DNA of 62,599 bases from an uncultured Adlercreutzia sp. (GTDB lineage: Bacteria; Actinomycetota; Coriobacteriia; Coriobacteriales; Eggerthellaceae), in assembly GCA_910585575.1 (NCBI GenBank), contig CAJUFS010000008.1, forward strand, positions 1 to 62,599. Direction: 5' to 3'. The notes beneath the pieces were generated by a model that made no database searches, had not been told where the DNA came from, and saw only the letters and a list, made by a program, of their open reading frames with translations. A program made the position numbers and the translations under genes. Of this stretch, positions 1-62,599 are shown in pieces. Each line of letters begins with the position of its first letter. The stretch's first letter is position 1.

Positions 1-126
1 GTGAAGGCCGACCGCGTGCTGCCCTACGAGCAGGTGGCCTTCATGCACCGCGACCCCATCACGCTGACCAACCAGCTGGACATCTTCGTGGACTTCTTCC
101 GCGCCCACGAGAACGACGCCGCCTAA
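1..126 (+). CDS. C-terminal fragment, probable ABC transporter substrate-binding protein
   Basis: The frame is open from the first base and ends at TAA 124-126, giving 41 residues; the real start lies outside the window. The fragment has no diagnostic motif by itself. It sits nine bases before two FecCD-type permeases and their ATPase, the place where the periplasmic or lipoprotein binding component of an iron-siderophore, heme or corrinoid importer is normally encoded. The aromatic, helical end (LDIFVDFFRAH) would suit the last helix of such a protein. The function is inferred from position only. Confidence 0.5.
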   Translation: MKADRVLPYEQVAFMHRDPITLTNQLDIFVDFFRAHENDAA

Positions 127-135
127 GGACGCTCC

Positions 136-1134
136 TTGTCTCGGGTGCGCATATCACTGTTCCTCATCGGGGGAGCCGTGGCGGTTTTTCTGGCCGCCGG
201 GCTCTCCCTTTTCTTTGGCAGTACCTGGATTACACCCGACCAGGTGGTGCAGGCCCTCGTAAGTCCCGATATGGCGAACCAGGATCAGGTGGCCGTGGTG
301 GAGCTGCGCGGCCCACGCACCGTGGCCTGCATCCTGGTAGGCGCGGCCTTTGCCGTGGCCGGCGCCATCATGCAGGGCGTGACGCGCAACCCCCTGGCCG
401 ACTCGGGCCTTCTGGGCATCAACGCCGGGGCTGCCTTCGCCCTGGCGCTCTGCCTGGCGCTGCTGCCGGGCATGAACTTCTCTGGCGTGGTACTCTGCTC
501 TTTTGCCGGAGCGGCTTTCGCCATGGCCGTGGTCTACGGAGCCGTCAGCTTCCGGCGGCGCAATGTGGACCCGGTGCGCCTTGTACTGGCGGGCTGCGCC
601 GTGGGCCTCTTCCTGACAGCGTTGGCTCAGGCCGTGGCCATTTTCTTCAGCATCGGCTACAGCCTCACGTTCTGGACCGCGGGCGGCGTGGCCGGCGTGC
701 GGGCGAGCACCTTAGGCATGACGGCGCCGTTCATCGTCGTGGCCCTGGCGCTGTCCTGCGTGCTTTCGCGCCGCGTGGCCGTGCTGTCCCTCGGCGACGA
801 CGCAGCCCAGGGGCTCGGCGTGGCGGTGGGGAAGACGCGCACGCTATGCCTGTTAGTAGTGATGGTGCTAGCCGGCGCCGCCGTGGCTTTAGCTGGTCCA
901 GTAGCCTTCGTGGGCCTCATGGTACCGCACGTGGTGCGCCGCTTCGTGGGCGCTGACTACCGCGCGGTCATTCCCGCCTCCATGGTGGGCGGGGCGCTGT
1001 TCATGCTGCTGGCCGATGTGATCGCCCGTACGGTCATGGCGCCCACCGAGGTGCCTATCGGCTTTATCTTCGCCATCGTGGGCGTGCCCTTCTTCATCTG
1101 GTGCGCGCGAAGGGAGGCGGCGGCCCTTGACTAA
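136..1134 (+). CDS. FecCD-family ABC transporter permease (first of pair)
   Basis: This is a 332-residue polytopic inner-membrane protein with about nine to ten hydrophobic segments. It carries the FecCD/BtuC hallmark GVTRNPLADSGLLGINAGA, with the conserved Gly/Asn-rich turn, and ends in the usual short C-terminal helix. It should form half of the channel for uptake of an iron-siderophore, heme or cobalamin-type substrate; the sequence does not tell which. The start is TTG at 136 with AAGGA at 125-129 in front. It overlaps the second permease by 8 bases, so the two are translationally coupled. Confidence 0.9.
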   Translation: MSRVRISLFLIGGAVAVFLAAGLSLFFGSTWITPDQVVQALVSPDMANQDQVAVVELRGPRTVACILVGAAFAVAGAIMQGVTRNPLADSGLLGINAGAAFALALCLALLPGMNFSGVVLCSFAGAAFAMAVVYGAVSFRRRNVDPVRLVLAGCAVGLFLTALAQAVAIFFSIGYSLTFWTAGGVAGVRASTLGMTAPFIVVALALSCVLSRRVAVLSLGDDAAQGLGVAVGKTRTLCLLVVMVLAGAAVALAGPVAFVGLMVPHVVRRFVGADYRAVIPASMVGGALFMLLADVIARTVMAPTEVPIGFIFAIVGVPFFIWCARREAAALD

Positions 1135-2131
1135 GATTGGGAAGAGAACGCGGACGGCCGTCGTCTTCACCGTGCTGGTACTGCTGGCCGCAGGTCTGCT
1201 GTGGGCCGACATCAACGCCGGCTACCGCAGTATCTCGCTGGAGGAGCTGGGGCAGATTATGGCGGGCACGGCCAGCCAGAGCCTCACCTACACGCTCGTA
1301 GAGCTGCGCCTGCCCCGGGTGCTTACCGCCCTGCTGGTGGGCGTCGGCCTTTCCGTAGCCGGCTGCATCTTGCAGGGCGTGTCGCGCAACGATATGGCCG
1401 ATCCGGGCGTGCTGGGCATCAATGCCGGTGCGGGCCTTTTGGTGGCGGCGTTTATCGTATTTGTGCCAGCAAATGCTGTGGCCTCTGAAATTGCCCTGCC
1501 GGTGCTCGCGTTCCTCGGGTCGCTGGCCGTGGCCTTCGCCGGCTGGCGCCTGTCGGTCGTGCGCGGCGTTTCCAGCCCCAAGCGGCTGCTGCTCATCGGC
1601 GTGGCCCTGGCCACCGGGCTTTCCAGCGTCACCTCGCTTTTGATGCTGCAGCTCTCCGATGGGGACTATGCCTTCGTGCAGAACTGGATCGCCGGCAATA
1701 TTTGGGGCGCTTCCTGGCCCAACGTGATCATGTTGGCCGTGGGGCTTGCCGCCCTCGTGATGGTGGCCCTGTACTGCGCCCGCACGCTCAATGTACTTGC
1801 CCTGGGGTCCCAAGCGGCCACGGGACTTGGCGTGAATGTACGCCGGGCCTCCGAGGGGCTTCTTGCTGTGGCCGTGGGCTGCTCGGGGCTGTGCTGCGCG
1901 GTGGGCGGCGGCCTCACTTTCGTGGGTCTTGTGTGCCCGCATCTGGCGCGACGCCTTGTAGGCCCCAACTTTCACGTGCTTATACCCGCTACGGTGCTCG
2001 TGGGGGCGGTGCTCATGCTTGCGGCTGACATTGTGTCGCGCACACTGCTGGCGCCCAACGAGATCCCCGTGGGCATTGTGGCAGCAGTCATCGGCGCGCC
2101 GTACTTCCTGTACTTGTTGGCGAAATCCTAA
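1127..2131 (+). CDS. FecCD-family ABC transporter permease (second of pair)
   Basis: This 334-residue membrane protein is a paralogue of the preceding permease and shows the matching hallmark GVSRNDMADPGVLGINAGAG. The TTG start at 1127 lies inside the end of the upstream gene and has a strong Shine-Dalgarno, AGGGAGG at 1111-1117. Two different permease genes point to a heterodimeric channel of the FepD/FepG type, not a BtuC-like homodimer. The ATPase gene follows after 16 bases. Family membership is clear; the substrate is not. Confidence 0.9.
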   Translation: MTKIGKRTRTAVVFTVLVLLAAGLLWADINAGYRSISLEELGQIMAGTASQSLTYTLVELRLPRVLTALLVGVGLSVAGCILQGVSRNDMADPGVLGINAGAGLLVAAFIVFVPANAVASEIALPVLAFLGSLAVAFAGWRLSVVRGVSSPKRLLLIGVALATGLSSVTSLLMLQLSDGDYAFVQNWIAGNIWGASWPNVIMLAVGLAALVMVALYCARTLNVLALGSQAATGLGVNVRRASEGLLAVAVGCSGLCCAVGGGLTFVGLVCPHLARRLVGPNFHVLIPATVLVGAVLMLAADIVSRTLLAPNEIPVGIVAAVIGAPYFLYLLAKS

Positions 2132-2147
2132 GAAGAAGGAGAAGGCC

Positions 2148-3071
2148 ATGAGTGAAAAGACCATCGCACAAGCCAACGGCCTCGTGCATCGGGACAGCCC
2201 CGCGAAGACCGCGAACGATGCTGCGGCGCAGGGCGAAGGCACCCTTATTTGCGAGGGCTGCGACCGCACCTGCGCGTGGTTCAACGACGCCGCCCTGCGC
2301 GGCGAGGGCATCTCGGTGGGCTACGAGGATCGCATTATCATCGAGCCCATGGACGTGGCCCTTCCCGAGGGCAAGGTTACCTCTATTATTGGACCGAATG
2401 GATGCGGCAAGTCCACGCTGCTCAAGGCGCTTTCGCGCACCATGCCCACGCGAAGCGGTGCCGTGTATCTGAACGGCACCGCCATAGCCTCACTGCCTAC
2501 GGCGCAAATTGCCCGTCAGATGGCGCTTCTTCCGCAATCTCCCTCGGCCCCTGGTGGTCTTACCGTGAAGGAGCTGGTGAGCTACGGCCGTTACCCCCAC
2601 CAGAAGGGGTTCGGCCGTTTGACGAACAAAGACCGCGAGATTATCGCCTGGGCCCTGGAGATAACGCACTTGACCGCCTTCGCCGACCGCGCCATTGATG
2701 CATTGTCCGGCGGCCAGCGACAACGCGCCTGGATTGCCATGGCTCTGGCCCAAGATACCGATCTCATCCTGCTCGATGAGCCCACCACCTATTTGGACAT
2801 GGCCCATCAGCTAGAGGTGCTGGAGCTGCTGCAATCGCTCAACCGCGACCAGGGCAAGACCATCGCCCTGGTTATTCACGAGCTGAACCTGGCCGCGCGT
2901 TTCTCCGATTGGATGATTGCCATGAAAGACGGTTCCATCCGGGCGGCTGGCACCGCCGAACAAGTGATGACGCCGCCCATGATGAAAGAGGTTTTCGGCC
3001 TGGAGGCGCTTATCGAGCCGGATCCCTGGACCGGCAAGCCCTCCTTGGTAAGTTACCGGTTGGCTCGGTAG
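2148..3071 (+). CDS. FecE/FepC-type ABC transporter ATPase with Cys-containing N-terminal extension
   Basis: The start is ATG 2148 after AGAAGGAG; a longer in-frame reading from 2019 runs through the permease and is rejected. The 307-residue protein has Walker A GPNGCGKST (82-90), signature LSGGQ (186-190) and Walker B LILLDE (206-211), and it ends with an H-loop region (VIHELNLAARFSD). It powers the two upstream permeases. Unlike ordinary FepC proteins of about 255-265 residues it has roughly 50 extra N-terminal residues that include Cys35, Cys38 and Cys42 (CEGCDRTC). That pattern could bind metal, but this is an inference. Confidence 0.92.
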   Translation: MSEKTIAQANGLVHRDSPAKTANDAAAQGEGTLICEGCDRTCAWFNDAALRGEGISVGYEDRIIIEPMDVALPEGKVTSIIGPNGCGKSTLLKALSRTMPTRSGAVYLNGTAIASLPTAQIARQMALLPQSPSAPGGLTVKELVSYGRYPHQKGFGRLTNKDREIIAWALEITHLTAFADRAIDALSGGQRQRAWIAMALAQDTDLILLDEPTTYLDMAHQLEVLELLQSLNRDQGKTIALVIHELNLAARFSDWMIAMKDGSIRAAGTAEQVMTPPMMKEVFGLEALIEPDPWTGKPSLVSYRLAR

Positions 3072-3222
3072 ATCGAGGAAACGAGCCGCGATAAGAGCCG
3101 CGTTACCAGCTTGCCGCCGCGGTAACGGGGATCGCGCGTTTCCCTTTAAACCTTACTTAACCACTCAGGGATACATTTACCCCGTTTATGTTTTGTGCAC
3201 ATGCATACCTCATGCACCCCTC

Positions 3223-3228
3223 TATGAT
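3223..3228 (+). promoter_or_regulatory. Candidate -10 box of the pyrimidine operon
   Basis: TATGAT lies so that transcription would start near 3235, placing the PyrR-type hairpin at the very 5' end of the mRNA. No good -35 hexamer is seen at the usual distance. A short inverted repeat, TGCAT/ATGCA at 3202-3216, lies just upstream. Confidence 0.4.
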
Positions 3229-3235
3229 CAAAATC

Positions 3236-3274
3236 GACCTTTAAAGAACGGTACGGAGAGACCGACAAGGTGCG
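3236..3274 (+). promoter_or_regulatory. PyrR-binding RNA element in the carA leader
   Basis: The RNA folds into a lower stem ACCTT (3237-3241) with AAGGT (3267-3271), a purine-rich internal loop (3242-3248, TAAAGAA), an upper stem CGGT (3249-3252) with ACCG (3261-3264), and a loop containing CGGAGA. This matches the known PyrR-site layout: TTTAAAG, GAGAG loop, then ACAAGG, with hexaloop consensus CNGNGR. It precedes carA, so UMP-dependent PyrR repression of the carAB-pyrKDF operon is expected. pyrR itself is not in the window. Confidence 0.75.
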
Positions 3275-3301
3275 CTACAGAGGGAATATTGCATCGATGA
3301 T

Positions 3302-3328
3302 CTCCTGCCCTAGGGTGGGAGATTTTTT
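3302..3328 (+). terminator. Attenuator-type terminator upstream of carA
   Basis: CTCCTGCC and GGTGGGAG pair over about 8 bp, with two G-U pairs, around a CTAG loop (3302-3321) and are followed by T6 at 3323-3328. It lies 28 bases after the PyrR-type hairpin and 37 bases before the carA start. This is the position of the attenuator in PyrR-controlled leaders, so it probably decides read-through into the pyrimidine operon. Confidence 0.7.
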
Positions 3329-3364
3329 ATAGGCCTTGTGCAGCGCCACCGGAAAGGATGGCTC

Positions 3365-4723
3365 ATGAGCAAGGTAGCTGATTTTCTCCTAGAAAAAACT
3401 TCGAAGCCCGCGGCGCAGCCGGCCCTTTTGGTGCTGGAAGACGGCACGGTCTTCCATGGCACGGCCTGCGGGGCGATGGGGGAGGCCTTCGGGGAAATCT
3501 GCTTCAACACCTCTTTGGAAGGGTATCTAGAAATTATCACCGATCCCTCCTACGCAGGGCAAATTGTGGCGCTCACCTATCCCCAGGTGGGAAACTACGG
3601 CGTCCACCTCGACGATGTTCAGGCCGAGCATCCGGCTCTGCGCGGCCTGGTCGTACGCGACCTGTGCCCGACGCCCTCCAGCTGGCGCAGCCAGGAGGAC
3701 CTCGGCAGCTTCCTGCGTCGCGAGGGCGTGGTGGCCATCGAGGGCATCGACACCCGCGCTCTGGTGCGCCACATCCGCGATCATGGCGCCCAAAAAGCCG
3801 TCATCTCCACGGAAACCGACAACGTGGACGACCTTGTCGCCAAGGTGCGCCAGAGCCCCTCGCTGGTGGGCGTAAACCTTGCCGCCGCGGTCTCGCGGGA
3901 AGAAGCGGGCTCCTACACCGCCGCCGATCTTCCCGGATCGCACAGCTTCGCTGCCATTCCGGCCCCTGAAACCCGCTTCCGCGTGGTGGCCTACGACTGC
4001 GGCGCCAAGCGCTCCATCCTTGAGAACTTGGTGCGCTCCGGCTGCGACGTCACCGTGATGCCCTGGAACACGCCCGCCGAAGAGGTGCTCGCCCTGGATC
4101 CCGATGGCGTGTTCATGTCCAACGGCCCGGGCGACCCGGATGCCGTGGCCGAAACCTACCAGCAGGTGGAGAAGCTTCTGGGCAAGGTGCCCGTTTTCGG
4201 CATCTGCCTGGGGCATCAGATGATGGCAAAGGCCGCCGGCGCCGATATCGAGAAGCTGAAGTTCGGCCACCATGGCGGCAATCACCCCGTGCAGAACCTG
4301 CTGACCGGTCGCGTTGAGGTGACGGCCCAGAACCACGGCTTCTGCCCGCGCTTCCAAAGTCTGGGCGCGCTGATGCCGGAGCTCTCGGGCGGCTTCGAAG
4401 CCCATGAGGAAGACCTGCGCTGCTGGGCCGAGCGCGGCGCGGCCCCCGTGGTGGCCAACGAGCGCTTCGGTCGCATCCAGCTGACCCACGTGAACCTGGA
4501 CGACGGCACGGCCGAGGGCTTTGCTTTCCTGGATATTCCCGCTTTCAGCGTCCAGTACCATCCCGAGGCCTCGCCCGGCCCCACCGACGCCCACTACCTG
4601 TTCACCGCCTTCGGCCGCCTCATGACCGGCGCCGAAGATTACCTGGACATCGATATTGCCGCCGACCGTTTGGCCGGATGGAAGTTCGGCGAGACCGACG
4701 AGACGAAGAAAGAGGTGGCGTAA
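3365..4723 (+). CDS. carA: Carbamoyl-phosphate synthase, glutaminase (small) subunit
   Basis: CarA hydrolyses glutamine and channels ammonia to CarB. The 452-residue protein has the N-terminal CPSase small-chain domain and a class I amidotransferase domain with Cys281 (GICLGHQMM), His399 and Glu401 (VQYHPEASPGP). The start ATG 3365 follows AAAGGA; a GTG at 3338 is less likely. It is about 70 residues longer than typical CarA. Part of the excess is an insertion between NHGF (323-326) and THVNLDDG (374-381), where about 47 residues replace the usual 20 or so. It abuts carB directly. Confidence 0.96.
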   Translation: MSKVADFLLEKTSKPAAQPALLVLEDGTVFHGTACGAMGEAFGEICFNTSLEGYLEIITDPSYAGQIVALTYPQVGNYGVHLDDVQAEHPALRGLVVRDLCPTPSSWRSQEDLGSFLRREGVVAIEGIDTRALVRHIRDHGAQKAVISTETDNVDDLVAKVRQSPSLVGVNLAAAVSREEAGSYTAADLPGSHSFAAIPAPETRFRVVAYDCGAKRSILENLVRSGCDVTVMPWNTPAEEVLALDPDGVFMSNGPGDPDAVAETYQQVEKLLGKVPVFGICLGHQMMAKAAGADIEKLKFGHHGGNHPVQNLLTGRVEVTAQNHGFCPRFQSLGALMPELSGGFEAHEEDLRCWAERGAAPVVANERFGRIQLTHVNLDDGTAEGFAFLDIPAFSVQYHPEASPGPTDAHYLFTAFGRLMTGAEDYLDIDIAADRLAGWKFGETDETKKEVA

Positions 4724-7945
<3,222 letters not shown>

Positions 7946-7995
7946 GGTAGAATGAGCGGCAACGATTGAACGCCTTTGAGTCGACGGGAGAGCCT

Positions 7996-8790
7996 ATGAC
8001 CCTCTACAACGAGACCGCACCCATTCTGGTGAACGAGGAAATGGGGTGCAACATCTGGCTCATGACGGTCAAGGCCCCGCAAATTGCGGCCGCCGCGCGG
8101 CCTGGGCAGTTCGTCCATGTGCGCATTCCCGGCATGGACGACCACATTCTCCGTCGTCCCCTCGGCATCTATGCCCGCAACCTGAACGAGGGCACCGTGG
8201 ACATGATGTACCAGGTGCTTGGCTTCGGCACCGACCGCATGACGCAGCTGGCGGTGGGCGATTCAGTGGAGCTCATCGGAGCCATCGGCCGCGGTTGGCA
8301 GGTGCCCGAGGGTGCCAAGCGGGCGCTTGTGGTGGCCGGTGGCGTGGGAAGCGCGCCGCTCTATCCACTTATTGAAGAGCTGACCGAGCGCGGCATGGAG
8401 GTGCACGCGGTGCTCGGCGCCTCCACGGTCGATGCCCTGGTGGCCCGCGAGCGCTACGAGGGCGTCCTGGGCTGCGCTCCTGCCTGCTCCACTGACGACG
8501 GCACTTACGGTCACGCCGGATTCTGCACGCCGCTCGTGGAGGCGGCGCTTACCGAGGCGGCCGAGTCGGGCAACTACTTCGACTATGTGGCCTGCTGCGG
8601 CCCCGAGCCCCTTATGCGCCTGGTAGCCTCCATGGCAGAAGAGGCCGGTGTCTTCTGCGAGGTGTCCCTCGAGCGTCGCATGGCCTGCGGCGTGGGCGCC
8701 TGCCTGTCCTGCGTGGTCGACACCGTGGACGGCAAGAAGCGCGCCTGCGTAGACGGCCCCGTGTTCCCCTCGACGTCTGTGGTCTGGTAG
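7996..8790 (+). CDS. pyrK: Dihydroorotate dehydrogenase B, electron-transfer subunit
   Basis: PyrK passes electrons from PyrD to NAD+ through FAD and a [2Fe-2S] cluster. The 264-residue reading has the FAD motif RRPLGIY (53-59), the NAD-side glycine turn GGVGSAPL (115-122) and the C-terminal cluster ligands Cys231, Cys236, Cys239 and Cys251. ATG 7996 with GGGAGAG just upstream is preferred to a TTG at 7966. The gene stands between carB and pyrD, as expected for a class 1B enzyme. A TAGAAT box at 7947-7952 could be a weak internal promoter. Confidence 0.93.
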   Translation: MTLYNETAPILVNEEMGCNIWLMTVKAPQIAAAARPGQFVHVRIPGMDDHILRRPLGIYARNLNEGTVDMMYQVLGFGTDRMTQLAVGDSVELIGAIGRGWQVPEGAKRALVVAGGVGSAPLYPLIEELTERGMEVHAVLGASTVDALVARERYEGVLGCAPACSTDDGTYGHAGFCTPLVEAALTEAAESGNYFDYVACCGPEPLMRLVASMAEEAGVFCEVSLERRMACGVGACLSCVVDTVDGKKRACVDGPVFPSTSVVW

Positions 8791-8799
8791 GAGGCACCC

Positions 8800-9732
8800 A
8801 TGAGCATCTTCCCGAAAGCAACCAACGTAAACCTGGCCGTCAACTTGGGCGGCCTGGCCATGAAAAACCCCGTCACCGTGGCCTCGGGCACCTTCGGCGC
8901 CGGCAAGGAGTACCACGACTTCGTCGATGTGGCCTCTCTCGGCGCCGTCACCACGAAGGGCGTCTCCCTCAACGGCTGGGAGGGCAACGCAAGCCCCCGC
9001 ATCGCCGAGACGGCCTCGGGCATGCTGAACTCCATCGGCCTTCAGAACCCCGGCGTGCAGCACCTGAAGGACGACGAGCTGCCCTGGCTGCAAAGCATCG
9101 GTGCCACCACCATTGTGAATGTGTCGGGCCACAGCTTTGACGAGTACGTGCAGGTCATCGAAGCGCTGGAAGAGGCACCGGTGGACGCCTACGAGGTGAA
9201 CATCTCGTGCCCTAACGTGGATGCCGGCGGCATGACCATGGGCTGCCATGTTCCCAGTGTGGAAAAGGTAGTCGGGATGTGCCGCGCCGCCACAAAGCGC
9301 CCGCTCATTGTGAAGCTCACTCCCAACGTCACCGATGTCGCAGAGATCGCTCGCGCTGCCGAGGCGGCCGGCGCCGACGCCATCTCGCTTATCAATACGC
9401 TGTTGGGCATGGCCGTGGATGCGCGCACGCGCAAGCCGAAGCTGGCCCGCGTGGTGGGCGGCTTCTCGGGCCCGGCCGTGAAGCCCGTGGCCCTGCGCAT
9501 GGTGTGGCAGTGCGCCGGCGCCGTAAAGGTGCCGATCCTCGGCATGGGAGGCATCGCCACTGGCGAGGACGCCATTGAGTTCATGCTCGCCGGCGCCACC
9601 GCCGTGGCCGTGGGAACCGCCAACTTCGTGAACCCCACCGCCACCGTCGACGTCATCAACGGCATGATTGATTACTGCGAGGCCCAGGGCGTGGCCGACA
9701 TCAACGAGCTGATCGGAGGACTGCAGTGCTAA
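8800..9732 (+). CDS. pyrD: Dihydroorotate dehydrogenase B, catalytic subunit
   Basis: This 310-residue FMN protein oxidises dihydroorotate to orotate. It contains the class 1 active-site loop with catalytic cysteine (NISCPNV) and FMN-phosphate glycine motifs (GMGGIATGEDAIEFMLAGA). The cysteine base and the adjacent pyrK identify the NAD-dependent 1B type, suited to an anaerobe, as opposed to the quinone-linked class 2 enzyme. ATG 8800 follows TAGGAGG. The stop overlaps the pyrF start by 7 bases. Confidence 0.95.
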   Translation: MSIFPKATNVNLAVNLGGLAMKNPVTVASGTFGAGKEYHDFVDVASLGAVTTKGVSLNGWEGNASPRIAETASGMLNSIGLQNPGVQHLKDDELPWLQSIGATTIVNVSGHSFDEYVQVIEALEEAPVDAYEVNISCPNVDAGGMTMGCHVPSVEKVVGMCRAATKRPLIVKLTPNVTDVAEIARAAEAAGADAISLINTLLGMAVDARTRKPKLARVVGGFSGPAVKPVALRMVWQCAGAVKVPILGMGGIATGEDAIEFMLAGATAVAVGTANFVNPTATVDVINGMIDYCEAQGVADINELIGGLQC

Positions 9733-10463
9733 CCGCGTTCGATTCCATTCCCGCTAAAGACCGCGTCATCGTCGCCCTCGACTGCGACGCCTGGGAAGCC
9801 ATCGCTTTGGCCGACAAGCTGGCCGGCAAGGCCACTTGGCTGAAAATCGGCATGACGCTTTACTATGCGGAGGGCCCCGCCATCGTGAAGATGTTCAAGC
9901 GCCGCGGCTTCAAGGTGTTCCTGGATCTGAAGTTCCACGACATCCCGCACCAGGTGGAGGGTGCCGCCCGCTCGGCGGCGGCCAGCGGCGCGGACATGAT
10001 CACCATGCACACCGTGGGCGGCCGCGCCATGATGGAAGCGGCTCAGCGCGGCGCCGAGGCCGGCGCGGCCGAGTGGGGCGGGGAAGTGCCCGCAACTCTG
10101 GGCATCACCGTGCTCACGTCCATGAGCCCCGAAGCCCTGGCGGAAACCGGTGTGGAGCGCCCGCTGCCCGAGCAGGTTCTGGCCTTGGCCGGTCAGGCAA
10201 AGGACGCCGGCATCGCGGGCGTCGTCGCCTCGCCCCAAGAGGCCGCCAAGCTTCGCGAGCTGCTGGGCCCCGATGCCTTTATCGTCACGCCCGGCGTGCG
10301 TCCTGCCGGCGCGGCGCTGGGCGACCAGAGCCGCGTTGCCACGCCGATCCAAGCCTTCGAAAATGGCGCGTCTCATATTGTCATAGGTCGCCCCATCACT
10401 GAGGCACCCGACCCCGAAGCTGCTTTCGATGCCATCGTTGAAGAACTTGCCAGCGCATCCTAG
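9726..10463 (+). CDS. pyrF: Orotidine-5'-phosphate decarboxylase
   Basis: The 245-residue TIM-barrel enzyme converts OMP to UMP. The catalytic Lys-Asp signature is present in DLKFHDIP, with VIVALDCD at the N terminus and the phosphate-binding end HIVIGRPIT near the C terminus. The start is GTG 9726, inside the last codons of pyrD, so translation is coupled. It closes the operon; pyrB, pyrC, pyrE and pyrR are not in the window. Confidence 0.95.
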   Translation: MLTAFDSIPAKDRVIVALDCDAWEAIALADKLAGKATWLKIGMTLYYAEGPAIVKMFKRRGFKVFLDLKFHDIPHQVEGAARSAAASGADMITMHTVGGRAMMEAAQRGAEAGAAEWGGEVPATLGITVLTSMSPEALAETGVERPLPEQVLALAGQAKDAGIAGVVASPQEAAKLRELLGPDAFIVTPGVRPAGAALGDQSRVATPIQAFENGASHIVIGRPITEAPDPEAAFDAIVEELASAS

Positions 10464-10521
10464 GTTTTTTCGGAATATTGCACACGAGCAAATTCCTATA
10501 AGTTTTCTCTATTCAACGCAA

Positions 10522-10556
10522 ATGACGTGTTTTTCGTCATCAATGCATGGTACTAT
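10522..10556 (+). promoter_or_regulatory. mihF promoter region with operator-like dyad
   Basis: A TACTAT -10 box (10551-10556) lies 34 bases before mihF. The expected -35 position (about 10528-10533) falls inside the inverted repeat ATGACG-N7-CGTCAT (10522-10540). A dyad over the -35 is a typical place for a repressor site, but the factor is unknown. Confidence 0.45.
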
Positions 10557-10589
10557 TTTCCGCAGCCCAAACCGGAAGGAGAACAAACC

Positions 10590-10901
10590 ATGGCTATCCC
10601 CGAACTCAGCCCTGAGGCCCGTGCTGAAGCCTTGGAAAAGGCGAAGGCAGCTCGCATCAAGCGCGCTCAAGTCCGTGAAGAGCTGAAAGCCGGCAAACTG
10701 ACCGTCGCCCAGGTGCTCGACATGCGCGACGACCCCGTTGTCGGCCGCATGAAAATCTCGACGCTCATTGAGACGCTGCCGGGCTATGGCAAGGCCAAGG
10801 CCGAGCGCATCATGAAAGAGCTGCAAATTGCCGAGAGCCGCCGCATTCGCGGTATTGGCGAGCGTCAGCGCGAAGCCCTGCTCCAGCGCCTGGCCAAGTA
10901 G
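10590..10901 (+). CDS. mihF: Actinobacterial integration host factor
   Basis: This 103-residue basic protein matches mIHF/sIHF, the nucleoid protein of actinobacteria that is unrelated to the E. coli alpha/beta IHF. The N terminus is a charged helix (AEALEKAKAARIKRAQ). The C-terminal half carries the helix-two-turn-helix with LPGYGKAKAERIMKEL and RRIRGIGERQREAL, which binds DNA without strong sequence preference. ATG 10590 is preceded by GGAAGGAG. The order mihF-gmk-rpoZ is conserved across actinobacteria and supports the call. Confidence 0.93.
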   Translation: MAIPELSPEARAEALEKAKAARIKRAQVREELKAGKLTVAQVLDMRDDPVVGRMKISTLIETLPGYGKAKAERIMKELQIAESRRIRGIGERQREALLQRLAK

Positions 10902-10924
10902 CATTCAACCAAGCAAAGGATTAC

Positions 10925-11488
10925 ATGAGAACCGGAAACCTTTTTGTCATCAGCGGTCCTTCAGGAACCGGCAAGGGAACACTCATTGCTCGTTTGGTGG
11001 AGGAGGTGCCTGACACCTGGGTTTCCGTTTCTGCCACCACGCGACGCCCTCGTCCCGGAGAGGAAGAGGGCGTTAGCTATTATTTCATGTCGAAAGAGGA
11101 GTTCCTCGCCCTGGCCGACGAGGGCGGCTTCCTGGAATGGGCCACATATTCGGATAACTGCTACGGCACGCCGCGCGCTTCCGTGGAACGGGAAATGGCC
11201 GCGGGCAAGCAGGTCATCCTCGAAATTGAAGTGCAAGGCGCCCTTCAGGTGAAGGAGAAGATGCCCGAAGCGCACCTTGTTTTCATCGAGCCGCCGTCCC
11301 TTGAAGAGCTTGAACGACGGTTGCGCGGCCGCGGCACCGAAACCGATGAGGCCGTTCAAAAGCGCATGGACACAGCCGTAGTGGAACTTTCCCACAAAAT
11401 GGAGTATGATATTCGGCTGGTAAATGACGATCTTGACGAGGCAACTCGCCAGCTCGTTGCTTACGTGAATGAAACCGCCGAAGAATAG
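10925..11488 (+). CDS. gmk: Guanylate kinase
   Basis: This 187-residue enzyme phosphorylates GMP to GDP. It has the P-loop GPSGTGKGT (11-19), the GMP-binding stretch SATTRRPRPGEEEGVSYYF and the lid region EELERRLRGRGTET. It is in the mihF-gmk-rpoZ-thiI operon, 23 bases after mihF, with AAGGA before the ATG. Linking GTP and (p)ppGpp-related nucleotide supply to the RNA polymerase omega gene is a common arrangement. Confidence 0.96.
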   Translation: MRTGNLFVISGPSGTGKGTLIARLVEEVPDTWVSVSATTRRPRPGEEEGVSYYFMSKEEFLALADEGGFLEWATYSDNCYGTPRASVEREMAAGKQVILEIEVQGALQVKEKMPEAHLVFIEPPSLEELERRLRGRGTETDEAVQKRMDTAVVELSHKMEYDIRLVNDDLDEATRQLVAYVNETAEE

Positions 11489-11506
11489 TTAGAGGACTGC
11501 CAACCT

Positions 11507-11767
11507 ATGAGCATTATCGAACCGAAGATCGACGTCTTGCTGGACGAAACCGATAACGACCGCTTCCTGCTGTGCGCTCTGGCCTCCAAGCGCGCCCACG
11601 ACATCAACGACATGATGCGCGGCCAGCGCGATCGCGCTATCCAACTGCAAACGGCCGTGGAGATCGCCCGCGCCGCCGATACGAAGCCGCTGTCCATGGC
11701 GTTCAACGAAATCGCCCGCGGCGAGGTTTCCTACGATCCCGAGTCCATCGACGCCAAAAACCACTAA
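11507..11767 (+). CDS. rpoZ: DNA-directed RNA polymerase omega subunit
   Basis: The 86-residue protein fits omega by length, by its place after gmk and by the conserved core (DRFLLCALASKRAHDIND and SMAFNEIARGEV). Omega helps fold and assemble the beta-prime subunit. The stop codon TAA at 11765-11767 shares its last A with the ATG of thiI, a one-base overlap that couples translation. Confidence 0.92.
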   Translation: MSIIEPKIDVLLDETDNDRFLLCALASKRAHDINDMMRGQRDRAIQLQTAVEIARAADTKPLSMAFNEIARGEVSYDPESIDAKNH

Positions 11768-13008
11768 TGGAAGAGTTCCAGCGAATTATTCTCGTGCACT
11801 ATCACGAGATTGGTTTGAAGGGACGCAACCGCAGCGTATTCGAGAAGCGCCTTCAGAAGAACTTGGAGGCGCTTCTTCGTGATTACCCGATTGTGACCAT
11901 TCATCGCATTTCCGGCCGTATTCTGGTTTTCCTCAAGGAGGGCACCAGCCTGGCCGTGGCCAATCAGTGCACCGACGCCATTCTGGGCGTGCCCGGCGTG
12001 GCGCGCGTTTCCTGCGGGTTCAAGGTCGAGCGCGATATGGAGCTTATGGGGGAGGCGGCCGTGCGCTCACTCGGTGAGGCTGGCCCCTTCGAAAGCTTCA
12101 AGGTGTCGGCTCGCCGAAACCACACTGATTTCCCTATCGACTCCATGCAGATGAACCGCGATATCGGCGGCATTTTGTGCGAGGCCTTCCCCGAGAAGCG
12201 CGTGCAGATGAAGGGCCAGGACATCACGGTTGGCGTCGAGGTGGTGCAGAACGCCGCCTATGTCTATGCCCGCAGCGAGCGCGGCATCGGCGGTCTTCCC
12301 GTGGGCAGTTCGGGCACGGTTGTGAGTCTGCTCTCGTCGGGCATCGACTCGCCGGTGGCCCTGTGGCGCATGGCGCGCCGCGGTGCCGTATGCATTGGCG
12401 TGCACTTTTCGGGACGCCCGCAAACCAGTGACGCATCGGAGTTCCTTGTGGACGACATCGCCCAGGTGCTTCAGCGCACGGGCTGCATTGCGCGCGTCTA
12501 CGTGGTGCCTTTCGGCGATTACCAGCGGGAAATCTCGGTCTCGGCACCGCCGGCCCTGCGCGTCATCCTTTACCGGCGCCTCATGTTCCGCGTTGCGGAA
12601 GAGCTGGCCCGTCGCGAGCACGCAGGCGCTCTGGTAACAGGCGAGAGCCTGGGCCAGGTGGCCTCGCAGACGCTCGACAACATCAAGGCCACCAACGCCG
12701 TTGTCGACTTGCCCGTCCTGCGTCCCCTTATCGGCTCTGACAAGCTGGAGATCATCGATCAGGCACAGCAACTGGGCACCTTCGACATCTCGTCCCAGGA
12801 CGCTCCCGATTGCTGCACGCTCTTTATGCCGCGCAATCCGGAAACCCATGCGAAGCTGGCCGATGTGGAGGCCGCCGAGGCGCCATTCCCGCTGGAGCAA
12901 TGGGTGCAAGAGCTGGCCGACGCCGCCGAAGTGCACGACTACGCCTGCCCGTCCTACCGTCCTCCCAAATCGCGCCGCATCGCTGGCGAAGCGCGCGACC
13001 GGGCCTAG
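11767..13008 (+). CDS. thiI: tRNA 4-thiouridine synthase / sulfurtransferase
   Basis: This 413-residue protein has the THUMP domain followed by a PP-loop ATP pyrophosphatase domain (SLLSSGIDSPVALW) and the conserved TGESLGQVASQT stretch. It adenylates U8 of tRNA for sulfur insertion and can support thiamine thiazole synthesis. There is no C-terminal rhodanese domain, so sulfur must come from another carrier, as in Bacillus. The start ATG 11767 overlaps the rpoZ stop; a longer reading from 11572 lies inside rpoZ and is rejected. Confidence 0.93.
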   Translation: MEEFQRIILVHYHEIGLKGRNRSVFEKRLQKNLEALLRDYPIVTIHRISGRILVFLKEGTSLAVANQCTDAILGVPGVARVSCGFKVERDMELMGEAAVRSLGEAGPFESFKVSARRNHTDFPIDSMQMNRDIGGILCEAFPEKRVQMKGQDITVGVEVVQNAAYVYARSERGIGGLPVGSSGTVVSLLSSGIDSPVALWRMARRGAVCIGVHFSGRPQTSDASEFLVDDIAQVLQRTGCIARVYVVPFGDYQREISVSAPPALRVILYRRLMFRVAEELARREHAGALVTGESLGQVASQTLDNIKATNAVVDLPVLRPLIGSDKLEIIDQAQQLGTFDISSQDAPDCCTLFMPRNPETHAKLADVEAAEAPFPLEQWVQELADAAEVHDYACPSYRPPKSRRIAGEARDRA

Positions 13009-13046
13009 CCTTACGCGAATCTTTGCGCTTTACCCGAGCCACGATT

Positions 13047-13075
13047 ATGCCCGCCGTCTTTGGCGGGCATTTTTT
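13047..13075 (+). terminator. Rho-independent terminator after thiI
   Basis: A perfect 9-bp stem, ATGCCCGCC with GGCGGGCAT, encloses a six-base loop (13047-13070) and runs into T6. It ends the mihF-gmk-rpoZ-thiI operon. Confidence 0.9.
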
Positions 13076-13174
13076 GCGCCTACGCCTTCCTGCGACTCCT
13101 GAGCGAATGAGGAGCGACACCTTGACGACTCCGCGCTGCTAAGACGCTGCTTCCCCTAAACGAAGGAGCAGCCC

Positions 13175-13996
13175 ATGGATTTTCAAACCCAGTCCCAAAG
13201 CCTCTTGTCGCGTCTTCACCTTTCCACCCTTTCTCGCCCAGCCGCTCTCGGTATCGCCCTCTGCTTTATTGCGATAATCATCCTCGGAGCGTTCACCGTG
13301 GGCCCCTTGTTCTCTGAGCCCGTTTTTGAGGTGACGGCAGCGGCCGAGAAGGCAGCCGACGCGGGCCCATTGGAAGTTGAAACAACCTCTTCGGGCGAAA
13401 CTACTTCTTCGGTTGCCAACGGAGAGCAAGACGCATCCTCAGCTGCAGCTATGCCTGCGGCCGATGGCGGGGACTCAGCTCCCGCCGATGCCATTCTTCC
13501 CCAGGCAGCTCGACTCTGCGTCCACGTAGACGGAGCCGTCAAGAACCCGGGCGTGTACTATCTCGACGCCGGCGCTCGCGTCATCGATGCGGTGGAAGCA
13601 GCTGGTGGCCTCACCAAGAAAGCCCTCACCGCCTCGGTCAATCTTGCTCAGGGCCTCGAGGACGGCCAGCAGGTGCTCATCCCATCCACCGACTCGACTC
13701 CAAGCTCCTCTTCCGGTTCCCATGACGGGGCTGGCGCCTCGGATGGTGCCGGGGCTGCCTCCATAGGAAAGATCCACTCATCTGGAAGCGCCTCAACTGG
13801 AAACAATCTCGTCAATATCAACGAGGCTGGCGTCGAGGAGCTGGTCACACTTTCAGGGATCGGTGAGGCAACGGCGGCAAAGATCGTCGCGGATCGCGAG
13901 GCCAACGGGCCCTTTGCTTCCCTCGAGGACCTTAAGCGCGTCTCGGGCATCGGCGACAAGAAATTCGAGGCGCTTCGTGACGCAATCTGCCTCTAG
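13175..13996 (+). CDS. comEA: ComEA-type competence DNA receptor
   Basis: The 273-residue protein has an N-terminal membrane anchor (about residues 25-45, LGIALCFIAIIILGAF). An Ala/Ser/Glu-rich extracellular linker, a SLBB domain (about 110-175, CVHVDGAVKNPGVY) and a C-terminal double helix-hairpin-helix (VNINEAGVEELVTLSGIGEA and LKRVSGIGDKKF) follow. ComEA binds incoming DNA outside the membrane and hands it to ComEC, whose gene follows. GAAGGAG precedes the ATG. Confidence 0.93.
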   Translation: MDFQTQSQSLLSRLHLSTLSRPAALGIALCFIAIIILGAFTVGPLFSEPVFEVTAAAEKAADAGPLEVETTSSGETTSSVANGEQDASSAAAMPAADGGDSAPADAILPQAARLCVHVDGAVKNPGVYYLDAGARVIDAVEAAGGLTKKALTASVNLAQGLEDGQQVLIPSTDSTPSSSSGSHDGAGASDGAGAASIGKIHSSGSASTGNNLVNINEAGVEELVTLSGIGEATAAKIVADREANGPFASLEDLKRVSGIGDKKFEALRDAICL

Positions 13997-16370
13997 CGGC
14001 GCAACGAAACCCGTAAAGGCCGACACCGAGGAAGAAGCCACCCGTCCCGCTCTTCCGCCGCTGCTCATCGTCGGCCTCAGCCTGTGGATCGCTGCGGCTC
14101 TTGCGTATCCGCTGCTTCAAGATGCTTCCATCCGGGTGTGTCTCGGAGCAGCGGCCGCAGGCGCTCTTACTGTCGCTCCCTTCCTTGTCCACGGGGTTGC
14201 CCATCGACGAATCGCCCTTGCGCACCTCGTCGTTTTTGGGCTTGCGTCAGGTCTTATGGCAGCAGCGACAAGCGCGGCCCTGCTTCATCACCAACAAGAA
14301 ACCCTTATCGGCGCCGCGCGTCCTTGGACCATCGAGTTGACCGAGGACGCACGTCTCACGGATTTCGGTGCCCAAGCCACGGGGCAGTTGGTCAGCGACG
14401 ACGGCAAGACTGCTCGAGCCCGCGTCTGTCTCGCTGCCGAGGATGCAGGGCTTTTGCGGGGCTCGCGTCTCAAGGTATCGGGGGCCCTTGAGACGTTTTC
14501 AGCGAAAGCGCAGTCTTTTGCCTGGGAAAGGGGATTGGTCGGCACTATAGACGGCAAGCACAGAGAAGAGGAGGTGCTCGGATCGCTGCCGCTTCTGACC
14601 CTTCGATCCCATGCCCTTGAAGTCCTTGAAGGCTCGGGGGGAGACCAGGCGCCGCTCCTTGAAGCGCTCGTGTGCGGCTACCGACGGCCTTTGGAAGAAG
14701 CAGGGGAGTACCAGGCCTACCAGCTTACCGGGCTTGCCCATCTCGTCGCGGTTTCCGGAGCACATCTCTCAGTTGTCTCCGCCTTCGTGCTGGGGCTCCT
14801 TCGGCTGACCCGCCTCAGCCGACGGACTTCCTCCCTGATCCTGGGGCTCTTTCTGCTCGCTTATGTGGTGTTCACCGGCTTGCCCGTGTCGGCCATCCGA
14901 GCCGCTCTCATGACGGCCACGGCGCTCTTCTCCTTTGCGGGAAAACGACGGGCGTCGGCGCTTAATGGTCTTGGACTCTGCCTCGTTGTTTTTGTCGCCA
15001 TCGATGTTCCTTCGGCCCTGTCAGCCTCCTTCTTCCTTTCGGCAGGCTCCACCCTGGGCATCTTGCTGTTCTCGCGCCTGTTTCGGCAGGCGATCCCGGG
15101 AAAGGGGAGAGTGCTTACCGCTTTTGTGCGCGATCCTTTGGCTCTTACGGCCTCCTCGGCCCTGCTGGTCCAGCCTTATAGCGCCGCGCTGTTTGCGCAA
15201 CTTCCTCTTGTGGCCCCGTTGGCCAACGTGGTGGCCACTCCCTTGTTCACGCTGGCCTGCGTGGCGGGGTTCGCCGGCACCGCGGCAGCGCTCCTCTTTC
15301 CGGCTGCCGCGTCGTTGTTCATAGGAGCGGCCTCGCTAGCATGCCAGCCGCTCTCAAGCGCCGTTGGCCTGATCAAGGCAATTCCCTTCGGCTGCATTCC
15401 CATCGATGCCGATCCAACACCGCTGGTTGCGCTCTCGGCCCTAGCGGCAGTGCTTCTCTGGGCCTGGTGGCCTTCGCTCACACCGCGTGCAACCGTGCGC
15501 TTGGGGGGAGCAGCCTGCGCTGTGCTTATCGTACTGGTAGCCGCGGCACCCCTTCTCGAACGGGATGAGATCGTTATGTTCGATGTAGGTCAAGGGGATG
15601 CGTTTCTCGTGCGCAGCCAAGGCCAAGCGCTCCTTATCGATACCGGCAACCAAGAGCGTCTCCTCAAAGAGGCTCTGGGCCGTCACCGCGTCTTTGCTTT
15701 GGACGCCGTGGCCATCAGCCACCACGACGATGATCATTGCGGGGCTCTCGACACCCTGCGCGGCGTAACAGGGGTCTCTCGCTTGCTGGTAGCGCGCGAC
15801 GCCGTCACGTGTCCGTGCGCCTCCTGCGTTGCCCTGATGCGCTCGGCGACCTCGTCGTCGGTCGGAGCGCCCCTTACGGTAACCGGTCTCGCCGTCGGCG
15901 GTAGCGTCTCCTGCGGGCGCTTCACCCTCACCGCGCTTTGGCCCCAGCGCTTTTCCGATGAGGGCGGCAACGGCGACAGCTTGTCGTTTTACGTCACCTA
16001 TCGCGACAACAACGACGAGAAGCCGACTTGGACAGCCTTGTTCTGCGGCGATGCCGAAGGGGAGGAGATAGCCGCCATGATGCAAGCCCTCCCTGTTCCC
16101 ACCATCGACGTGCTCAAAGTGGGCCATCATGGCTCGCGCGTCAGCCTCGACCACGGAGCAGCCGAAGCGCTGAACCCCACTATAGCCCTGATCAGCGCTG
16201 GAGAAGGCAATCGCTACGGACATCCCACGGCCGAATGTCTCGAGGCGCTTCAAGAGCAGGGAACCACGGTTCTGCGCACCGACCAGCAGGGTGACGCAAC
16301 GCTTAGCTTCACCGCCCAGAAGATTATGGTGCGCACCCAGCACGAAACCAAGGCCGATCAAGTACAATAG
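13977..16370 (+). CDS. comEC: ComEC/Rec2 competence DNA channel
   Basis: This polytopic membrane protein of about 797 residues has a central competence domain (LAHLVAVSGAHLSVVSAFV) and a C-terminal metallo-beta-lactamase-like domain with DVGQGDAFLVR and HHDDDHCG. It should form the transport pore and degrade the non-transported strand. GTG 13977 inside the end of comEA (20-base overlap) is chosen because the longer reading from 13863 has a low-complexity, non-hydrophobic front that duplicates comEA coding sequence. Confidence 0.9.
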   Translation: MTQSASSGATKPVKADTEEEATRPALPPLLIVGLSLWIAAALAYPLLQDASIRVCLGAAAAGALTVAPFLVHGVAHRRIALAHLVVFGLASGLMAAATSAALLHHQQETLIGAARPWTIELTEDARLTDFGAQATGQLVSDDGKTARARVCLAAEDAGLLRGSRLKVSGALETFSAKAQSFAWERGLVGTIDGKHREEEVLGSLPLLTLRSHALEVLEGSGGDQAPLLEALVCGYRRPLEEAGEYQAYQLTGLAHLVAVSGAHLSVVSAFVLGLLRLTRLSRRTSSLILGLFLLAYVVFTGLPVSAIRAALMTATALFSFAGKRRASALNGLGLCLVVFVAIDVPSALSASFFLSAGSTLGILLFSRLFRQAIPGKGRVLTAFVRDPLALTASSALLVQPYSAALFAQLPLVAPLANVVATPLFTLACVAGFAGTAAALLFPAAASLFIGAASLACQPLSSAVGLIKAIPFGCIPIDADPTPLVALSALAAVLLWAWWPSLTPRATVRLGGAACAVLIVLVAAAPLLERDEIVMFDVGQGDAFLVRSQGQALLIDTGNQERLLKEALGRHRVFALDAVAISHHDDDHCGALDTLRGVTGVSRLLVARDAVTCPCASCVALMRSATSSSVGAPLTVTGLAVGGSVSCGRFTLTALWPQRFSDEGGNGDSLSFYVTYRDNNDEKPTWTALFCGDAEGEEIAAMMQALPVPTIDVLKVGHHGSRVSLDHGAAEALNPTIALISAGEGNRYGHPTAECLEALQEQGTTVLRTDQQGDATLSFTAQKIMVRTQHETKADQVQ

Positions 16371-16374
16371 CCCC
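16363..16374 (+). promoter_or_regulatory. -10 box placing transcription start at the holA ATG (leaderless)
   Basis: TACAAT (16363-16368) is separated from ATG 16375 by six bases, so RNA would begin at or next to the start codon. No Shine-Dalgarno precedes the ATG. The same arrangement occurs before phoH. Confidence 0.5.
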
Positions 16375-17349
16375 ATGAGTGATACGAAGACATCCCCGGA
16401 ATTCCTTGGCGCCTACCTGGTAGTGGGCGAGGACGCCCTCAAGCGCGAGACGGTTATCAAACGCCTGCGGGCGCGCCTCGAGAAGCTCGGCGACATCGCC
16501 TTCAACTCCGACGACTTCGATGGGGAAGTGGCTACGGGCGAAGAGATCGTCTCGGCCTGCAACACGGTGCCCTTCGCCAGCCCCTATCGTCTGGTGTACG
16601 TGCGCAACGCCGAGAAACTCAAGAAAGCCGACTCCGAGCCGCTCGTTGAATACCTAAAAGCCCCCAACGCCACGACGGTGCTCGCCCTTGAGGCCGAGAA
16701 GCTTGCGAAAAGCACGCGGCTCTACAAGGCCGTCGCGGCTCTCGGCGCAAAGGCGGTTATCAGCTGTGCGCCCCCGAAAAGCTGGGAGCTGCCCAAGCAG
16801 GTGCGCGCCATGGCCACCTCCCACGGCATCGTCATGACCGAGGGAGCAGCGGCGGCCCTCGTCGAGCTTGTCGGCGAGGATACGGTGCATCTCGACAGCG
16901 AATTGCAGAAAATCGCCCTGTCCCACCAGGGCGCCGACGCCGTCACCGATCGCGAGGTTCGCGCTCTGGTGGCACGCACCTCCGAGGTCAAGCCCTGGAA
17001 CTTCACCGATGCCTACGCCGACCGAAACCTGGCGCGCTGCCTTACCCTGCTGTCCATGATGGACTCTGCGTCGCCTTTGCAGCTTATCGCCCTGTGCACC
17101 GGGCGCATTCGCGAGCTTATGTGCGCCCAGTCCCTGAATGCCCGCGGCGAGGGCGGCATGTTGGCCAAAACGCTCGGACTGCCTGATTGGCGCGTGAAGA
17201 ACCACCGCGCCCAGGCTCGGCGCTTCACGGCCGCCGAGCTACGGCACGCCTTGGCCATGGCCCGCGATGCGGAGCAGGCCATCAAAAGCGGCGCCGACGA
17301 TGACGAAACCTTCCGCGCCTGGGTGGTGGAAACCCTTAAGCGTCCTTAG
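16375..17349 (+). CDS. holA: DNA polymerase III delta subunit
   Basis: The 324-residue protein resembles HolA, the clamp-loader subunit that opens the sliding clamp. Typical features are an N-terminal region GAYLVVGEDALKRE, the middle segment ALEAEKLAKSTRLYKAVAA and a C-terminal helical collar domain (PLQLIALCTGRIRELM, WRVKNHRAQARRF). It follows comEC, a widespread order (comEA-comEC-holA). ATG 16375 replaces a longer frame from 16291. The 3' end overlaps the convergent minus-strand hydrolase gene by 14 bases. Confidence 0.88.
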   Translation: MSDTKTSPEFLGAYLVVGEDALKRETVIKRLRARLEKLGDIAFNSDDFDGEVATGEEIVSACNTVPFASPYRLVYVRNAEKLKKADSEPLVEYLKAPNATTVLALEAEKLAKSTRLYKAVAALGAKAVISCAPPKSWELPKQVRAMATSHGIVMTEGAAAALVELVGEDTVHLDSELQKIALSHQGADAVTDREVRALVARTSEVKPWNFTDAYADRNLARCLTLLSMMDSASPLQLIALCTGRIRELMCAQSLNARGEGGMLAKTLGLPDWRVKNHRAQARRFTAAELRHALAMARDAEQAIKSGADDDETFRAWVVETLKRP

Positions 17350-18439
17350 GAAGGGGCGCCAGGGCCAGCTTCGTTCGATCGTAGGGCATGCGGAAATAGT
17401 ATTCGTACCCGCAGATGCCCTGAAGAATGCGCCCCTGGCGCACCAAGTAGATAAGATGCGCCAACGTCTCGCCCATAGAGAAGTACTTCTGATCGAGCGG
17501 CCACGACTGCCAATCGGGGTAGCGCCAGGTGGCATGCTGGGAGATGGACACGATGTCGTCATGGCCCGCGGCCACTAAATCGTAGATCTCCTCCAAGCGG
17601 GCGTGGTGATGATCGATAAGGAAGTCGACTCGCTCCCGCAGGCCGGTAAAGGGCTTGCCATGGGCGGGCAGCACCAAGTCAGCCTCGTATTCTCCCACCT
17701 TCGCCAAGCTGTCGAGGAACTCCTCCAAGGCGTTGTAGGCAGGAAACCAGCTGCTCACCGAAGGGGTAATGCGCTCAAGGACGTGGTCGCCCACAATCAT
17801 GAAGCGGTGCTTGGCCTCGTAGAGGCAAATGTGCCAGGCGTCATGGCCGGGCGTCTCGATGACCTCGAAGGTATAGCCGCCGGCCTCGAACGTATCGCCC
17901 TCGCTCAGATAGGTCATCACCGGATAGGTTTCCAAAGGCAGCAACTCGGCTGACACGTGCAGCTTCGGCTTTCCGTCCTTGAACACCATCTCGCTTTGCT
18001 GCTCCAAGGTGGCGGCCTGCAGAAGCAAGGGACCGTAGACGTTCTCCTCCATGGCCATGAGGTTCTTCACCTCTTGGAACGAGTGCGTATTGGCATACAC
18101 CGGCATGCCCGGGCGCCAAATGCGATCGAGGTTTCCCGTATGGTCGGGATGGCTGTGGGTGAGCACGATCTGAACCTGGTCCCACGAGCGGCCCAGGACG
18201 CGCAGGGCGTCATCGAGGGCCTTTTCGCTGTCGGGATGATTGAAGCCCACATCGATAATGGTGGTGGTGCCATCGTCGTCGAGCAAGAAGTACGAGTTGA
18301 TGGCATGGAGGGGGTTGTAGGGAAGCGGCACGCGCACGAGGTACAAGTTGGGAAGCAGAAACACGGGCTTTCCGAAGGGCGTGTCGGGAATGCTGGGCGC
18401 GATGGCCAGCACGTGCTCAATTTCTTTGCTGATAGCCAT
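17336..18439 (-). CDS. MBL-fold metallo-hydrolase
   Basis: The 367-residue protein has the beta-lactamase-fold metal motif HSHPDHTG, further ligands in ETPGHDAW and VGDHVL, and LPAHGKPF near the end. It probably hydrolyses a thioester, lactone or similar small ester, as glyoxalase II-like enzymes do; the substrate cannot be read. ATG at 18437-18439 follows AAGGAG on the minus strand. A dyad at 18467-18485 overlaps its probable -10. It runs convergent into holA and lies downstream of rpsT, separated from it by a terminator. Confidence 0.85.
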   Translation of the reverse strand: MAISKEIEHVLAIAPSIPDTPFGKPVFLLPNLYLVRVPLPYNPLHAINSYFLLDDDGTTTIIDVGFNHPDSEKALDDALRVLGRSWDQVQIVLTHSHPDHTGNLDRIWRPGMPVYANTHSFQEVKNLMAMEENVYGPLLLQAATLEQQSEMVFKDGKPKLHVSAELLPLETYPVMTYLSEGDTFEAGGYTFEVIETPGHDAWHICLYEAKHRFMIVGDHVLERITPSVSSWFPAYNALEEFLDSLAKVGEYEADLVLPAHGKPFTGLRERVDFLIDHHHARLEEIYDLVAAGHDDIVSISQHATWRYPDWQSWPLDQKYFSMGETLAHLIYLVRQGRILQGICGYEYYFRMPYDRTKLALAPLPKDA

Positions 18440-18466
18440 GATCGTTGATCTCCTTGGTTTGCGACA

Positions 18467-18485
18467 TTCTCATTTTACGTGAGAA
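18467..18485 (-). promoter_or_regulatory. Operator-like dyad over the promoter of the MBL hydrolase
   Basis: TTCTCA-N7-TGAGAA forms a perfect 6-bp-arm dyad. On the minus strand it contains TAAAAT, a candidate -10, about 30 bases before the gene start. This suggests repressor control of the hydrolase gene; no regulator gene is adjacent. Confidence 0.45.
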
Positions 18486-18536
18486 GACACGGTATCCCCG
18501 GCACTCGACACGAAAGACAACAGCTCGTTGCCAACA

Positions 18537-18564
18537 AAAACGCCGCCTGATCAGGCGGCGTTTT
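18537..18564 (-). terminator. Bidirectional terminator downstream of rpsT
   Basis: A perfect palindrome with 10-bp GC-rich arms (CGCCGCCTGA and TCAGGCGGCG) is flanked by an A run and a T run, so it can act on both strands. Its main role should be to end rpsT transcription before the hydrolase promoter. Confidence 0.9.
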
Positions 18565-18586
18565 GCAAAGCGTATGAAGGGGCAAC

Positions 18587-19123
18587 CTACTCGGCAGCGG
18601 CTTCCTCAGCAGGGGCCTCTTCAGCCTCGGCGGCCTCAGCGGCAGCAGCCTCGGCCTCGGCCTTGGCAGCTTCCTCGGCCTCCTTGGCCTTGCGCTCGGC
18701 AGCCTTCTTCTCTTCCTTCAGCTGCTTCTCGCGACGCTTGGCCTTCTCCTCGGAAGCCTGGGCCATGGCGGCCTTGCGGGCGGCACGGGCCTCAGCCTTC
18801 TTGGAGCCGGTCTTGGGAGCCTTGGGGGTCATCTTCTCGTAGGCCTCGATGTCAGCCGGGGTCACCACGGTGTTGGCCAGGTGCATGATGCCGCTCTTGC
18901 GGTTAGCAGCCTGGTTCTTGTGGATAACGCCCTTGGAAACGGCCTTGTCCATGAGGCGGCAGGCCTCGCAGGCGAAGGCGTAGGCAGCTTTGCCGTCCTC
19001 GGCGGCCACGGCGTCCTTCACGTGGCGGATGGCGGTCTTCAGCTCGGCCTTAACGGCGCGATTGCGCATACGAGCCTTCTCGTTGGTGATGATGCGCTTC
19101 TTCTGGGACTTGATGTTAGCCAT
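18587..19123 (-). CDS. rpsT: 30S ribosomal protein S20 with long Ala/Glu/Lys tail
   Basis: Residues 1-86 are a normal S20 ([46 protein letters not shown]), a primary binder of 16S rRNA. The protein continues to 178 residues, about twice the usual length. The tail is made of a Lys/Arg/Ala-rich stretch (100-150) and then an Ala/Glu-rich end (150-178), likely one long charged helix. The start is ATG 19121-19123 with AGAAAGG upstream on the minus strand; 40 more in-frame residues upstream are unconserved. The gene is divergent from lepA. Confidence 0.93.
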
Positions 19124-19450
19124 GAAATAGTGCCTTTCTTCGTTCGTTGCTGGTATCCCTTTGGTATCCAACGACACGAACGCGCAGCGGCGAGCCGCCA
19201 AGGCATATCGTGCGAACGAGGAGCGGCGGGATTTGTCCGTCATCGGGCCGGAACGTTGTTCCGAGGGCCCTTGCCAGCGAGCGTGATCTAAAGCGCAGCC
19301 ACGTCTGCAGATTTGGCGGTGGAATCACCGCGCGTACGTATCGCTGGATACACAATGCGATAGAATACCAAAGACTGACTGCAGGAAGTCGAAGAAATTT
19401 CCCCAAGGCGGATAATTCTTCGCGAGACGTACATATATGAGAGGGAACCT
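19124..19450. other. Divergent rpsT/lepA intergenic region
   Basis: This 327-bp gap holds the promoters of both genes. On the plus strand TAGAAT at 19361-19366 is a possible -10 for lepA. A hairpin, CGAAGAA(A)TT with AATTCTTCG, lies just before lepA and has no T run. No gene or known RNA was seen. Confidence 0.4.
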
Positions 19451-21256
<1,806 letters not shown>

Positions 21257-21276
21257 GAGAGGGGCGGGCCTCGCCG

Positions 21277-21423
21277 CTGCCAGGTTCCGAGATGCGCCTG
21301 TTTGGTACCCTCACGCGCGACAAAACTGCACGTTTTGGTACCGAGCGCCTGCAAAACCCCAGTTCAGAATTTCTCACTGCGAAAAAGCACGGTACCAAAC
21401 CAGCGAATCCTGGAACTTGGCAG
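21277..21423. repeat. Intergenic inverted-repeat element A, copy 1
   Basis: The arms are 21277-21309 and 21391-21423 (33 nt each, 27 of 33 positions complementary), both ending inward in TTTGGTACC. A third copy of that motif lies inside at 21334-21342 in the orientation of the left arm. The core is AT-rich relative to its surroundings. A second copy with the same layout and spacing is at 39769-39905. It sits between convergent lepA and the flavoprotein gene. No coding function is evident. Confidence 0.8.
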
Positions 21424-21534
21424 TGACTGTGGGCGTTCGCCTGCTTGACAGAGCGGCGCGCTAGGTCCTGATCGCTTTGCGAGCGCAACGGTGCGTGCCG
21501 GCCCTCGCTCGCTTGGCGAGCACAGCGGTAAGCG

Positions 21535-22182
21535 TTAGCCCTGGATGACATCCTCGCGGACGTAGTTGGTCATGACCTTGGGCTCTACCTCGGGCGGGTT
21601 GATGCCGGCGGCTTTGGCGGCTTCGAGGCTCTTCAGCATCCAGGCCATGTTGCGGCCCAGCATGCGCATGGTGTGCATACCCTCGCCGTCGGCCGCGGTT
21701 TCACCGGGCTGGCGACCGAAGGCGATGCCCCAGTAGGAGCTGCTCATTACCGGCATATTGTTGATCTGGAAGTACTTGTTGATTTGATCGGCCGCCTCAA
21801 TGGCGCCGGCGCGACGGGCTACCCCGATGCCGGCCGCCGGCTTGAAGCGCATGAGCGAGCCACCGGCATAGAACATGCGGTCGAGCAGCGAGATGAGCGA
21901 GCCGGCTGCCCCGGCGTAGTACACCGGCGAGCCAATGATGATGCCGTCGGCCTCACCGGCCTTCTGGATCAGGTCATTGCAGCAATCCTCCGTGAAGATA
22001 CACTGGTTATTGCCCGTGCGCGTGCAGATGCCGCAGGCGATACAGCCGCGAATCTCCTTGTTGGTGATCCAGGCAATCTCGGTGTCGATGCCCTCGGCCT
22101 GGAGCGCCGCGGCGCATTCTTCCAAAGCGCGGTTCGTGTTGCCGTTCATGCGAGGGCTTCCGTTGATAAGCAGTACCTTCAC
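21535..22182 (-). CDS. Flavodoxin-fold NAD(P)H/FMN oxidoreductase with Cys cluster
   Basis: The 215-residue protein starts with VKVLLINGSPRMNGNTNRAL, the phosphate-binding loop of the NADPH-dependent FMN reductase / iron-sulfur flavoprotein family. It has Cys-rich CIACGICTRTGNNQC and CC shortly after, which in related proteins bind a [4Fe-4S] cluster, and the FMN-contact stretch GSPVYYAGAAGSL. GTG at 22180-22182 follows GAGGAGAC on the minus strand, so the longer 249-residue reading is not used. It is probably a low-potential electron carrier or quinone/nitro reductase; the physiological partner is unknown. Confidence 0.82.
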   Translation of the reverse strand: MKVLLINGSPRMNGNTNRALEECAAALQAEGIDTEIAWITNKEIRGCIACGICTRTGNNQCIFTEDCCNDLIQKAGEADGIIIGSPVYYAGAAGSLISLLDRMFYAGGSLMRFKPAAGIGVARRAGAIEAADQINKYFQINNMPVMSSSYWGIAFGRQPGETAADGEGMHTMRMLGRNMAWMLKSLEAAKAAGINPPEVEPKVMTNYVREDVIQG

Positions 22183-22282
22183 ACTGTCTCCTCTTCTCGT
22201 GTTTTTGCTTGGCTGGATTGTAGCATCAATTAAACTAGAGCCATCACGTTTAGTTATTCGACACGCAAATGCAAGGTGCGCC

Positions 22283-22462
22283 ATGGCGAAGAACGAAGAT
22301 TACGACTGGATCAACGATCCGTTCGATGAGAAGAAGATAGCCGAGGAGCAGGAGCGCGCCGGCATGTCCGGAGCCTCTAAGACGTTTGTGCTTGTTGCCG
22401 TGCTCGTTGTCATCCTGGGTATTTTCGCCATGCTCGGTCTGCTGTTGTTCGGCATTCTGTAG
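22283..22462 (+). CDS. Small single-pass membrane protein
   Basis: This 59-residue protein has an acidic cytoplasmic front (NEDYDWINDPFDEKK) and one strong transmembrane helix at the C-terminal end (TFVLVAVLVVILGIFAMLGL). The ATG has AAGGTG upstream. The stop is seven bases before the next tiny membrane ORF, and both precede dus, so the three are likely co-transcribed. I do not recognise a family. The hydrophobic pattern and good spacing favour a real gene. Confidence 0.55.
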   Translation: MAKNEDYDWINDPFDEKKIAEEQERAGMSGASKTFVLVAVLVVILGIFAMLGLLLFGIL

Positions 22463-22469
22463 GAGTCTT

Positions 22470-22589
22470 ATGAAACGCGCATTTCCGCTGTACGCCATCC
22501 TTATCGGCGCCTTGGTCGCCGTGGTTCTTGTGGCCATCGTTGGCATTTTCGCCGTAGGCTGCACCTTTACGCTGGGGCTGACAGTCTAG
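22470..22589 (+). CDS. Very small membrane peptide upstream of dus
   Basis: This 39-residue ORF (MKRAFPLYAILIGALVAVV...) is one transmembrane helix with a positive start and a cysteine (GCTF) after the hydrophobic run. AGGAG at 22461-22465 is well placed before ATG 22470, and its stop lies one base before the dus GTG. The tight packing suggests it is translated. The function is unknown; it could also be a leader cistron. Confidence 0.45.
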   Translation: MKRAFPLYAILIGALVAVVLVAIVGIFAVGCTFTLGLTV

Positions 22590-22590
22590 C

Positions 22591-23562
22591 GTGGAAGGTC
22601 TGTTCGGGAAATACCGCGTGTTGCTGGCGCCCATGGCCGGTGTGTCCGACATCGCCTTCCGCACCCTGTGCCTGGAACAAGGCGCCGACGTGGCCTTCAC
22701 CGAAATGGTATCGGCCAAAGGGCTTTCTTTTGCGAATGAGAAAACGCGCCACTTGCTGGCGCTGGCCGACGGGGAAACCCAGGTGGGCGTGCAGCTGTTC
22801 GGCCACGAGCCCGACGTCATGGCCTCGCAGGCCGCCTGGATCGAGGACACGTTAGGCGAAAGCTTAGCGTACCTGGACATCAACATGGGCTGCCCGGCGC
22901 GCAAAATCGTGTCGAAGGGCGACGGCTCGGCGCTTATGAAGACACCTGAGCTGGCGGCCGACATTGTGCGCGCGGTGAAGGGGACAGTGGCCCATCCCGT
23001 TACGGCGAAATTCCGCCGCGGCTGGGCCGAGGGCGAGGAAACCGCCGTGGAATTCGCCCGGCGCATGGAAGATGCCGGGGCTGATGCCGTCACCGTGCAC
23101 GGTCGCTTCGCCGAGCAGCTGTACCGGGGGAGCGCCGACTGGGGCGTCATCGGCCGCGTGAAAGAGGCGGTGGCGGTGCCCGTAGTGGGCAACGGCGACA
23201 TCCGCCACGGCTTCGATGCCGTGGCCATGGCCGAGCGCACTGGCTGCGACGCGGTGATGATCGCGCGCGGCGCCGAGGGCAATCCCTGGCTGTTTTCACA
23301 GGTGCAAGCCGCCCTGGCCGGGCAGCCCGAGCCAGCAGCGCCCACGGTAGAGGAGCGCATCGCCGTGGCGCGGCGCCATGCGCGGCTGCTCACCCAGCGC
23401 GAGGGGCGCAACATCGTGCGCATGCGCAAGCACGCCATGTGGTACCTGGCAGGACTTCCCGGCGCCGCCGCGGCCCGCGGGCGCATCAACTACTGCACCA
23501 GCTTGGAGGACTTCGACGCAGTGTTCGACGAACTGCTCGAGATAGCAGAGGCCCATGCATAG
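22591..23562 (+). CDS. dusB: tRNA-dihydrouridine synthase (DusB-like)
   Basis: The 323-residue FMN enzyme reduces uridines in the tRNA D-arm. It contains the N-terminal APMAGVSDIAFR, the catalytic-cysteine motif DINMGCPARKIV, HGRFAEQLYRG and GNGDIRHG. The GTG start at 22591 directly follows the stop of the small upstream ORF. Assignment to DusB (versus other Dus types) rests on overall resemblance and is less certain than the family. Confidence 0.9.
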   Translation: MEGLFGKYRVLLAPMAGVSDIAFRTLCLEQGADVAFTEMVSAKGLSFANEKTRHLLALADGETQVGVQLFGHEPDVMASQAAWIEDTLGESLAYLDINMGCPARKIVSKGDGSALMKTPELAADIVRAVKGTVAHPVTAKFRRGWAEGEETAVEFARRMEDAGADAVTVHGRFAEQLYRGSADWGVIGRVKEAVAVPVVGNGDIRHGFDAVAMAERTGCDAVMIARGAEGNPWLFSQVQAALAGQPEPAAPTVEERIAVARRHARLLTQREGRNIVRMRKHAMWYLAGLPGAAAARGRINYCTSLEDFDAVFDELLEIAEAHA

Positions 23563-23578
23563 CTGTCCGCTTCCGCGC

Positions 23579-23678
23579 CACCGGGTACTCCGATTCGCTC
23601 AAACAGTCCTCGCTTTGGAGAACAGTCCACTGGACTGTTCTCGTCGCTGCGGAACTCGCTCGGTCGAAGCACCCGGTG
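23579..23678. repeat. Nested intergenic palindrome (element C)
   Basis: An outer pair CACCGGGT (23579-23586) and ACCCGGTG (23671-23678) encloses an inner 25-nt palindrome at 23618-23642 (GAGAACAGTCCA, one centre base, TGGACTGTTCTC). AACAGTCC occurs a third time, in direct orientation, at 23602-23609. The arrangement (arm motif present three times) resembles that of element A, with different sequence. It fills the dus-hemW gap. It has no T run, so it is not a standard terminator. Confidence 0.65.
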
Positions 23679-23712
23679 TCGCTCCGCTACTCACCTAGAA
23701 AGAGTGTTAGCC

Positions 23713-24825
23713 ATGCCTTATGACCCTTATACAGCGCTGTACCTGCATATTCCTTTTTGCGTGAAGCGGTGCGGGTACTGCGATTTCACTACCAGTGCGG
23801 TGGAGCGCGATTCGCCGATTATCGATGAGTACGTGGAATCGCTCGTGCTGGATATTCGCCGGGCTTCGCGCGAGGGGAAGCTGGGGGCGCTCGAGACGGT
23901 GTATCTGGGGGGCGGCACGCCGAGCTATATCGGCATGAAGCGGCTGTCCAGCTTGCTGTACGCTTTGGGCATGTCCATGCACTTGGAGCCCGAGGTGGAG
24001 TGCACCATGGAAGCGAACCCGGAGAGCCTGACCGAGCCCATGGTGCGCGACATTTGGGCGTTGGGCGCGAACCGGCTTTCGCTGGGAGTGCAGTCCTTCG
24101 ATGACGAGGTGCTGGCCATCCTCGGCCGCGCCCATAATGCGGAAGCGGCGCGTCGGGCCATTGCGGCGGCGCAGACGCGCTTCGACAACGTGTCGGTGGA
24201 CCTGATGTGCGGCATCCCCGGGCAAAGCGCCGACTCCTTCCGCCGCAGCGTCGAGGAGGCCGTGGCCCTGGGAGTGAAGCACGTGTCGGTGTACCCCCTC
24301 ACCATTGAGCCGAACACCCCCTTCGACCGCGCTGTGCTCCGCGGCGACATGCCCGAGCCCGATGACGACGTGGAGGCCGAGGCCATGGAAGCGGCCCGCG
24401 CGGTATTGGAGGCGGCCGGCTTTCACCGCTACGAAGTGGCCAGCTACGCCCTTCCCGGCTACGAGAGCCGCCACAACACCGCCTACTGGACCAGCAAGCC
24501 CTATCTGGGCCTGGGCCGTTCCGCTGTCACCATGACCCAGAACGCCGAGCGCCGCATGCGGGTGCAGGATGGCCAGGTCATCGACGACTTGAACGCGCAC
24601 CAAATGGCCGCCGAGGACCTCATGCTCGGCATGCGCATGGCCCGCGGCGTCAGCGACCAGCACGTGGCCCGCGCCACCGAGCTGCTCGAGGACGCCCCTG
24701 CCGTCTTCGCCGAACTAGAGCAACGGGGCCTCGCCGTCCATCAAGAAGGTCGCTGGCAGCCCACCGACACCGGCTGGCTCTGCGGCAACGAACTCTACGG
24801 CCGCCTCCTCGACCTAGCTCCGTAA
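23713..24825 (+). CDS. hemW: HemW-like radical SAM protein (heme chaperone family)
   Basis: The protein of about 370 residues shows the radical SAM motif HIPFCVKRCGYCDF (CxxxCxxC plus the extra Cys/Phe pattern typical of HemW/HemN), GGGTPSY and ANPESLT. HemW members bind heme and are often confused with oxygen-independent coproporphyrinogen oxidase HemN. The position upstream of hrcA-dnaJ is the classic HemW locus and supports the chaperone assignment. ATG 23713 with AAAGAG upstream is preferred over GTG 23704. Confidence 0.9.
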   Translation: MPYDPYTALYLHIPFCVKRCGYCDFTTSAVERDSPIIDEYVESLVLDIRRASREGKLGALETVYLGGGTPSYIGMKRLSSLLYALGMSMHLEPEVECTMEANPESLTEPMVRDIWALGANRLSLGVQSFDDEVLAILGRAHNAEAARRAIAAAQTRFDNVSVDLMCGIPGQSADSFRRSVEEAVALGVKHVSVYPLTIEPNTPFDRAVLRGDMPEPDDDVEAEAMEAARAVLEAAGFHRYEVASYALPGYESRHNTAYWTSKPYLGLGRSAVTMTQNAERRMRVQDGQVIDDLNAHQMAAEDLMLGMRMARGVSDQHVARATELLEDAPAVFAELEQRGLAVHQEGRWQPTDTGWLCGNELYGRLLDLAP

Positions 24826-24839
24826 GAACCAACTCGGTA

Positions 24840-24992
24840 GTCCCCGGAGGGTCGGGGGGCGCTTGCAGAGGTCTCTGAACGCCACATTCCTGCGACCGAA
24901 GGTCGCCCATAAAAACATGAAGGAGCGCAGCGCCCGAGCGAAGCGAGTCAGCGGAGCGGGTCCTCTGCAAGCGCCCCCGACCCTCCGGGGAC
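24840..24992. repeat. Intergenic inverted-repeat element B, copy 1
   Basis: Arms at 24840-24871 and 24962-24992 are complementary over their whole length except for one extra G. Between them is a core shared with two other copies near 44 kb. It holds a small hairpin GCGACC-GAA-GGTCGC (24892-24906), then CCCATAAAAACATGA and a series of GAGCG/AGCGG motifs. It lies between hemW and hrcA. The compact double arms could in principle end hemW transcription, but there is no T run. Confidence 0.8.
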
Positions 24993-25201
24993 GGACAGAG
25001 CGGGTTCCCGGCAGAAGACCCCGGGCCCCGACGGGCGGAGGGATGCTACCAGCCTTCCGTCTTCCGCCTTCCGCCCACCCCGTTGTGTCGCTTACGTCGA
25101 AATTGCAACCAAGTTAGCACTCTCTTGACCAGGTTGCTAAAATAACGTCAATAGCGAATGAAATGGTGCGCCGAAGGCCGCCGGGTAGGGAAGGAGTCAA
25201 G
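24993..25201. other. hrcA upstream region
   Basis: After element B copy 1, this GC-rich stretch holds the CIRCE-like operator and promoter (25114-25140) and the hrcA ribosome-binding site AAGGAG just before 25202. No gene is seen. Confidence 0.5.
25114..25140 (+). promoter_or_regulatory. CIRCE-type HrcA operator
   Basis: TTAGCACTC, nine bases, then GGTTGCTAA: the left arm is the exact CIRCE half-site and the right arm differs from GAGTGCTAA at a few positions. TTGACC, a good -35 hexamer, lies in the spacer (25125-25130). HrcA bound here would block its own promoter. Confidence 0.8.
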
Positions 25202-26212
25202 ATGCTGTCCGAGAGACGCCAACGTGTGCTGCGCGCGCTTATCGAAGACTACGTGGAATTCGCCCTGCCGGTTGGCTCGCGCACGCTGACCGAGCGGCAT
25301 CGGCTGGGGGTCAGCCCCGCCACGGTGCGCAACGACCTGTCGGCCCTGGAAGATGCCGGGTTCATCCAGCAGCCCCACACCTCGGCGGGCCGCGTACCCA
25401 CCGATGCGGGCTACCGCGCCTTTGTGGACGACTTACTGTCCAGTGGCCTTGCTGAGGAAGAGCTACCGCATCCGTCGCTCGTCGACGAGCTGCGCTCGAG
25501 CGCCACCGAGCTGGACACCCTCATGGAGCGCACGTCGGCGGCCTTAGCACGCCTGACCAACTGTCTGTCCATCGTGGCCGCCCCCTCGGTGTTCTCGGGG
25601 CGCATTCGCCAGCTTACCCTCGTGTCGCTTTCCAACTACCAGGCCATCATCATCGTGGTGGCCGAGGACGGGCAGGTGGCCAACCGCAACGTCACCTTTA
25701 CCGAAGAGGTAACGGCCGACGAGCTGGCCGGCGCCCAGAACCTGCTCAACCGCGTGCTGGTGGGCCAGTCGGCCCGCGATGTGCGCCGCAACTTGGACCT
25801 CAGCACCGTGGAGGCGCTGTCCGATCCACTCGTGCAGCTCATCATCGACGAAGTCATCGAGTGCCTGGGCGAAAGCGACGCCACCCGCGCCCATCGTCTC
25901 GGGCTCTCCTCGCTGCTGCGCCAGCCCGAGTTCAGCGACTCGAAGGCCCTCGTGCCCGTCATGGAGGTGCTCGAGGACGACCGCGTGCTCCTGCACACCT
26001 TCGACGACACCATTGAGGGCGAAGGCCCCGTCATGGTGCGCATCGGCCACGAGAACCCCGGCGAGGCCCTGGCCGGCGTGTCGGTAGTGGCGTGCCCCTA
26101 TGGCCGCGGCAACAGCGAGGGCATGGTGGCGGTCATCGGCCCCACGCGCATGAACTACTCCAACGTCATTCGCGCCGTGCGCGCCGCCCAGTGCGTGCTG
26201 CACGACGAATAG
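25202..26212 (+). CDS. hrcA: Heat-inducible transcription repressor HrcA
   Basis: The 336-residue repressor has an N-terminal winged helix ([48 protein letters not shown]) and a C-terminal GAF-like dimerisation domain ending with [11 protein letters not shown]-type sequence. It represses class I heat-shock genes through CIRCE and depends on GroEL for activity. ATG 25202 follows AAGGAG; 13 further in-frame residues upstream are rejected. It is followed by dnaJ without grpE or dnaK, so those must lie elsewhere. Confidence 0.96.
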
Positions 26213-26253
26213 CCCCGTTTCCCATACCCCGAGAAAGGTTCGATGCAATCACC

Positions 26254-27405
26254 ATGGCCCAGAAGGATCTCTACGAAGTACTCGGTGTTTCCCGCGATGC
26301 CTCCGAGGCGGAAATCAAGAAGGCGTTCCGCCACCGCGCCCGCGAGCTGCATCCCGATGTGAACAAGGCACCCGATGCGGAAGACCAGTTCAAAGAGCTG
26401 AACGAGGCCTACGATGTACTGAGCGACCCGCAGAAGCGCGCCCAGTACGACCGCTTCGGCACCATTCCCGGCGCTGCGGGGGCGGGCGGTCCCTATGGCG
26501 GCGTGAACATCGACTTCGAGGACCTGTTCGGCGGCGGCTTCGGCGGCATGGGCGACATCTTCTCCACCTTCTTCGGCGGCGCGGCGGCTGGCGGCGCGGG
26601 CCGCACGGTGCGCAAAGAAGGCCGCGACATGGGTGTCGGCGTGCGCATTTCGCTGAAAGAGGCGGCCACGGGTGAGAAGAAGGAGATCGTCTACGACCGT
26701 CTGGCGCCATGTCCCGACTGCGACGGGACCGGCCTGGGCGAGGACGGCAAGGAAGTCACCTGTCCCGAGTGCGACGGCCGCGGCCGCGTGGTTACCGTGC
26801 AGCACACCTTCCTGGGCGACATGCAGTCGGCCACCACGTGCCCCAAGTGCCACGGCACCGGCACCATCATCGAGAACCCGTGCCCCGAGTGCGAAGGCCA
26901 GGGCCGCGTGCCCGACCGCCAGCGCGTGTCGGTGGAAATCCCCAAGGGCATCCGCGACGGCCAGCAGCTGCGCGTAGCCGGCTACGGCGAGGCGGGCATG
27001 CAGGGAGCGGCCGCGGGCGACCTTATCGTCACGGTGCGCATCCAGCCCGACGAGTTCTTCGAGCGCGACGGCGACAACCTGCACTGCAAGCTGGTGGTAC
27101 CCATGGTGCAGGCGGCCCTGGGCGCCGACATCGAGATCGATGGCATCTACGACGATGAAAAAGTTGTCGTCACTATTCCGGAGGGCTGCCAAAACGGCCA
27201 GGTGGTGCGCGTGAAGGGCAGCGGCATGCCGCGCCTGAAGAGCGACAACCGCGGCGATTTGTTCGCCCACATCGACGTCGAAATTCCCAAGAAGCTGAGC
27301 AAGCACCAGCGCGAGCTGCTGGAGGCCCTGGCCGCCGACATGGGCGAAGATGTGAACGAGGAAAAGCGTTCGCCGCTGCAGAAGCTGCGCGACATTTTCG
27401 AGTAA
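26254..27405 (+). CDS. dnaJ: Chaperone protein DnaJ
   Basis: The 383-residue type I J-protein has a J domain with HPD ([12 protein letters not shown]), a Gly/Phe-rich linker (about 75-115), four zinc motifs ([32 protein letters not shown]) and two C-terminal substrate-binding domains. It stimulates DnaK. The start is ATG 26254, 41 bases after hrcA; the long upstream frame overlaps hrcA and is discarded. Co-transcription with hrcA brings it under CIRCE control. Confidence 0.96.
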
Positions 27406-27416
27406 GAGGTTTCTCC

Positions 27417-28373
27417 ATGTCGCTGCCGCGGTTCTTTCTCGATAATCAAGTGCTGGCCGCTGAAACGGAGGCAGTGTTTCCTCTGCGCCTTTCGCGCGAC
27501 GACGCCAAGCATGCGCGCGTGCTGCGGCTGGCGGCAGGGGAGCATGTGGCCGTCATCGACGCCAGCCAGGACTACTTCGAGTGCGAGATCGTGGATTTCT
27601 CCGACGCGCTGCCCCTCGTGCGCATCGCACGCCATCAGGAAGGCGGTGTGACGGGCCCGCAGGTTATCTTGCTGCAGGGCTTGGCGAAGGGCGACAAGAT
27701 GGAGACGGTTATCCGCCACGCCACCGAAGTGGGCGTGGCGGGCTTCGTGCCCCTGACCTGCGCCCGCTCTATCGTGAAGCTGGACGGTAAGAAGGCCGCT
27801 GCGAAAACCGAGCGCTGGCAGGCCATCGCGAAGAGCGCCGCCATGCAGTCGGGCCAGCCGCGCATTCCCGAGGTTAGCGAGCCGGTTCCCGTGCGCGAGG
27901 CCGCCCGAATGCTGGCCGGCGCCACGGCAGTGCTGGTGTGCTGGGAGGAGGCACCGCAGTCGGCCTCGCTGGCCGATGCGATTCACGGCGCTCTTGCGGA
28001 TACACACACGCCGGCCGAGGACGCGCGCATCGCGGTGGTCGTGGGCCCCGAGGGCGGCCTTTCCGAGGATGAAGTGCAGCAGCTGCTGGACGCCAACCCT
28101 CAGGCGCGCCTGGTCACGCTGGGCCCCTCCATTCTCCGCACGGAAACAGCGGGCATCGTAGCGCCAGCCCTGGCGCTGTATGAGCTGGGTGGCATGGGAA
28201 ACGGCGGCTTTCACGGCGATGGACAATCGGCCCTAGCCGAAGCCCCCGAATCGGGCGAGCCCGGCATCTCCGAGCCCCCGGCCATCGCGCAGTCCTTCGC
28301 TGCGATGTTCGACGCCGAAGGAGACAGCCAACCGTCTGACTTGTCTCATCGAGATACTGGGAGCCAACTATGA
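27417..28373 (+). CDS. rsmE: 16S rRNA m3U1498 methyltransferase
   Basis: This is a SPOUT-fold methyltransferase with an N-terminal PUA-like part (RFFLDN...HARVLRL) and the SAM-knot motifs VVVGPEGGLSEDE and TLGPSILRTETAG. RsmE methylates N3 of U1498 in the decoding region. The family is usually about 240-250 residues; this one has 318, with an extra tail of some 65 residues after the ALALYELG helix that is Ala/Pro/Glu-rich and probably disordered. Its last codons overlap mtaB by 4 bases (ATGA). Confidence 0.93.
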   Translation: MSLPRFFLDNQVLAAETEAVFPLRLSRDDAKHARVLRLAAGEHVAVIDASQDYFECEIVDFSDALPLVRIARHQEGGVTGPQVILLQGLAKGDKMETVIRHATEVGVAGFVPLTCARSIVKLDGKKAAAKTERWQAIAKSAAMQSGQPRIPEVSEPVPVREAARMLAGATAVLVCWEEAPQSASLADAIHGALADTHTPAEDARIAVVVGPEGGLSEDEVQQLLDANPQARLVTLGPSILRTETAGIVAPALALYELGGMGNGGFHGDGQSALAEAPESGEPGISEPPAIAQSFAAMFDAEGDSQPSDLSHRDTGSQL

Positions 28374-29704
28374 ATGGCGCAGGGGAGCGCATCGATAGAG
28401 CGGCAAAGGAGCCGCTATCCTCCGCCGCGTTTCCGCGATTCTCATTCTGCGTGGTCAACCTGGGCTGCAAGGTCAATCGAGTAGAATCCGATGGTTTCGA
28501 GCGCTTGCTGACCGAGCGCGGGGGAGTGCCCGCCCGCGAAGCCGAAGCCGATCTGATCGTCGTGAATACCTGCACCGTTACCGGCGAGGCTGAGAAGAAG
28601 ACTCGCAAAGCCGTGCGCCACGCGCTGAACGCCAGCGAACGCGCCCAGGTAGTTGTCACCGGTTGCGCCACCGAGATCGACCGCGAAACCTACGCGGGCC
28701 TCAGCGAGCGCGTCGCGGTGGTCTCCAAGGCCGAAGCGGCTCTTTACCTGGCTGATTGGGTTGCGGAGACTATCTCTACCGCTTCGCCCGATGTCGCGGA
28801 TGGCGAGCCTGCGGCGACTTGCCTTGACGGGTTCACGGAAGCGGAGTTCTTCGTCCCTTCCGACGGCCGCACGCGAATCGGCATCAAGGTGCAGGACGGC
28901 TGCAACAATGCGTGCACCTACTGCATCGTGCACGTGGCCCGCGGTCACGCCACCAGTCGATCGGCCGATGAAGTGGTGTCCGAGGCCGTGGCGCTGGCCC
29001 AAGCCGGCGTACGCGAGATCGTCCTAACGGGCATCAACCTGGGGTCCTACGACGACAACGGCTGCGACCTGGCCGACCTGTGCCGTCGCTTGCTCGAGGC
29101 CACGGCCGACCTGCACGAACCCGACGAGCTTCCGTGCCGCTTCCGCATCGGGTCCATCGAGCCCATGGACGTGTCGATGGATTTCATCGGGCTTCTGGCC
29201 GATGCCGAGGGGCGCCTCTGCCGCCACCTGCATCTGCCGCTTCAATCGGGCAGTTCCAAGGTGCTGCGCGAGATGGCGCGCCCTTACGACGCCGAAGAGT
29301 ATCGCCAGCTGGTTGAGTACCTGCGTGCCATGGTACCGGAAATCGCGCTGACGACCGATATCATCGTGGGCTTCCCCGGCGAAACCAACGAAGACTTTGA
29401 GGACACCGTGAAGTTGGCTGAGCGCTGCGGCTTCAGCAAGATCCACGTGTTCCCGTACTCCCGCCGCGAAGGCACCCCGGCCGCCGAGCGCCCCGATCAG
29501 ATACAGCCCGAGGTGAAGGCCGCCCGCGCCGCCCGCCTACGCGAACTCTCTGACCAGCTCGCCGCCGTCGACCGCGGCGCACGCGTCGGCATCCCCGAGC
29601 TCGCCCTCGTCGAAACCCCCACCAAAGCCACCACCGAAAGCTACCATGAAGTGGAGCTCGCGGAACCCAGCCTCGTCGGCAGCCTCGTATCCGTTACGCT
29701 GTAA
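28370..29704 (+). CDS. mtaB: tRNA (N6-threonylcarbamoyladenosine-C2) methylthiotransferase
   Basis: The 444-residue protein has the three methylthiotransferase parts: N-terminal UPF0004 domain (VVNLGCKVNRVESD), radical SAM core (CNNACTYCIVHVARG) and a short TRAM-like end. NLGCKVN in place of FGCQMN, and the position after rsmE, point to MtaB, which converts t6A37 to ms2t6A37 in tRNA-Lys. It overlaps rsmE by ATGA. Two other family members, RimO (51659) and MiaB (59639), are in the same window. Confidence 0.92.
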   Translation: MNGAGERIDRAAKEPLSSAAFPRFSFCVVNLGCKVNRVESDGFERLLTERGGVPAREAEADLIVVNTCTVTGEAEKKTRKAVRHALNASERAQVVVTGCATEIDRETYAGLSERVAVVSKAEAALYLADWVAETISTASPDVADGEPAATCLDGFTEAEFFVPSDGRTRIGIKVQDGCNNACTYCIVHVARGHATSRSADEVVSEAVALAQAGVREIVLTGINLGSYDDNGCDLADLCRRLLEATADLHEPDELPCRFRIGSIEPMDVSMDFIGLLADAEGRLCRHLHLPLQSGSSKVLREMARPYDAEEYRQLVEYLRAMVPEIALTTDIIVGFPGETNEDFEDTVKLAERCGFSKIHVFPYSRREGTPAAERPDQIQPEVKAARAARLRELSDQLAAVDRGARVGIPELALVETPTKATTESYHEVELAEPSLVGSLVSVTL

Positions 29705-29790
29705 GCGCCTCTGACGCAAAACAACAAGGCACCTCGCTCGCTGAGACAAGACGTCCCGCCTCGGCCGCGGATCCCTTCACCTACGAAAAG

Positions 29791-29815
29791 GCCCCGCAGC
29801 CAAAGGCTACGGGGC
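29791..29815 (+). terminator. Terminator hairpin between convergent mtaB and the flavin reductase
   Basis: An 11-bp stem with one mismatch, GCCCCGCAGCC and GGCTACGGGGC around AAA, lies in the convergent gap. It is preceded by AAAAG on the plus strand (a T run for minus-strand transcripts) and followed only by ATTCTATT, so it may serve the minus-strand gene better. Confidence 0.6.
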
Positions 29816-29957
29816 ATTCTATTGAGCGGACGCGCAGGCGAAAGAGTCGTGGATGGGAGGGAGGATCACCACGCTTCCGCCTCCGAACGTCAAGGCTCTC
29901 TTACACAGGAACTCCCAGAATCGCCACGCTAAGACGAGCCGGTTCCCAAAGCGCCAT

Positions 29958-31772
29958 TTAGGCGAACAGGTCCAGATCCGGAATCTTCTCGGCGGCGTTG
30001 CCACCCGCGGCGTTGATGCCGGCCATGCGGCCGAAGGTCACGCAGCGGCCATGGCCGATGCCGGGCACGTAGGTGGGGTAGTCGCCTGCGCCGAAGAAGT
30101 CGCCGGCCGCGGAACCGCACACGTACAGGCCCTCGATGGGCTGGTCGTTGGCGTCCAGCACGTGGGTGTCCAGATCGGTGCGCAGACCGCCGCACATGGT
30201 CAGCAGGTCGGCCTCGAGCTTGCCAGCGTAGAACGGCGGCTCCAGAATCTTGCCCATCACCTCGGGACGCTTGCCGAAGTCCAGGTCTTTGCCCAGGTCG
30301 CACAGCTCGTTGTAGCGCTCGACGGTGGCCACGAAGTTCTCGGCAGGCACGCCCATCTTCTCAGCCAGCTCTTCCAGGGTGTCGGCAGTCTGAGTCAGAC
30401 CGCTCTCGATCTCGCCCTGGAGCACGATCTTCTGGGCCTCGAGGTTGTACTCGCCGCCCACGGGCTGGGTCAGCTGGCCCCACTGCAGGCCGCCGCCCAG
30501 ACCCTTGTCCATCTGCTCCTTCACCTGCTCAAGGCCGTGGGAGTCGTAGATGGTCCAGGCTTCCTTCTGCGTCTGCAGCGCCTTGGTGACCGACTTGGAC
30601 TGCGTGTTCACGTCCTCGTTCTTGAAGCGCTTGCCTTCCCAGTTCACATGCAGGAAGCCGTAGGAAGCAGCGCCGAAGTCGAGGTGCATAACGGCCGCGT
30701 GGGGCTCGGAGCGCTGCATGGCGCCGCCGATCCAGATGGCCTGCTTGTGCATGTCGCCGGTGTCGCACTCGGGCGGGTTGTAGTAGCGGGCGTCCATGGC
30801 GTAGGCGGTCATGGGGGCGTAGTACTGGAACATCTCGTCGTCGGCCGCGTAGTCGCCGGAGGCGATGATGACGGACTTGGCATTGATCTGGATGTAGTCG
30901 CCGTCGGCATTGGTGACGATGGCACCCGTCACCGGGCCCTCGCCATCGCGCACCAGGCGCTCGGACTTGGTCTCCCAGCGAATCTCGCCGCCGTTTTGGG
31001 CAATGGCGTCGTACAGAGCCGGCACCAGCACGGCGTTGCCGTACACATCACCCACGCCGGAGCCCTGGTAGAACGTGAAGTTCACCGTCTCCTCCAGCAT
31101 GCCCTCCTTGTAGAAGATGTGGGTGACCGGGTACTCGGTGTAGTCGGGGCCGTGATAGTAGCCGTCCCACAGCAGCGCCTCGAGGCCCTGGCCCTTGGCG
31201 ATGTCGTAGATCCAGTTGAAGCAGTCGCCGCTCTTGCGGGCGAACTCCCACAGCAGCGGCTCCTTCACGCGGCCCTGGGCCCAGTTGATCCAACGACGCA
31301 CCACGTGCACGTAGTCGGGCTCCTCCAGCAGGCCCTGCTTCACCAGGTCCTCCTGCACCTTGGTGTGGAAGCCGGCAATGTGAACGCCGCGGGCAACCAC
31401 CGTCTCGGGGTTCTTGTCGATGGTGATGACCTTCGCGCCCTCTTCCAGGGCAGCCAGGGTGGCGCAGCAGCCGCCCAGGCCGGCGCCGATTATCAGCACG
31501 TCGGTATCCTCGGTGCCCTTGATCTGATCCTCGGCGATGGCCTCGGGGGCAATCTCCCAGCTGTGCAGACCCTGGGTGTCGGGGCCCGCGGAAGCGCCGT
31601 TTTCGGCCATGGGCATACCGGAGCCGGTGGTGGCCAGGCTCTCGGAGCCGGAAGCTGCAGGCTCCTGGGGCGCGCAGCCGGCCAGACCGGCCATGGCGGC
31701 CGCGCCAGCGGTCACCGCGCCCATACCCAAGAATGCGCGACGGGAAAGACCGCTCTTCTTCTCTTCAGACAT
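29958..31772 (-). CDS. Tat-exported FAD-dependent reductase (fumarate-reductase flavoprotein family)
   Basis: The 604-residue protein begins with a twin-arginine signal (SRRAFLGMGAVTAG) ending in a lipobox-like LAGC, so it is probably a surface lipoprotein exported folded. The Rossmann motif is DVLIIGAGLGG, with a second FAD contact near the C terminus (GLYVCGSAAGDFFGAGDY). The usual NRLGGN segment of fumarate reductases is replaced by PTYVPGIGHGRC, which argues against fumarate as substrate. It has no heme or FMN-binding domain, so electrons must come from a partner. ATG 31770-31772 follows AGGAGGAC. It is divergent from a membrane LuxR regulator. Confidence 0.88.
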   Translation of the reverse strand: MSEEKKSGLSRRAFLGMGAVTAGAAAMAGLAGCAPQEPAASGSESLATTGSGMPMAENGASAGPDTQGLHSWEIAPEAIAEDQIKGTEDTDVLIIGAGLGGCCATLAALEEGAKVITIDKNPETVVARGVHIAGFHTKVQEDLVKQGLLEEPDYVHVVRRWINWAQGRVKEPLLWEFARKSGDCFNWIYDIAKGQGLEALLWDGYYHGPDYTEYPVTHIFYKEGMLEETVNFTFYQGSGVGDVYGNAVLVPALYDAIAQNGGEIRWETKSERLVRDGEGPVTGAIVTNADGDYIQINAKSVIIASGDYAADDEMFQYYAPMTAYAMDARYYNPPECDTGDMHKQAIWIGGAMQRSEPHAAVMHLDFGAASYGFLHVNWEGKRFKNEDVNTQSKSVTKALQTQKEAWTIYDSHGLEQVKEQMDKGLGGGLQWGQLTQPVGGEYNLEAQKIVLQGEIESGLTQTADTLEELAEKMGVPAENFVATVERYNELCDLGKDLDFGKRPEVMGKILEPPFYAGKLEADLLTMCGGLRTDLDTHVLDANDQPIEGLYVCGSAAGDFFGAGDYPTYVPGIGHGRCVTFGRMAGINAAGGNAAEKIPDLDLFA

Positions 31773-31980
31773 AGATGTCCTCCTTCTGAGATCCTCTGCC
31801 CGGTTCACAACCCGGCAGGTCGTCGGACTTCGCCTCCCTTTAAGACGAACTCCCTAAGTCCGACTGCCGTCAACGCAGCCACTTTGCATGCGGCGCCCTG
31901 GCGGATGACTTGCATTCAAGCAGAGCATCCAAAGCTTTTCGACCCGTTCACAGGGGGAAGTCCCTCCCGTCACCGCAATA

Positions 31981-31997
31981 TCCCCCTGTCAGGGGGA
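31981..31997. promoter_or_regulatory. Dyad operator candidate between reductase and LuxR genes
   Basis: TCCCCCTGTCAGGGGGA is a perfect 17-nt dyad. A further half-site, CAGGGGGA, lies at 31951-31958, 30 bases upstream. The site is in the divergent promoter region, a suitable target for the LuxR-type DNA-binding domain encoded next door. The link is inferred from position and symmetry. Confidence 0.5.
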
Positions 31998-32040
31998 GAC
32001 GATTTCGCCCCTGATCAAGGTAGTCAAATTCCGTGATGGC

Positions 32041-32046
32041 TATAAT
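32041..32046 (+). promoter_or_regulatory. -10 box of the LuxR-type regulator
   Basis: TATAAT, a perfect consensus, stands 19 bases before the ATG 32066 and after the 31981 dyad. The -35 region is weak, which fits activator dependence. Confidence 0.55.
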
Positions 32047-32065
32047 CTCCCCGGGAGGGATTTCT

Positions 32066-33532
32066 ATGAACAAGTTACTGCGACGGGAGCTTTGGATTTC
32101 GCCCGACGTATTCGGCTTTGCAGCCCACTGGGCCTGGATTTGGTGCGTCTTCTGGAGCGCGCTGTTCTACGGAGAAAGCTGGAAGCTGCCCGATTTGGCA
32201 CTGGCGCCCAGCACTCATCTCGAGCCTCTTTGGGTGGTGTCGCTCTTTATGAACGTGGTGAGTATCGGCGCACTGCTCTTCCTGGCCCGTCATCGCAATC
32301 CGCTCTCGGAGGTGCGGTGGCTGCCCTATGTGTGCGCTTTTCTCACCGCCGTGGGAACCTTCTGCATTTCGCACTTCTCCCATATTGCCTCCGCCGAGAC
32401 CGTGCCGGCGTTCTATCTTGCCGGTTCGGTGCTGACCGGCCTGGGAAGCGGCGGTATCGTTATGTTGTGGGCCGAGCGGTTTGCCGAATTGCCCTCGTGG
32501 CGGGTAGTCCACTTCTTCGTCAGCGCCACCCTTGTCGCCATACTGGTTTATTGCTTTTGCATGATCGTTCCAAGTTTCGTGGCCCAGGCACTCGCAACCG
32601 CCTTGCCGCTGGTAGGCATGGGGTTCTATCTACACCAGCGCCGTCAACTGCCCTCGGTACCGCGCAAATACCGCAACGTGCGCATTGAGGCGCGCCTTCC
32701 TGTCCTTATGATTGTGGTGGCGTTTTTCTTTGGCCTGTCCTTCGGCGCCATGAAAGCGCTCATCGCGCCGGCTGGGGACGGGTGGATCAACCTCCGTGAC
32801 GCGCTCAATATCGTCGCTATCGCCTTAGGCACGGTGGCCATCTATGTTACCTCGGCAGTGTTCAAAATGGACTTCGATCACCTTACCTACCAGGTGGCGC
32901 TGCCGCTCATGGCCGCCGGCTTTTTGTTCCTGCCTATGCACGAACCGTGGTCGGTGGTGGGCACGGCGGTGCACCAAATGGGCTACCAATACTTTTATAT
33001 TGTGCTGTGGGCGCTTTGGGCTGCCCTCGTGGCGCGCGAGCATGTGCCCGCGGCCTGGATTGCCGGGTGGGGACTGCTGGCCATCCAGGGAGGACAGCTC
33101 TTGGGCTCCATCGGCGCCGACCTGTGCCTCGTGTTCATCCATGGCGATCTGGGAAAGGCCATGCTGTCGGCCTTCGTTATCTTCGTCATTTTGTTGGTCA
33201 GCCTGTTCGTCTTCGGCAACCGATCGGCGAACACGGGCTGGGGGTTCATCAAGCCCATGGAGCAGGAGCAGGCGGAGGACTCCGCTCGCTCATTCGACGA
33301 GGCCTGCGAGGTGATAGCCCATCGCTATCGCCTGACCACCCGCGAAAACGACGTGTTTCTCCTGTTGGCCCGGGGCCGCAACCGCGCCTACATCCGCGAT
33401 GAGCTGGTGATAGGGGACGAAACGGTGAAGAGCCACATCAAGAGCATCTACCGCAAGTGCGAAGTGCATTCGCAGCAAGCGCTCATCAACCTGGTTGACC
33501 GCGAGAGGGCCGAGGAGAGGCTGGGGGAGTAG
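32066..33532 (+). CDS. Membrane-bound LuxR-family transcriptional regulator
   Basis: The 488-residue protein has about twelve hydrophobic segments (residues 10-390) resembling a small transporter-like sensor, followed by a C-terminal LuxR helix-turn-helix (about 415-485: LTTRENDVFLLLARGRNRAYI, DETVKSHIKSIYRKCEVHSQQ). It is therefore a one-component membrane regulator. ATG 32066 follows GGGAGGG. Such proteins are abundant in Eggerthellaceae beside Tat-exported flavin reductases, exactly as here, so it most likely senses the reductase substrate or redox state and controls the divergent gene. Confidence 0.9.
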   Translation: MNKLLRRELWISPDVFGFAAHWAWIWCVFWSALFYGESWKLPDLALAPSTHLEPLWVVSLFMNVVSIGALLFLARHRNPLSEVRWLPYVCAFLTAVGTFCISHFSHIASAETVPAFYLAGSVLTGLGSGGIVMLWAERFAELPSWRVVHFFVSATLVAILVYCFCMIVPSFVAQALATALPLVGMGFYLHQRRQLPSVPRKYRNVRIEARLPVLMIVVAFFFGLSFGAMKALIAPAGDGWINLRDALNIVAIALGTVAIYVTSAVFKMDFDHLTYQVALPLMAAGFLFLPMHEPWSVVGTAVHQMGYQYFYIVLWALWAALVAREHVPAAWIAGWGLLAIQGGQLLGSIGADLCLVFIHGDLGKAMLSAFVIFVILLVSLFVFGNRSANTGWGFIKPMEQEQAEDSARSFDEACEVIAHRYRLTTRENDVFLLLARGRNRAYIRDELVIGDETVKSHIKSIYRKCEVHSQQALINLVDRERAEERLGE

Positions 33533-33626
33533 GGGGTTCTCGCCCGCGCACCCATTGTCCGCAGCGTTTTCCCTCTTTCCTCTCTTACATCTTCGTATGG
33601 TTTTGGAGCGGACGCACAACATGGGG

Positions 33627-33639
33627 TACAATAGCGCCC
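33627..33639 (+). promoter_or_regulatory. -10 box placing transcription start at the phoH ATG (leaderless)
   Basis: TACAAT (33627-33632) is seven bases from ATG 33640. No Shine-Dalgarno is visible. TTGGAG at 33603-33608 could serve as -35 with an 18-base spacer. Confidence 0.55.
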
Positions 33640-34635
33640 ATGACTGAACAACAACACACATCTGAGCGGCCGTCGGCGTCTGAACACGCTCGCGTCACGC
33701 TCACCGCTCCTTCCGGGGTGGATATGGCGCTGGTGGTGGGCACCGCCGACGAGATCCTGCAGGAGCTCGAGCGCGCCTTCGCCGCACGCATCACGGTGCG
33801 CGGCGACGTGGTAATCCTCGAGGGCGACGACATCGAAGTGCAGCAGCTTACCGCCCTGTTCACCGACGTGTTCAAGCTGGTGCAGGAGGGGAGTGCCCCC
33901 GATGTGCCCTACGTGCAGCGAGCCATCGAGCTTTTGCGCCGTGCGGAATTCTCGCCCACGGCTCTGCGCGAGGACGTGCTGCTGTCCTATCGCGGCCGGG
34001 CTATCCGCCCGAAGACCGCTGGCCAAAAGCACTACGTCGACGCCATCCGCGAAAACACCGTCACCTTCGCCATCGGCCCTGCCGGCACCGGTAAAACTTA
34101 CCTGGCCATGGCCATGGCGGTGGCGGCTCTCAAGCGCAAGGAAGTGGGCCGCATCATCCTGTCACGCCCCATTGTGGAGGCGGGGGAAAACCTCGGATTT
34201 CTGCCCGGCACCCTTTTCGAGAAGGTGGATCCCTACATCCGTCCGCTCTACGACGCGCTGTATTCTATGTTCGACCAGGAGCGCGCCAACGCCCTCATTG
34301 AGAACGGCACCATCGAAATCGCGCCCTTAGCCTTCATGCGTGGCCGTACGCTCAACGACGCGTTCATCATCCTGGATGAGGCGCAGAACACCACGCCCGA
34401 GCAAATGAAGATGGCCCTCACGCGTCTGGGCTTCGGCTCGAAAATCGTCGTCACGGGCGACATCTCCCAAATTGACTTGCCCCGCGGCACCAGCGGCCTG
34501 GTTCAGGTGCGCAGCATCCTCGAGGGCATCGACGATATCGCGTTCTGCGATTTAAACGGTAAAGACGTCGTGCGCCACTCCCTGGTCGCCACCATCGTGG
34601 CCGCCTACGAGCGCGCGGCGGGAAAGGCGAAGTAG
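33640..34635 (+). CDS. phoH: PhoH-like ATPase
   Basis: The 331-residue protein carries a P-loop NTPase domain with GPAGTGKT (146-153), Walker B FIILDEAQN and a C-terminal sensor region (VVTGDISQIDLPRG), preceded by a KH-like N-terminal part. PhoH is linked to RNA metabolism, and its gene is commonly directly upstream of ybeY, as here. It heads the phoH-ybeY-dgkA-era cluster. The start is ATG 33640, apparently leaderless. Confidence 0.93.
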   Translation: MTEQQHTSERPSASEHARVTLTAPSGVDMALVVGTADEILQELERAFAARITVRGDVVILEGDDIEVQQLTALFTDVFKLVQEGSAPDVPYVQRAIELLRRAEFSPTALREDVLLSYRGRAIRPKTAGQKHYVDAIRENTVTFAIGPAGTGKTYLAMAMAVAALKRKEVGRIILSRPIVEAGENLGFLPGTLFEKVDPYIRPLYDALYSMFDQERANALIENGTIEIAPLAFMRGRTLNDAFIILDEAQNTTPEQMKMALTRLGFGSKIVVTGDISQIDLPRGTSGLVQVRSILEGIDDIAFCDLNGKDVVRHSLVATIVAAYERAAGKAK

Positions 34636-34638
34636 CCC

Positions 34639-35127
34639 ATGGAAATTCTCATCACCTACCCCTACCGCGAAGAGGACCTCACCGAAATGCCGCTGCACGA
34701 TCTGGCGCAGTTCGTGCTCGAGCGCGAAGGGAAGCCCCTGAACACCGAGGTGTCGGTCAGCTTCGTCGACAACGCCACCATCGCCGAGCTCAATGAGCGC
34801 TTCCGCAATATCGAAGGGCCCACCGACGTGCTCTCCTTCGAATGCGACAACATCGCCGACGACATCACGGCCGCCGACGGGCCGGCCTGTCCGCTCTACG
34901 AGCTGGGAGACGTCATCATCGCCCCCGACGTGGCCGAGGCCCAAAGCCAGGAATACGGCAATTCCCTCGAGCAGGAGGTCAGCCTGCTGCTGGTTCACGG
35001 CCTTCTGCATCTGTGCGGCTACGACCACATCGAAGACGACGAGGCAGAAATCATGGAGGCTCGCGAGGCCGAGCTTTTGCGCGAGTGGTCCGAGCGCAAT
35101 CTGCCCCCCATCGACGAGCGCCGCTAG
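34639..35127 (+). CDS. ybeY: Endoribonuclease YbeY
   Basis: The 162-residue metalloprotein has the zinc triad in HGLLHLCGYDH and the conserved RxxxGPTDVLSFE segment (here RNIEGPTDVLSFE). YbeY takes part in 16S rRNA 3'-end maturation and ribosome quality control. It lies three bases after phoH and is followed by dgkA and era, a conserved order. Confidence 0.95.
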   Translation: MEILITYPYREEDLTEMPLHDLAQFVLEREGKPLNTEVSVSFVDNATIAELNERFRNIEGPTDVLSFECDNIADDITAADGPACPLYELGDVIIAPDVAEAQSQEYGNSLEQEVSLLLVHGLLHLCGYDHIEDDEAEIMEAREAELLREWSERNLPPIDERR

Positions 35128-35136
35128 CGAGCATTC

Positions 35137-35634
35137 ATGACGTCTTCTGCGCACCGCGAGACTACTACACCGGAGGAGCCGGCCGAACCCGCAAGCTCTG
35201 CCGCCGCGCGTGCCGATGACGCTCGCGCCGACCACCCCGTGCGCACTGCCGCCCAGAGCCGCTCCTGCGGGGAGGGACGCTTCCCGTTGGCCTGCGCCTT
35301 TCGCTGCGCCGCCCAGGGCGTTCGCTACGCCTTCACGTCCCAGCGCAACTTGAAGATCCAGGGCGCTTTGGGGCTTGCCGCCGTGGCGCTCGGGCTCATC
35401 CTGAGGTTGAACCAGGCAGAATGGCTTGCCTTGGTGCTGTGCATCATGGTGGTGGCTACGGCAGAAATCATCAACACCGCTATCGAGTCCGTGGTCGACC
35501 TTGCCACCAGCCATTGGCACCCCTTGGCCCGCGCCGCTAAAGACGCCGGCGCGGGGGCCGTGCTCGTGGCCTCCGCAGGCTCGGTCATCATCGGCCTCAT
35601 CGTGTTCCTTCCCCATCTCGTTTCCCTTTCCTGA
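35137..35634 (+). CDS. dgkA: Diacylglycerol / undecaprenol kinase
   Basis: This is a small membrane kinase with three transmembrane helices and the family signature EIINTAIESVVDL, plus KDAGAGAVLVAS. It phosphorylates undecaprenol or diacylglycerol at the membrane. The 165-residue reading has an extra hydrophilic N terminus of about 50 residues (Ala/Glu/Arg-rich); a later start cannot be ruled out, but no better ribosome-binding site is seen. Confidence 0.9.
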   Translation: MTSSAHRETTTPEEPAEPASSAAARADDARADHPVRTAAQSRSCGEGRFPLACAFRCAAQGVRYAFTSQRNLKIQGALGLAAVALGLILRLNQAEWLALVLCIMVVATAEIINTAIESVVDLATSHWHPLARAAKDAGAGAVLVASAGSVIIGLIVFLPHLVSLS

Positions 35635-35644
35635 AAGGATCATC

Positions 35645-36598
35645 ATGGACTTGGATGCCTACTTCGCCGAGAACCCCATGGGGGGCTCATTTCCCACGAA
35701 TCCTGACTTCAAAAGCGGATTCGTCACCTTGGTGGGACGCCCGAATGCCGGCAAGTCCACGCTGCTCAACGCCATCATGGGCAAGAAGATCGCCATCACC
35801 TCGAACACCGCCCAAACCACCCGCCATCGTTTCCGCGCCGTGTACACCACTGACGAGATGCAGATGATCCTGGTGGACACCCCGGGCCTGCACAAGCCCA
35901 AGGACGCCTTGGGCGAGGAGCTGAACACCAGCGCCATCAAAGCCCTGGAGGATGTGGACGTGGTGGCCATGCTCATCGACGCGTCCAAGCCCATTGGCAA
36001 GGGCGACGAATGGGTGGCCGAGCAGGTGCGCGCCGCCAAGGGGTCGGCGAAGATCTGTGTGCTCACCAAAACCGATCTGGCCACCGATGCCCAGATCAGC
36101 GCCCAGCGCGCGGCAGCCGAGCAGCTGTGCTCTTGGGACGCTATGGTGGCGCTCTCCTCGGAAACGGGGCGCAACGTCGACGCCTTCGTGGAAGAGGTGC
36201 AGTTCCTGCTGCCCGAGGGCCCCGCGTGGTTCCCTCGCGACATGGAAACCGACCAGCCGCTGGAAGTAACCGTCGCCGAGTTCATCCGCGAGAAGGTCCT
36301 GCGCAACTTCTTCGACGAGGTGCCCCATGCCATCGGCGTGGGCATCGAGGAGATGGAGTTCGAGCCGCCGAATCTCTACCGCATCTTCGCCGTCATCTAC
36401 GTGGAGCGTGACAGCCAGAAGGGCATCATCATCGGCAAGCGCGGAGCAGCCATCAAGCGCATCGGCTCGGAGGCCCGCAAGGATTTGGAGCTTCTCCTGG
36501 GCTCGAAGGTGTTCCTCGATCTGTCGGTCAAGGTGAAGAAAAACTGGCGCCGCGATGCCAACCAGATTCGCCGCTTCGGCTATGGCGAGGGTGCCTAG
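35645..36598 (+). CDS. era: GTPase Era
   Basis: The 317-residue GTPase has G1 GRPNAGKST (31-39), the switch sequence TSNTAQTTRHR, G3 DTPGLHKP, G4 TKTD and a C-terminal KH domain (GIIIGKRGAAIKRIGSEAR). It binds 16S rRNA near the 3' end during 30S assembly. ATG 35645 follows AAAGGA. There are some 20 extra residues before the G domain. The neighbours phoH, ybeY and recO are the usual ones. Confidence 0.96.
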   Translation: MDLDAYFAENPMGGSFPTNPDFKSGFVTLVGRPNAGKSTLLNAIMGKKIAITSNTAQTTRHRFRAVYTTDEMQMILVDTPGLHKPKDALGEELNTSAIKALEDVDVVAMLIDASKPIGKGDEWVAEQVRAAKGSAKICVLTKTDLATDAQISAQRAAAEQLCSWDAMVALSSETGRNVDAFVEEVQFLLPEGPAWFPRDMETDQPLEVTVAEFIREKVLRNFFDEVPHAIGVGIEEMEFEPPNLYRIFAVIYVERDSQKGIIIGKRGAAIKRIGSEARKDLELLLGSKVFLDLSVKVKKNWRRDANQIRRFGYGEGA

Positions 36599-36740
36599 GG
36601 GGCTCCCATTTGCAGAAAGCGCCCGGACCGCCCGTTGAAATCAGCGCGCGGTCCTTTTCGTTGGTGCGCCAACGAGCAATTGTTCCTGTTTTGTTGTCGA
36701 TACGGCCTCTATGAATGACCAATCAGCGCAGCTTATAAGG

Positions 36741-36746
36741 TACAAT
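36741..36746 (+). promoter_or_regulatory. -10 box of the PASTA-domain gene
   Basis: TACAAT lies 35 bases before ATG 36782 in the only sizeable gap of the cluster, so the PASTA gene and recO may have their own promoter. The -35 is poor (TGACCA at 36716-36721, 19-base spacer). Confidence 0.4.
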
Positions 36747-36781
36747 TCCCCTCGACATGCCCATATATGAGGAGAACGTAG

Positions 36782-38929
36782 ATGAAATGCCCCCACTGCT
36801 CATTTGAGAACCGCTCCGCCGCCCCGTTCTGCGAGAACTGCGGCGAAGTGTTCCCCGTGCGCATGAATATCCCTGAAATCAAAACTCCCTCAACCGACGC
36901 CAAGCGGCGCGGCGAGGTGCTCTCCGATGTGCCGCCCATTGTTAAGGTGCCGGAAATTCCACGCCCCGAAGTGAAGCGCGCCACCCCGGAAGAGGGCGCC
37001 GCACCGCTGCCCGACCCGGTGGCCGTGCCCGACCTGTCGGGCTTTGAGCGACTGGTGGATTCCACCTATGTGCCGCCCGTTCCGCACAACTCCGCTGGTG
37101 ACACCGCCGAGCTGCCGCGCATCGAGGAGGAGTACGTCCCCCGCGCCCGCAGCTATACCTTGGGACTCGATCCCAAAGAGCAGCGCAAGCGCGACCGCGA
37201 GCAGAAGCGCTTGGAGAAGAAGTTCGTCAAGCAGCAGCAAAAAGAAGAGGTCCGCGCCGCCAAAGAGGCCGAGAAAGCCGAAAAGGCTGCGCAGAAGGCG
37301 GCCGAAGCCGAGGAGCGTCAGGCGCGCAAGGCTGCTGAGGCCGAGGAGCGCCAAGCCCGCAAGGCGGCCGAAGCCGAAGAGCGTGCCGCTCGCAAAGCCG
37401 CGGAAGAGGAAGAGCGCCAAGCCCGCGAGGCCGCCGAAGCAGAGAAGCGCGCGGCGCAGAAAGCTGCTGAGGAAGCTGCCGCGCTGGCCGCTGCCGAGGC
37501 GACACAGAACGAACTAGCCGTTGCACCAGTTTTCGAAGAATCTGTCGAAGAAGCAGGCGTCGAGCCGGCAGCGACGGCGTTTGCCGCTGAGGACGAGGCG
37601 TCGGATGCCGAGAACGCCCAGCACGTCGCCGAGGAGCCCGCAGCCCTCATGGCTGCGGCCGGCACGGTCGCTCTCGCCGAACCCGGTGTCACGGTCCAGG
37701 AAGCAGAAGAGGCGTCACTCACCCTCGCTCCTCGCAGTCGTACAGAAGAGCTTCAGACACTGGCTCCCGCCGGCGCTTCGACGACAAGCGCTGATGACAT
37801 CGCCGGTGTTGCTGCTGCGGCCCCCGCCGCATCGGGCACCCTTTCGCTGGAAAATGCCCAGGACACAGCCACCGAAGATGCCACGGACGCGCCGGCACCC
37901 GCGAAGAGCCGTTCGACCACTTCCACTTCCAACGCTTCGCACAGCACCGCTCAGCCTTCCCACGGGCGCATCAGTCGCTCGAAAAAGCCGCTGGTCATTG
38001 CTATCTGTGCCTTGGTGGTTGTCATAGCCGTGGCGGTCGCCGGAGGCACCTATTACGCCGAGCTGTGGGGCGGTCGCACCGTGCCCGACGTCGTCGGCCT
38101 GGGCCAAAACGAGGCCATCGCCGAGCTGGAGCAAAAAGTATTCGCCGTCGAGGCTACTACCGTCCCCTCGGACGAGCCGGCGGGTACAGTCATCAGCTGC
38201 GAACCGGCAGGTGGCAGCCGCGTTGAAGAGGGAAGCACCGTCGTGCTCACCGTCGCAACGCCGCGCATCGTCCCCGAAGTCAAGGGGCTCGCGCAGCAGG
38301 AAGCCGTCGACGCTCTGGCTGCAGAGGGCTTTACGGCCATCGAGTACAAGGAAAAGAAGTCCAACAAAGACGAGGGCGTCGTACTTTCCGTGAGCCCCAA
38401 GGCAGGCGAGGAGGCCAAGGCCGATACCCCCATCACGCTGACGGTTGCCGTGCCCTTCACCGTTCCGAACGTCGAGGGCAAGAGCCAGGACGAGGCCACG
38501 AAGCTGTTGGAGGATGAGGGTTACAAGGTTTCCACGGACTGGTATGTCACCGAGGACATCGAGGAGGGCACGGCCGTCTCCACCGATCCCGAGGCAGGTA
38601 CCAAACTCGACTCGGGTTCCGATGTCACGCTCTACATCGCCCATTCCCGCGGCACCGAGCTGCGTGAGTTGACCGCTTCCATTCTGCCCGGCGCCACACT
38701 CACCGTCGACAATGTCACCTACCAGGTGCAGGATGTGAAGAGCACCAGCTACCGCGGCGACGGGGAAGTGAACTACACCGTGACGGCCAAGAAGTACGAG
38801 GTGGTCACCCTGCCCTTCGGCCTGGGCGAGAAAACGTACTACGACGACAAGGTGCAGACCATCGAGGGCGGCATCGTGTGGGACGACAACAACGAGGTCT
38901 CCTACGCCAGCCCCGCCATTCGCTACTAG
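36782..38929 (+). CDS. Zinc-ribbon, coiled-coil, PASTA-domain membrane protein without kinase domain
   Basis: The 715-residue protein starts with a zinc ribbon (CPHC at 3-6, CENC at 17-20). Residues 135-240 form a charged helix with an 11-residue repeat of the type KAAEAEERQAR. A low-complexity Ala/Glu/Thr region follows, then one transmembrane helix (404-426), three PASTA domains (about 432-495, 496-559, 560-623) and a beta-rich C-terminal domain. PASTA domains bind muropeptides or lipid II, so the outside senses or contacts peptidoglycan. There is no Ser/Thr kinase domain inside, which is unusual. It sits between era and recO. Confidence 0.85.
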   Translation: MKCPHCSFENRSAAPFCENCGEVFPVRMNIPEIKTPSTDAKRRGEVLSDVPPIVKVPEIPRPEVKRATPEEGAAPLPDPVAVPDLSGFERLVDSTYVPPVPHNSAGDTAELPRIEEEYVPRARSYTLGLDPKEQRKRDREQKRLEKKFVKQQQKEEVRAAKEAEKAEKAAQKAAEAEERQARKAAEAEERQARKAAEAEERAARKAAEEEERQAREAAEAEKRAAQKAAEEAAALAAAEATQNELAVAPVFEESVEEAGVEPAATAFAAEDEASDAENAQHVAEEPAALMAAAGTVALAEPGVTVQEAEEASLTLAPRSRTEELQTLAPAGASTTSADDIAGVAAAAPAASGTLSLENAQDTATEDATDAPAPAKSRSTTSTSNASHSTAQPSHGRISRSKKPLVIAICALVVVIAVAVAGGTYYAELWGGRTVPDVVGLGQNEAIAELEQKVFAVEATTVPSDEPAGTVISCEPAGGSRVEEGSTVVLTVATPRIVPEVKGLAQQEAVDALAAEGFTAIEYKEKKSNKDEGVVLSVSPKAGEEAKADTPITLTVAVPFTVPNVEGKSQDEATKLLEDEGYKVSTDWYVTEDIEEGTAVSTDPEAGTKLDSGSDVTLYIAHSRGTELRELTASILPGATLTVDNVTYQVQDVKSTSYRGDGEVNYTVTAKKYEVVTLPFGLGEKTYYDDKVQTIEGGIVWDDNNEVSYASPAIRY

Positions 38930-38941
38930 GCGGCGCCCAGG

Positions 38942-39709
38942 GTGGCCCAACCTACCTACACCGTTCGCGCCCTGGTGCTCAAGCGCACGAAGCTGGGGGA
39001 GAGCGACCTCATTCTCACCTTGCTGGCCGAAGACGGCTCGCAAAAGCGGGTGGTGGCGAAGGGCGCCCGCAAGCCCAAAAGCTCCTTCGCGGCCCGCACC
39101 GAGCCCTCCTGCGTCATCGATGCCCTGTGCGCCCGGGGCCGCAATCTCGACATCCTCAAGGAGGCGCGCATCGTGGCGCCCCACAGCACGCTTCGCCAGG
39201 ATATCGAAGCCTCATCGGCTGCGGCGCCCCTCCTGGAGCTGCTGGCCCGCGTGAGCCAGCACGACCTGGAGAATCCGCGCCTGTTCGCCGCCAGCACAAA
39301 GGCCCTCGACGTCATGGACGGCGTCGATAACCCCCATCGCGTCGCCCTGGCCGCGGCGGCGCTTCTGAAGGTGCTCGCCTTCTCCGGCCTGCGCCCCAGC
39401 CTCGAAGTATGCGTGGGCTGCGGCACCGAGCTTGCCTTCTCCGAAGGCATGACCGTCCCGTTCTCGGCCATCGAGGGCGGCGTCGTCTGCGAGACCTGCC
39501 GGTCGTCCTTCGAAACCGTTAGAGAGGATGCGGCCACCCTCTGCTGGGCGCAGTACTTCCTCACCAGCACTTTCGACGCCATCGCTGAAGGCCCCGAAAA
39601 CCTCAGCGCCACCTTCGCCGTCCTCCATTTGGAACAGGCCCTCATCCGAGCCCACATAGGCAGCCCCCTGAAAAGCCTCGAGTTCCTGTTCACCAGCGGC
39701 TTGTTTTAG
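38942..39709 (+). CDS. recO: DNA repair protein RecO
   Basis: The 255-residue protein has the N-terminal OB fold (YTVRALVLKRTKLGESDLILTL), a helical middle and a zinc site CVGC...CETC, as in many RecO proteins. RecO with RecR loads RecA on SSB-coated single-stranded DNA. The GTG start at 38942 is 12 bases after the PASTA gene. The era-recO linkage is common; here the PASTA gene separates them. Confidence 0.92.
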   Translation: MAQPTYTVRALVLKRTKLGESDLILTLLAEDGSQKRVVAKGARKPKSSFAARTEPSCVIDALCARGRNLDILKEARIVAPHSTLRQDIEASSAAAPLLELLARVSQHDLENPRLFAASTKALDVMDGVDNPHRVALAAAALLKVLAFSGLRPSLEVCVGCGTELAFSEGMTVPFSAIEGGVVCETCRSSFETVREDAATLCWAQYFLTSTFDAIAEGPENLSATFAVLHLEQALIRAHIGSPLKSLEFLFTSGLF

Positions 39710-40167
39710 CTAAGTAGCCCAGTTGATGCTCAATCAGCCCGTAAAAGGTTAGTCCATAAGCAGATGATAGGTTCCAAGAACGGCTGGTTTGGTTCCCCGC
39801 AGACTGTCAAAATCGGCCAGTTTGGTATCCATTGTGAGCAAAATCCCAGGTCAAATTTTCTCTTCTGTAGCGAAGAAGGAACCAAACCGCCTGATCCTGG
39901 AACCTGAGGCAGGTTGACCCTGGGCAAGCAGGGCACTGCAGCGGGCAAGGGGGGAAGCCCTTGAAGAAACCGTGGCGTTCACCAATTCGTCAACAACGGC
40001 AGGCGCAAGGTGACCTATACTAGGCAAGCTGCATTGCAGCCCCGTCCGCTTTTAGTTCGCATGGACCACTTCCTTGCCTACTCAGAACGGACGCAACAAC
40101 GTAAGCGCCGTCGGCACCAAGCCGCGGCATCAAAGGCAGCGGCCCCGCTGCAGGAAAGGTGGAAACC
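39710..40167. other. recO-rpsO intergenic region
   Basis: This 458-bp gap holds element A copy 2 (39769-39905), then a candidate rpsO promoter with TATACT (40016-40021). About 140 bases of leader before S15 follow. The leader has several GC-rich inverted stretches and could be the S15 autoregulatory site, which differs among phyla, but I could not match it to a known fold. No gene is seen. Confidence 0.4.
39769..39905. repeat. Intergenic inverted-repeat element A, copy 2
   Basis: The arms 39769-39796 and 39878-39905 (28 nt, 23 of 28 complementary) begin AGGTTCCA and end inward TTTGGTTCC. A third copy of the inner motif, TTTGGTATCC, is at 39821-39830. Measured from AGGTTCC, the element is 137 bp long, the same as copy 1 from 21282 to 21418. 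The core also aligns: AAATCCCAGGTCAAATTTTCTC here, with AAACCCCAGTTCAGAATTTC-type sequence in copy 1. It separates recO from rpsO. Confidence 0.8.
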
Positions 40168-40455
40168 ATGGCGAACAAGGACAGCATCTCCAAGGAGCGC
40201 ACTGCGGAACTCATCAAGGAGTTCGGCAAGAACGACCAGGACTCCGGCTCTGCCGAGGTTCAGGTGGCCATCCTCTCGGAGCGCATCCGCAACCTCACCG
40301 AGCACCTGAAGACGCACAAGAAGGACAACCACACTCGTCGCGGCCTCATGATGCTCATCGGTAAGCGCCGCGGTATGCTGAAGTACATCAAGAACCGCAA
40401 CATCGACGAGTACCGCGAGCTTATCAAGAAGCTCGGCATCCGCGACAACATCTAG
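40168..40455 (+). CDS. rpsO: 30S ribosomal protein S15
   Basis: The 95-residue protein is slightly longer than the usual 88-89 and has the full S15 core ([50 protein letters not shown]). It binds the 16S rRNA three-way junction early in assembly. ATG 40168 follows GAAAGG. The rpsO-pnp order is widely conserved. Confidence 0.97.
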
Positions 40456-40466
40456 TTCGTTCAGCT

Positions 40467-40491
40467 ACGGGGCCCTTCGGGGCCTCGTTTT
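40467..40491 (+). terminator. UUCG-loop terminator between rpsO and pnp
   Basis: ACGGGGCCC and GGGCCTCGT pair over 9 bp (one G-U) around a TTCG tetraloop and run into TTT. Partial read-through would link pnp to rpsO. Confidence 0.8.
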
Positions 40492-40617
40492 CTGATAGGG
40501 CGGTCGCAGGCGCAAGGGCGTTCTGCGCTCGCAGGGGCGGGGGAAAGGTAAGTAGCCCGTCACTGAAGAAGCTTCCGGGCAATGAGGCCAGGAAGGTGAA
40601 GAGAAAGTTTTTGCACT

Positions 40618-42852
40618 ATGACTAAAATCGTTGAAGAATTCGAGCTCTACGGCAAGCAGTACCGCCTGGAAACGGGCGAGCTGGCCAAGCAGGCCACGGG
40701 CGCAGTGCTCGTTACCTGCGGCGCCACCAGCGTGCTGGTGACGGCCGTCGTCTCCAACCAGGAGAAGGACTACGACTTCTTCCCGCTCACGGTCGACTAC
40801 ATTGAGAAGATGTACGCCGTGGGCCGCATCCCCGGCGGATACTTGAAGCGCGAGGGCAAGGCCTCCGACCACGGCACGCTCGTGGCCCGCATGGTGGACC
40901 GCCCCGTGCGCCCGGGCTTCCCCGACGGCTACAAGAACGAAGTGCACATCGTGTGCACGCCGTTGGTGAACGACGGCGAGAACCTGCCCGACACCATCTG
41001 TGTGGCCGGCGCGTCGGCGGCCCTGCTGGTGGGCGGCGCTCCCTTTGACGGCCCGGCTGCCTGTGTGCGCATCGGCCGCAACGTCGAGACCGGCGAGTTC
41101 ATCGTGAACCCCACGGTGGACGAGATGGAAGCCTCCGACCTGGAACTCACCATCGCCGGCACCGCCGACTATATCTCCATGGTCGAGGCCGGCGCCGCCG
41201 AGATCACCGAGGAGGACATGCTGGCCGCCATGACCTTCGGCCAGGAGGCCATCGCTGCCTTCTGCGAGAAGCAGGCAGCCTTCATCGCCCAGGCGAACCC
41301 CACGCCCATGGAGTACACCATCCATGCCGCCGATCCCTCCATTGCCGAGAAGGTCGACCCCTTCCTGGCTGACATGTCCGCCGCCCTGCGCGATGCCGAC
41401 AAGGCCAGCCGCATGGGCAAGGTCGAGGACCTGAAGAACCGCATCATCGAGACGCAGTTCACCGAGGAAGAGCGTGCCGCCTGGGGCTCCGACATCAAGG
41501 CCGCCTTGAAGGCCCTGGAGAAGCGCGCCATGCGCCAGATGATCATCGAGACGGGCGAGCGCGCCGACGGCCGCACCCCCGAGGAGATTCGTCCGCTCTA
41601 CATCGTGCCGGGCTACCTGCCCCGCGTTCACGGCTCGGGCCTGTTCCAGCGCGGCCAGACCCAGGTGCTCTCGGTGTGCACCCTAGGGATGCTGAACGAG
41701 TGGCAGCGCCTTGACACCATCTGGCCCGAAGAGGGCAAGCGCTACATGCACCAGTACAACTTCCCGCCCTACTGCACCGGCGAGACCGGCCGCATGGGCG
41801 CCCCGAAGCGCCGCGAGATCGGTCACGGTGCTCTGGCCGAGCGCGCCATCCTGCCCGTGCTGCCCGACACCGACACCTTCCCCTACGCCATCCGCGTGGT
41901 TTCCGAGGTGCTCGAGTCCAACGGTTCGTCCTCCATGGCTTCCACCTGTGGCAGCTGCCTGGCCCTCATGGATGCCGGCGTGCCGATTTCCGCCCCGGTC
42001 TCTGGTGTGGCCATGGGTCTCATCAAAGAGGGCGACGACGTGGTCATCCTCTCCGACATCCAGGGCATTGAGGACTTCCTCGGCGATATGGACTTCAAGG
42101 TCTGCGGCACCCCCAACGGCATCACGGCCCTGCAGATGGACAACAAGGCCAAGGGCCTGTCCGTCGACATTCTGGCCCGTGCCCTGAAGCAGGCCCACGA
42201 GGGACGCAAGTTCATTCTGGACGCCATGCTGGAAACCATCGACGGACCGCGTGCCGAGATGAAGGAGACCGCTCCTCGCATCGAGACCATCAAGATCCCC
42301 GTGGACAAGATCCGCGACGTCATCGGTTCCGGCGGCAAGGTGGTCCGCGGTATCCAGGAGGAGACCGGCGCTTCCATCGACATCCAGGAGGACGGCACCA
42401 TCCACGTGGGCGCCGTGTCCGGCACCGCCATGCAGGCTGCCAAGGACATGATCCTCGGCATCGTGAAGGAGCCCGAGGTGGGCGAGGAGTTCGAGGGCGA
42501 AGTCGTCGGCATCAAGGACTTCGGTGCCTTCGTGAAGCTCACCCCCGGCAAGGACGGCCTGCTGCACATCAGCCGCGTGGCCAACGGTCGTGTGGGCAAG
42601 GTTGAGGATGTGCTGAACCTCGGCGACGTCATCAAGGTCGTCGTGCTCGAGGTGGACCCGAAGACCGGCAAGATCTCGCTGGATCGTCTCGACAAACCCG
42701 ATGCGCCGGCCGGTTCCGCTCCGGCCCGTCGCGAGGACCGCGGTGAGCGCAGCGAGCGCAAGCCCCGCGAGCGTCGCGAAGGCGGCGAGGACAACCGTCC
42801 CGGCCGCTCCGGCCGCACCCCGCGGCGCCGCCACGAGAGCAGCAACAACTAG
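40618..42852 (+). CDS. pnp: Polyribonucleotide nucleotidyltransferase (PNPase)
   Basis: The 744-residue protein has two RNase PH domains, the all-alpha linker, KH (IPVDKIRDVIGSGGKVVRGI) and S1 (EVVGIKDFGAFVKLTPGKDG) domains, and an Arg-rich C-terminal tail of about 50 residues (REDRGERSERKPRERRE). It degrades RNA from the 3' end with phosphate. The 130-base leader after the rpsO terminator has GCGCA/TGCGC and GCCCG/CGGGC inverted stretches, reminiscent of autoregulated pnp leaders. Confidence 0.97.
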   Translation: MTKIVEEFELYGKQYRLETGELAKQATGAVLVTCGATSVLVTAVVSNQEKDYDFFPLTVDYIEKMYAVGRIPGGYLKREGKASDHGTLVARMVDRPVRPGFPDGYKNEVHIVCTPLVNDGENLPDTICVAGASAALLVGGAPFDGPAACVRIGRNVETGEFIVNPTVDEMEASDLELTIAGTADYISMVEAGAAEITEEDMLAAMTFGQEAIAAFCEKQAAFIAQANPTPMEYTIHAADPSIAEKVDPFLADMSAALRDADKASRMGKVEDLKNRIIETQFTEEERAAWGSDIKAALKALEKRAMRQMIIETGERADGRTPEEIRPLYIVPGYLPRVHGSGLFQRGQTQVLSVCTLGMLNEWQRLDTIWPEEGKRYMHQYNFPPYCTGETGRMGAPKRREIGHGALAERAILPVLPDTDTFPYAIRVVSEVLESNGSSSMASTCGSCLALMDAGVPISAPVSGVAMGLIKEGDDVVILSDIQGIEDFLGDMDFKVCGTPNGITALQMDNKAKGLSVDILARALKQAHEGRKFILDAMLETIDGPRAEMKETAPRIETIKIPVDKIRDVIGSGGKVVRGIQEETGASIDIQEDGTIHVGAVSGTAMQAAKDMILGIVKEPEVGEEFEGEVVGIKDFGAFVKLTPGKDGLLHISRVANGRVGKVEDVLNLGDVIKVVVLEVDPKTGKISLDRLDKPDAPAGSAPARREDRGERSERKPRERREGGEDNRPGRSGRTPRRRHESSNN

Positions 42853-42874
42853 CTTTCTTCGCAGCTAGAACTTC

Positions 42875-42900
42875 GAGGGCGGCCGCCAAGCCGCCCTCTC
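42875..42900 (+). terminator. Terminator-like hairpin after pnp
   Basis: A perfect 9-bp stem (GAGGGCGGC with GCCGCCCTC) has a six-base loop, followed by a weak TCTTCTTT tail. It lies 22 bases before the dapB start, so dapB either has read-through or an embedded promoter. Confidence 0.65.
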
Positions 42901-42920
42901 TTCTTTGAGAGGAGACTCCT

Positions 42921-43688
42921 ATGATCAACGTAGCTGTCGCTGGCTATGCCGGCCGCATGGGCTCGGCCGTCGTCGACGCCGTCACCGCTGCTGATGACAT
43001 GCAGGTGGTCTGCGGCATCGATCCCCATGCCAAGGAGGCCCCCTTCCCAGTGTTCGCCACCGTGGAAGAGGCCCTGGACACCGTCACACCTGACGTGTTG
43101 GTGGACTTCACCCAGCCCTCCGTGGTGGCTAACAACCTGGCCGTGGCCCTGCCGCGCGGCGTGAACTGCGTCGTAGGCACCACCGGCCTGGCCACCGAGA
43201 AGCTCGAGGAGCTGGCCGCCACGGCCACTAACGGCGCTTGCCTGTTCTTCGCCCCCAACTTCACCACGGGCGCCGTGCTTATGATGGAGTTTGCGAAGGC
43301 CGCCGCCCCGTACTTCCCCGAGGCCGAGGTCATCGAGTACCACCACTGCAACAAGAAGGACGCCCCTTCCGGCACCGCCGTGCGCACCGCGCAAATGATC
43401 GCCGAAGCTCGCGCCCCTCGTGTCTCCGAAGCGCCCGGCCGCGAGACCGAAATTGAGGGAGCGGATGGTGCTCGTGGCGCCCTGGTGGACGGCGTGCCCG
43501 TGCATTCCGTGCGCTCCATGGGCTTCGTGGCCAGCCAGGAAGTCATCTTCGGCTCACTGGGGCAAACCCTCACCATCCGCCACGACTCCTGGGACCGCAC
43601 GTCCTACATGCCCGGCGTTCTGCTGGGCATTCGCAGCGTAGGGGAGCGAGAAGGCCTCATCATCGGCCTCGAAACCTTCATGGACTAA
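42921..43688 (+). CDS. dapB: 4-hydroxy-tetrahydrodipicolinate reductase
   Basis: The 255-residue enzyme reduces the DapA product in lysine and meso-diaminopimelate synthesis. It has the NAD(P) turn VAVAGYAGRMGS, the catalytic region EYHHCNKKDAPSGTA and the core TTGLATEKL. GAGAGGAG precedes the ATG. dapA is downstream, separated by 695 bp of repeats. Confidence 0.96.
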   Translation: MINVAVAGYAGRMGSAVVDAVTAADDMQVVCGIDPHAKEAPFPVFATVEEALDTVTPDVLVDFTQPSVVANNLAVALPRGVNCVVGTTGLATEKLEELAATATNGACLFFAPNFTTGAVLMMEFAKAAAPYFPEAEVIEYHHCNKKDAPSGTAVRTAQMIAEARAPRVSEAPGRETEIEGADGARGALVDGVPVHSVRSMGFVASQEVIFGSLGQTLTIRHDSWDRTSYMPGVLLGIRSVGEREGLIIGLETFMD

Positions 43689-43695
43689 CACTCTG

Positions 43696-43718
43696 GGGCC
43701 GCGATAAGCGGCCCTTTT
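43696..43718 (+). terminator. Rho-independent terminator after dapB
   Basis: A 7-bp stem (GGGCCGC with GCGGCCC) has loop GATAA and is followed by TTTTGCTTTT. It ends dapB just eight bases after the stop. Confidence 0.85.
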
Positions 43719-43768
43719 GCTTTTGGCGCGCTTTCCATCACGCCACTTCGGACATATCCACTCGTCCG

Positions 43769-43922
43769 CGGGCGGCTCCCGGCATCCCCTCCGGGCACGC
43801 GCCGCTCCGCTGGCTCGCTTCGCTCGGGCGCTCCGCTCCCTCATGCATTCACATTGCGGCCTTCGGCCGCGTTTCAAGTTAGTGTTCAGACGGTGCCCTG
43901 CGGGGATGCCGGGAGCCGCCCG
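43769..43922. repeat. Intergenic inverted-repeat element B, copy 2 (reverse orientation)
   Basis: The arms 43769-43789 and 43902-43922 are a perfect 21-bp inverted repeat. The core is the reverse complement of the copy 1 core and contains the hairpin GCGGCC-TTC-GGCCGC (43856-43870). Its right flank, 43882-43905, is a perfect 24-base inverted match to 43973-43996 in copy 3. Confidence 0.8.
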
Positions 43923-43954
43923 CTACTGAGACAGGTTTCAAAACCCTTTGAGAA

Positions 43955-44111
43955 GCCGACGGGGCGCGGAACCCCCGCAGGGCACCGTCTGAACACCATA
44001 TTTAACGCGATCGCAGATCGCCCATAAATGCATGAGGGAGCGCAGCGCACGAGGCCGCAGGCCGAGCAGCGGAGCGGCGCGTGCCCGGAGGGGGTTGCGC
44101 GTCCCGTCGGC
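43955..44111. repeat. Intergenic inverted-repeat element B, copy 3
   Basis: The arms are 43955-43976 and 44090-44111 (20 of 22 complementary). The core is in forward orientation: hairpin GCGATC-GCA-GATCGC (44007-44021), then CCCATAAATGCATGAGGG and the GAGCGCAGCGC series. Compared with copy 1 the core has a 3-base insertion that lengthens a second small hairpin (GGCC-GCA-GGCC). Confidence 0.8.
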
Positions 44112-44284
44112 GGACAGGCGGGATTAAACTTATCAGAGAAGAATGTCGGGAGCCGTCCGCGGACAGATGAGGCGAATCGATCAGCAAAGGACACTCGAAG
44201 CCGGCTTCAGCCGAACAGGGGGGGGGAGGCGGCAGAGTTGCAGATCGGTGCCGTTAGCTTGTGGGTTTGACGTACTCGCGCCGC

Positions 44285-44318
44285 TGATGTTTCCTCCTGC
44301 GAACATCAGTGGCATAAT
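44285..44318 (+). promoter_or_regulatory. dapA promoter region with dyads
   Basis: The dyad TGATGTT-N10-AACATCA (44285-44308) is followed by CATAAT (44313-44318), a possible -10, and by CCTAA-N5-TTAGG (44320-44334). The gap between dapB and dapA thus seems to hold an independent, perhaps regulated, promoter. Confidence 0.4.
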
Positions 44319-44383
44319 ACCTAAGTTAGTTAGGCACAATCCCACGCAGCAGCCCTGCGTCAATCCGATGAGGAGAGGCATCT

Positions 44384-45286
44384 ATGCAGTTCAAACGCGA
44401 TCCCCGCTTCGGCCGCATGATTCCGGCCATGGTCACCCCGTTCAACCAGGATCTGGAACTCGACCTTGACCGCGCCCAGCAGCTGGCCGATCGTCTCGTG
44501 CGCGGCGGCTCCGATGCGCTCATCATCAACGGCACCACGGGCGAGAGCCCCACGGTGTTCTATCCGCAGAAGCTCGAGCTGTTCCGCGCCGTGGTGAAGG
44601 CGGTCAACGGGCGCGTGCCCGTCATCGCCAACGTGGGCGACAACTGCACCGCCGACACGGTGTACTTCGCCCAGGATGCCCAGAAGCTCGGCGTCGACGG
44701 TTTCATGTGTGTGGTGCCCTACTACAACAAGCCTCCGCAAGAGGGCCTGTACCAGCACTTCAAGACCATCGCCTCCAATGTGGAGCTGCCCATCATCCTG
44801 TACAACATTCCCGGACGCTGCTCCATCAACATGGAAGCGGAAACCACCCTGCGCCTGGCCCACAATTTCGACAATATCGTGGCCATCAAGGAGGCCTCGG
44901 GCGATCTCGACCAGGTGAAGTTCATCATCGACAACGCGCCCGACAACTTCGATGTCTACTCCGGCGACGACTCCGCCACCCTCGACATCATGAAGCTCGG
45001 CGGTGCGGGCGTCATCTCCACCATCGGCAACGTGGCTCCCGAGCGCATGAAGGAAATCGTCACCCTGTGCGCCCGCGAGGAGTGGGACGAGGCGGAAGCG
45101 GCCAACGAGGCTCTTATGCCGCTTATGAAGGGCCTGTTCGAAACTTCGAACCCCATCCTGGTGAAGGAGGCGCTCAGCCTCATCGGCTTCCCCGTGGGCG
45201 GTGTGCGCCTGCCCTTGGTCGACGCCACCCCCGAGCAGTCTCGTCGCCTCGCTGGCATCATGCGCGAGGTGGGCGTGCTGGACTAG
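44384..45286 (+). CDS. dapA: 4-hydroxy-tetrahydrodipicolinate synthase
   Basis: The 300-residue TIM-barrel lyase condenses pyruvate with aspartate semialdehyde. The Schiff-base lysine is in VAIKEASGD, the catalytic tyrosine in LYNIPGR and the substrate loop in NGTTGESPT. GAGGAGAGG stands before ATG 44384. It supplies lysine and diaminopimelate for the wall. Confidence 0.96.
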   Translation: MQFKRDPRFGRMIPAMVTPFNQDLELDLDRAQQLADRLVRGGSDALIINGTTGESPTVFYPQKLELFRAVVKAVNGRVPVIANVGDNCTADTVYFAQDAQKLGVDGFMCVVPYYNKPPQEGLYQHFKTIASNVELPIILYNIPGRCSINMEAETTLRLAHNFDNIVAIKEASGDLDQVKFIIDNAPDNFDVYSGDDSATLDIMKLGGAGVISTIGNVAPERMKEIVTLCAREEWDEAEAANEALMPLMKGLFETSNPILVKEALSLIGFPVGGVRLPLVDATPEQSRRLAGIMREVGVLD

Positions 45287-45308
45287 CGCCGGCATCTTTT
45301 GCACCGTG

Positions 45309-45342
45309 AACGCCGGTCCGACCCCTTCGGGCCGGCGTTTTT
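45309..45342 (+). terminator. Terminator between dapA and RNase J
   Basis: An 11-bp stem (AACGCCGGTCC with GGGCCGGCGTT, one G-U) has a nine-base loop and T5. Only 28 bases separate it from the RNase J start, too few for a promoter, so RNase J transcription must pass through it. Confidence 0.85.
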
Positions 45343-45370
45343 CAGATACGTTAGAAAGAAAAGGTACTAC

Positions 45371-47272
45371 ATGACCAACCAAAAGAACGAACAGCCTGAT
45401 CGCTCCAACGATCAGAACCAGAGCAACGGCAAGAACGCCAACGGCCGCACCAACAACGGCCGTCGCTCCGACAAGCGCAAGAACAACACGTCTTTCAAGC
45501 GCGTGAACCTCGAGCGCAAGCGCCCCCAGCTCTCTCGCGGTGAAGCCGCAGAGGCGAAGGACGGGCAGCGCCCCTCCGGCCAAAAGTCGCGCCGTGGCTC
45601 CAAGGCCCAGAAGGATCCGAACGCCAAGCTGAAGATCATCCCCCTGGGCGGCTTGGATGCCATCGGCAAGAACATGACCGCCTTCGAGTGCAACGGCGAC
45701 ATGATCCTCGACGACGCCGGCCTCATGTTCCCCGACGACGACCATCCGGGCATCGACCTTATCCTGCCCGACTACACCTACGTGCTGGAGAACGCCGACA
45801 AGCTGCGCGGCATCATCATCACCCACGGCCACGAGGACCACACCGGCACCTTGCCGTACCTGCTGAAAGACCTCGACCGCACGGTGAACATCTACGCCAC
45901 GAAGCTCACCCTGGGCCTCATCGAGGGCAAGTTCGCCGAGCACCGCATCAAGAACGCGAAGCTCATCGAGATCAAGCCCGGCGACGACATCAAACTAGGC
46001 TGCTTCAAGGTGGACTTCTTCGCCGTGAACCACTCCATCCCCGGTGCCGTGGGCCTGTTCATCCAAAGCCCCGCCGGCAACGTGCTGCACACCGGCGACT
46101 TCAAGCTCGACCAGACGCCCATCGACGGCGTCACCACCGATTTCGGTGCCTTGGCGCGCTTCTCCGACCAGGGCGTCGATCTTATGATGAGCGACTCCAC
46201 CAACGCCACCAACCCCAACTTCACGCCGTCGGAGGCCGAGGTAGGGAAGACCCTGGAGCAGATCATCTCCCAGGCCAAGGGCCGCGTCATCATCGCCTCC
46301 TTCGCCAGCCACATTCACCGCATGCAGCAAATCTGCGACGCCGCGGTGAAGAACGGCCGCAAGGTGGTGGTGACGGGTCGCTCCATGATCCAGAACACCG
46401 ACATTGCCCGTCGCCTGGGCTACCTCAACATCTCCGACGATAACCTCATCGACGCCTACGACCTCAAGGGCATTCCGCCTGAGCAGGTGGTCATCATGTG
46501 CACCGGTTCCCAGGGCGAGCCGCTGTCGGCCCTGGCCCGCATCGCCAACGGCGAGCACAAGACCATCGAGATCGAAGAGGGCGACACCGTCATCATCTCG
46601 GCCACACCGGTTCCCGGCAACGAGAAGGCCGTCACCCGCGTCATCAACCAGCTGGCGAAAATCGGCGCCGACGTGTACGACAAGAGCCGCGCCCGCGTGC
46701 ATGTGTCGGGCCACGCTGGGGCCGAAGAGCTGAAGATCATGCTGTCCATCGTGAAGCCGAAGAACTTCATGCCGGTTCATGGCGAGGCCACCCACCTGCG
46801 CGCCCATGCCAAGCTGGCCGAGGCCACCGGCGTCGATCCCGACAACATCTACGTGATGGAGAACGGCGACTCCCTGGAGCTGTCCGCCCGCGGCGTCGCC
46901 CGCGGTGAGGGCGTGCCTTCGGGCATTGTCTACGTGGACGGACTGTCGGTGGGCGACACGTCCCAGGACGTGCTCGACGAGCGTAACACCCTCGGCAACC
47001 AGGGCTTTGCCAGTGTGGCCGTGGCCATCGACATGAAGAAGCGCGCCCTGGAGGCCGACGTGCAGGTGTCTATGCACGGTATCACTGGCGGCGACGACCA
47101 CTACCTCACCCAAGAGGCCGCTACCACCGTCACCAATGCGCTCAAGCGCTGCCTGTCCAAGGGCGGCGGCATCAAGGAGCTGCGCAAGGTAGCGCGCGAC
47201 GCTCTGCTGTCCCTGCTGTGGGAGCGCACCAAGCAGCGCCCCATGGTTGTCGTGAACATCCTGGAGGTCTAG
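45371..47272 (+). CDS. rnj: Ribonuclease J
   Basis: The 633-residue beta-CASP metallo-beta-lactamase nuclease has HGHEDH (152-157) and later metal ligands (NHSIPGAV, DSTN), plus the C-terminal dimerisation domain. It acts as 5' exonuclease and endonuclease in mRNA decay and rRNA maturation. The first 85 residues are an extra, Asn/Arg/Lys-rich disordered segment that could bind RNA. ATG 45371 follows AAAAGG; a longer frame from 45299 covers the terminator and is rejected. Confidence 0.95.
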   Translation: MTNQKNEQPDRSNDQNQSNGKNANGRTNNGRRSDKRKNNTSFKRVNLERKRPQLSRGEAAEAKDGQRPSGQKSRRGSKAQKDPNAKLKIIPLGGLDAIGKNMTAFECNGDMILDDAGLMFPDDDHPGIDLILPDYTYVLENADKLRGIIITHGHEDHTGTLPYLLKDLDRTVNIYATKLTLGLIEGKFAEHRIKNAKLIEIKPGDDIKLGCFKVDFFAVNHSIPGAVGLFIQSPAGNVLHTGDFKLDQTPIDGVTTDFGALARFSDQGVDLMMSDSTNATNPNFTPSEAEVGKTLEQIISQAKGRVIIASFASHIHRMQQICDAAVKNGRKVVVTGRSMIQNTDIARRLGYLNISDDNLIDAYDLKGIPPEQVVIMCTGSQGEPLSALARIANGEHKTIEIEEGDTVIISATPVPGNEKAVTRVINQLAKIGADVYDKSRARVHVSGHAGAEELKIMLSIVKPKNFMPVHGEATHLRAHAKLAEATGVDPDNIYVMENGDSLELSARGVARGEGVPSGIVYVDGLSVGDTSQDVLDERNTLGNQGFASVAVAIDMKKRALEADVQVSMHGITGGDDHYLTQEAATTVTNALKRCLSKGGGIKELRKVARDALLSLLWERTKQRPMVVVNILEV

Positions 47273-47278
47273 GCAAGC

Positions 47279-49873
47279 GTGGCGCGACACTCTCAGCAAA
47301 GCCAGAAGGCAACGAAAACGCGGGCAGCGGCAAGCGGCGGCACTCCCAAAAGCGGTACGCGCCGCTCCGCTGCCCGGAGTCGGGCCGCGGCGGCGGAAGA
47401 GCCCCGTGTCTTCGACGATCGCACGCGCCGCGACATCATCGGCGTGGGCTTTGTCATTCTCGGCATCGTGCTGTTCATTGCCGCCGTGGCTCCCTCGGGC
47501 GCCATTGTCACCTCGTTCCTCTCCGACGCGCTGCACCTGGTGTTCGGCATCGGCTGCTATCTGCTGCCCTTCTTCCTCGTGGCCATCGGTGCCTCTATCC
47601 TCTATCGCCTCGACCATCAGCGCATGTCCCTGCGCATCGCCATTGGCCTGGCGCTCATTCTCATCGCCCTGCTGGCCATCATCGCCCTGTTCACCCCCGT
47701 AGGCGCCCAGGGACCGGCCTTCCTGTTCGACCACAACGCCCTGGTGTCCCACGGCGGCTATGTCGGCGCGGCGCTCGCTTGGGTGGGCCTTACGCTCTTC
47801 GGCCAGATTATCTCCTGCGTCATCATGCTGGGACTAGCCTTGTTCGGCGTCATCATCATCGGTTTTTCCGTTTCTGCCTTCATTGAGAAGTTCCGCGCGA
47901 CGCATCACCCGGGCATCCCCGAGGGCGGTATGCCCGGCATGGCCGACGCTCTTCTGGGCCGCGCGCATCGCGGCAGCCGCGCCTCGGAAGAGACGCCGGC
48001 ACCGGCGCGCATCATGGCCGGCAACACCGATCCCACGACCGTCAATCCCGCCGCTCTTACGTCGCGGCTGCCCTTCGAAGAGCCGCGCCGCCCCCGCACG
48101 GGACGCATCAATGCTTCCGAGGGCGCTCTCACCCAGAAGCTCGGGGCCGAGGAACCCGCGCAATTCGTGCCCATCGTCCCCCCCGACCCGCATGCTACGG
48201 CGAAGATCGAGGACATTTCAGCCACCGAGCCCGCCGCACCGCTTACGCGCAAACTGGGCAAGCGCAATCAGCCGAAGCCTGAGGAGAAACCCGCGGCTGC
48301 CCCGAAGCGCGCCCCGCGAAAGAAGGCCGCTAAGTCCGAGCCGGAGAAGCCGCGCTCGAAAGACGGCTTCGAGTTGCCGCCCATGTCGCTTCTTTCCACG
48401 GGCGGGGGAGCCCGTCGCGGTTCTACTGAAGAAGAGCTGCGCGAGGTAGCTCTCGAGCTGCAGGGCACCCTCGAGGACTTCGGCGTTATGGCCACGGTAG
48501 TGGGCTGGGTCGAAGGCCCTACGGTCACCCTGTTCAAGGTCGATTTGCCCTCCGGTGTGCGCGTCAGCAAGGTCACCAACCTCACCGACGATATCGCCCT
48601 GGCTCTGGCGGCCCCGGGCGTGCGCATCTTCGCTCCCATTCCCGGCACCAACTACGTGGGCATCGAGGTGCCCAACCGCAAGCGGCAGATGGTCTACTTG
48701 TCGGACGTGCTGGCCTCGGCCGGCGAAGGGCCCCTGCAAGTGGCCATTGGCGAGGACGTCGAGGGGCATTCCATCGTCCACGACCTGGCGAAGATGCCCC
48801 ATGTGCTCATTGCCGGCACCACGGGCTCTGGTAAGTCCGTCGAGGTCAACGGCATGATCATGTCCATTCTCAAGCGCGCCACCCCCGCCGAGGTGCGCTT
48901 CATCATGGTCGACCCGAAGCGCGTGGAGTTCGCCCCTTACGAGGGCATTCCTCATTTGTACGTGCCCGTGGTCACCGAATGCCGCGAGGCCTCCAGCGCG
49001 CTGTCGTGGGCCGTTGCCGAAATGGAGCGGCGCCTTAAGATGTTCTCCAAATGCGGCGTGCGCAACATCATCTCGTTCAACGAGAAGGCCCGGGCGGCCC
49101 AAGAGGCCGACGCGGCCGCCGAGAAGGCAGGGGAGGAGCCGCCAGAGAATCCCTACGGCGAGCCCATTCCCTACATTGTCATCGTCATCGACGAGCTGGC
49201 CGACCTCATGATGAACGTGGGCAAAGAGGTGGAGTTCTCCATCAGCCGTATCGCCCAGCTGGCCCGTGCTGCCGGCATCCACCTCATCATCGCCACCCAG
49301 CGCCCCTCCACCAATGTGGTGACGGGCCTCATCAAGGCTAATATCACCTGCCGCATCGGCCTTACCGTTGCCTCGGGCATCGACTCGCGCGTCATCCTCG
49401 ACTCCGTTGGCGCCGAGAACCTCATCGGCCACGGCGATCTGCTCATCGGCATGCCCGAGTACCCCAAGCCCGTGCGCGTTCAGGGTCCTTTCGTCTCCGA
49501 TGAGGAAATTGCCGCTGTGGTGGCGCACCTCAAGTCCCAGGGCGAGCCCGAGTATCACGATGAGATCCTGAAGACCAATGTGGTCACCCTCGGCGACAGC
49601 TCGCCGGCCGGCGACGGCGGCTCCGAGGATGACGATCCGCTCATCTGGGAGGCTGCCGATGTGGTGGTTTCAAGCGGTTTGGGCTCGACATCCAATCTTC
49701 AGCGCCGCTTGAAGGTCGGATATGCCCGCGCAGGACGTATAATGGATCAATTGGAAGAAAAGGGCATTGTGGGCCCGGCCAACGGCAGCCGCCCCCGCGA
49801 AGTCCTCGTCGATGAGATGGAGCTCGAGACGCTCAAGGCCTTCGAGACCCACGACGAGATGGAAGACTTTTAA
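47279..49873 (+). CDS. ftsK: DNA translocase FtsK/SpoIIIE
   Basis: The 864-residue protein has about four to five N-terminal transmembrane helices (roughly residues 55-205), a Pro/Ala/Lys-rich linker to about 370, and the hexameric motor with Walker A GTTGSGKS (513-520) and IVIDELADLMM. The C-terminal winged-helix gamma domain (SNLQRRLKVGYARAGRIMDQ) reads KOPS-type signals. It pumps chromosomal DNA through the closing septum. The GTG start is six bases after the RNase J stop. Confidence 0.96.
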   Translation: MARHSQQSQKATKTRAAASGGTPKSGTRRSAARSRAAAAEEPRVFDDRTRRDIIGVGFVILGIVLFIAAVAPSGAIVTSFLSDALHLVFGIGCYLLPFFLVAIGASILYRLDHQRMSLRIAIGLALILIALLAIIALFTPVGAQGPAFLFDHNALVSHGGYVGAALAWVGLTLFGQIISCVIMLGLALFGVIIIGFSVSAFIEKFRATHHPGIPEGGMPGMADALLGRAHRGSRASEETPAPARIMAGNTDPTTVNPAALTSRLPFEEPRRPRTGRINASEGALTQKLGAEEPAQFVPIVPPDPHATAKIEDISATEPAAPLTRKLGKRNQPKPEEKPAAAPKRAPRKKAAKSEPEKPRSKDGFELPPMSLLSTGGGARRGSTEEELREVALELQGTLEDFGVMATVVGWVEGPTVTLFKVDLPSGVRVSKVTNLTDDIALALAAPGVRIFAPIPGTNYVGIEVPNRKRQMVYLSDVLASAGEGPLQVAIGEDVEGHSIVHDLAKMPHVLIAGTTGSGKSVEVNGMIMSILKRATPAEVRFIMVDPKRVEFAPYEGIPHLYVPVVTECREASSALSWAVAEMERRLKMFSKCGVRNIISFNEKARAAQEADAAAEKAGEEPPENPYGEPIPYIVIVIDELADLMMNVGKEVEFSISRIAQLARAAGIHLIIATQRPSTNVVTGLIKANITCRIGLTVASGIDSRVILDSVGAENLIGHGDLLIGMPEYPKPVRVQGPFVSDEEIAAVVAHLKSQGEPEYHDEILKTNVVTLGDSSPAGDGGSEDDDPLIWEAADVVVSSGLGSTSNLQRRLKVGYARAGRIMDQLEEKGIVGPANGSRPREVLVDEMELETLKAFETHDEMEDF

Positions 49874-49914
49874 CTCGCAGCCTACCAGCTGCGACCGAAT
49901 AGAGGAGACACACT

Positions 49915-51102
49915 GTGGCGAGACAGACTTCCTTTGGAGACATGCTCAGAAACGCTCGCGAGCGCAAAGGGCTTGACCTCTCTACCGCAGCGCGCAAACT
50001 GCGCATTCGCCCCGATATTCTGCGAGCCATTGAAGATGGCGACTTCGCGCGCATGCCCCCGCGCGGCTACACCTCCAACATGGTGGGTGCCTACGCCCGT
50101 CTGGTGGGGCTGAACCCGTCCGAGGTTACCCGCGCCTATCGCGACGAGGCCTACCAGTTCGAGACGGGACGCCGCCCCTACGACCGTCCCGACCGCAGCC
50201 ATAGCTCCGAGCGCAGCTATGATCGCTCCGGCAGCCGCAGCGGCTCCTCCCGTTCCGGGCGCCGCACTGAAACTCTTGAAATGCCGAGCAACCGCTCCAA
50301 CCGTTCACGGAGCTACGACAGCACCGGCGGTCGCTCTTCCCGCGGCGCAGCTCCCCAGCCTCAGTACACCAACTTGGTCCAGGGGCGTCAGGCTCCGGGC
50401 ATTGCGGCCAACTTCGGCTCCATGCTGCCGCTCATCATTGTCGGCGCCATTATCGTGGGCCTGCTCGTGCTCGTCATCGTGCTTGCGTTCGGCAACCGCG
50501 GGGGCGAGGCCGAGGATACCCCGACCATTCCCATTTCCGGCATGGCCAATTCCGCCAGCACCACTTCAGGCAGCGGCGATGCTTCCAACACCGCCACCCC
50601 CTCGGTGGAGCCCGTAGCTCCCACCAGCGCAAAGTTCACCTGGGAAGTGCTCGACGGCAAAGAGGCCTACATCGAGATCTACAAGGACGACAAGACCATC
50701 ATGGCTGAAACCGTCACGGGTCCCGACACCGGGGACGAAGACGTCACCGACACCCTGCGCTTCGTGACGACGAGCCCCGACAACGTCAAAATCTCGGTCG
50801 ACGGCGAAGAGGTGAAGCTTACCAGCCCCAACGAGAACGGCGTTTACTCCTACACGGTCAACTTCGAAGACGTTCTCGAGCAGTGGCGCAAGGACAACGG
50901 CGTCAGCAGCGCGAAGGACGACACGACCAAAGACTCCGATGCTGCCGACGATGACTCCAGCGGCGATGCGGCCGGGCAGTCCGACGAGGGCGACGACAGC
51001 TCCACGGCAGGCTCCGGCGACAGCACCGACACCAGCTCTTCGGACAGCGGCGATGCTTCCGATAGCGACGGCACGGACAGCGCTGCCTCCGACAACGCAT
51101 AA
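49915..51102 (+). CDS. RodZ-like helix-turn-helix membrane protein with acidic tail
   Basis: The 395-residue protein has an N-terminal Xre-type helix-turn-helix (8-70, FGDMLRNARERKGLDLSTAA) and an Arg/Ser-rich linker. One transmembrane helix (170-192), an extracellular beta domain of the DUF4115 type (about 240-320), and then a 65-residue Asp/Ser tail follow. This is the layout of RodZ, which links cell-shape machinery to the membrane. The tail is a strongly acidic, repetitive SDS-type sequence not found in typical RodZ. GTG start with AGAGGAGA; the gene follows ftsK. Confidence 0.85.
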   Translation: MARQTSFGDMLRNARERKGLDLSTAARKLRIRPDILRAIEDGDFARMPPRGYTSNMVGAYARLVGLNPSEVTRAYRDEAYQFETGRRPYDRPDRSHSSERSYDRSGSRSGSSRSGRRTETLEMPSNRSNRSRSYDSTGGRSSRGAAPQPQYTNLVQGRQAPGIAANFGSMLPLIIVGAIIVGLLVLVIVLAFGNRGGEAEDTPTIPISGMANSASTTSGSGDASNTATPSVEPVAPTSAKFTWEVLDGKEAYIEIYKDDKTIMAETVTGPDTGDEDVTDTLRFVTTSPDNVKISVDGEEVKLTSPNENGVYSYTVNFEDVLEQWRKDNGVSSAKDDTTKDSDAADDDSSGDAAGQSDEGDDSSTAGSGDSTDTSSSDSGDASDSDGTDSAASDNA

Positions 51103-51147
51103 CCTCGCATTTCGCATCAGCTCCCTATTTGCAAGAAAGGTATATCC

Positions 51148-51645
51148 ATGGCAAAAGAATCCAGCTTTGACGTCGTATCCACCGTCGACATGCAAGAAGT
51201 AGACAACGCTTTCCAGCAGGCTCGCAAGGAGCTGGCCCAGCGCTACGACCTGAAGGACTCCGGCGCCGAGATCACCCTCGACAAGAACGGCCGCACCATG
51301 ACGGTCAGCGCGCCGGCCGATTTTGTCGCCGGCCAGGTCATCGACGTCATCGGCTCGAAGCTCATCAAGCGCGGCATCGATCTGACCGCCGTGTCCTGGG
51401 GCGACCCCATTGCCGCCACCGGCGGCTCGGTGCGCCGCGTGGCCACCATTGTCGACGGCATCGACAAAGAGACGGCCGGCAAGATCAACAAGGACATCAA
51501 GGCCCAGAAGCTCAAGTGCAAGGTCACCATCGAGGGCGACAAGCTGCGAGTGAGCTCCGCCTCCCGCGACACCTTGCAGGAGGTCATCGCCTTCCTTAAG
51601 GGCCAGGACTACGGCCAGCCCCTCCAGTACGTCAACTACCGCTAG
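51148..51645 (+). CDS. yajQ: YajQ-family nucleotide-binding protein
   Basis: The 165-residue protein is a full-length UPF0234/YajQ member (SSFDVVSTVDMQEVDNAFQQ, LKCKVTIEGDKLRVSS, IAFLKGQDYGQPLQYVNYR). YajQ proteins have two ferredoxin-like folds, and some bind cyclic di-GMP or GTP. The role here is not clear. AGAAAGG precedes the ATG. Confidence 0.92.
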   Translation: MAKESSFDVVSTVDMQEVDNAFQQARKELAQRYDLKDSGAEITLDKNGRTMTVSAPADFVAGQVIDVIGSKLIKRGIDLTAVSWGDPIAATGGSVRRVATIVDGIDKETAGKINKDIKAQKLKCKVTIEGDKLRVSSASRDTLQEVIAFLKGQDYGQPLQYVNYR

Positions 51646-51658
51646 GTTTCGGCGCTCT

Positions 51659-53038
51659 ATGGCATCGGCAGCCCCTCAGGGGCACGCAGCTCCACTGTGC
51701 ACCGACGACACCGCCTGCGGCACGGTCAGCTTTGTCACTCTTGGCTGCGCCAAGAACGAGGTTGACTCCGCCGCCATGGCCCGAGCCCTCGAAGCGGCAG
51801 GCTATCGCGTCAGCGCCGCTCCCGACGAGGCCGATATCGTCATCATCAACACCTGCTCCTTTATTCAGTCGGCCACCGAAGAAAGCCTCGAGGCTATCTT
51901 CGAGGCCGCTTCGCTGCCGCGCGTGAGCTGCGGCGACGCCGCTATTGTCGTCGCTGGCTGTATGCCGGCGCGCTACGGCGATGACCTGGCCGACGAGCTG
52001 GAAGAAGCACGGGCTTTCGTTCCCTGCAGCAAGGAGGACGACATCGTCGCTGTCGCTGACGGTATTCTCGGCCTTGACCGTGCCGCCTTCGTTCGCCCCC
52101 AAGCCGCTGCAGAGCCGACGGCCGCTACCGCCGCCCGACCCAGCGAACTGGTCGGCGCCCCCTTCGCCTACGTGAAGATCTCCGACGGATGCGACCGGTA
52201 CTGCTCGTATTGCACGATCCCCTTTATTCGTGGACGCTACCACAGCTTTCCCTTTGAGCGCATCGAGCAGGACGCGCGTCGCGTCGTCGAGGAGGAGGGC
52301 GTCCGGGAAGTGGTGCTCATCGCCCAAGATACGGGGCGGTGGGGCCAAGACTTTCCCGAGAAGCGCAGTCTGGCGTGGCTCGCCGACACCTTGGCCGCAC
52401 AGTTTCCCGACACCTGGTTCCGCATCATGTACTTGCAACCGGAGGGCATAACCGACGAGCTTCTCGCCGTTATGGCCGCTCGACCCAATATCTGCTCTTA
52501 CCTGGATATTCCTCTCCAGCACGTCAGCACCCCGATTCTGCGCGCCATGAATCGCACGGGGTCGCGAGCCTCCTTCGAGCAGCTTATCGAGCGCGTGCAG
52601 AAAGCCGTTCCCGGCATCACCCTGCGTACCACCCTCATCGCCGGTTTCCCCGGCGAGACCGAAGAGCAGTTCGAGGAATTGTGCGACTTCGTCGCCGAGG
52701 CCCCCTTCGATTACGTCGGCGTGTTTCCCTATTCGCGCGAAGAGGGCACGGCAGCTTACGATTTGCCCGATCAAATCGACGAGAACGAAAAGCTTGAACG
52801 AGCGCAGATACTGCGCGACACTGCCGACGCCGCCTGTGCAACGCGCATCGCGGAACGCGTGGGACGCACCTACGAAGTCCTTGTGGAAGGCGTCGAAGAG
52901 GACGGCCAGCGCTACGGACGCGCTCAGTGCCAGGCACCGGAAGTTGACGGTGTTACTTTTATCGAAAGGGGAGAGGTGGGCGAGCGCGTTTCGGTAACCA
53001 TCGTCGACACGCTTCTCTACGAGATGGAAGGCGAGTAA
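51659..53038 (+). CDS. rimO: Ribosomal protein S12 methylthiotransferase RimO
   Basis: The 459-residue radical SAM enzyme has the N-terminal VTLGCAKNEVDS and NTCSFI cysteines, the SAM cluster CDRYCSYCTIPFIRG and a C-terminal TRAM domain. TLGCAKN is characteristic of RimO, which modifies Asp88 of S12. It lies just before pgsA and recA, an order seen in other actinobacteria and firmicutes. Confidence 0.95.
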   Translation: MASAAPQGHAAPLCTDDTACGTVSFVTLGCAKNEVDSAAMARALEAAGYRVSAAPDEADIVIINTCSFIQSATEESLEAIFEAASLPRVSCGDAAIVVAGCMPARYGDDLADELEEARAFVPCSKEDDIVAVADGILGLDRAAFVRPQAAAEPTAATAARPSELVGAPFAYVKISDGCDRYCSYCTIPFIRGRYHSFPFERIEQDARRVVEEEGVREVVLIAQDTGRWGQDFPEKRSLAWLADTLAAQFPDTWFRIMYLQPEGITDELLAVMAARPNICSYLDIPLQHVSTPILRAMNRTGSRASFEQLIERVQKAVPGITLRTTLIAGFPGETEEQFEELCDFVAEAPFDYVGVFPYSREEGTAAYDLPDQIDENEKLERAQILRDTADAACATRIAERVGRTYEVLVEGVEEDGQRYGRAQCQAPEVDGVTFIERGEVGERVSVTIVDTLLYEMEGE

Positions 53039-53044
53039 ACAACC

Positions 53045-54241
53045 ATGACCGTTATCGAGCCCACGGCGCCCGAAAAGCTCTGGACCCCGGCCAATATCGT
53101 CACTCTCATACGCATCTGCCTGGTGCCTGTCTTCGTTTTGGCCATTGTCAGCCCGTGGCCCGAATGGGTCGGACTGCCCGGCATTACGCTCGAGGCGAAG
53201 CAGCTTATCGCCGCGGCCATCTTCATCCTCATCTCCTGCACCGACTGGATCGACGGGTATCTGGCCCGCAGCCGCGGAGAGGTAACCGATTTCGGCAAGT
53301 TCATGGACCCGCTGGCCGACAAGATCCTGGTCGCCGCGGCCCTTATTGCCCTGGTTGAACTTGCGGTACTGCCCGGGTGGCCCGTGCTCATCATCTTGGC
53401 CCGCGAGTTTATCGTGTCGGGCATTCGCATGATCGCGGCCAGCAAGGGCGAGGTCATCGCGGCAAGCTGGTACGGGAAGGCGAAGACGGTCTTCCAGATT
53501 CTCGCCATCATTCTGTTCCTAGTGAAAGACTCGCTCACCTTCAACACCGCCGGCGCCGCCTTCACGAACCCCATGTTCGTTCTGGCTTGGTTCGTTATGA
53601 TCATCGCCTTGGTGCTCACCATCATGTCGATGCTCGATTACCTCGTGAAAGCCCGCCATCTGCTGCGCGGCTCTTCGGAAGCGGCGCAAGCGTCCTCCGA
53701 GCCCCACGACCCCGCCGATTCGCCCACCGAGATCGCTGCGCTCCAGATGGCCATCGACGAGCGCGCCGACGCCGTCATCAAGCTGGCCATAGCCCGCAAC
53801 GTCACCATCTCCACCGCCGAAAGCCTCACCGGCGGCCTCATTGCCGCCATGCTCACCTCGGTAGCCGGCAGCTCCGCCGTAGTCCGCGGCGGCATTGTCA
53901 GCTACGTGAACGAGGTAAAAGAGGAGCTCCTGGGCGTTTCCGACGAGGTGCTCTCGCGCCAAGGTGCGGTGGACGAGACCGTGGCCCTGCAAATGGCCCG
54001 CGGGTCGCTGCGCGAGCTTCATACGAATCTCGCTGTTTCTGTTACGGGCATCGCCGGCCCGACGGGAGCTGAGCCGGGCAAACCCGTAGGCACCGTGTGG
54101 CTTGGCTGCGCTACCCAGACAGGCACCGAGGCGCGGGTCTATCATTTCGAGGGAGGACGCCAGGCGGTGCGCTTGCAAACCGTACTTGCCGCCCTCGACA
54201 CCATGGAAACCGCTCTTAACACCCTCGAGGCCCGCTCGTAA
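53045..54241 (+). CDS. pgsA: PgsA-PncC fusion: phosphatidylglycerophosphate synthase + nicotinamide-nucleotide amidase
   Basis: One continuous 398-residue frame joins two enzymes. Residues 1-205 are a CDP-alcohol phosphatidyltransferase with the complete active-site pattern D67-D70-G71-A74-R75-G84-D88-D92 and about six membrane helices, as in PgsA. Residues 206-235 are a hydrophilic linker. Residues 240-398 are a CinA C-terminal domain (STAESLTGGLIAAML, VTGIAGPTGAEPGKPVGTVW), the PncC amidase that recycles NMN. In most genomes pgsA and cinA are separate neighbours before recA. No stop or frameshift is seen at the junction. It lies six bases after rimO. Confidence 0.92.
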   Translation: MTVIEPTAPEKLWTPANIVTLIRICLVPVFVLAIVSPWPEWVGLPGITLEAKQLIAAAIFILISCTDWIDGYLARSRGEVTDFGKFMDPLADKILVAAALIALVELAVLPGWPVLIILAREFIVSGIRMIAASKGEVIAASWYGKAKTVFQILAIILFLVKDSLTFNTAGAAFTNPMFVLAWFVMIIALVLTIMSMLDYLVKARHLLRGSSEAAQASSEPHDPADSPTEIAALQMAIDERADAVIKLAIARNVTISTAESLTGGLIAAMLTSVAGSSAVVRGGIVSYVNEVKEELLGVSDEVLSRQGAVDETVALQMARGSLRELHTNLAVSVTGIAGPTGAEPGKPVGTVWLGCATQTGTEARVYHFEGGRQAVRLQTVLAALDTMETALNTLEARS

Positions 54242-54403
54242 AACTGGGCTGCGCAGCGTCCTCACGTTGTCCACATCCTAAGCATACGAACGGGATGCGA
54301 CTCTGGCGCGAATCAACAGCGGTATAAAGACGAACCTATCACGTCCTCGTATCTTCACGATGCGCCCGCGTTGAAAGCGACGACGGCCCTACGTAAAAAC
54401 TTC

Positions 54404-54431
54404 TTGACGCACATACGTTTGTTCGTATAAT
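54404..54431 (+). promoter_or_regulatory. recA promoter with LexA-like dyad in the spacer
   Basis: TTGACG (54404-54409) and TATAAT (54426-54431) are 16 bases apart. The spacer holds CATACGTTTGTTCG (54412-54425), whose other strand CGAACAAACGTATG matches the Gram-positive SOS box CGAACRNRYGTTYG at nearly all positions. LexA binding there would occlude the promoter. Confidence 0.75.
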
Positions 54432-54478
54432 AGGAAACCAGGCCATTTGTTCGTATTGGGGCCAGACAAGGAGAGGTC

Positions 54479-55534
54479 ATGAACGAAGATAAAGAGAAAA
54501 TGCTCAAGCTCACCACCGATCAAATTGAAAGCAAGTTCGGCAAGGGCTCCATCATGACCTTGGGCGAAGGCGGTGCCGATCTGAACATCGGCGTCATCCC
54601 CACGGGCGCGCTGCCCCTCGATGCCGCTCTGGGCATTGGGGGGGTTCCCCGCGGCCGCATCATCGAGATCTACGGCCCCGAGTCCAGCGGTAAAACCACC
54701 TTGGCGCTGCAAATTCTCGCCGAGGCCCAGGCGCTCGGCGGCATCGTCGCCTTCATCGACGCCGAGCACGCTCTCGACCCGGTCTATGCCGCGCGTATCG
54801 GCGTCGACATCGACGAGGTGCTCATTTCCCAACCCGACACCGGCGAGCAGGCTCTGGAAATCTGCGATATGCTCGTGCGCTCGGGCGCCATCGACTGCGT
54901 CATCGTCGACTCGGTGGCCGCCCTGGTGCCCCGCGCCGAAATCGAGGGCGAAATGGGAGACACTACCGTGGGCCTTCAGGCCCGCCTCATGTCCCAGGCC
55001 CTCCGCAAGCTGGCCGGCTCGCTGTCGAAGTCGAACACCACCTGCATCTTCATCAACCAGCTGCGCGAGAAAATCGGCGTTATGTTCGGCAATCCCGAAA
55101 CCACCACCGGCGGCCGCGCCCTCAAGTTCTTCTCCAGCGTTCGCATCGACATTCGCCGCATCGACTCCATCAAGCAAAACGGCGATGTTGTCGGCAATCG
55201 CGTGCGCGCCAAAGTGGTCAAGAACAAGGTAGCGCCGCCCTTCCGCCAAGCCGAGTTCGACCTCATGTACGGTGAGGGAATCTCTCGCGAGGGCTGCATT
55301 GTCGACATGGCCGTCGAGGCCGGCGTCGCAAAGAAGTCCGGTGCCTGGTACACCTACGGGGAAGAGCGCCTGGGCCAGGGGCGCGAAGCAGCCAAGCAAA
55401 CCCTCAAGGAGAACCCCGATCTCCGTGAGGAAATCGAGCTGAAAGTCCGCGAGGCCTTCGACATCCCCGTCATCGAGCGCGGGGAAGGGGAGGACTCCTT
55501 CTCGCCGGCCCCTAAGTCGGGTAAGAAGAAGTAG
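54479..55534 (+). CDS. recA: Recombinase RecA
   Basis: The 351-residue protein has Walker A GPESSGKT (66-73), VIVDSVAAL, the L1/L2 DNA-binding loops ([34 protein letters not shown]) and an acidic C terminus. It performs strand exchange and triggers LexA cleavage. AGGAGAGG precedes ATG 54479. The upstream promoter has an SOS-like dyad, and recX follows two bases after the stop. Confidence 0.98.
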
Positions 55535-55536
55535 CC

Positions 55537-56235
55537 GTGGGCTCCCAGGCCGACATACTCAATCAACTGAGAGAGGCCGTCGCTGCCATCGAACGCGGCG
55601 ATGGCCTCTCTTCCACTGCCCCGTCCCCCTCGGCAGAAGTTCCAGCTCGCCGACACCCTGATGCAGAACCCGGCATGCACGGCGCCCCGCGCCACAGCAC
55701 GGTGCGCCCATCAAGCAGCACTAAAAGCCGCACCACCGCTGCATCGTCCCTTGATGAAGCCGAGCATCCTGAGGAAGAAGCCCCTACCGCCCAAGAGGCC
55801 TACCAGAAAATCCTCCGTATCATCAGCGTGCGGGAACGCTCGAGCGTTTATCTGCGCGAGCGCCTTCGAAAAGAGGAGTATCCCTCCCAGGCCATCGAGG
55901 AGGCCCTCGAAAAAGCCCAGCGCCTTTACCTAGTTGATGATCGCCGCTACGGCGACGCCCTTATCCGCATGCGCCTCGCGGCAGGCAAGGGCCTGCGCGA
56001 TGCCGAACAGGAAATAGAGGAACTTGGCATCGATCCCACCACCCTCGATGCTTGGCAGGAACATGCCGCCCAAGGCCCCGAAGTCGAGCGGGAGCGCGCC
56101 CTGGCCCTCCTGCGTCGTCGTCCTCCGCGCGCGAAAAACGCCCGCGATGCCGCCTTCCGCAAACTCGTGGGTCAAGGATACTCCACCGATGTGGCCGGAT
56201 CCGTCGCGCGTCAGTGGGCTGAGGAGCAAGGCTAG
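55537..56235 (+). CDS. recX: RecA regulator RecX
   Basis: The 232-residue protein has the RecX three-helix repeats in its C-terminal part (about 85-232: AYQKILRIISVRERSSVYLR, YLVDDRRYGDALIRMRL, NARDAAFRKLVGQGYSTDVA). RecX limits RecA filaments. The first 80 residues are an extra Ser/Ala/Pro-rich stretch. GTG start, two bases after recA. A 13-bp hairpin in its first codons (55571-55610) may lower its expression relative to recA. Confidence 0.9.
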   Translation: MGSQADILNQLREAVAAIERGDGLSSTAPSPSAEVPARRHPDAEPGMHGAPRHSTVRPSSSTKSRTTAASSLDEAEHPEEEAPTAQEAYQKILRIISVRERSSVYLRERLRKEEYPSQAIEEALEKAQRLYLVDDRRYGDALIRMRLAAGKGLRDAEQEIEELGIDPTTLDAWQEHAAQGPEVERERALALLRRRPPRAKNARDAAFRKLVGQGYSTDVAGSVARQWAEEQG

Positions 56236-56351
56236 ACCCTCCCTTCCATGGTTCTATGGTCTTCAAGCGTCTTTCACGCCCTCTTCCAGGAGTTGCCGCA
56301 CCTCAGGTCGTTGAGTTGCGCTATACTTTGAACCGTGGCTTTATGAGCTTT

Positions 56352-56371
56352 ATACCCTGAGGGTATTGACT
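56352..56371 (+). promoter_or_regulatory. Dyad and -35-like box upstream of RNase Y
   Basis: ATACCCTGAGGGTAT (56352-56366) is a perfect 15-nt dyad whose last base starts TTGACT (56366-56371), a reasonable -35. A clear -10 at 17 bases is not seen. It may be an operator for the rny transcript. Confidence 0.35.
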
Positions 56372-56415
56372 ATAGATAAACATATATTTCATCATCCTTA
56401 GAGGTATATGCTCAC

Positions 56416-56438
56416 GCCCGTTTGCTCGGGCTTTTTTT
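56416..56438 (+). terminator. Terminator hairpin 48 bases before RNase Y
   Basis: GCCCG-TTTGCT-CGGGC is followed by T7. It may end recA-recX. Because no promoter is evident between it and the rny start, it may also attenuate rny. Confidence 0.75.
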
Positions 56439-56486
56439 ATGACTTCAACTGGGGCATGAAACCCCCGATGAAAGGAGGAATCCGCG

Positions 56487-58073
56487 ATGGATCCCGTGCT
56501 GATTGTCGTTATCGGCGTCGTCGTCGGCGTGGTCCTCGGTTTCATCGTCTCTCGTGTTATCTCCAACGCATCGGGCAAGAACGCCAGCCGTGAGGCCGAG
56601 GCTCTTGTCGAGGATGCGAAGAAGCAAGCAGAGACGCTGCGCCGTGAGGCTGCCGTAGAGGCGAAAGACCAGGCCCTGCGCTACAAGCAGGAAATGGAAG
56701 AAGAGAATAAAGAGCGCATGCGCGAAGTGCGCTCGGCCGAGAGCCGCGTGGCTCAACGCGAGGAAACCTTGTCCCAACGCGAAGAGTCCCTTGATCGCCG
56801 CGTCGAGTCTCTCGATGCTCGCGAACACCAGCTTTCCTCGCTCCAAGGTCAGGTTGAGCGTCGCGAGCGCGAGGTTGACGAGGCCGAGAACGCTATTGCC
56901 CGGCACCGCGAAGAGGCCCAGATCGAAATCAACCAGGCACTCGAGCGTGCCGCCGGCATGAGCCCCCAGGAGGCCAAAGAAGAGCTCCTCGAGACCATTC
57001 ACGACGAAGTGACCCGCGAGTCCGCCATCATCATTCGCGACGCCGAAACGCGCACGAAGGCCGAGGCCGATAAAAAGGCTCGCGAGATTCTCAGCCTCGC
57101 CATTCAGCGCGTGGCCGCTGACCATTCGGCTGAGAGCACGGTCTCTACCATTCATATTCCCTCCGACGATCTTAAAGGCCGTATCATCGGTCGCGAGGGC
57201 CGCAACATTCGCTCGTTCGAGCAGATGACGGGCACCAACCTCATCATCGACGACACCCCCGAGTGCGTCACCATCTCCTGCTTCGATCCGGTGCGCCGCG
57301 AAATCGGCCGTGTCACCATGGAGAACCTCATTGCCGATGGCCGTATTCACCCGGCACGCATCGAGGAGATTTACGAGAAGGCCGTGGCGCTGGTCAACCA
57401 GCGCGTCCAGGAAGCGGGTGAGCAAGCCTCGTTCGACACGGGCATCCACGATCTGCATCCCGAGCTCGTGCGCACCCTGGGCCGTCTGCGCTACCGCACC
57501 TCGTTCGGCCAGAACGTGCTCAACCACTCCCTCGAGGTTGCCTACCTTGCGGGGGTTATGGCTGCCGAGCTGGGGCTCGACCCCATTCCCGTGAAGCGCG
57601 CCGGCCTTCTGCACGACCTGGGCAAAGCCGTCGACCATGAGGTGGAGGGCAGCCACGCCGTCATCGGCGCCGACCTGGCCCGCCGCTTTGGCGAGCGTCC
57701 CGAAATCGTGCACGCCATCGAGGCCCACCACAACGACATCGAACCCAACTCGGTCATCGACGTGCTCATCCAGGCTGCCGACGCCGTTTCCGCGGCGCGC
57801 CCCGGCGCCCGCAAGGAAACCCTCGATGCCTACATCAAGCGCCTCGAGAAGCTCGAGGAAATCGCCAACTCCCACAAGGGCGTTGAGCGCACCTTCGCCA
57901 TCCAGGCCGGTCGTGAAGTGCGCGTCATGGTGGAGCCCGAAGTGGTCGACGAGGCCCAGTCGGTGGTCTTGGCCCACGATATCGCTCACCAAATTGAAAG
58001 CGAAATGCAGTATCCCGGCCAGGTCAAGGTTGTGGTCATCCGCGAGAGTCGCGCGGTGGACTACGCGAAGTAG
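56487..58073 (+). CDS. rny: Ribonuclease Y
   Basis: The 528-residue membrane-anchored endoribonuclease has an N-terminal helix ([18 protein letters not shown]), a long coiled coil (about 30-190, rich in E/R/Q/A), a KH domain ([20 protein letters not shown]) and an HD domain ([23 protein letters not shown]). It starts bulk mRNA decay. The Shine-Dalgarno AAAGGAGG at 56471-56478 is one of the strongest in the window. The GHKL ATPase gene begins four bases after the stop. Confidence 0.97.
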
Positions 58074-58076
58074 CCC

Positions 58077-59162
58077 ATGGACGATTCGTCGCTGGCCACC
58101 TTCATAGATACCGTATGCGGCGAGAGCCGTCTCCGAGTCGAAGCCGACCTCGGGGACGGCTTCGTTCGTTTGCGCAGCTCCGAGGCGGAGCGCCGCCAAG
58201 CTGCCCAAGATATTCGCAGCAGCGAGGACATCGTTATCGAGCTTTTGCGCAACGCTCGCGACGCCGGCGCCCGTCACATCTTCTTGGCCACGCAAAAGAA
58301 AGGGAGCGCTCGCACACTGACCATCATCGATGACGGCTGCGGCATTCCCGCTTCCCAGCATGAGCGCATCTTCGAGCCGCGCGTCACCTCGAAGCTCGAT
58401 ACGGCGCATATGGACAAATGGGGCATGCACGGCCGCGGCATGGCCCTTTACTCCATCGCCGTGAATGCCCACGTGGCACGGGTGCAGAATTCGTCCCAAG
58501 GCAACGGGGCCAGCATTTTCGTTGAAACCGACACCAACCAGCTCGGCGAGAAAACCGATCAGTCCACGTTTCCCCACTTCGAGGCAGGGGAGGGTGGCGT
58601 CTTCGCCATGCGCGGGCCGAAGAACATCGTGCGCACCGTGGCGGAGTTCGCCTTAGAGCATCGCCGCGATTGTCAGGTGTTCCTCGGTTCGCCCACGGAC
58701 ATCGCCGCGGCCTTAGTGGCCTTCGGCATGGCTGCCCTCTCGCCGGCTGCCCGGGCGTTCTGCCCCGATCCCGAGGAGCTTCCCCTCGTCAAGCGTCTGG
58801 CTGTAGCCAGCGACCCCGACCAGCTCAGCGCCTTATGCGCCTCTCTCGGCCTCGAGCTCTCTTCGCGCTCGGCGCGACGCATCATCGACGGTTCCATTCC
58901 CGCAGCGCAGCCCCTTGTTGAGCGCCTGCGCGCTGAAAGCTTTCCCGCAGCCCCCAGTAACCGAAAGGCACGCAAGGCCCCTCGAGGCGACCAGCGTGGA
59001 CTGCGCTTGGCCGATGAGGACATCGCCCTTATAAAAGACCAGGTACGCGCCGTTATGGCCGACATTGCCGAGCGCTACTACTTGGAAGGCACTGGCGACC
59101 CCGAGGTGTCAGCCGGCGCTGAGGCCATTCGCATCACCATCCCCCTGGAGAAGATGCGCTAG
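58077..59162 (+). CDS. GHKL-fold ATPase of unknown function
   Basis: The 361-residue protein has the Bergerat ATP-binding fold: N box ELLRNARDAGA (from Glu55), G1 DDGCGI (85-90) and G2 GRGMALYSI (from Gly119). The lid ends FEPRVTSKLD. It lacks a histidine-phosphotransfer, receiver or transmembrane domain, so it is not a sensor kinase, and it lacks the MutL and Hsp90 middle domains. The C-terminal half is helical and unrecognised. It is four bases after RNase Y and upstream of spoVS, suggesting a role tied to RNA decay or cell regulation. The function is unknown. Confidence 0.75.
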   Translation: MDDSSLATFIDTVCGESRLRVEADLGDGFVRLRSSEAERRQAAQDIRSSEDIVIELLRNARDAGARHIFLATQKKGSARTLTIIDDGCGIPASQHERIFEPRVTSKLDTAHMDKWGMHGRGMALYSIAVNAHVARVQNSSQGNGASIFVETDTNQLGEKTDQSTFPHFEAGEGGVFAMRGPKNIVRTVAEFALEHRRDCQVFLGSPTDIAAALVAFGMAALSPAARAFCPDPEELPLVKRLAVASDPDQLSALCASLGLELSSRSARRIIDGSIPAAQPLVERLRAESFPAAPSNRKARKAPRGDQRGLRLADEDIALIKDQVRAVMADIAERYYLEGTGDPEVSAGAEAIRITIPLEKMR

Positions 59163-59198
59163 GGGCGCCTCGAAGTTGCACCGCGAGCAGCGAACCGA

Positions 59199-59204
59199 TA
59201 GAAT
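59199..59204 (+). promoter_or_regulatory. Candidate -10 box for spoVS-miaB-miaA
   Basis: TAGAAT lies about 100 bases before the preferred spoVS start and directly before an in-frame ATG (59205). Transcription from it would begin near 59211, inside the longer reading, which favours the internal GTG 59301 as the true start. Confidence 0.4.
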
Positions 59205-59300
59205 ATGAACGCTGTCAATGATGAGGCCGTTGCCCCTGATTCGACAAAAACCCACTCTGAATCAAGCTTCAATACACTACCAATGACAAGGATCAGTGAC

Positions 59301-59627
59301 GTGTCTAGCACCACAGAAACCCGACCGGCTATCGGCTGCCTCAAGGTCTCCTCGAAATCATCTCCTGCCTCGGTAGCAGGCGCCATCGCCGGCATGATCA
59401 AGGATGGAGCCACCGTTGAAATTCAGGCGGTCGGCGCCGGCGCCGTCAATCAGGCCGTGAAGGCCGTGGCCATCTCGCGGGGCTTCCTGTCGCCAGTGGG
59501 TATTGAAATCTGCTGCATTCCCTCCTTTGCCGACATCGTCATCGATGGCGAATACCGTACCGCCATTCGCTTTGCCGTCGAGCCCAAAGGGGCGCCGGTA
59601 GCTGTCGCTGTCGAAGCAGCTCAGTAA
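59301..59627 (+). CDS. spoVS: SpoVS-family protein
   Basis: The core (CLKVSSKSSPASVAGAIAGM, EIQAVGAGAVNQAVKAVAIS, TAIRF) is an unmistakable SpoVS, an Alba-like fold protein that affects septation and spore coat in Bacillus but is also present in non-sporulating bacteria. GTG 59301 is preceded by AAGGA with 8-base spacing, giving 108 residues; ATG 59205 would add 32 low-complexity residues and has a -10-like TAGAAT directly in front. It precedes miaB, as in other genomes where spoVS follows rny. Confidence 0.88.
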   Translation: MSSTTETRPAIGCLKVSSKSSPASVAGAIAGMIKDGATVEIQAVGAGAVNQAVKAVAISRGFLSPVGIEICCIPSFADIVIDGEYRTAIRFAVEPKGAPVAVAVEAAQ

Positions 59628-59638
59628 CGGCGGCCGTT

Positions 59639-61003
59639 ATGAGCTCAGTATTCGAAGGAGCCACCTTCTGCATCCACACGTTCGGATGCCAAATGAACAA
59701 GCACGATTCTGAGCGCGTTGCCGGCATGCTGGAAGGGCTCGGGGCGCTGCCCGTCGACACTATCGAAGAGGCGGACATCGTCGCGTTCATGACCTGCTGC
59801 GTGCGCGAGGCCGCTGATACGCGCCTCTATGGCCAAGTGGCCTCTATGAAAAACATTCCCGTACGCGATGGCAGCTCCTTCTCTAAGCGCCTCATTGCCG
59901 TCGGTGGCTGCATCGGCCAACGCGACGGTGAGAAGCTCACCGAGCAGCTGCCGCATCTCGATGTGGTCTTCGGCACCCATAACCTTGGCTCTTTGCCAGG
60001 GCTGCTTACGGCTGCCGCCCAAGAAGGAGGCCATCGCGTCGAGGTGCTCGACGCCGCCGAGGATTTTTCCTCCTCGCTGCCCACTGACCGCGAGCAAGAC
60101 TGGGCCGCGTGGCTGCCTATCACCGTGGGATGCAACAACTTCTGCACCTACTGCATCGTTCCCTATGTGCGCGGGCGAGAGAAATCGCGCGCCCTGGAGG
60201 ACATCGCCCAGGAGGCTCAAAGCTACGTCGATGCGGGTGTGAAGGAGATCACTCTGCTTGGCCAGAACGTGAACTCCTACGGGCGCGATCTTTACGGTGC
60301 GCCGCGTTTTGCCGATGTGCTCGACGCCGTCGATGCAACCGGCATCGAGCGTTTGCGCTTCGCCACCAGCCATCCGAAGGATCTCACCGACGAGGTCATC
60401 GCACGGTTCGGCACCCTTCGATCGCTCATGCCCGCGCTTCATCTTCCCGTGCAATCGGGCTCGAATCGCATTTTGAAGGCCATGAACCGCCGCTATACAC
60501 GCGAGCATTACCTTGAGCTTATCGAGAAGCTGCGCGCCGTCGTTCCCGACATCGCCCTGTCCACCGACATCATTGTGGGCTTTCCCGGGGAAACCGAAGA
60601 GGACTTCATGGAAACCTATCGCCTGGTCGAGGAGGTAGGCTACCACCAAGTGTTCACGTTTATCTATTCGAAGCGCGAGGGCACACCGGCCGCCGAGATG
60701 GAAGACGACACTCCGCGCGAGGTCATTCAGGATCGCTTCGATCGCTTGGTCGACTTGGTGCAGCGCAAGGCTTTCGAGGCCAACCAGAGCGAGCAGGGGA
60801 GAACAGTGCCCGTGCTCGTGGAGGGCACTTCCAAGCGCGACGACGGCATTCTGGCGGGACGCAGCCCGAAAAACCAAACGGTGCACGCGCCGCTGCCCTT
60901 GGGCGTCGCCATCGATGACCTTATCGGCACGACGGTACCCGTGACCATCGACGAAGCACGCACTTGGTACCTGGCCGGCACGGTGGCCGATGAAAACGCT
61001 TAA
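59639..61003 (+). CDS. miaB: tRNA-2-methylthio-N6-dimethylallyladenosine synthase
   Basis: The 454-residue radical SAM enzyme has the N-terminal HTFGCQMNKHDS and TCCVREAA cysteines, the SAM cluster CNNFCTYCIVPYVRGREKSR and a TRAM end. The FGCQMN motif is diagnostic of MiaB. It thiomethylates i6A37 made by MiaA, whose gene overlaps it by 14 bases. Confidence 0.96.
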   Translation: MSSVFEGATFCIHTFGCQMNKHDSERVAGMLEGLGALPVDTIEEADIVAFMTCCVREAADTRLYGQVASMKNIPVRDGSSFSKRLIAVGGCIGQRDGEKLTEQLPHLDVVFGTHNLGSLPGLLTAAAQEGGHRVEVLDAAEDFSSSLPTDREQDWAAWLPITVGCNNFCTYCIVPYVRGREKSRALEDIAQEAQSYVDAGVKEITLLGQNVNSYGRDLYGAPRFADVLDAVDATGIERLRFATSHPKDLTDEVIARFGTLRSLMPALHLPVQSGSNRILKAMNRRYTREHYLELIEKLRAVVPDIALSTDIIVGFPGETEEDFMETYRLVEEVGYHQVFTFIYSKREGTPAAEMEDDTPREVIQDRFDRLVDLVQRKAFEANQSEQGRTVPVLVEGTSKRDDGILAGRSPKNQTVHAPLPLGVAIDDLIGTTVPVTIDEARTWYLAGTVADENA

Positions 61004-61937
61004 GACGCCTGTTATCGCCCTTGTCGGTCCCACGGCCAGCGGCAAGACCGACGTGGCCCAGCAGGTGGCCCTTGCGCTAGACGGCGCCGTGATCAGTGCT
61101 GACTCCATGCAACTCTATCGCGGCATGGACATCGGCACCGGTAAGCTCCCCGTCCGCGAGCGCCTTGTGCCGCACTACGGCTTCGACCTGCGCAACCCCG
61201 GAGAACCCTATAGCGCCGCGCTCTTTCAAGAGTACGGTCGCACCTGCATTGAAAAGCTCGACGATCAGGGAACCCCGGCTGTCCTGTGCGGCGGCACCGG
61301 GCTCTATGTGCGCGCCGTTATCGACGATTACCAATTTCCCACTGGCGATCAGGTGGCCAATCCGGTGCGCGATCGCTATACCGCCTACGCCGCGACCCAC
61401 GGCAACGAGGCCCTGTGGCGCCTCCTGCAGGAACGCGACCCGGAAAGCGCCGCGGTAGTGCATCCCAACAACGTGCGCCGCGTAGTGCGCGCCTTCGAGC
61501 TGCTGGAAGAGGGGGGCTCCTACGCGCGGCAAAAGGAGCAGCTGTCCCATATTCCGTCCTATCTTCCCTCGGTGCAGTTCGGACTAGCGGTTGATCCCGC
61601 TATCCTCAATGAGCGCATCAACCGCCGCGTCGACGCCATGATGGAGCAAGGTTTGCTCAACGAGGTCAAGGGGCTGTTAGCAGACGGCTTTCGCCAAGGA
61701 GTCACGGCGCCCCAGGCCATCGGCTACAAGGAGATTGTCGAAGCGCTTGAAGGGCGCTGCACGCTGGACGAAGCCGTTGAGAGCATCAAGCAAGCCACAC
61801 GCCGCTACGCAAAGCGCCAACGCACCTGGTTCCGACGAGATAGCCGAATACACTGGATCGACGCCGATGATGGAGACATCCAGCGCATGAGCCGGGAAAT
61901 CCTCGCGCAGCTCGATAGGTCAGCGCTTCCCGTATGA
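60990..61937 (+). CDS. miaA: tRNA dimethylallyltransferase
   Basis: The 315-residue enzyme has P-loop LVGPTASGKT (11-20), SADSMQLYRGMDIGTGK, the substrate region GGTGLYVRAV and QATRRYAKRQRTWFRRD. It adds the isopentenyl group to A37, the substrate for MiaB. Overlap with miaB makes the two co-translated. Confidence 0.96.
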   Translation: MKTLKTPVIALVGPTASGKTDVAQQVALALDGAVISADSMQLYRGMDIGTGKLPVRERLVPHYGFDLRNPGEPYSAALFQEYGRTCIEKLDDQGTPAVLCGGTGLYVRAVIDDYQFPTGDQVANPVRDRYTAYAATHGNEALWRLLQERDPESAAVVHPNNVRRVVRAFELLEEGGSYARQKEQLSHIPSYLPSVQFGLAVDPAILNERINRRVDAMMEQGLLNEVKGLLADGFRQGVTAPQAIGYKEIVEALEGRCTLDEAVESIKQATRRYAKRQRTWFRRDSRIHWIDADDGDIQRMSREILAQLDRSALPV

Positions 61938-61966
61938 GAGAACTGGCCTTTTCCGCGGGTTGTGCT

Positions 61967-61972
61967 ATTATA
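61967..61972 (+). promoter_or_regulatory. Candidate -10 box for hflX
   Basis: TATTAT in the miaA-hflX gap would start RNA near 61979 and give a leader of about 115 bases that contains the short ORF and hairpin below. No clear -35 is seen. Confidence 0.4.
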
Positions 61973-62015
61973 CGGAACACTTGTCCCGCACCCTTTTGGT
62001 GCCGATCGAGGAGTG

Positions 62016-62033
62016 ATGCCCATGCGCCTGTAA
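62016..62033 (+). CDS. Possible leader peptide (MPMRL) upstream of hflX
   Basis: GAGGAG (62008-62013) precedes ATG 62016 and, with better spacing, the in-frame ATG 62022. Both reach TAA 62031-62033, giving MPMRL or MRL. The stop overlaps the left arm of the following hairpin. Macrolide-dependent arrest at Met-Arg-Leu is known from the ErmD leader, and HflX acts on antibiotic-stalled ribosomes, so an inducible leader is possible. Such a short ORF can also occur by chance. Confidence 0.35.
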   Translation: MPMRL

Positions 62034-62074
62034 CGACTTTCACCAACCGCTTCATTTGGTATTCCCGTCGTTAC
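62030..62074 (+). promoter_or_regulatory. Nested hairpin in the hflX leader
   Basis: GTAACGAC (62030-62037) pairs with GTCGTTAC (62067-62074), enclosing an inner stem ACCAA/TTGGT. It ends six bases before the hflX Shine-Dalgarno AGGAG (62081-62085). Its left arm contains the stop codon of the upstream short ORF, so a paused ribosome would open it. No T run follows. Confidence 0.5.
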
Positions 62075-62093
62075 AAGAGAAGGAGCATGGACT

Positions 62094-62599
62094 ATGACTG
62101 AATACTCTTCCGTTATTCAAAAAGGACCGGCCACTCTGGCCGAAGAGCGCCGCGAGCGCGCTGTGCTGGTGGGCGTGGATCGTCCGGGTCTTGAATGGCC
62201 CCTGGGCTCATCCATGGCCGAGCTCGAGCGTCTTGCCGACACCGCCGGCGCCGATACGGTGGCCTTCACGACGCAAAAGCTCGACGCTCCCAATCCCCGT
62301 ACGTTCGTAGGTTCGGGCAAGGCCGAGGAAATTGCCGAATTGGCTCGTGCCCACGAGGCCGATCTCGTCGTTTTCGACGATGAGCTCACGCCGTCCCAGC
62401 AGGCCAACCTTGAGAAAATCATGGACAAGTCAGTGAAGGTCATTGACCGCACCGCCCTCATCCTCGACATCTTCGCCCTGCACGCCACCTCGAAAGAGGG
62501 TCGTCTGCAGGTGCGCCTGGCCCAGAACCAGTACCTGTACCCCCGCCTGCGCGGCATGTGGGCCCACTTGGCCTCGAACCGCATGGGCGGTGGCGTCGG
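62094..62599 (+). CDS. hflX: GTPase HflX (N-terminal part, cut by window end)
   Basis: The frame is open to the window edge (168 complete codons). It matches the HflX N-terminal domain: FVGSGKAEEIAELA, VVFDDELTPSQQANLEKIMD, VIDRTALILDIFALHATSKE, GRLQVRLAQNQYLYPRL. The GTPase domain lies beyond. HflX splits stalled 70S ribosomes after stress and contributes to macrolide/lincosamide tolerance in some Gram-positives. ATG 62094 with AGGAG eight bases upstream is chosen; ATG 62087 gives only four codons. It follows miaA, an order like E. coli miaA-hfq-hflX without hfq. Confidence 0.93.
   Translation, partial: MTEYSSVIQKGPATLAEERRERAVLVGVDRPGLEWPLGSSMAELERLADTAGADTVAFTTQKLDAPNPRTFVGSGKAEEIAELARAHEADLVVFDDELTPSQQANLEKIMDKSVKVIDRTALILDIFALHATSKEGRLQVRLAQNQYLYPRLRGMWAHLASNRMGGGV

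Follow-up and report, generated by a model that had tools for sequence, protein, structure and literature searches.

An uncultured Adlercreutzia sp. carries three inverted repeats in the 62,599-nucleotide stretch of contig CAJUFS010000008.1 that we analysed (hereafter, the window), each pairing closely with itself although the outer arms differ from copy to copy. The question raised by this locus is what keeps the pairing while the sequence changes, and what kind of element is defined in this way. The earlier note had proposed selection on structure, with a tiny peptide as a weaker alternative.

The window copies and their relatives

The three copies are present where they had been described, and their core hairpins (P2) can be read back from the sequence as GCGACC-GAA-GGTCGC in copy 1, GCGGCC-GAA-GGCCGC in copy 2 and GCGATC-GCA-GATCGC in copy 3, with two stem positions varying among the copies and their partners varying too. 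The outer arms also pair inside each copy, as claimed: 43768-43798 pairs with 43893-43923 in copy 2 (94%), and an inverted-repeat scan finds the arms of copy 1 within 24826-24871, pairing with 24962-25007. For each of the three copies, folding is better than in 200/200 dinucleotide shuffles, with z-scores of -9.75 for copy 1 and -7.80 for copy 2 as RNA and -5.01 for copy 3 as DNA. No window copy lies inside a gene; all three are intergenic.

With the fixed ends described below, the elements are slightly wider than the earlier coordinates. Copy 1 extends on the plus strand from GTAG at 24837 to the end of GGAC at 24996, between a HemN-type radical SAM gene (23704-24825) and hrcA (25163-26212). 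In order, it comprises the 5' arm of the outer stem P1 (24840-24871), the conserved junction motif TCTGAACGC (24874-24882), the P2 hairpin (24892-24906), the left strand of P3, GAGCGCAGCGC (24923-24933), the P4 hairpin with its flanking C-G pair and two GA steps (24935-24947), the right strand of P3, CAGCGGAGCGG (24949-24959), and the 3' arm of P1 (24962-24992). About 120 bp downstream of the end of copy 1, and upstream of hrcA, positions 25114-25140 read TTAGCACTC...GTTGCTAA, which we take to resemble a degenerate CIRCE operator.

Copies 2 and 3 both sit between dapB (42921-43688) and dapA (44384-45286), in opposite orientations. Copy 2 lies on the minus strand (43764-43926), with P2 at 43856-43870 and the left and right strands of P3 at 43828-43838 and 43802-43812. 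Copy 3 lies on the plus strand (43952-44115) and has GAAG rather than GTAG at its 5' foot; its P2 is at 44007-44021, its P3 strands are at 44038-44048 (left) and 44067-44077 (right), and its P4 takes a 4-bp form, GGCC-GCA-GGCC (44050-44066). Downstream of copy 3, at 44147-44165, there is a remnant 3' arm with a GGAC end that matches the arm of the orthologous locus L089 in G008, a genome of the same genus, and the dapB/dapA locus has therefore been rearranged, with an inverted copy 2 and an added copy 3. Head-to-head pairs of elements, with their 5' ends facing a short distance apart as in REP pairs, recur in several genera: besides the dapB/dapA pair (43764-44115), they are seen at L070 (4498-4759), L104 (5727-5989), L110 (4577-4843) and L199 (926-1194). 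Elsewhere in the window, six 33-bp units stand head-to-tail at 37262-37492, within a long ORF (36782-38929).

The repeat is dispersed well beyond these three sites. A BLASTN query with the 71-nt core of copy 1 gives 28 matches in the window's own genome at E<=1, some of them partial, and at E<=0.001 the same DNA query gives matches in 9/9 genomes of the genus and 0/32 outside it. A pattern scan of named genomes returned 61 stretches, 56 of which show the element when read by eye with their flanks. The element-bearing stretches carry the Adlercreutzia species labels equolifaciens, caecimuris, hattorii, muris, mucosicola and murintestinalis, as well as the labels Gordonibacter, Enteroscipio, Curtanaerobium and Aveggerthella; uncultured bins with the element are assigned to Adlercreutzia, Enterorhabdus, Eggerthellaceae and, in one case, Coriobacteriaceae. 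Five stretches (L073, L074, L082, L096 and L121) lie outside Eggerthellaceae and show no fold by eye, and are therefore taken as chance matches. Copy 1 has no match in the plasmid and phage collections, and the single pattern match in viral contigs (L124), which has no surrounding fold by eye, was rejected.

Covariance models extend this distribution through the family. Model R1, built from 47 copies, matches at least 45/138 Eggerthellaceae genomes in at least 23/48 genera, with 1 to 27 matches per genome (E<=0.01), and model R2, built from 41 chosen copies, matches at least 27/346 genomes drawn from the class, every one of them in Eggerthellaceae; both genome counts are lower bounds, as stricter filters applied above 40 genomes. 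Within the collected loci, R1 gives 70 + 106 matches corresponding to 151 distinct sequences, of which 134 were parsed for the inner strands. Such a model can be used to identify intergenic repeats and enzyme inserts that are so far unexplained in Eggerthellaceae.

At gathering score, Rfam 15 has nothing in the window, and it gives no match of any kind for L079. Copy 1 has only six weak matches, to microRNA, viral and human models, the best at E 9e-5 and 31 bits, where the gathering score is 142, as is typical of long hairpins. Among the literature matches listed, no title concerns this repeat. The main text of PMC8040213, on RNA candidates from the human microbiome, contains no Eggerthella, Adlercreutzia or Coriobacteri-; the element motif may be among its 3161 candidates. 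A second repeat, with a core like GCGCGCAAGGCCGAAGGCCGAGCAAGCGGG, often stands just downstream of the element (L011, L021, L023, L027, L069, L111 and L117) and is another small hairpin repeat of similar style.

Fold, fixed ends and covariation

From the aligned copies, the predicted fold is a three-way junction, in which a variable outer stem P1 encloses hairpin P2 and the GA-rich helix P3, a long-range pairing with P4 as its cap. From 5' to 3', the first half comprises the tag G[T/C]AG, the P1 arm, TCTGAACRC, a linker that is A-rich or CATTCCTG-like, P2 and GCATGARG; the second half comprises P3 left AGCGNAGCGC, Y-GA, P4, GA-R, P3 right CAGCGNAGCGG, the other P1 arm and GGAC(AGG). From stem end to stem end, the element measures about 150-260 bp. 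A few of the distant copies, among them L071, L108 and L110, have no P2. The length of P4 varies between 2 bp in Adlercreutzia and about 19 bp in Gordonibacter (L070, L104), and its sequence depends on the genus. In the orthologous Gordonibacter copies L070 and L104, the P4 loops are reverse complementary (CAAA versus TTTG) and the arms nearly identical, as if the top of the hairpin had flipped.

The ends are fixed even though the stems between them are not. At the stem foot, G[T/C]AG occurs in 69/119 arms versus 4-10 at shifted control positions, GTAG exactly in 41/119 versus 0-4, and GGAC in 53/119 versus 0-6. The two P1 arms of an element match at 81% on average, compared to 45% between elements (124 non-redundant arms). 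Certain mismatches are also retained: a GNA/GNA internal loop is found in P1 in 23/134 distinct arms, 21/25 such blocks stand 10-12 nt from TCTGAAC, and they account for 25/42 of the 3x3 blocks among the 12 kinds listed. In most copies read, the P2 loops keep the GNA direction. No T-run of an intrinsic terminator was seen beside the stems in the copies read, by eye only.

The proposal of selection on structure finds support in this far larger set of copies, although the fold originally drawn was incomplete, P3 being missing from it. Covariation in the larger alignment is borne out both by shuffles and by a tree-based test. When 41 chosen copies are aligned with plain MAFFT (A4), 8/10 pairs have changes on both sides, a number reached by 0/500 shuffles; the count of further pair types, one of five measures, does not exceed its shuffles in the 41-copy alignment. 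In A4, the long-range reading of P3 has 100% and 98.8% of its pairs formed, and three pairs show double changes, whereas the same positions read as local hairpins are 95.1% and 96.3% formed, with zero double changes. Local mini-hairpins with GNA loops within the P3 strands are thus ruled out by the long-range pair data, because the pairs change across the element and not inside the strands. Past the ATG, the core forms one strand of the long-range helix rather than a local hairpin.

Individual exchanges in P3 illustrate this pairing. AGCG is replaced by AGTG in 15/134 copies, and the facing G is replaced by A in 14 of these 15 and in no other parsed copy, while two rarer exchanges each occur in 2/2 copies; these counts exclude 17 unparsed copies, at least two of which (L224, L148) break the exchange. 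The Y-R pair adjoining P4 agrees in all but 5/134 parsed copies. In the tree-based co-change test (FastTree, Fitch states), we used 120 unique rows, obtained from 134 by removing 3 odd-length rows and duplicates, and covered the 17 column pairs in which two or more co-changes keep the pair. Eleven pairs, all predicted ones in P2, P3 and P4, have p values of 0.0007 to 0.0013, which are uncorrected for multiple tests and have a floor of 1 in 1501, while the remaining six pairs are off the structure, with p from 0.022. The covariation of P2 and P4 in this test is partly built in, since P2 was cut by the folding program and P4 by position, whereas that of P3, which was cut by motif, is independent of folding.

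The mismatches that remain are not symmetrical between strands. Isolated arm mismatches comprise 67 G.T versus 38 A.C (p 0.006, counted without an energy model), and a cruder count over 87 elements gives 75 versus 59. This excess of G.T over A.C on the GTAG strand suggests that it is the folding one, as RNA or as single-stranded DNA.

The conserved ATG could alternatively be read as the start of a small peptide gene, and it is indeed present in 124/134 parsed copies, with a single frame common to the three window copies. As had been noticed, one 3-base indel is the only length change after the ATG in the window; the frame is, however, not kept across the family, where the distance from the ATG to the conserved end falls into frame classes of 42, 45 and 37 copies and many frames end within 9 codons. 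Furthermore, the ATG is ACG in several G101 copies and is absent in all three G043 copies read. The frame classes refute the tiny peptide, and we give this alternative virtually no credence.

Genomic context and copies within genes

Closely related genomes differ in which sites carry a copy. When the window's own genome is compared with G008, locus L022 has a copy that is absent at L072, while L072 has another that is absent at L022. At the two clean sites, the extra DNA measures about 190 and 270 bp, exceeding element size, and begins at, or within one or two codons of, a stop codon. At L022 and L072, no target-site duplication was seen, the boundaries being blurred by other inserted DNA. Two less clean presence/absence sites between the same genomes add to these: the copy of L084 is missing at window position 39945, where there are other changes too, and at L010 the corresponding site in G008 has the two ends of the element joined together, probably by deletion of the hairpin, so that some presence/absence may reflect loss. 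In the stretches orthologous to copy 1 in 6/6 congeners (L250-L255), there is no R1 match, and the intergenic DNA has diverged there.

The genes flanking the element are convergent at 54 loci, tandem and antisense at 38, tandem and sense at 24, and divergent at only 4, according to a heuristic call that excludes ORFs spanning the element, and so misfiles genic copies, and that leaves 31/151 without a neighbour call. There is no orientation bias toward the transcribed gene (24 sense-tandem versus 38 antisense-tandem, p 0.10), and no dedicated neighbour gene is observed, as the 270 neighbour ORFs fall into 186 clusters.

At orthologous loci with both flanks matching, arms have changed together, with mirrored one-base indels (L141/L142; L070/L104) or larger mirrored changes (L052/L041, L035/L038), which fits either selection or hairpin-templated correction. 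Elsewhere P3 has decayed in part, which speaks against a strict constraint on every copy: among orthologous copies, L044 lacks two P3 bases, and L224 has an altered P3 and P4. Over 33 pairs of copies, the stem pairs divide into 1609 unchanged, 278 with a single change losing the pair, 119 gapped, 108 with a single change keeping the pair, 97 with a double change keeping it and 66 with a double change losing it; these counts are rough, as some pairs are misaligned (different elements at one locus) and one is a tandem rather than an orthologous pair. At this short range, stem changes do not clearly show a bias toward keeping the pair, and in the closest orthologous pairs, changes are often single and unpaired. 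In 14 selected pairs, core divergence is 6.0% versus 8.9% in the flanks, a comparison of low trust in which the core ends are misplaced in part.

Beyond the window, some copies reside within genes. Stop-free frames reaching at least 50 codons beyond both ends enclose 34/136 elements, for the most part on the strand facing GTAG (32 minus and 4 plus frames), and many such frames are due to chance in GC-rich DNA. When ten in-frame candidates were run against Pfam, and eight of those against NCBIfam too, 9 copies were found in frame in 8 genes, all antisense to the gene. Five of these are bracketed on both sides by homologous sequence, in PurL (L182, L187), HypF (L186), MnmA (L176) and a U32 peptidase (L179). 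The other four share an open frame with a known domain on one side only: one is at the tail of a U32 peptidase (L180), one is at the tail of FtsH (L181), and two stand in tandem upstream of the SufD core domain at L077, where the start codon is putative. Two further candidates are unsupported as genic inserts: L214, with a frame upstream of an argininosuccinate-lyase-type Lyase_1 domain, and L219, for which no domain was found.

All seven genes other than SufD belong to one genus (g38), in genomes G059, G060 and G064, while L077 is from Curtanaerobium; in these two other genera, the reading frame of the host gene continues through the element on the strand opposite to GTAG. The inserts are about 58-87 codons long, and 8/9 genic copies use the same frame (p 0.003, weighted by frame openness and treating copies as independent). 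Insert-free orthologues were found for 2/8 genes, within the same genus: the PurL orthologues of G062 and G060 have 9 bp where the carriers have about 73 codons, and the MnmA orthologue of G062 has 51 bp where the carrier has about 80 codons. Further long frames match the insert peptide weakly, which suggests that there may be more such copies.

Possible explanations and relation to known systems

That this is a real structured repeat is well supported, and a new family of mobile palindromic elements able to reside in genes is its most likely identity. We estimate a probability of about 0.58 that these are small, non-autonomous mobile elements recognised as a folded single strand, so far seen only in Eggerthellaceae. 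On this account, the strand from GTAG to GGAC(AGG) would fold into a closed three-way junction of P1, P2 and the GA-rich P3 capped by P4, and trans-acting machinery would recognise that folded single strand, whether DNA or RNA, so that pairing and a few single-stranded motifs would be kept while stem sequences drift. Most copies lie between genes, frequently right after a stop codon, and those in genes are in-frame inserts where the antisense strand offers an open frame. The data establish the dispersal, the presence/absence differences between relatives, the fixed ends, the conserved fold with its covariation and the in-frame residence in genes; what we infer is that the folded strand is the substrate of mobility, that an enzyme works on it in trans, and that selection comes from transposition and not from a host function. 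No mobilising enzyme was found, however, and further observations count against mobility. At the sites inspected no target-site duplication is visible, the extra DNA at the two clean sites is longer than the element, and the G008 site at L010 looks like a deletion. In different species, many copies occupy orthologous loci and their arms still pair, as a host function would also produce. In addition, single-strand DNA transposition of the IS200/IS605 kind is expected to leave a replication-strand bias, which is absent among 20 G008 copies (12 versus 8, with positive GC skew taken as the leading strand and skew near zero in one region).

The persistence of pairing at orthologous loci is equally what would be seen of a structured RNA with a host role, such as a 3' UTR stabiliser or a processing or regulatory element, that has been duplicated to many genes. 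The strand-specific excess of G.T, the GA-rich internal loops and conserved unpaired motifs, and the placement behind stop codons with avoidance of divergent gene pairs (4/120) all agree with such a role, and covarying helices with conserved unpaired motifs liken the element to the structured noncoding RNA classes of Rfam 15. Yet the element, unlike those classes, matches no Rfam family above the gathering threshold, it has no orientation toward the transcribed gene, its neighbour genes are mostly unrelated, some orthologous copies decay (L044, L224), and close relatives differ in presence and absence, all of which make a host role unlikely. It is less likely still that there is no selection at all and that pairing is kept by quasipalindrome correction, in which template switching within replicating hairpins makes one arm a copy of the other. 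Mirror-image changes, mirrored one-base indels among them (L141/L142, L052/L041, L070/L104), the reverse-complementary P4 loop of L070 relative to its orthologue L104 and the short-range stem changes without clear pair-keeping bias would all follow from such copying, but defined mismatches persist, as in the GNA/GNA loop of P1 and the purine steps of P3, the P2 loops retain their direction in most copies read, and the covarying segments of P3 are short and set apart by purines that do not complement each other.

A further alternative is an oversized REP element mobilised by a REP-associated tyrosine transposase (RAYT). As described in excerpts of PMC8266576, REPs have GTAG at the 5' foot of a GC-rich stem, as the element does, and by excerpts of PMC3733652, PMC8266576 and PMC12306157 they are likewise intergenic, near stop codons and sometimes in head-to-head pairs. 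Y1_Tnp genes are common in Eggerthellaceae (71/138 genomes), and in G064 an element has one about 1.1 kb away. That element (L182), however, proved to be inside PurL, and there is no Y1_Tnp match in the window's own genome (G000, 90% complete) or in G008, the two most copy-rich genomes. Moreover, Y1_Tnp is found in 24/45 element-bearing versus 47/93 other genomes (Fisher p 0.86), the 9 loci around Y1_Tnp genes contain no credible R1 match (best E 0.77), and the perfect inverted repeats in 2/8 Y1_Tnp loci are unlike the element. At 150-260 bp with a branched fold, the element also differs from REPs, which are simple hairpin units of 20-50 nt. Mobilisation by a RAYT is rejected for the window's genome and is very improbable overall.

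Returning to small mobile elements recognised by their fold, the family is best read, by analogy, as working like the Rickettsia palindromic elements (RPE). In excerpts of PMC2229807 and PMC10969869, which cite Ogata et al. 2000, 2002 and 2005 for RPE and Wolbachia palindromic repeats, RPE are given as 105-146 bp or about 150 bp, lie in frame in conserved genes and are predicted to form long stem-loops. Like these repeats, the element is a short dispersed palindrome, both intergenic and in frame in conserved genes, that is predicted to fold. In contrast to RPE as described there, it belongs to another phylum, Actinomycetota, it has a family-wide three-way junction with a covarying long-range helix and near-free stem sequence, and the gene reads the strand opposite to its GTAG strand. 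With the MITEs ERIC, YPAL and RUP, as presented in parts of the same two papers, it shares small size, inverted ends, non-autonomy and the lack of a gene of its own; unlike MITEs, its arms are not common to copies (45% identity) and only a few end bases are shared. No target duplication was seen at the sites inspected, where other inserted DNA blurs the boundaries.

Palindromic DNA in frame in housekeeping genes is thus known from Rickettsia and Wolbachia, going by the same excerpts (PMC10969869, PMC2229807). The present family adds an example from common gut Actinomycetota; its fold is unusually well defined, its ends are fixed and it occurs in many genomes. Together with the natural presence/absence pairs, this makes testable the old question of how these elements move and why structure outlasts sequence. 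A more speculative view, which we hold only tentatively and consider improbable, is that of a selfish element inherited as a fold and not as a sequence, a branched single strand and perhaps an RNA copied into DNA like a bacterial SINE, that adds in-frame inserts of about 58-87 codons to housekeeping enzymes, PurL and MnmA among them. If true, such an element would have spread through a bacterial family with its stems drifting freely under the constraint of pairing.

Finally, at L260 (953-1052) and L267 (1186-1279), perfect inverted repeats of 29-32 nt with 36-nt spacers stand within a few hundred bases of genes for Y1_Tnp (RAYT-like) and are perhaps the cognate REPs of those genes.
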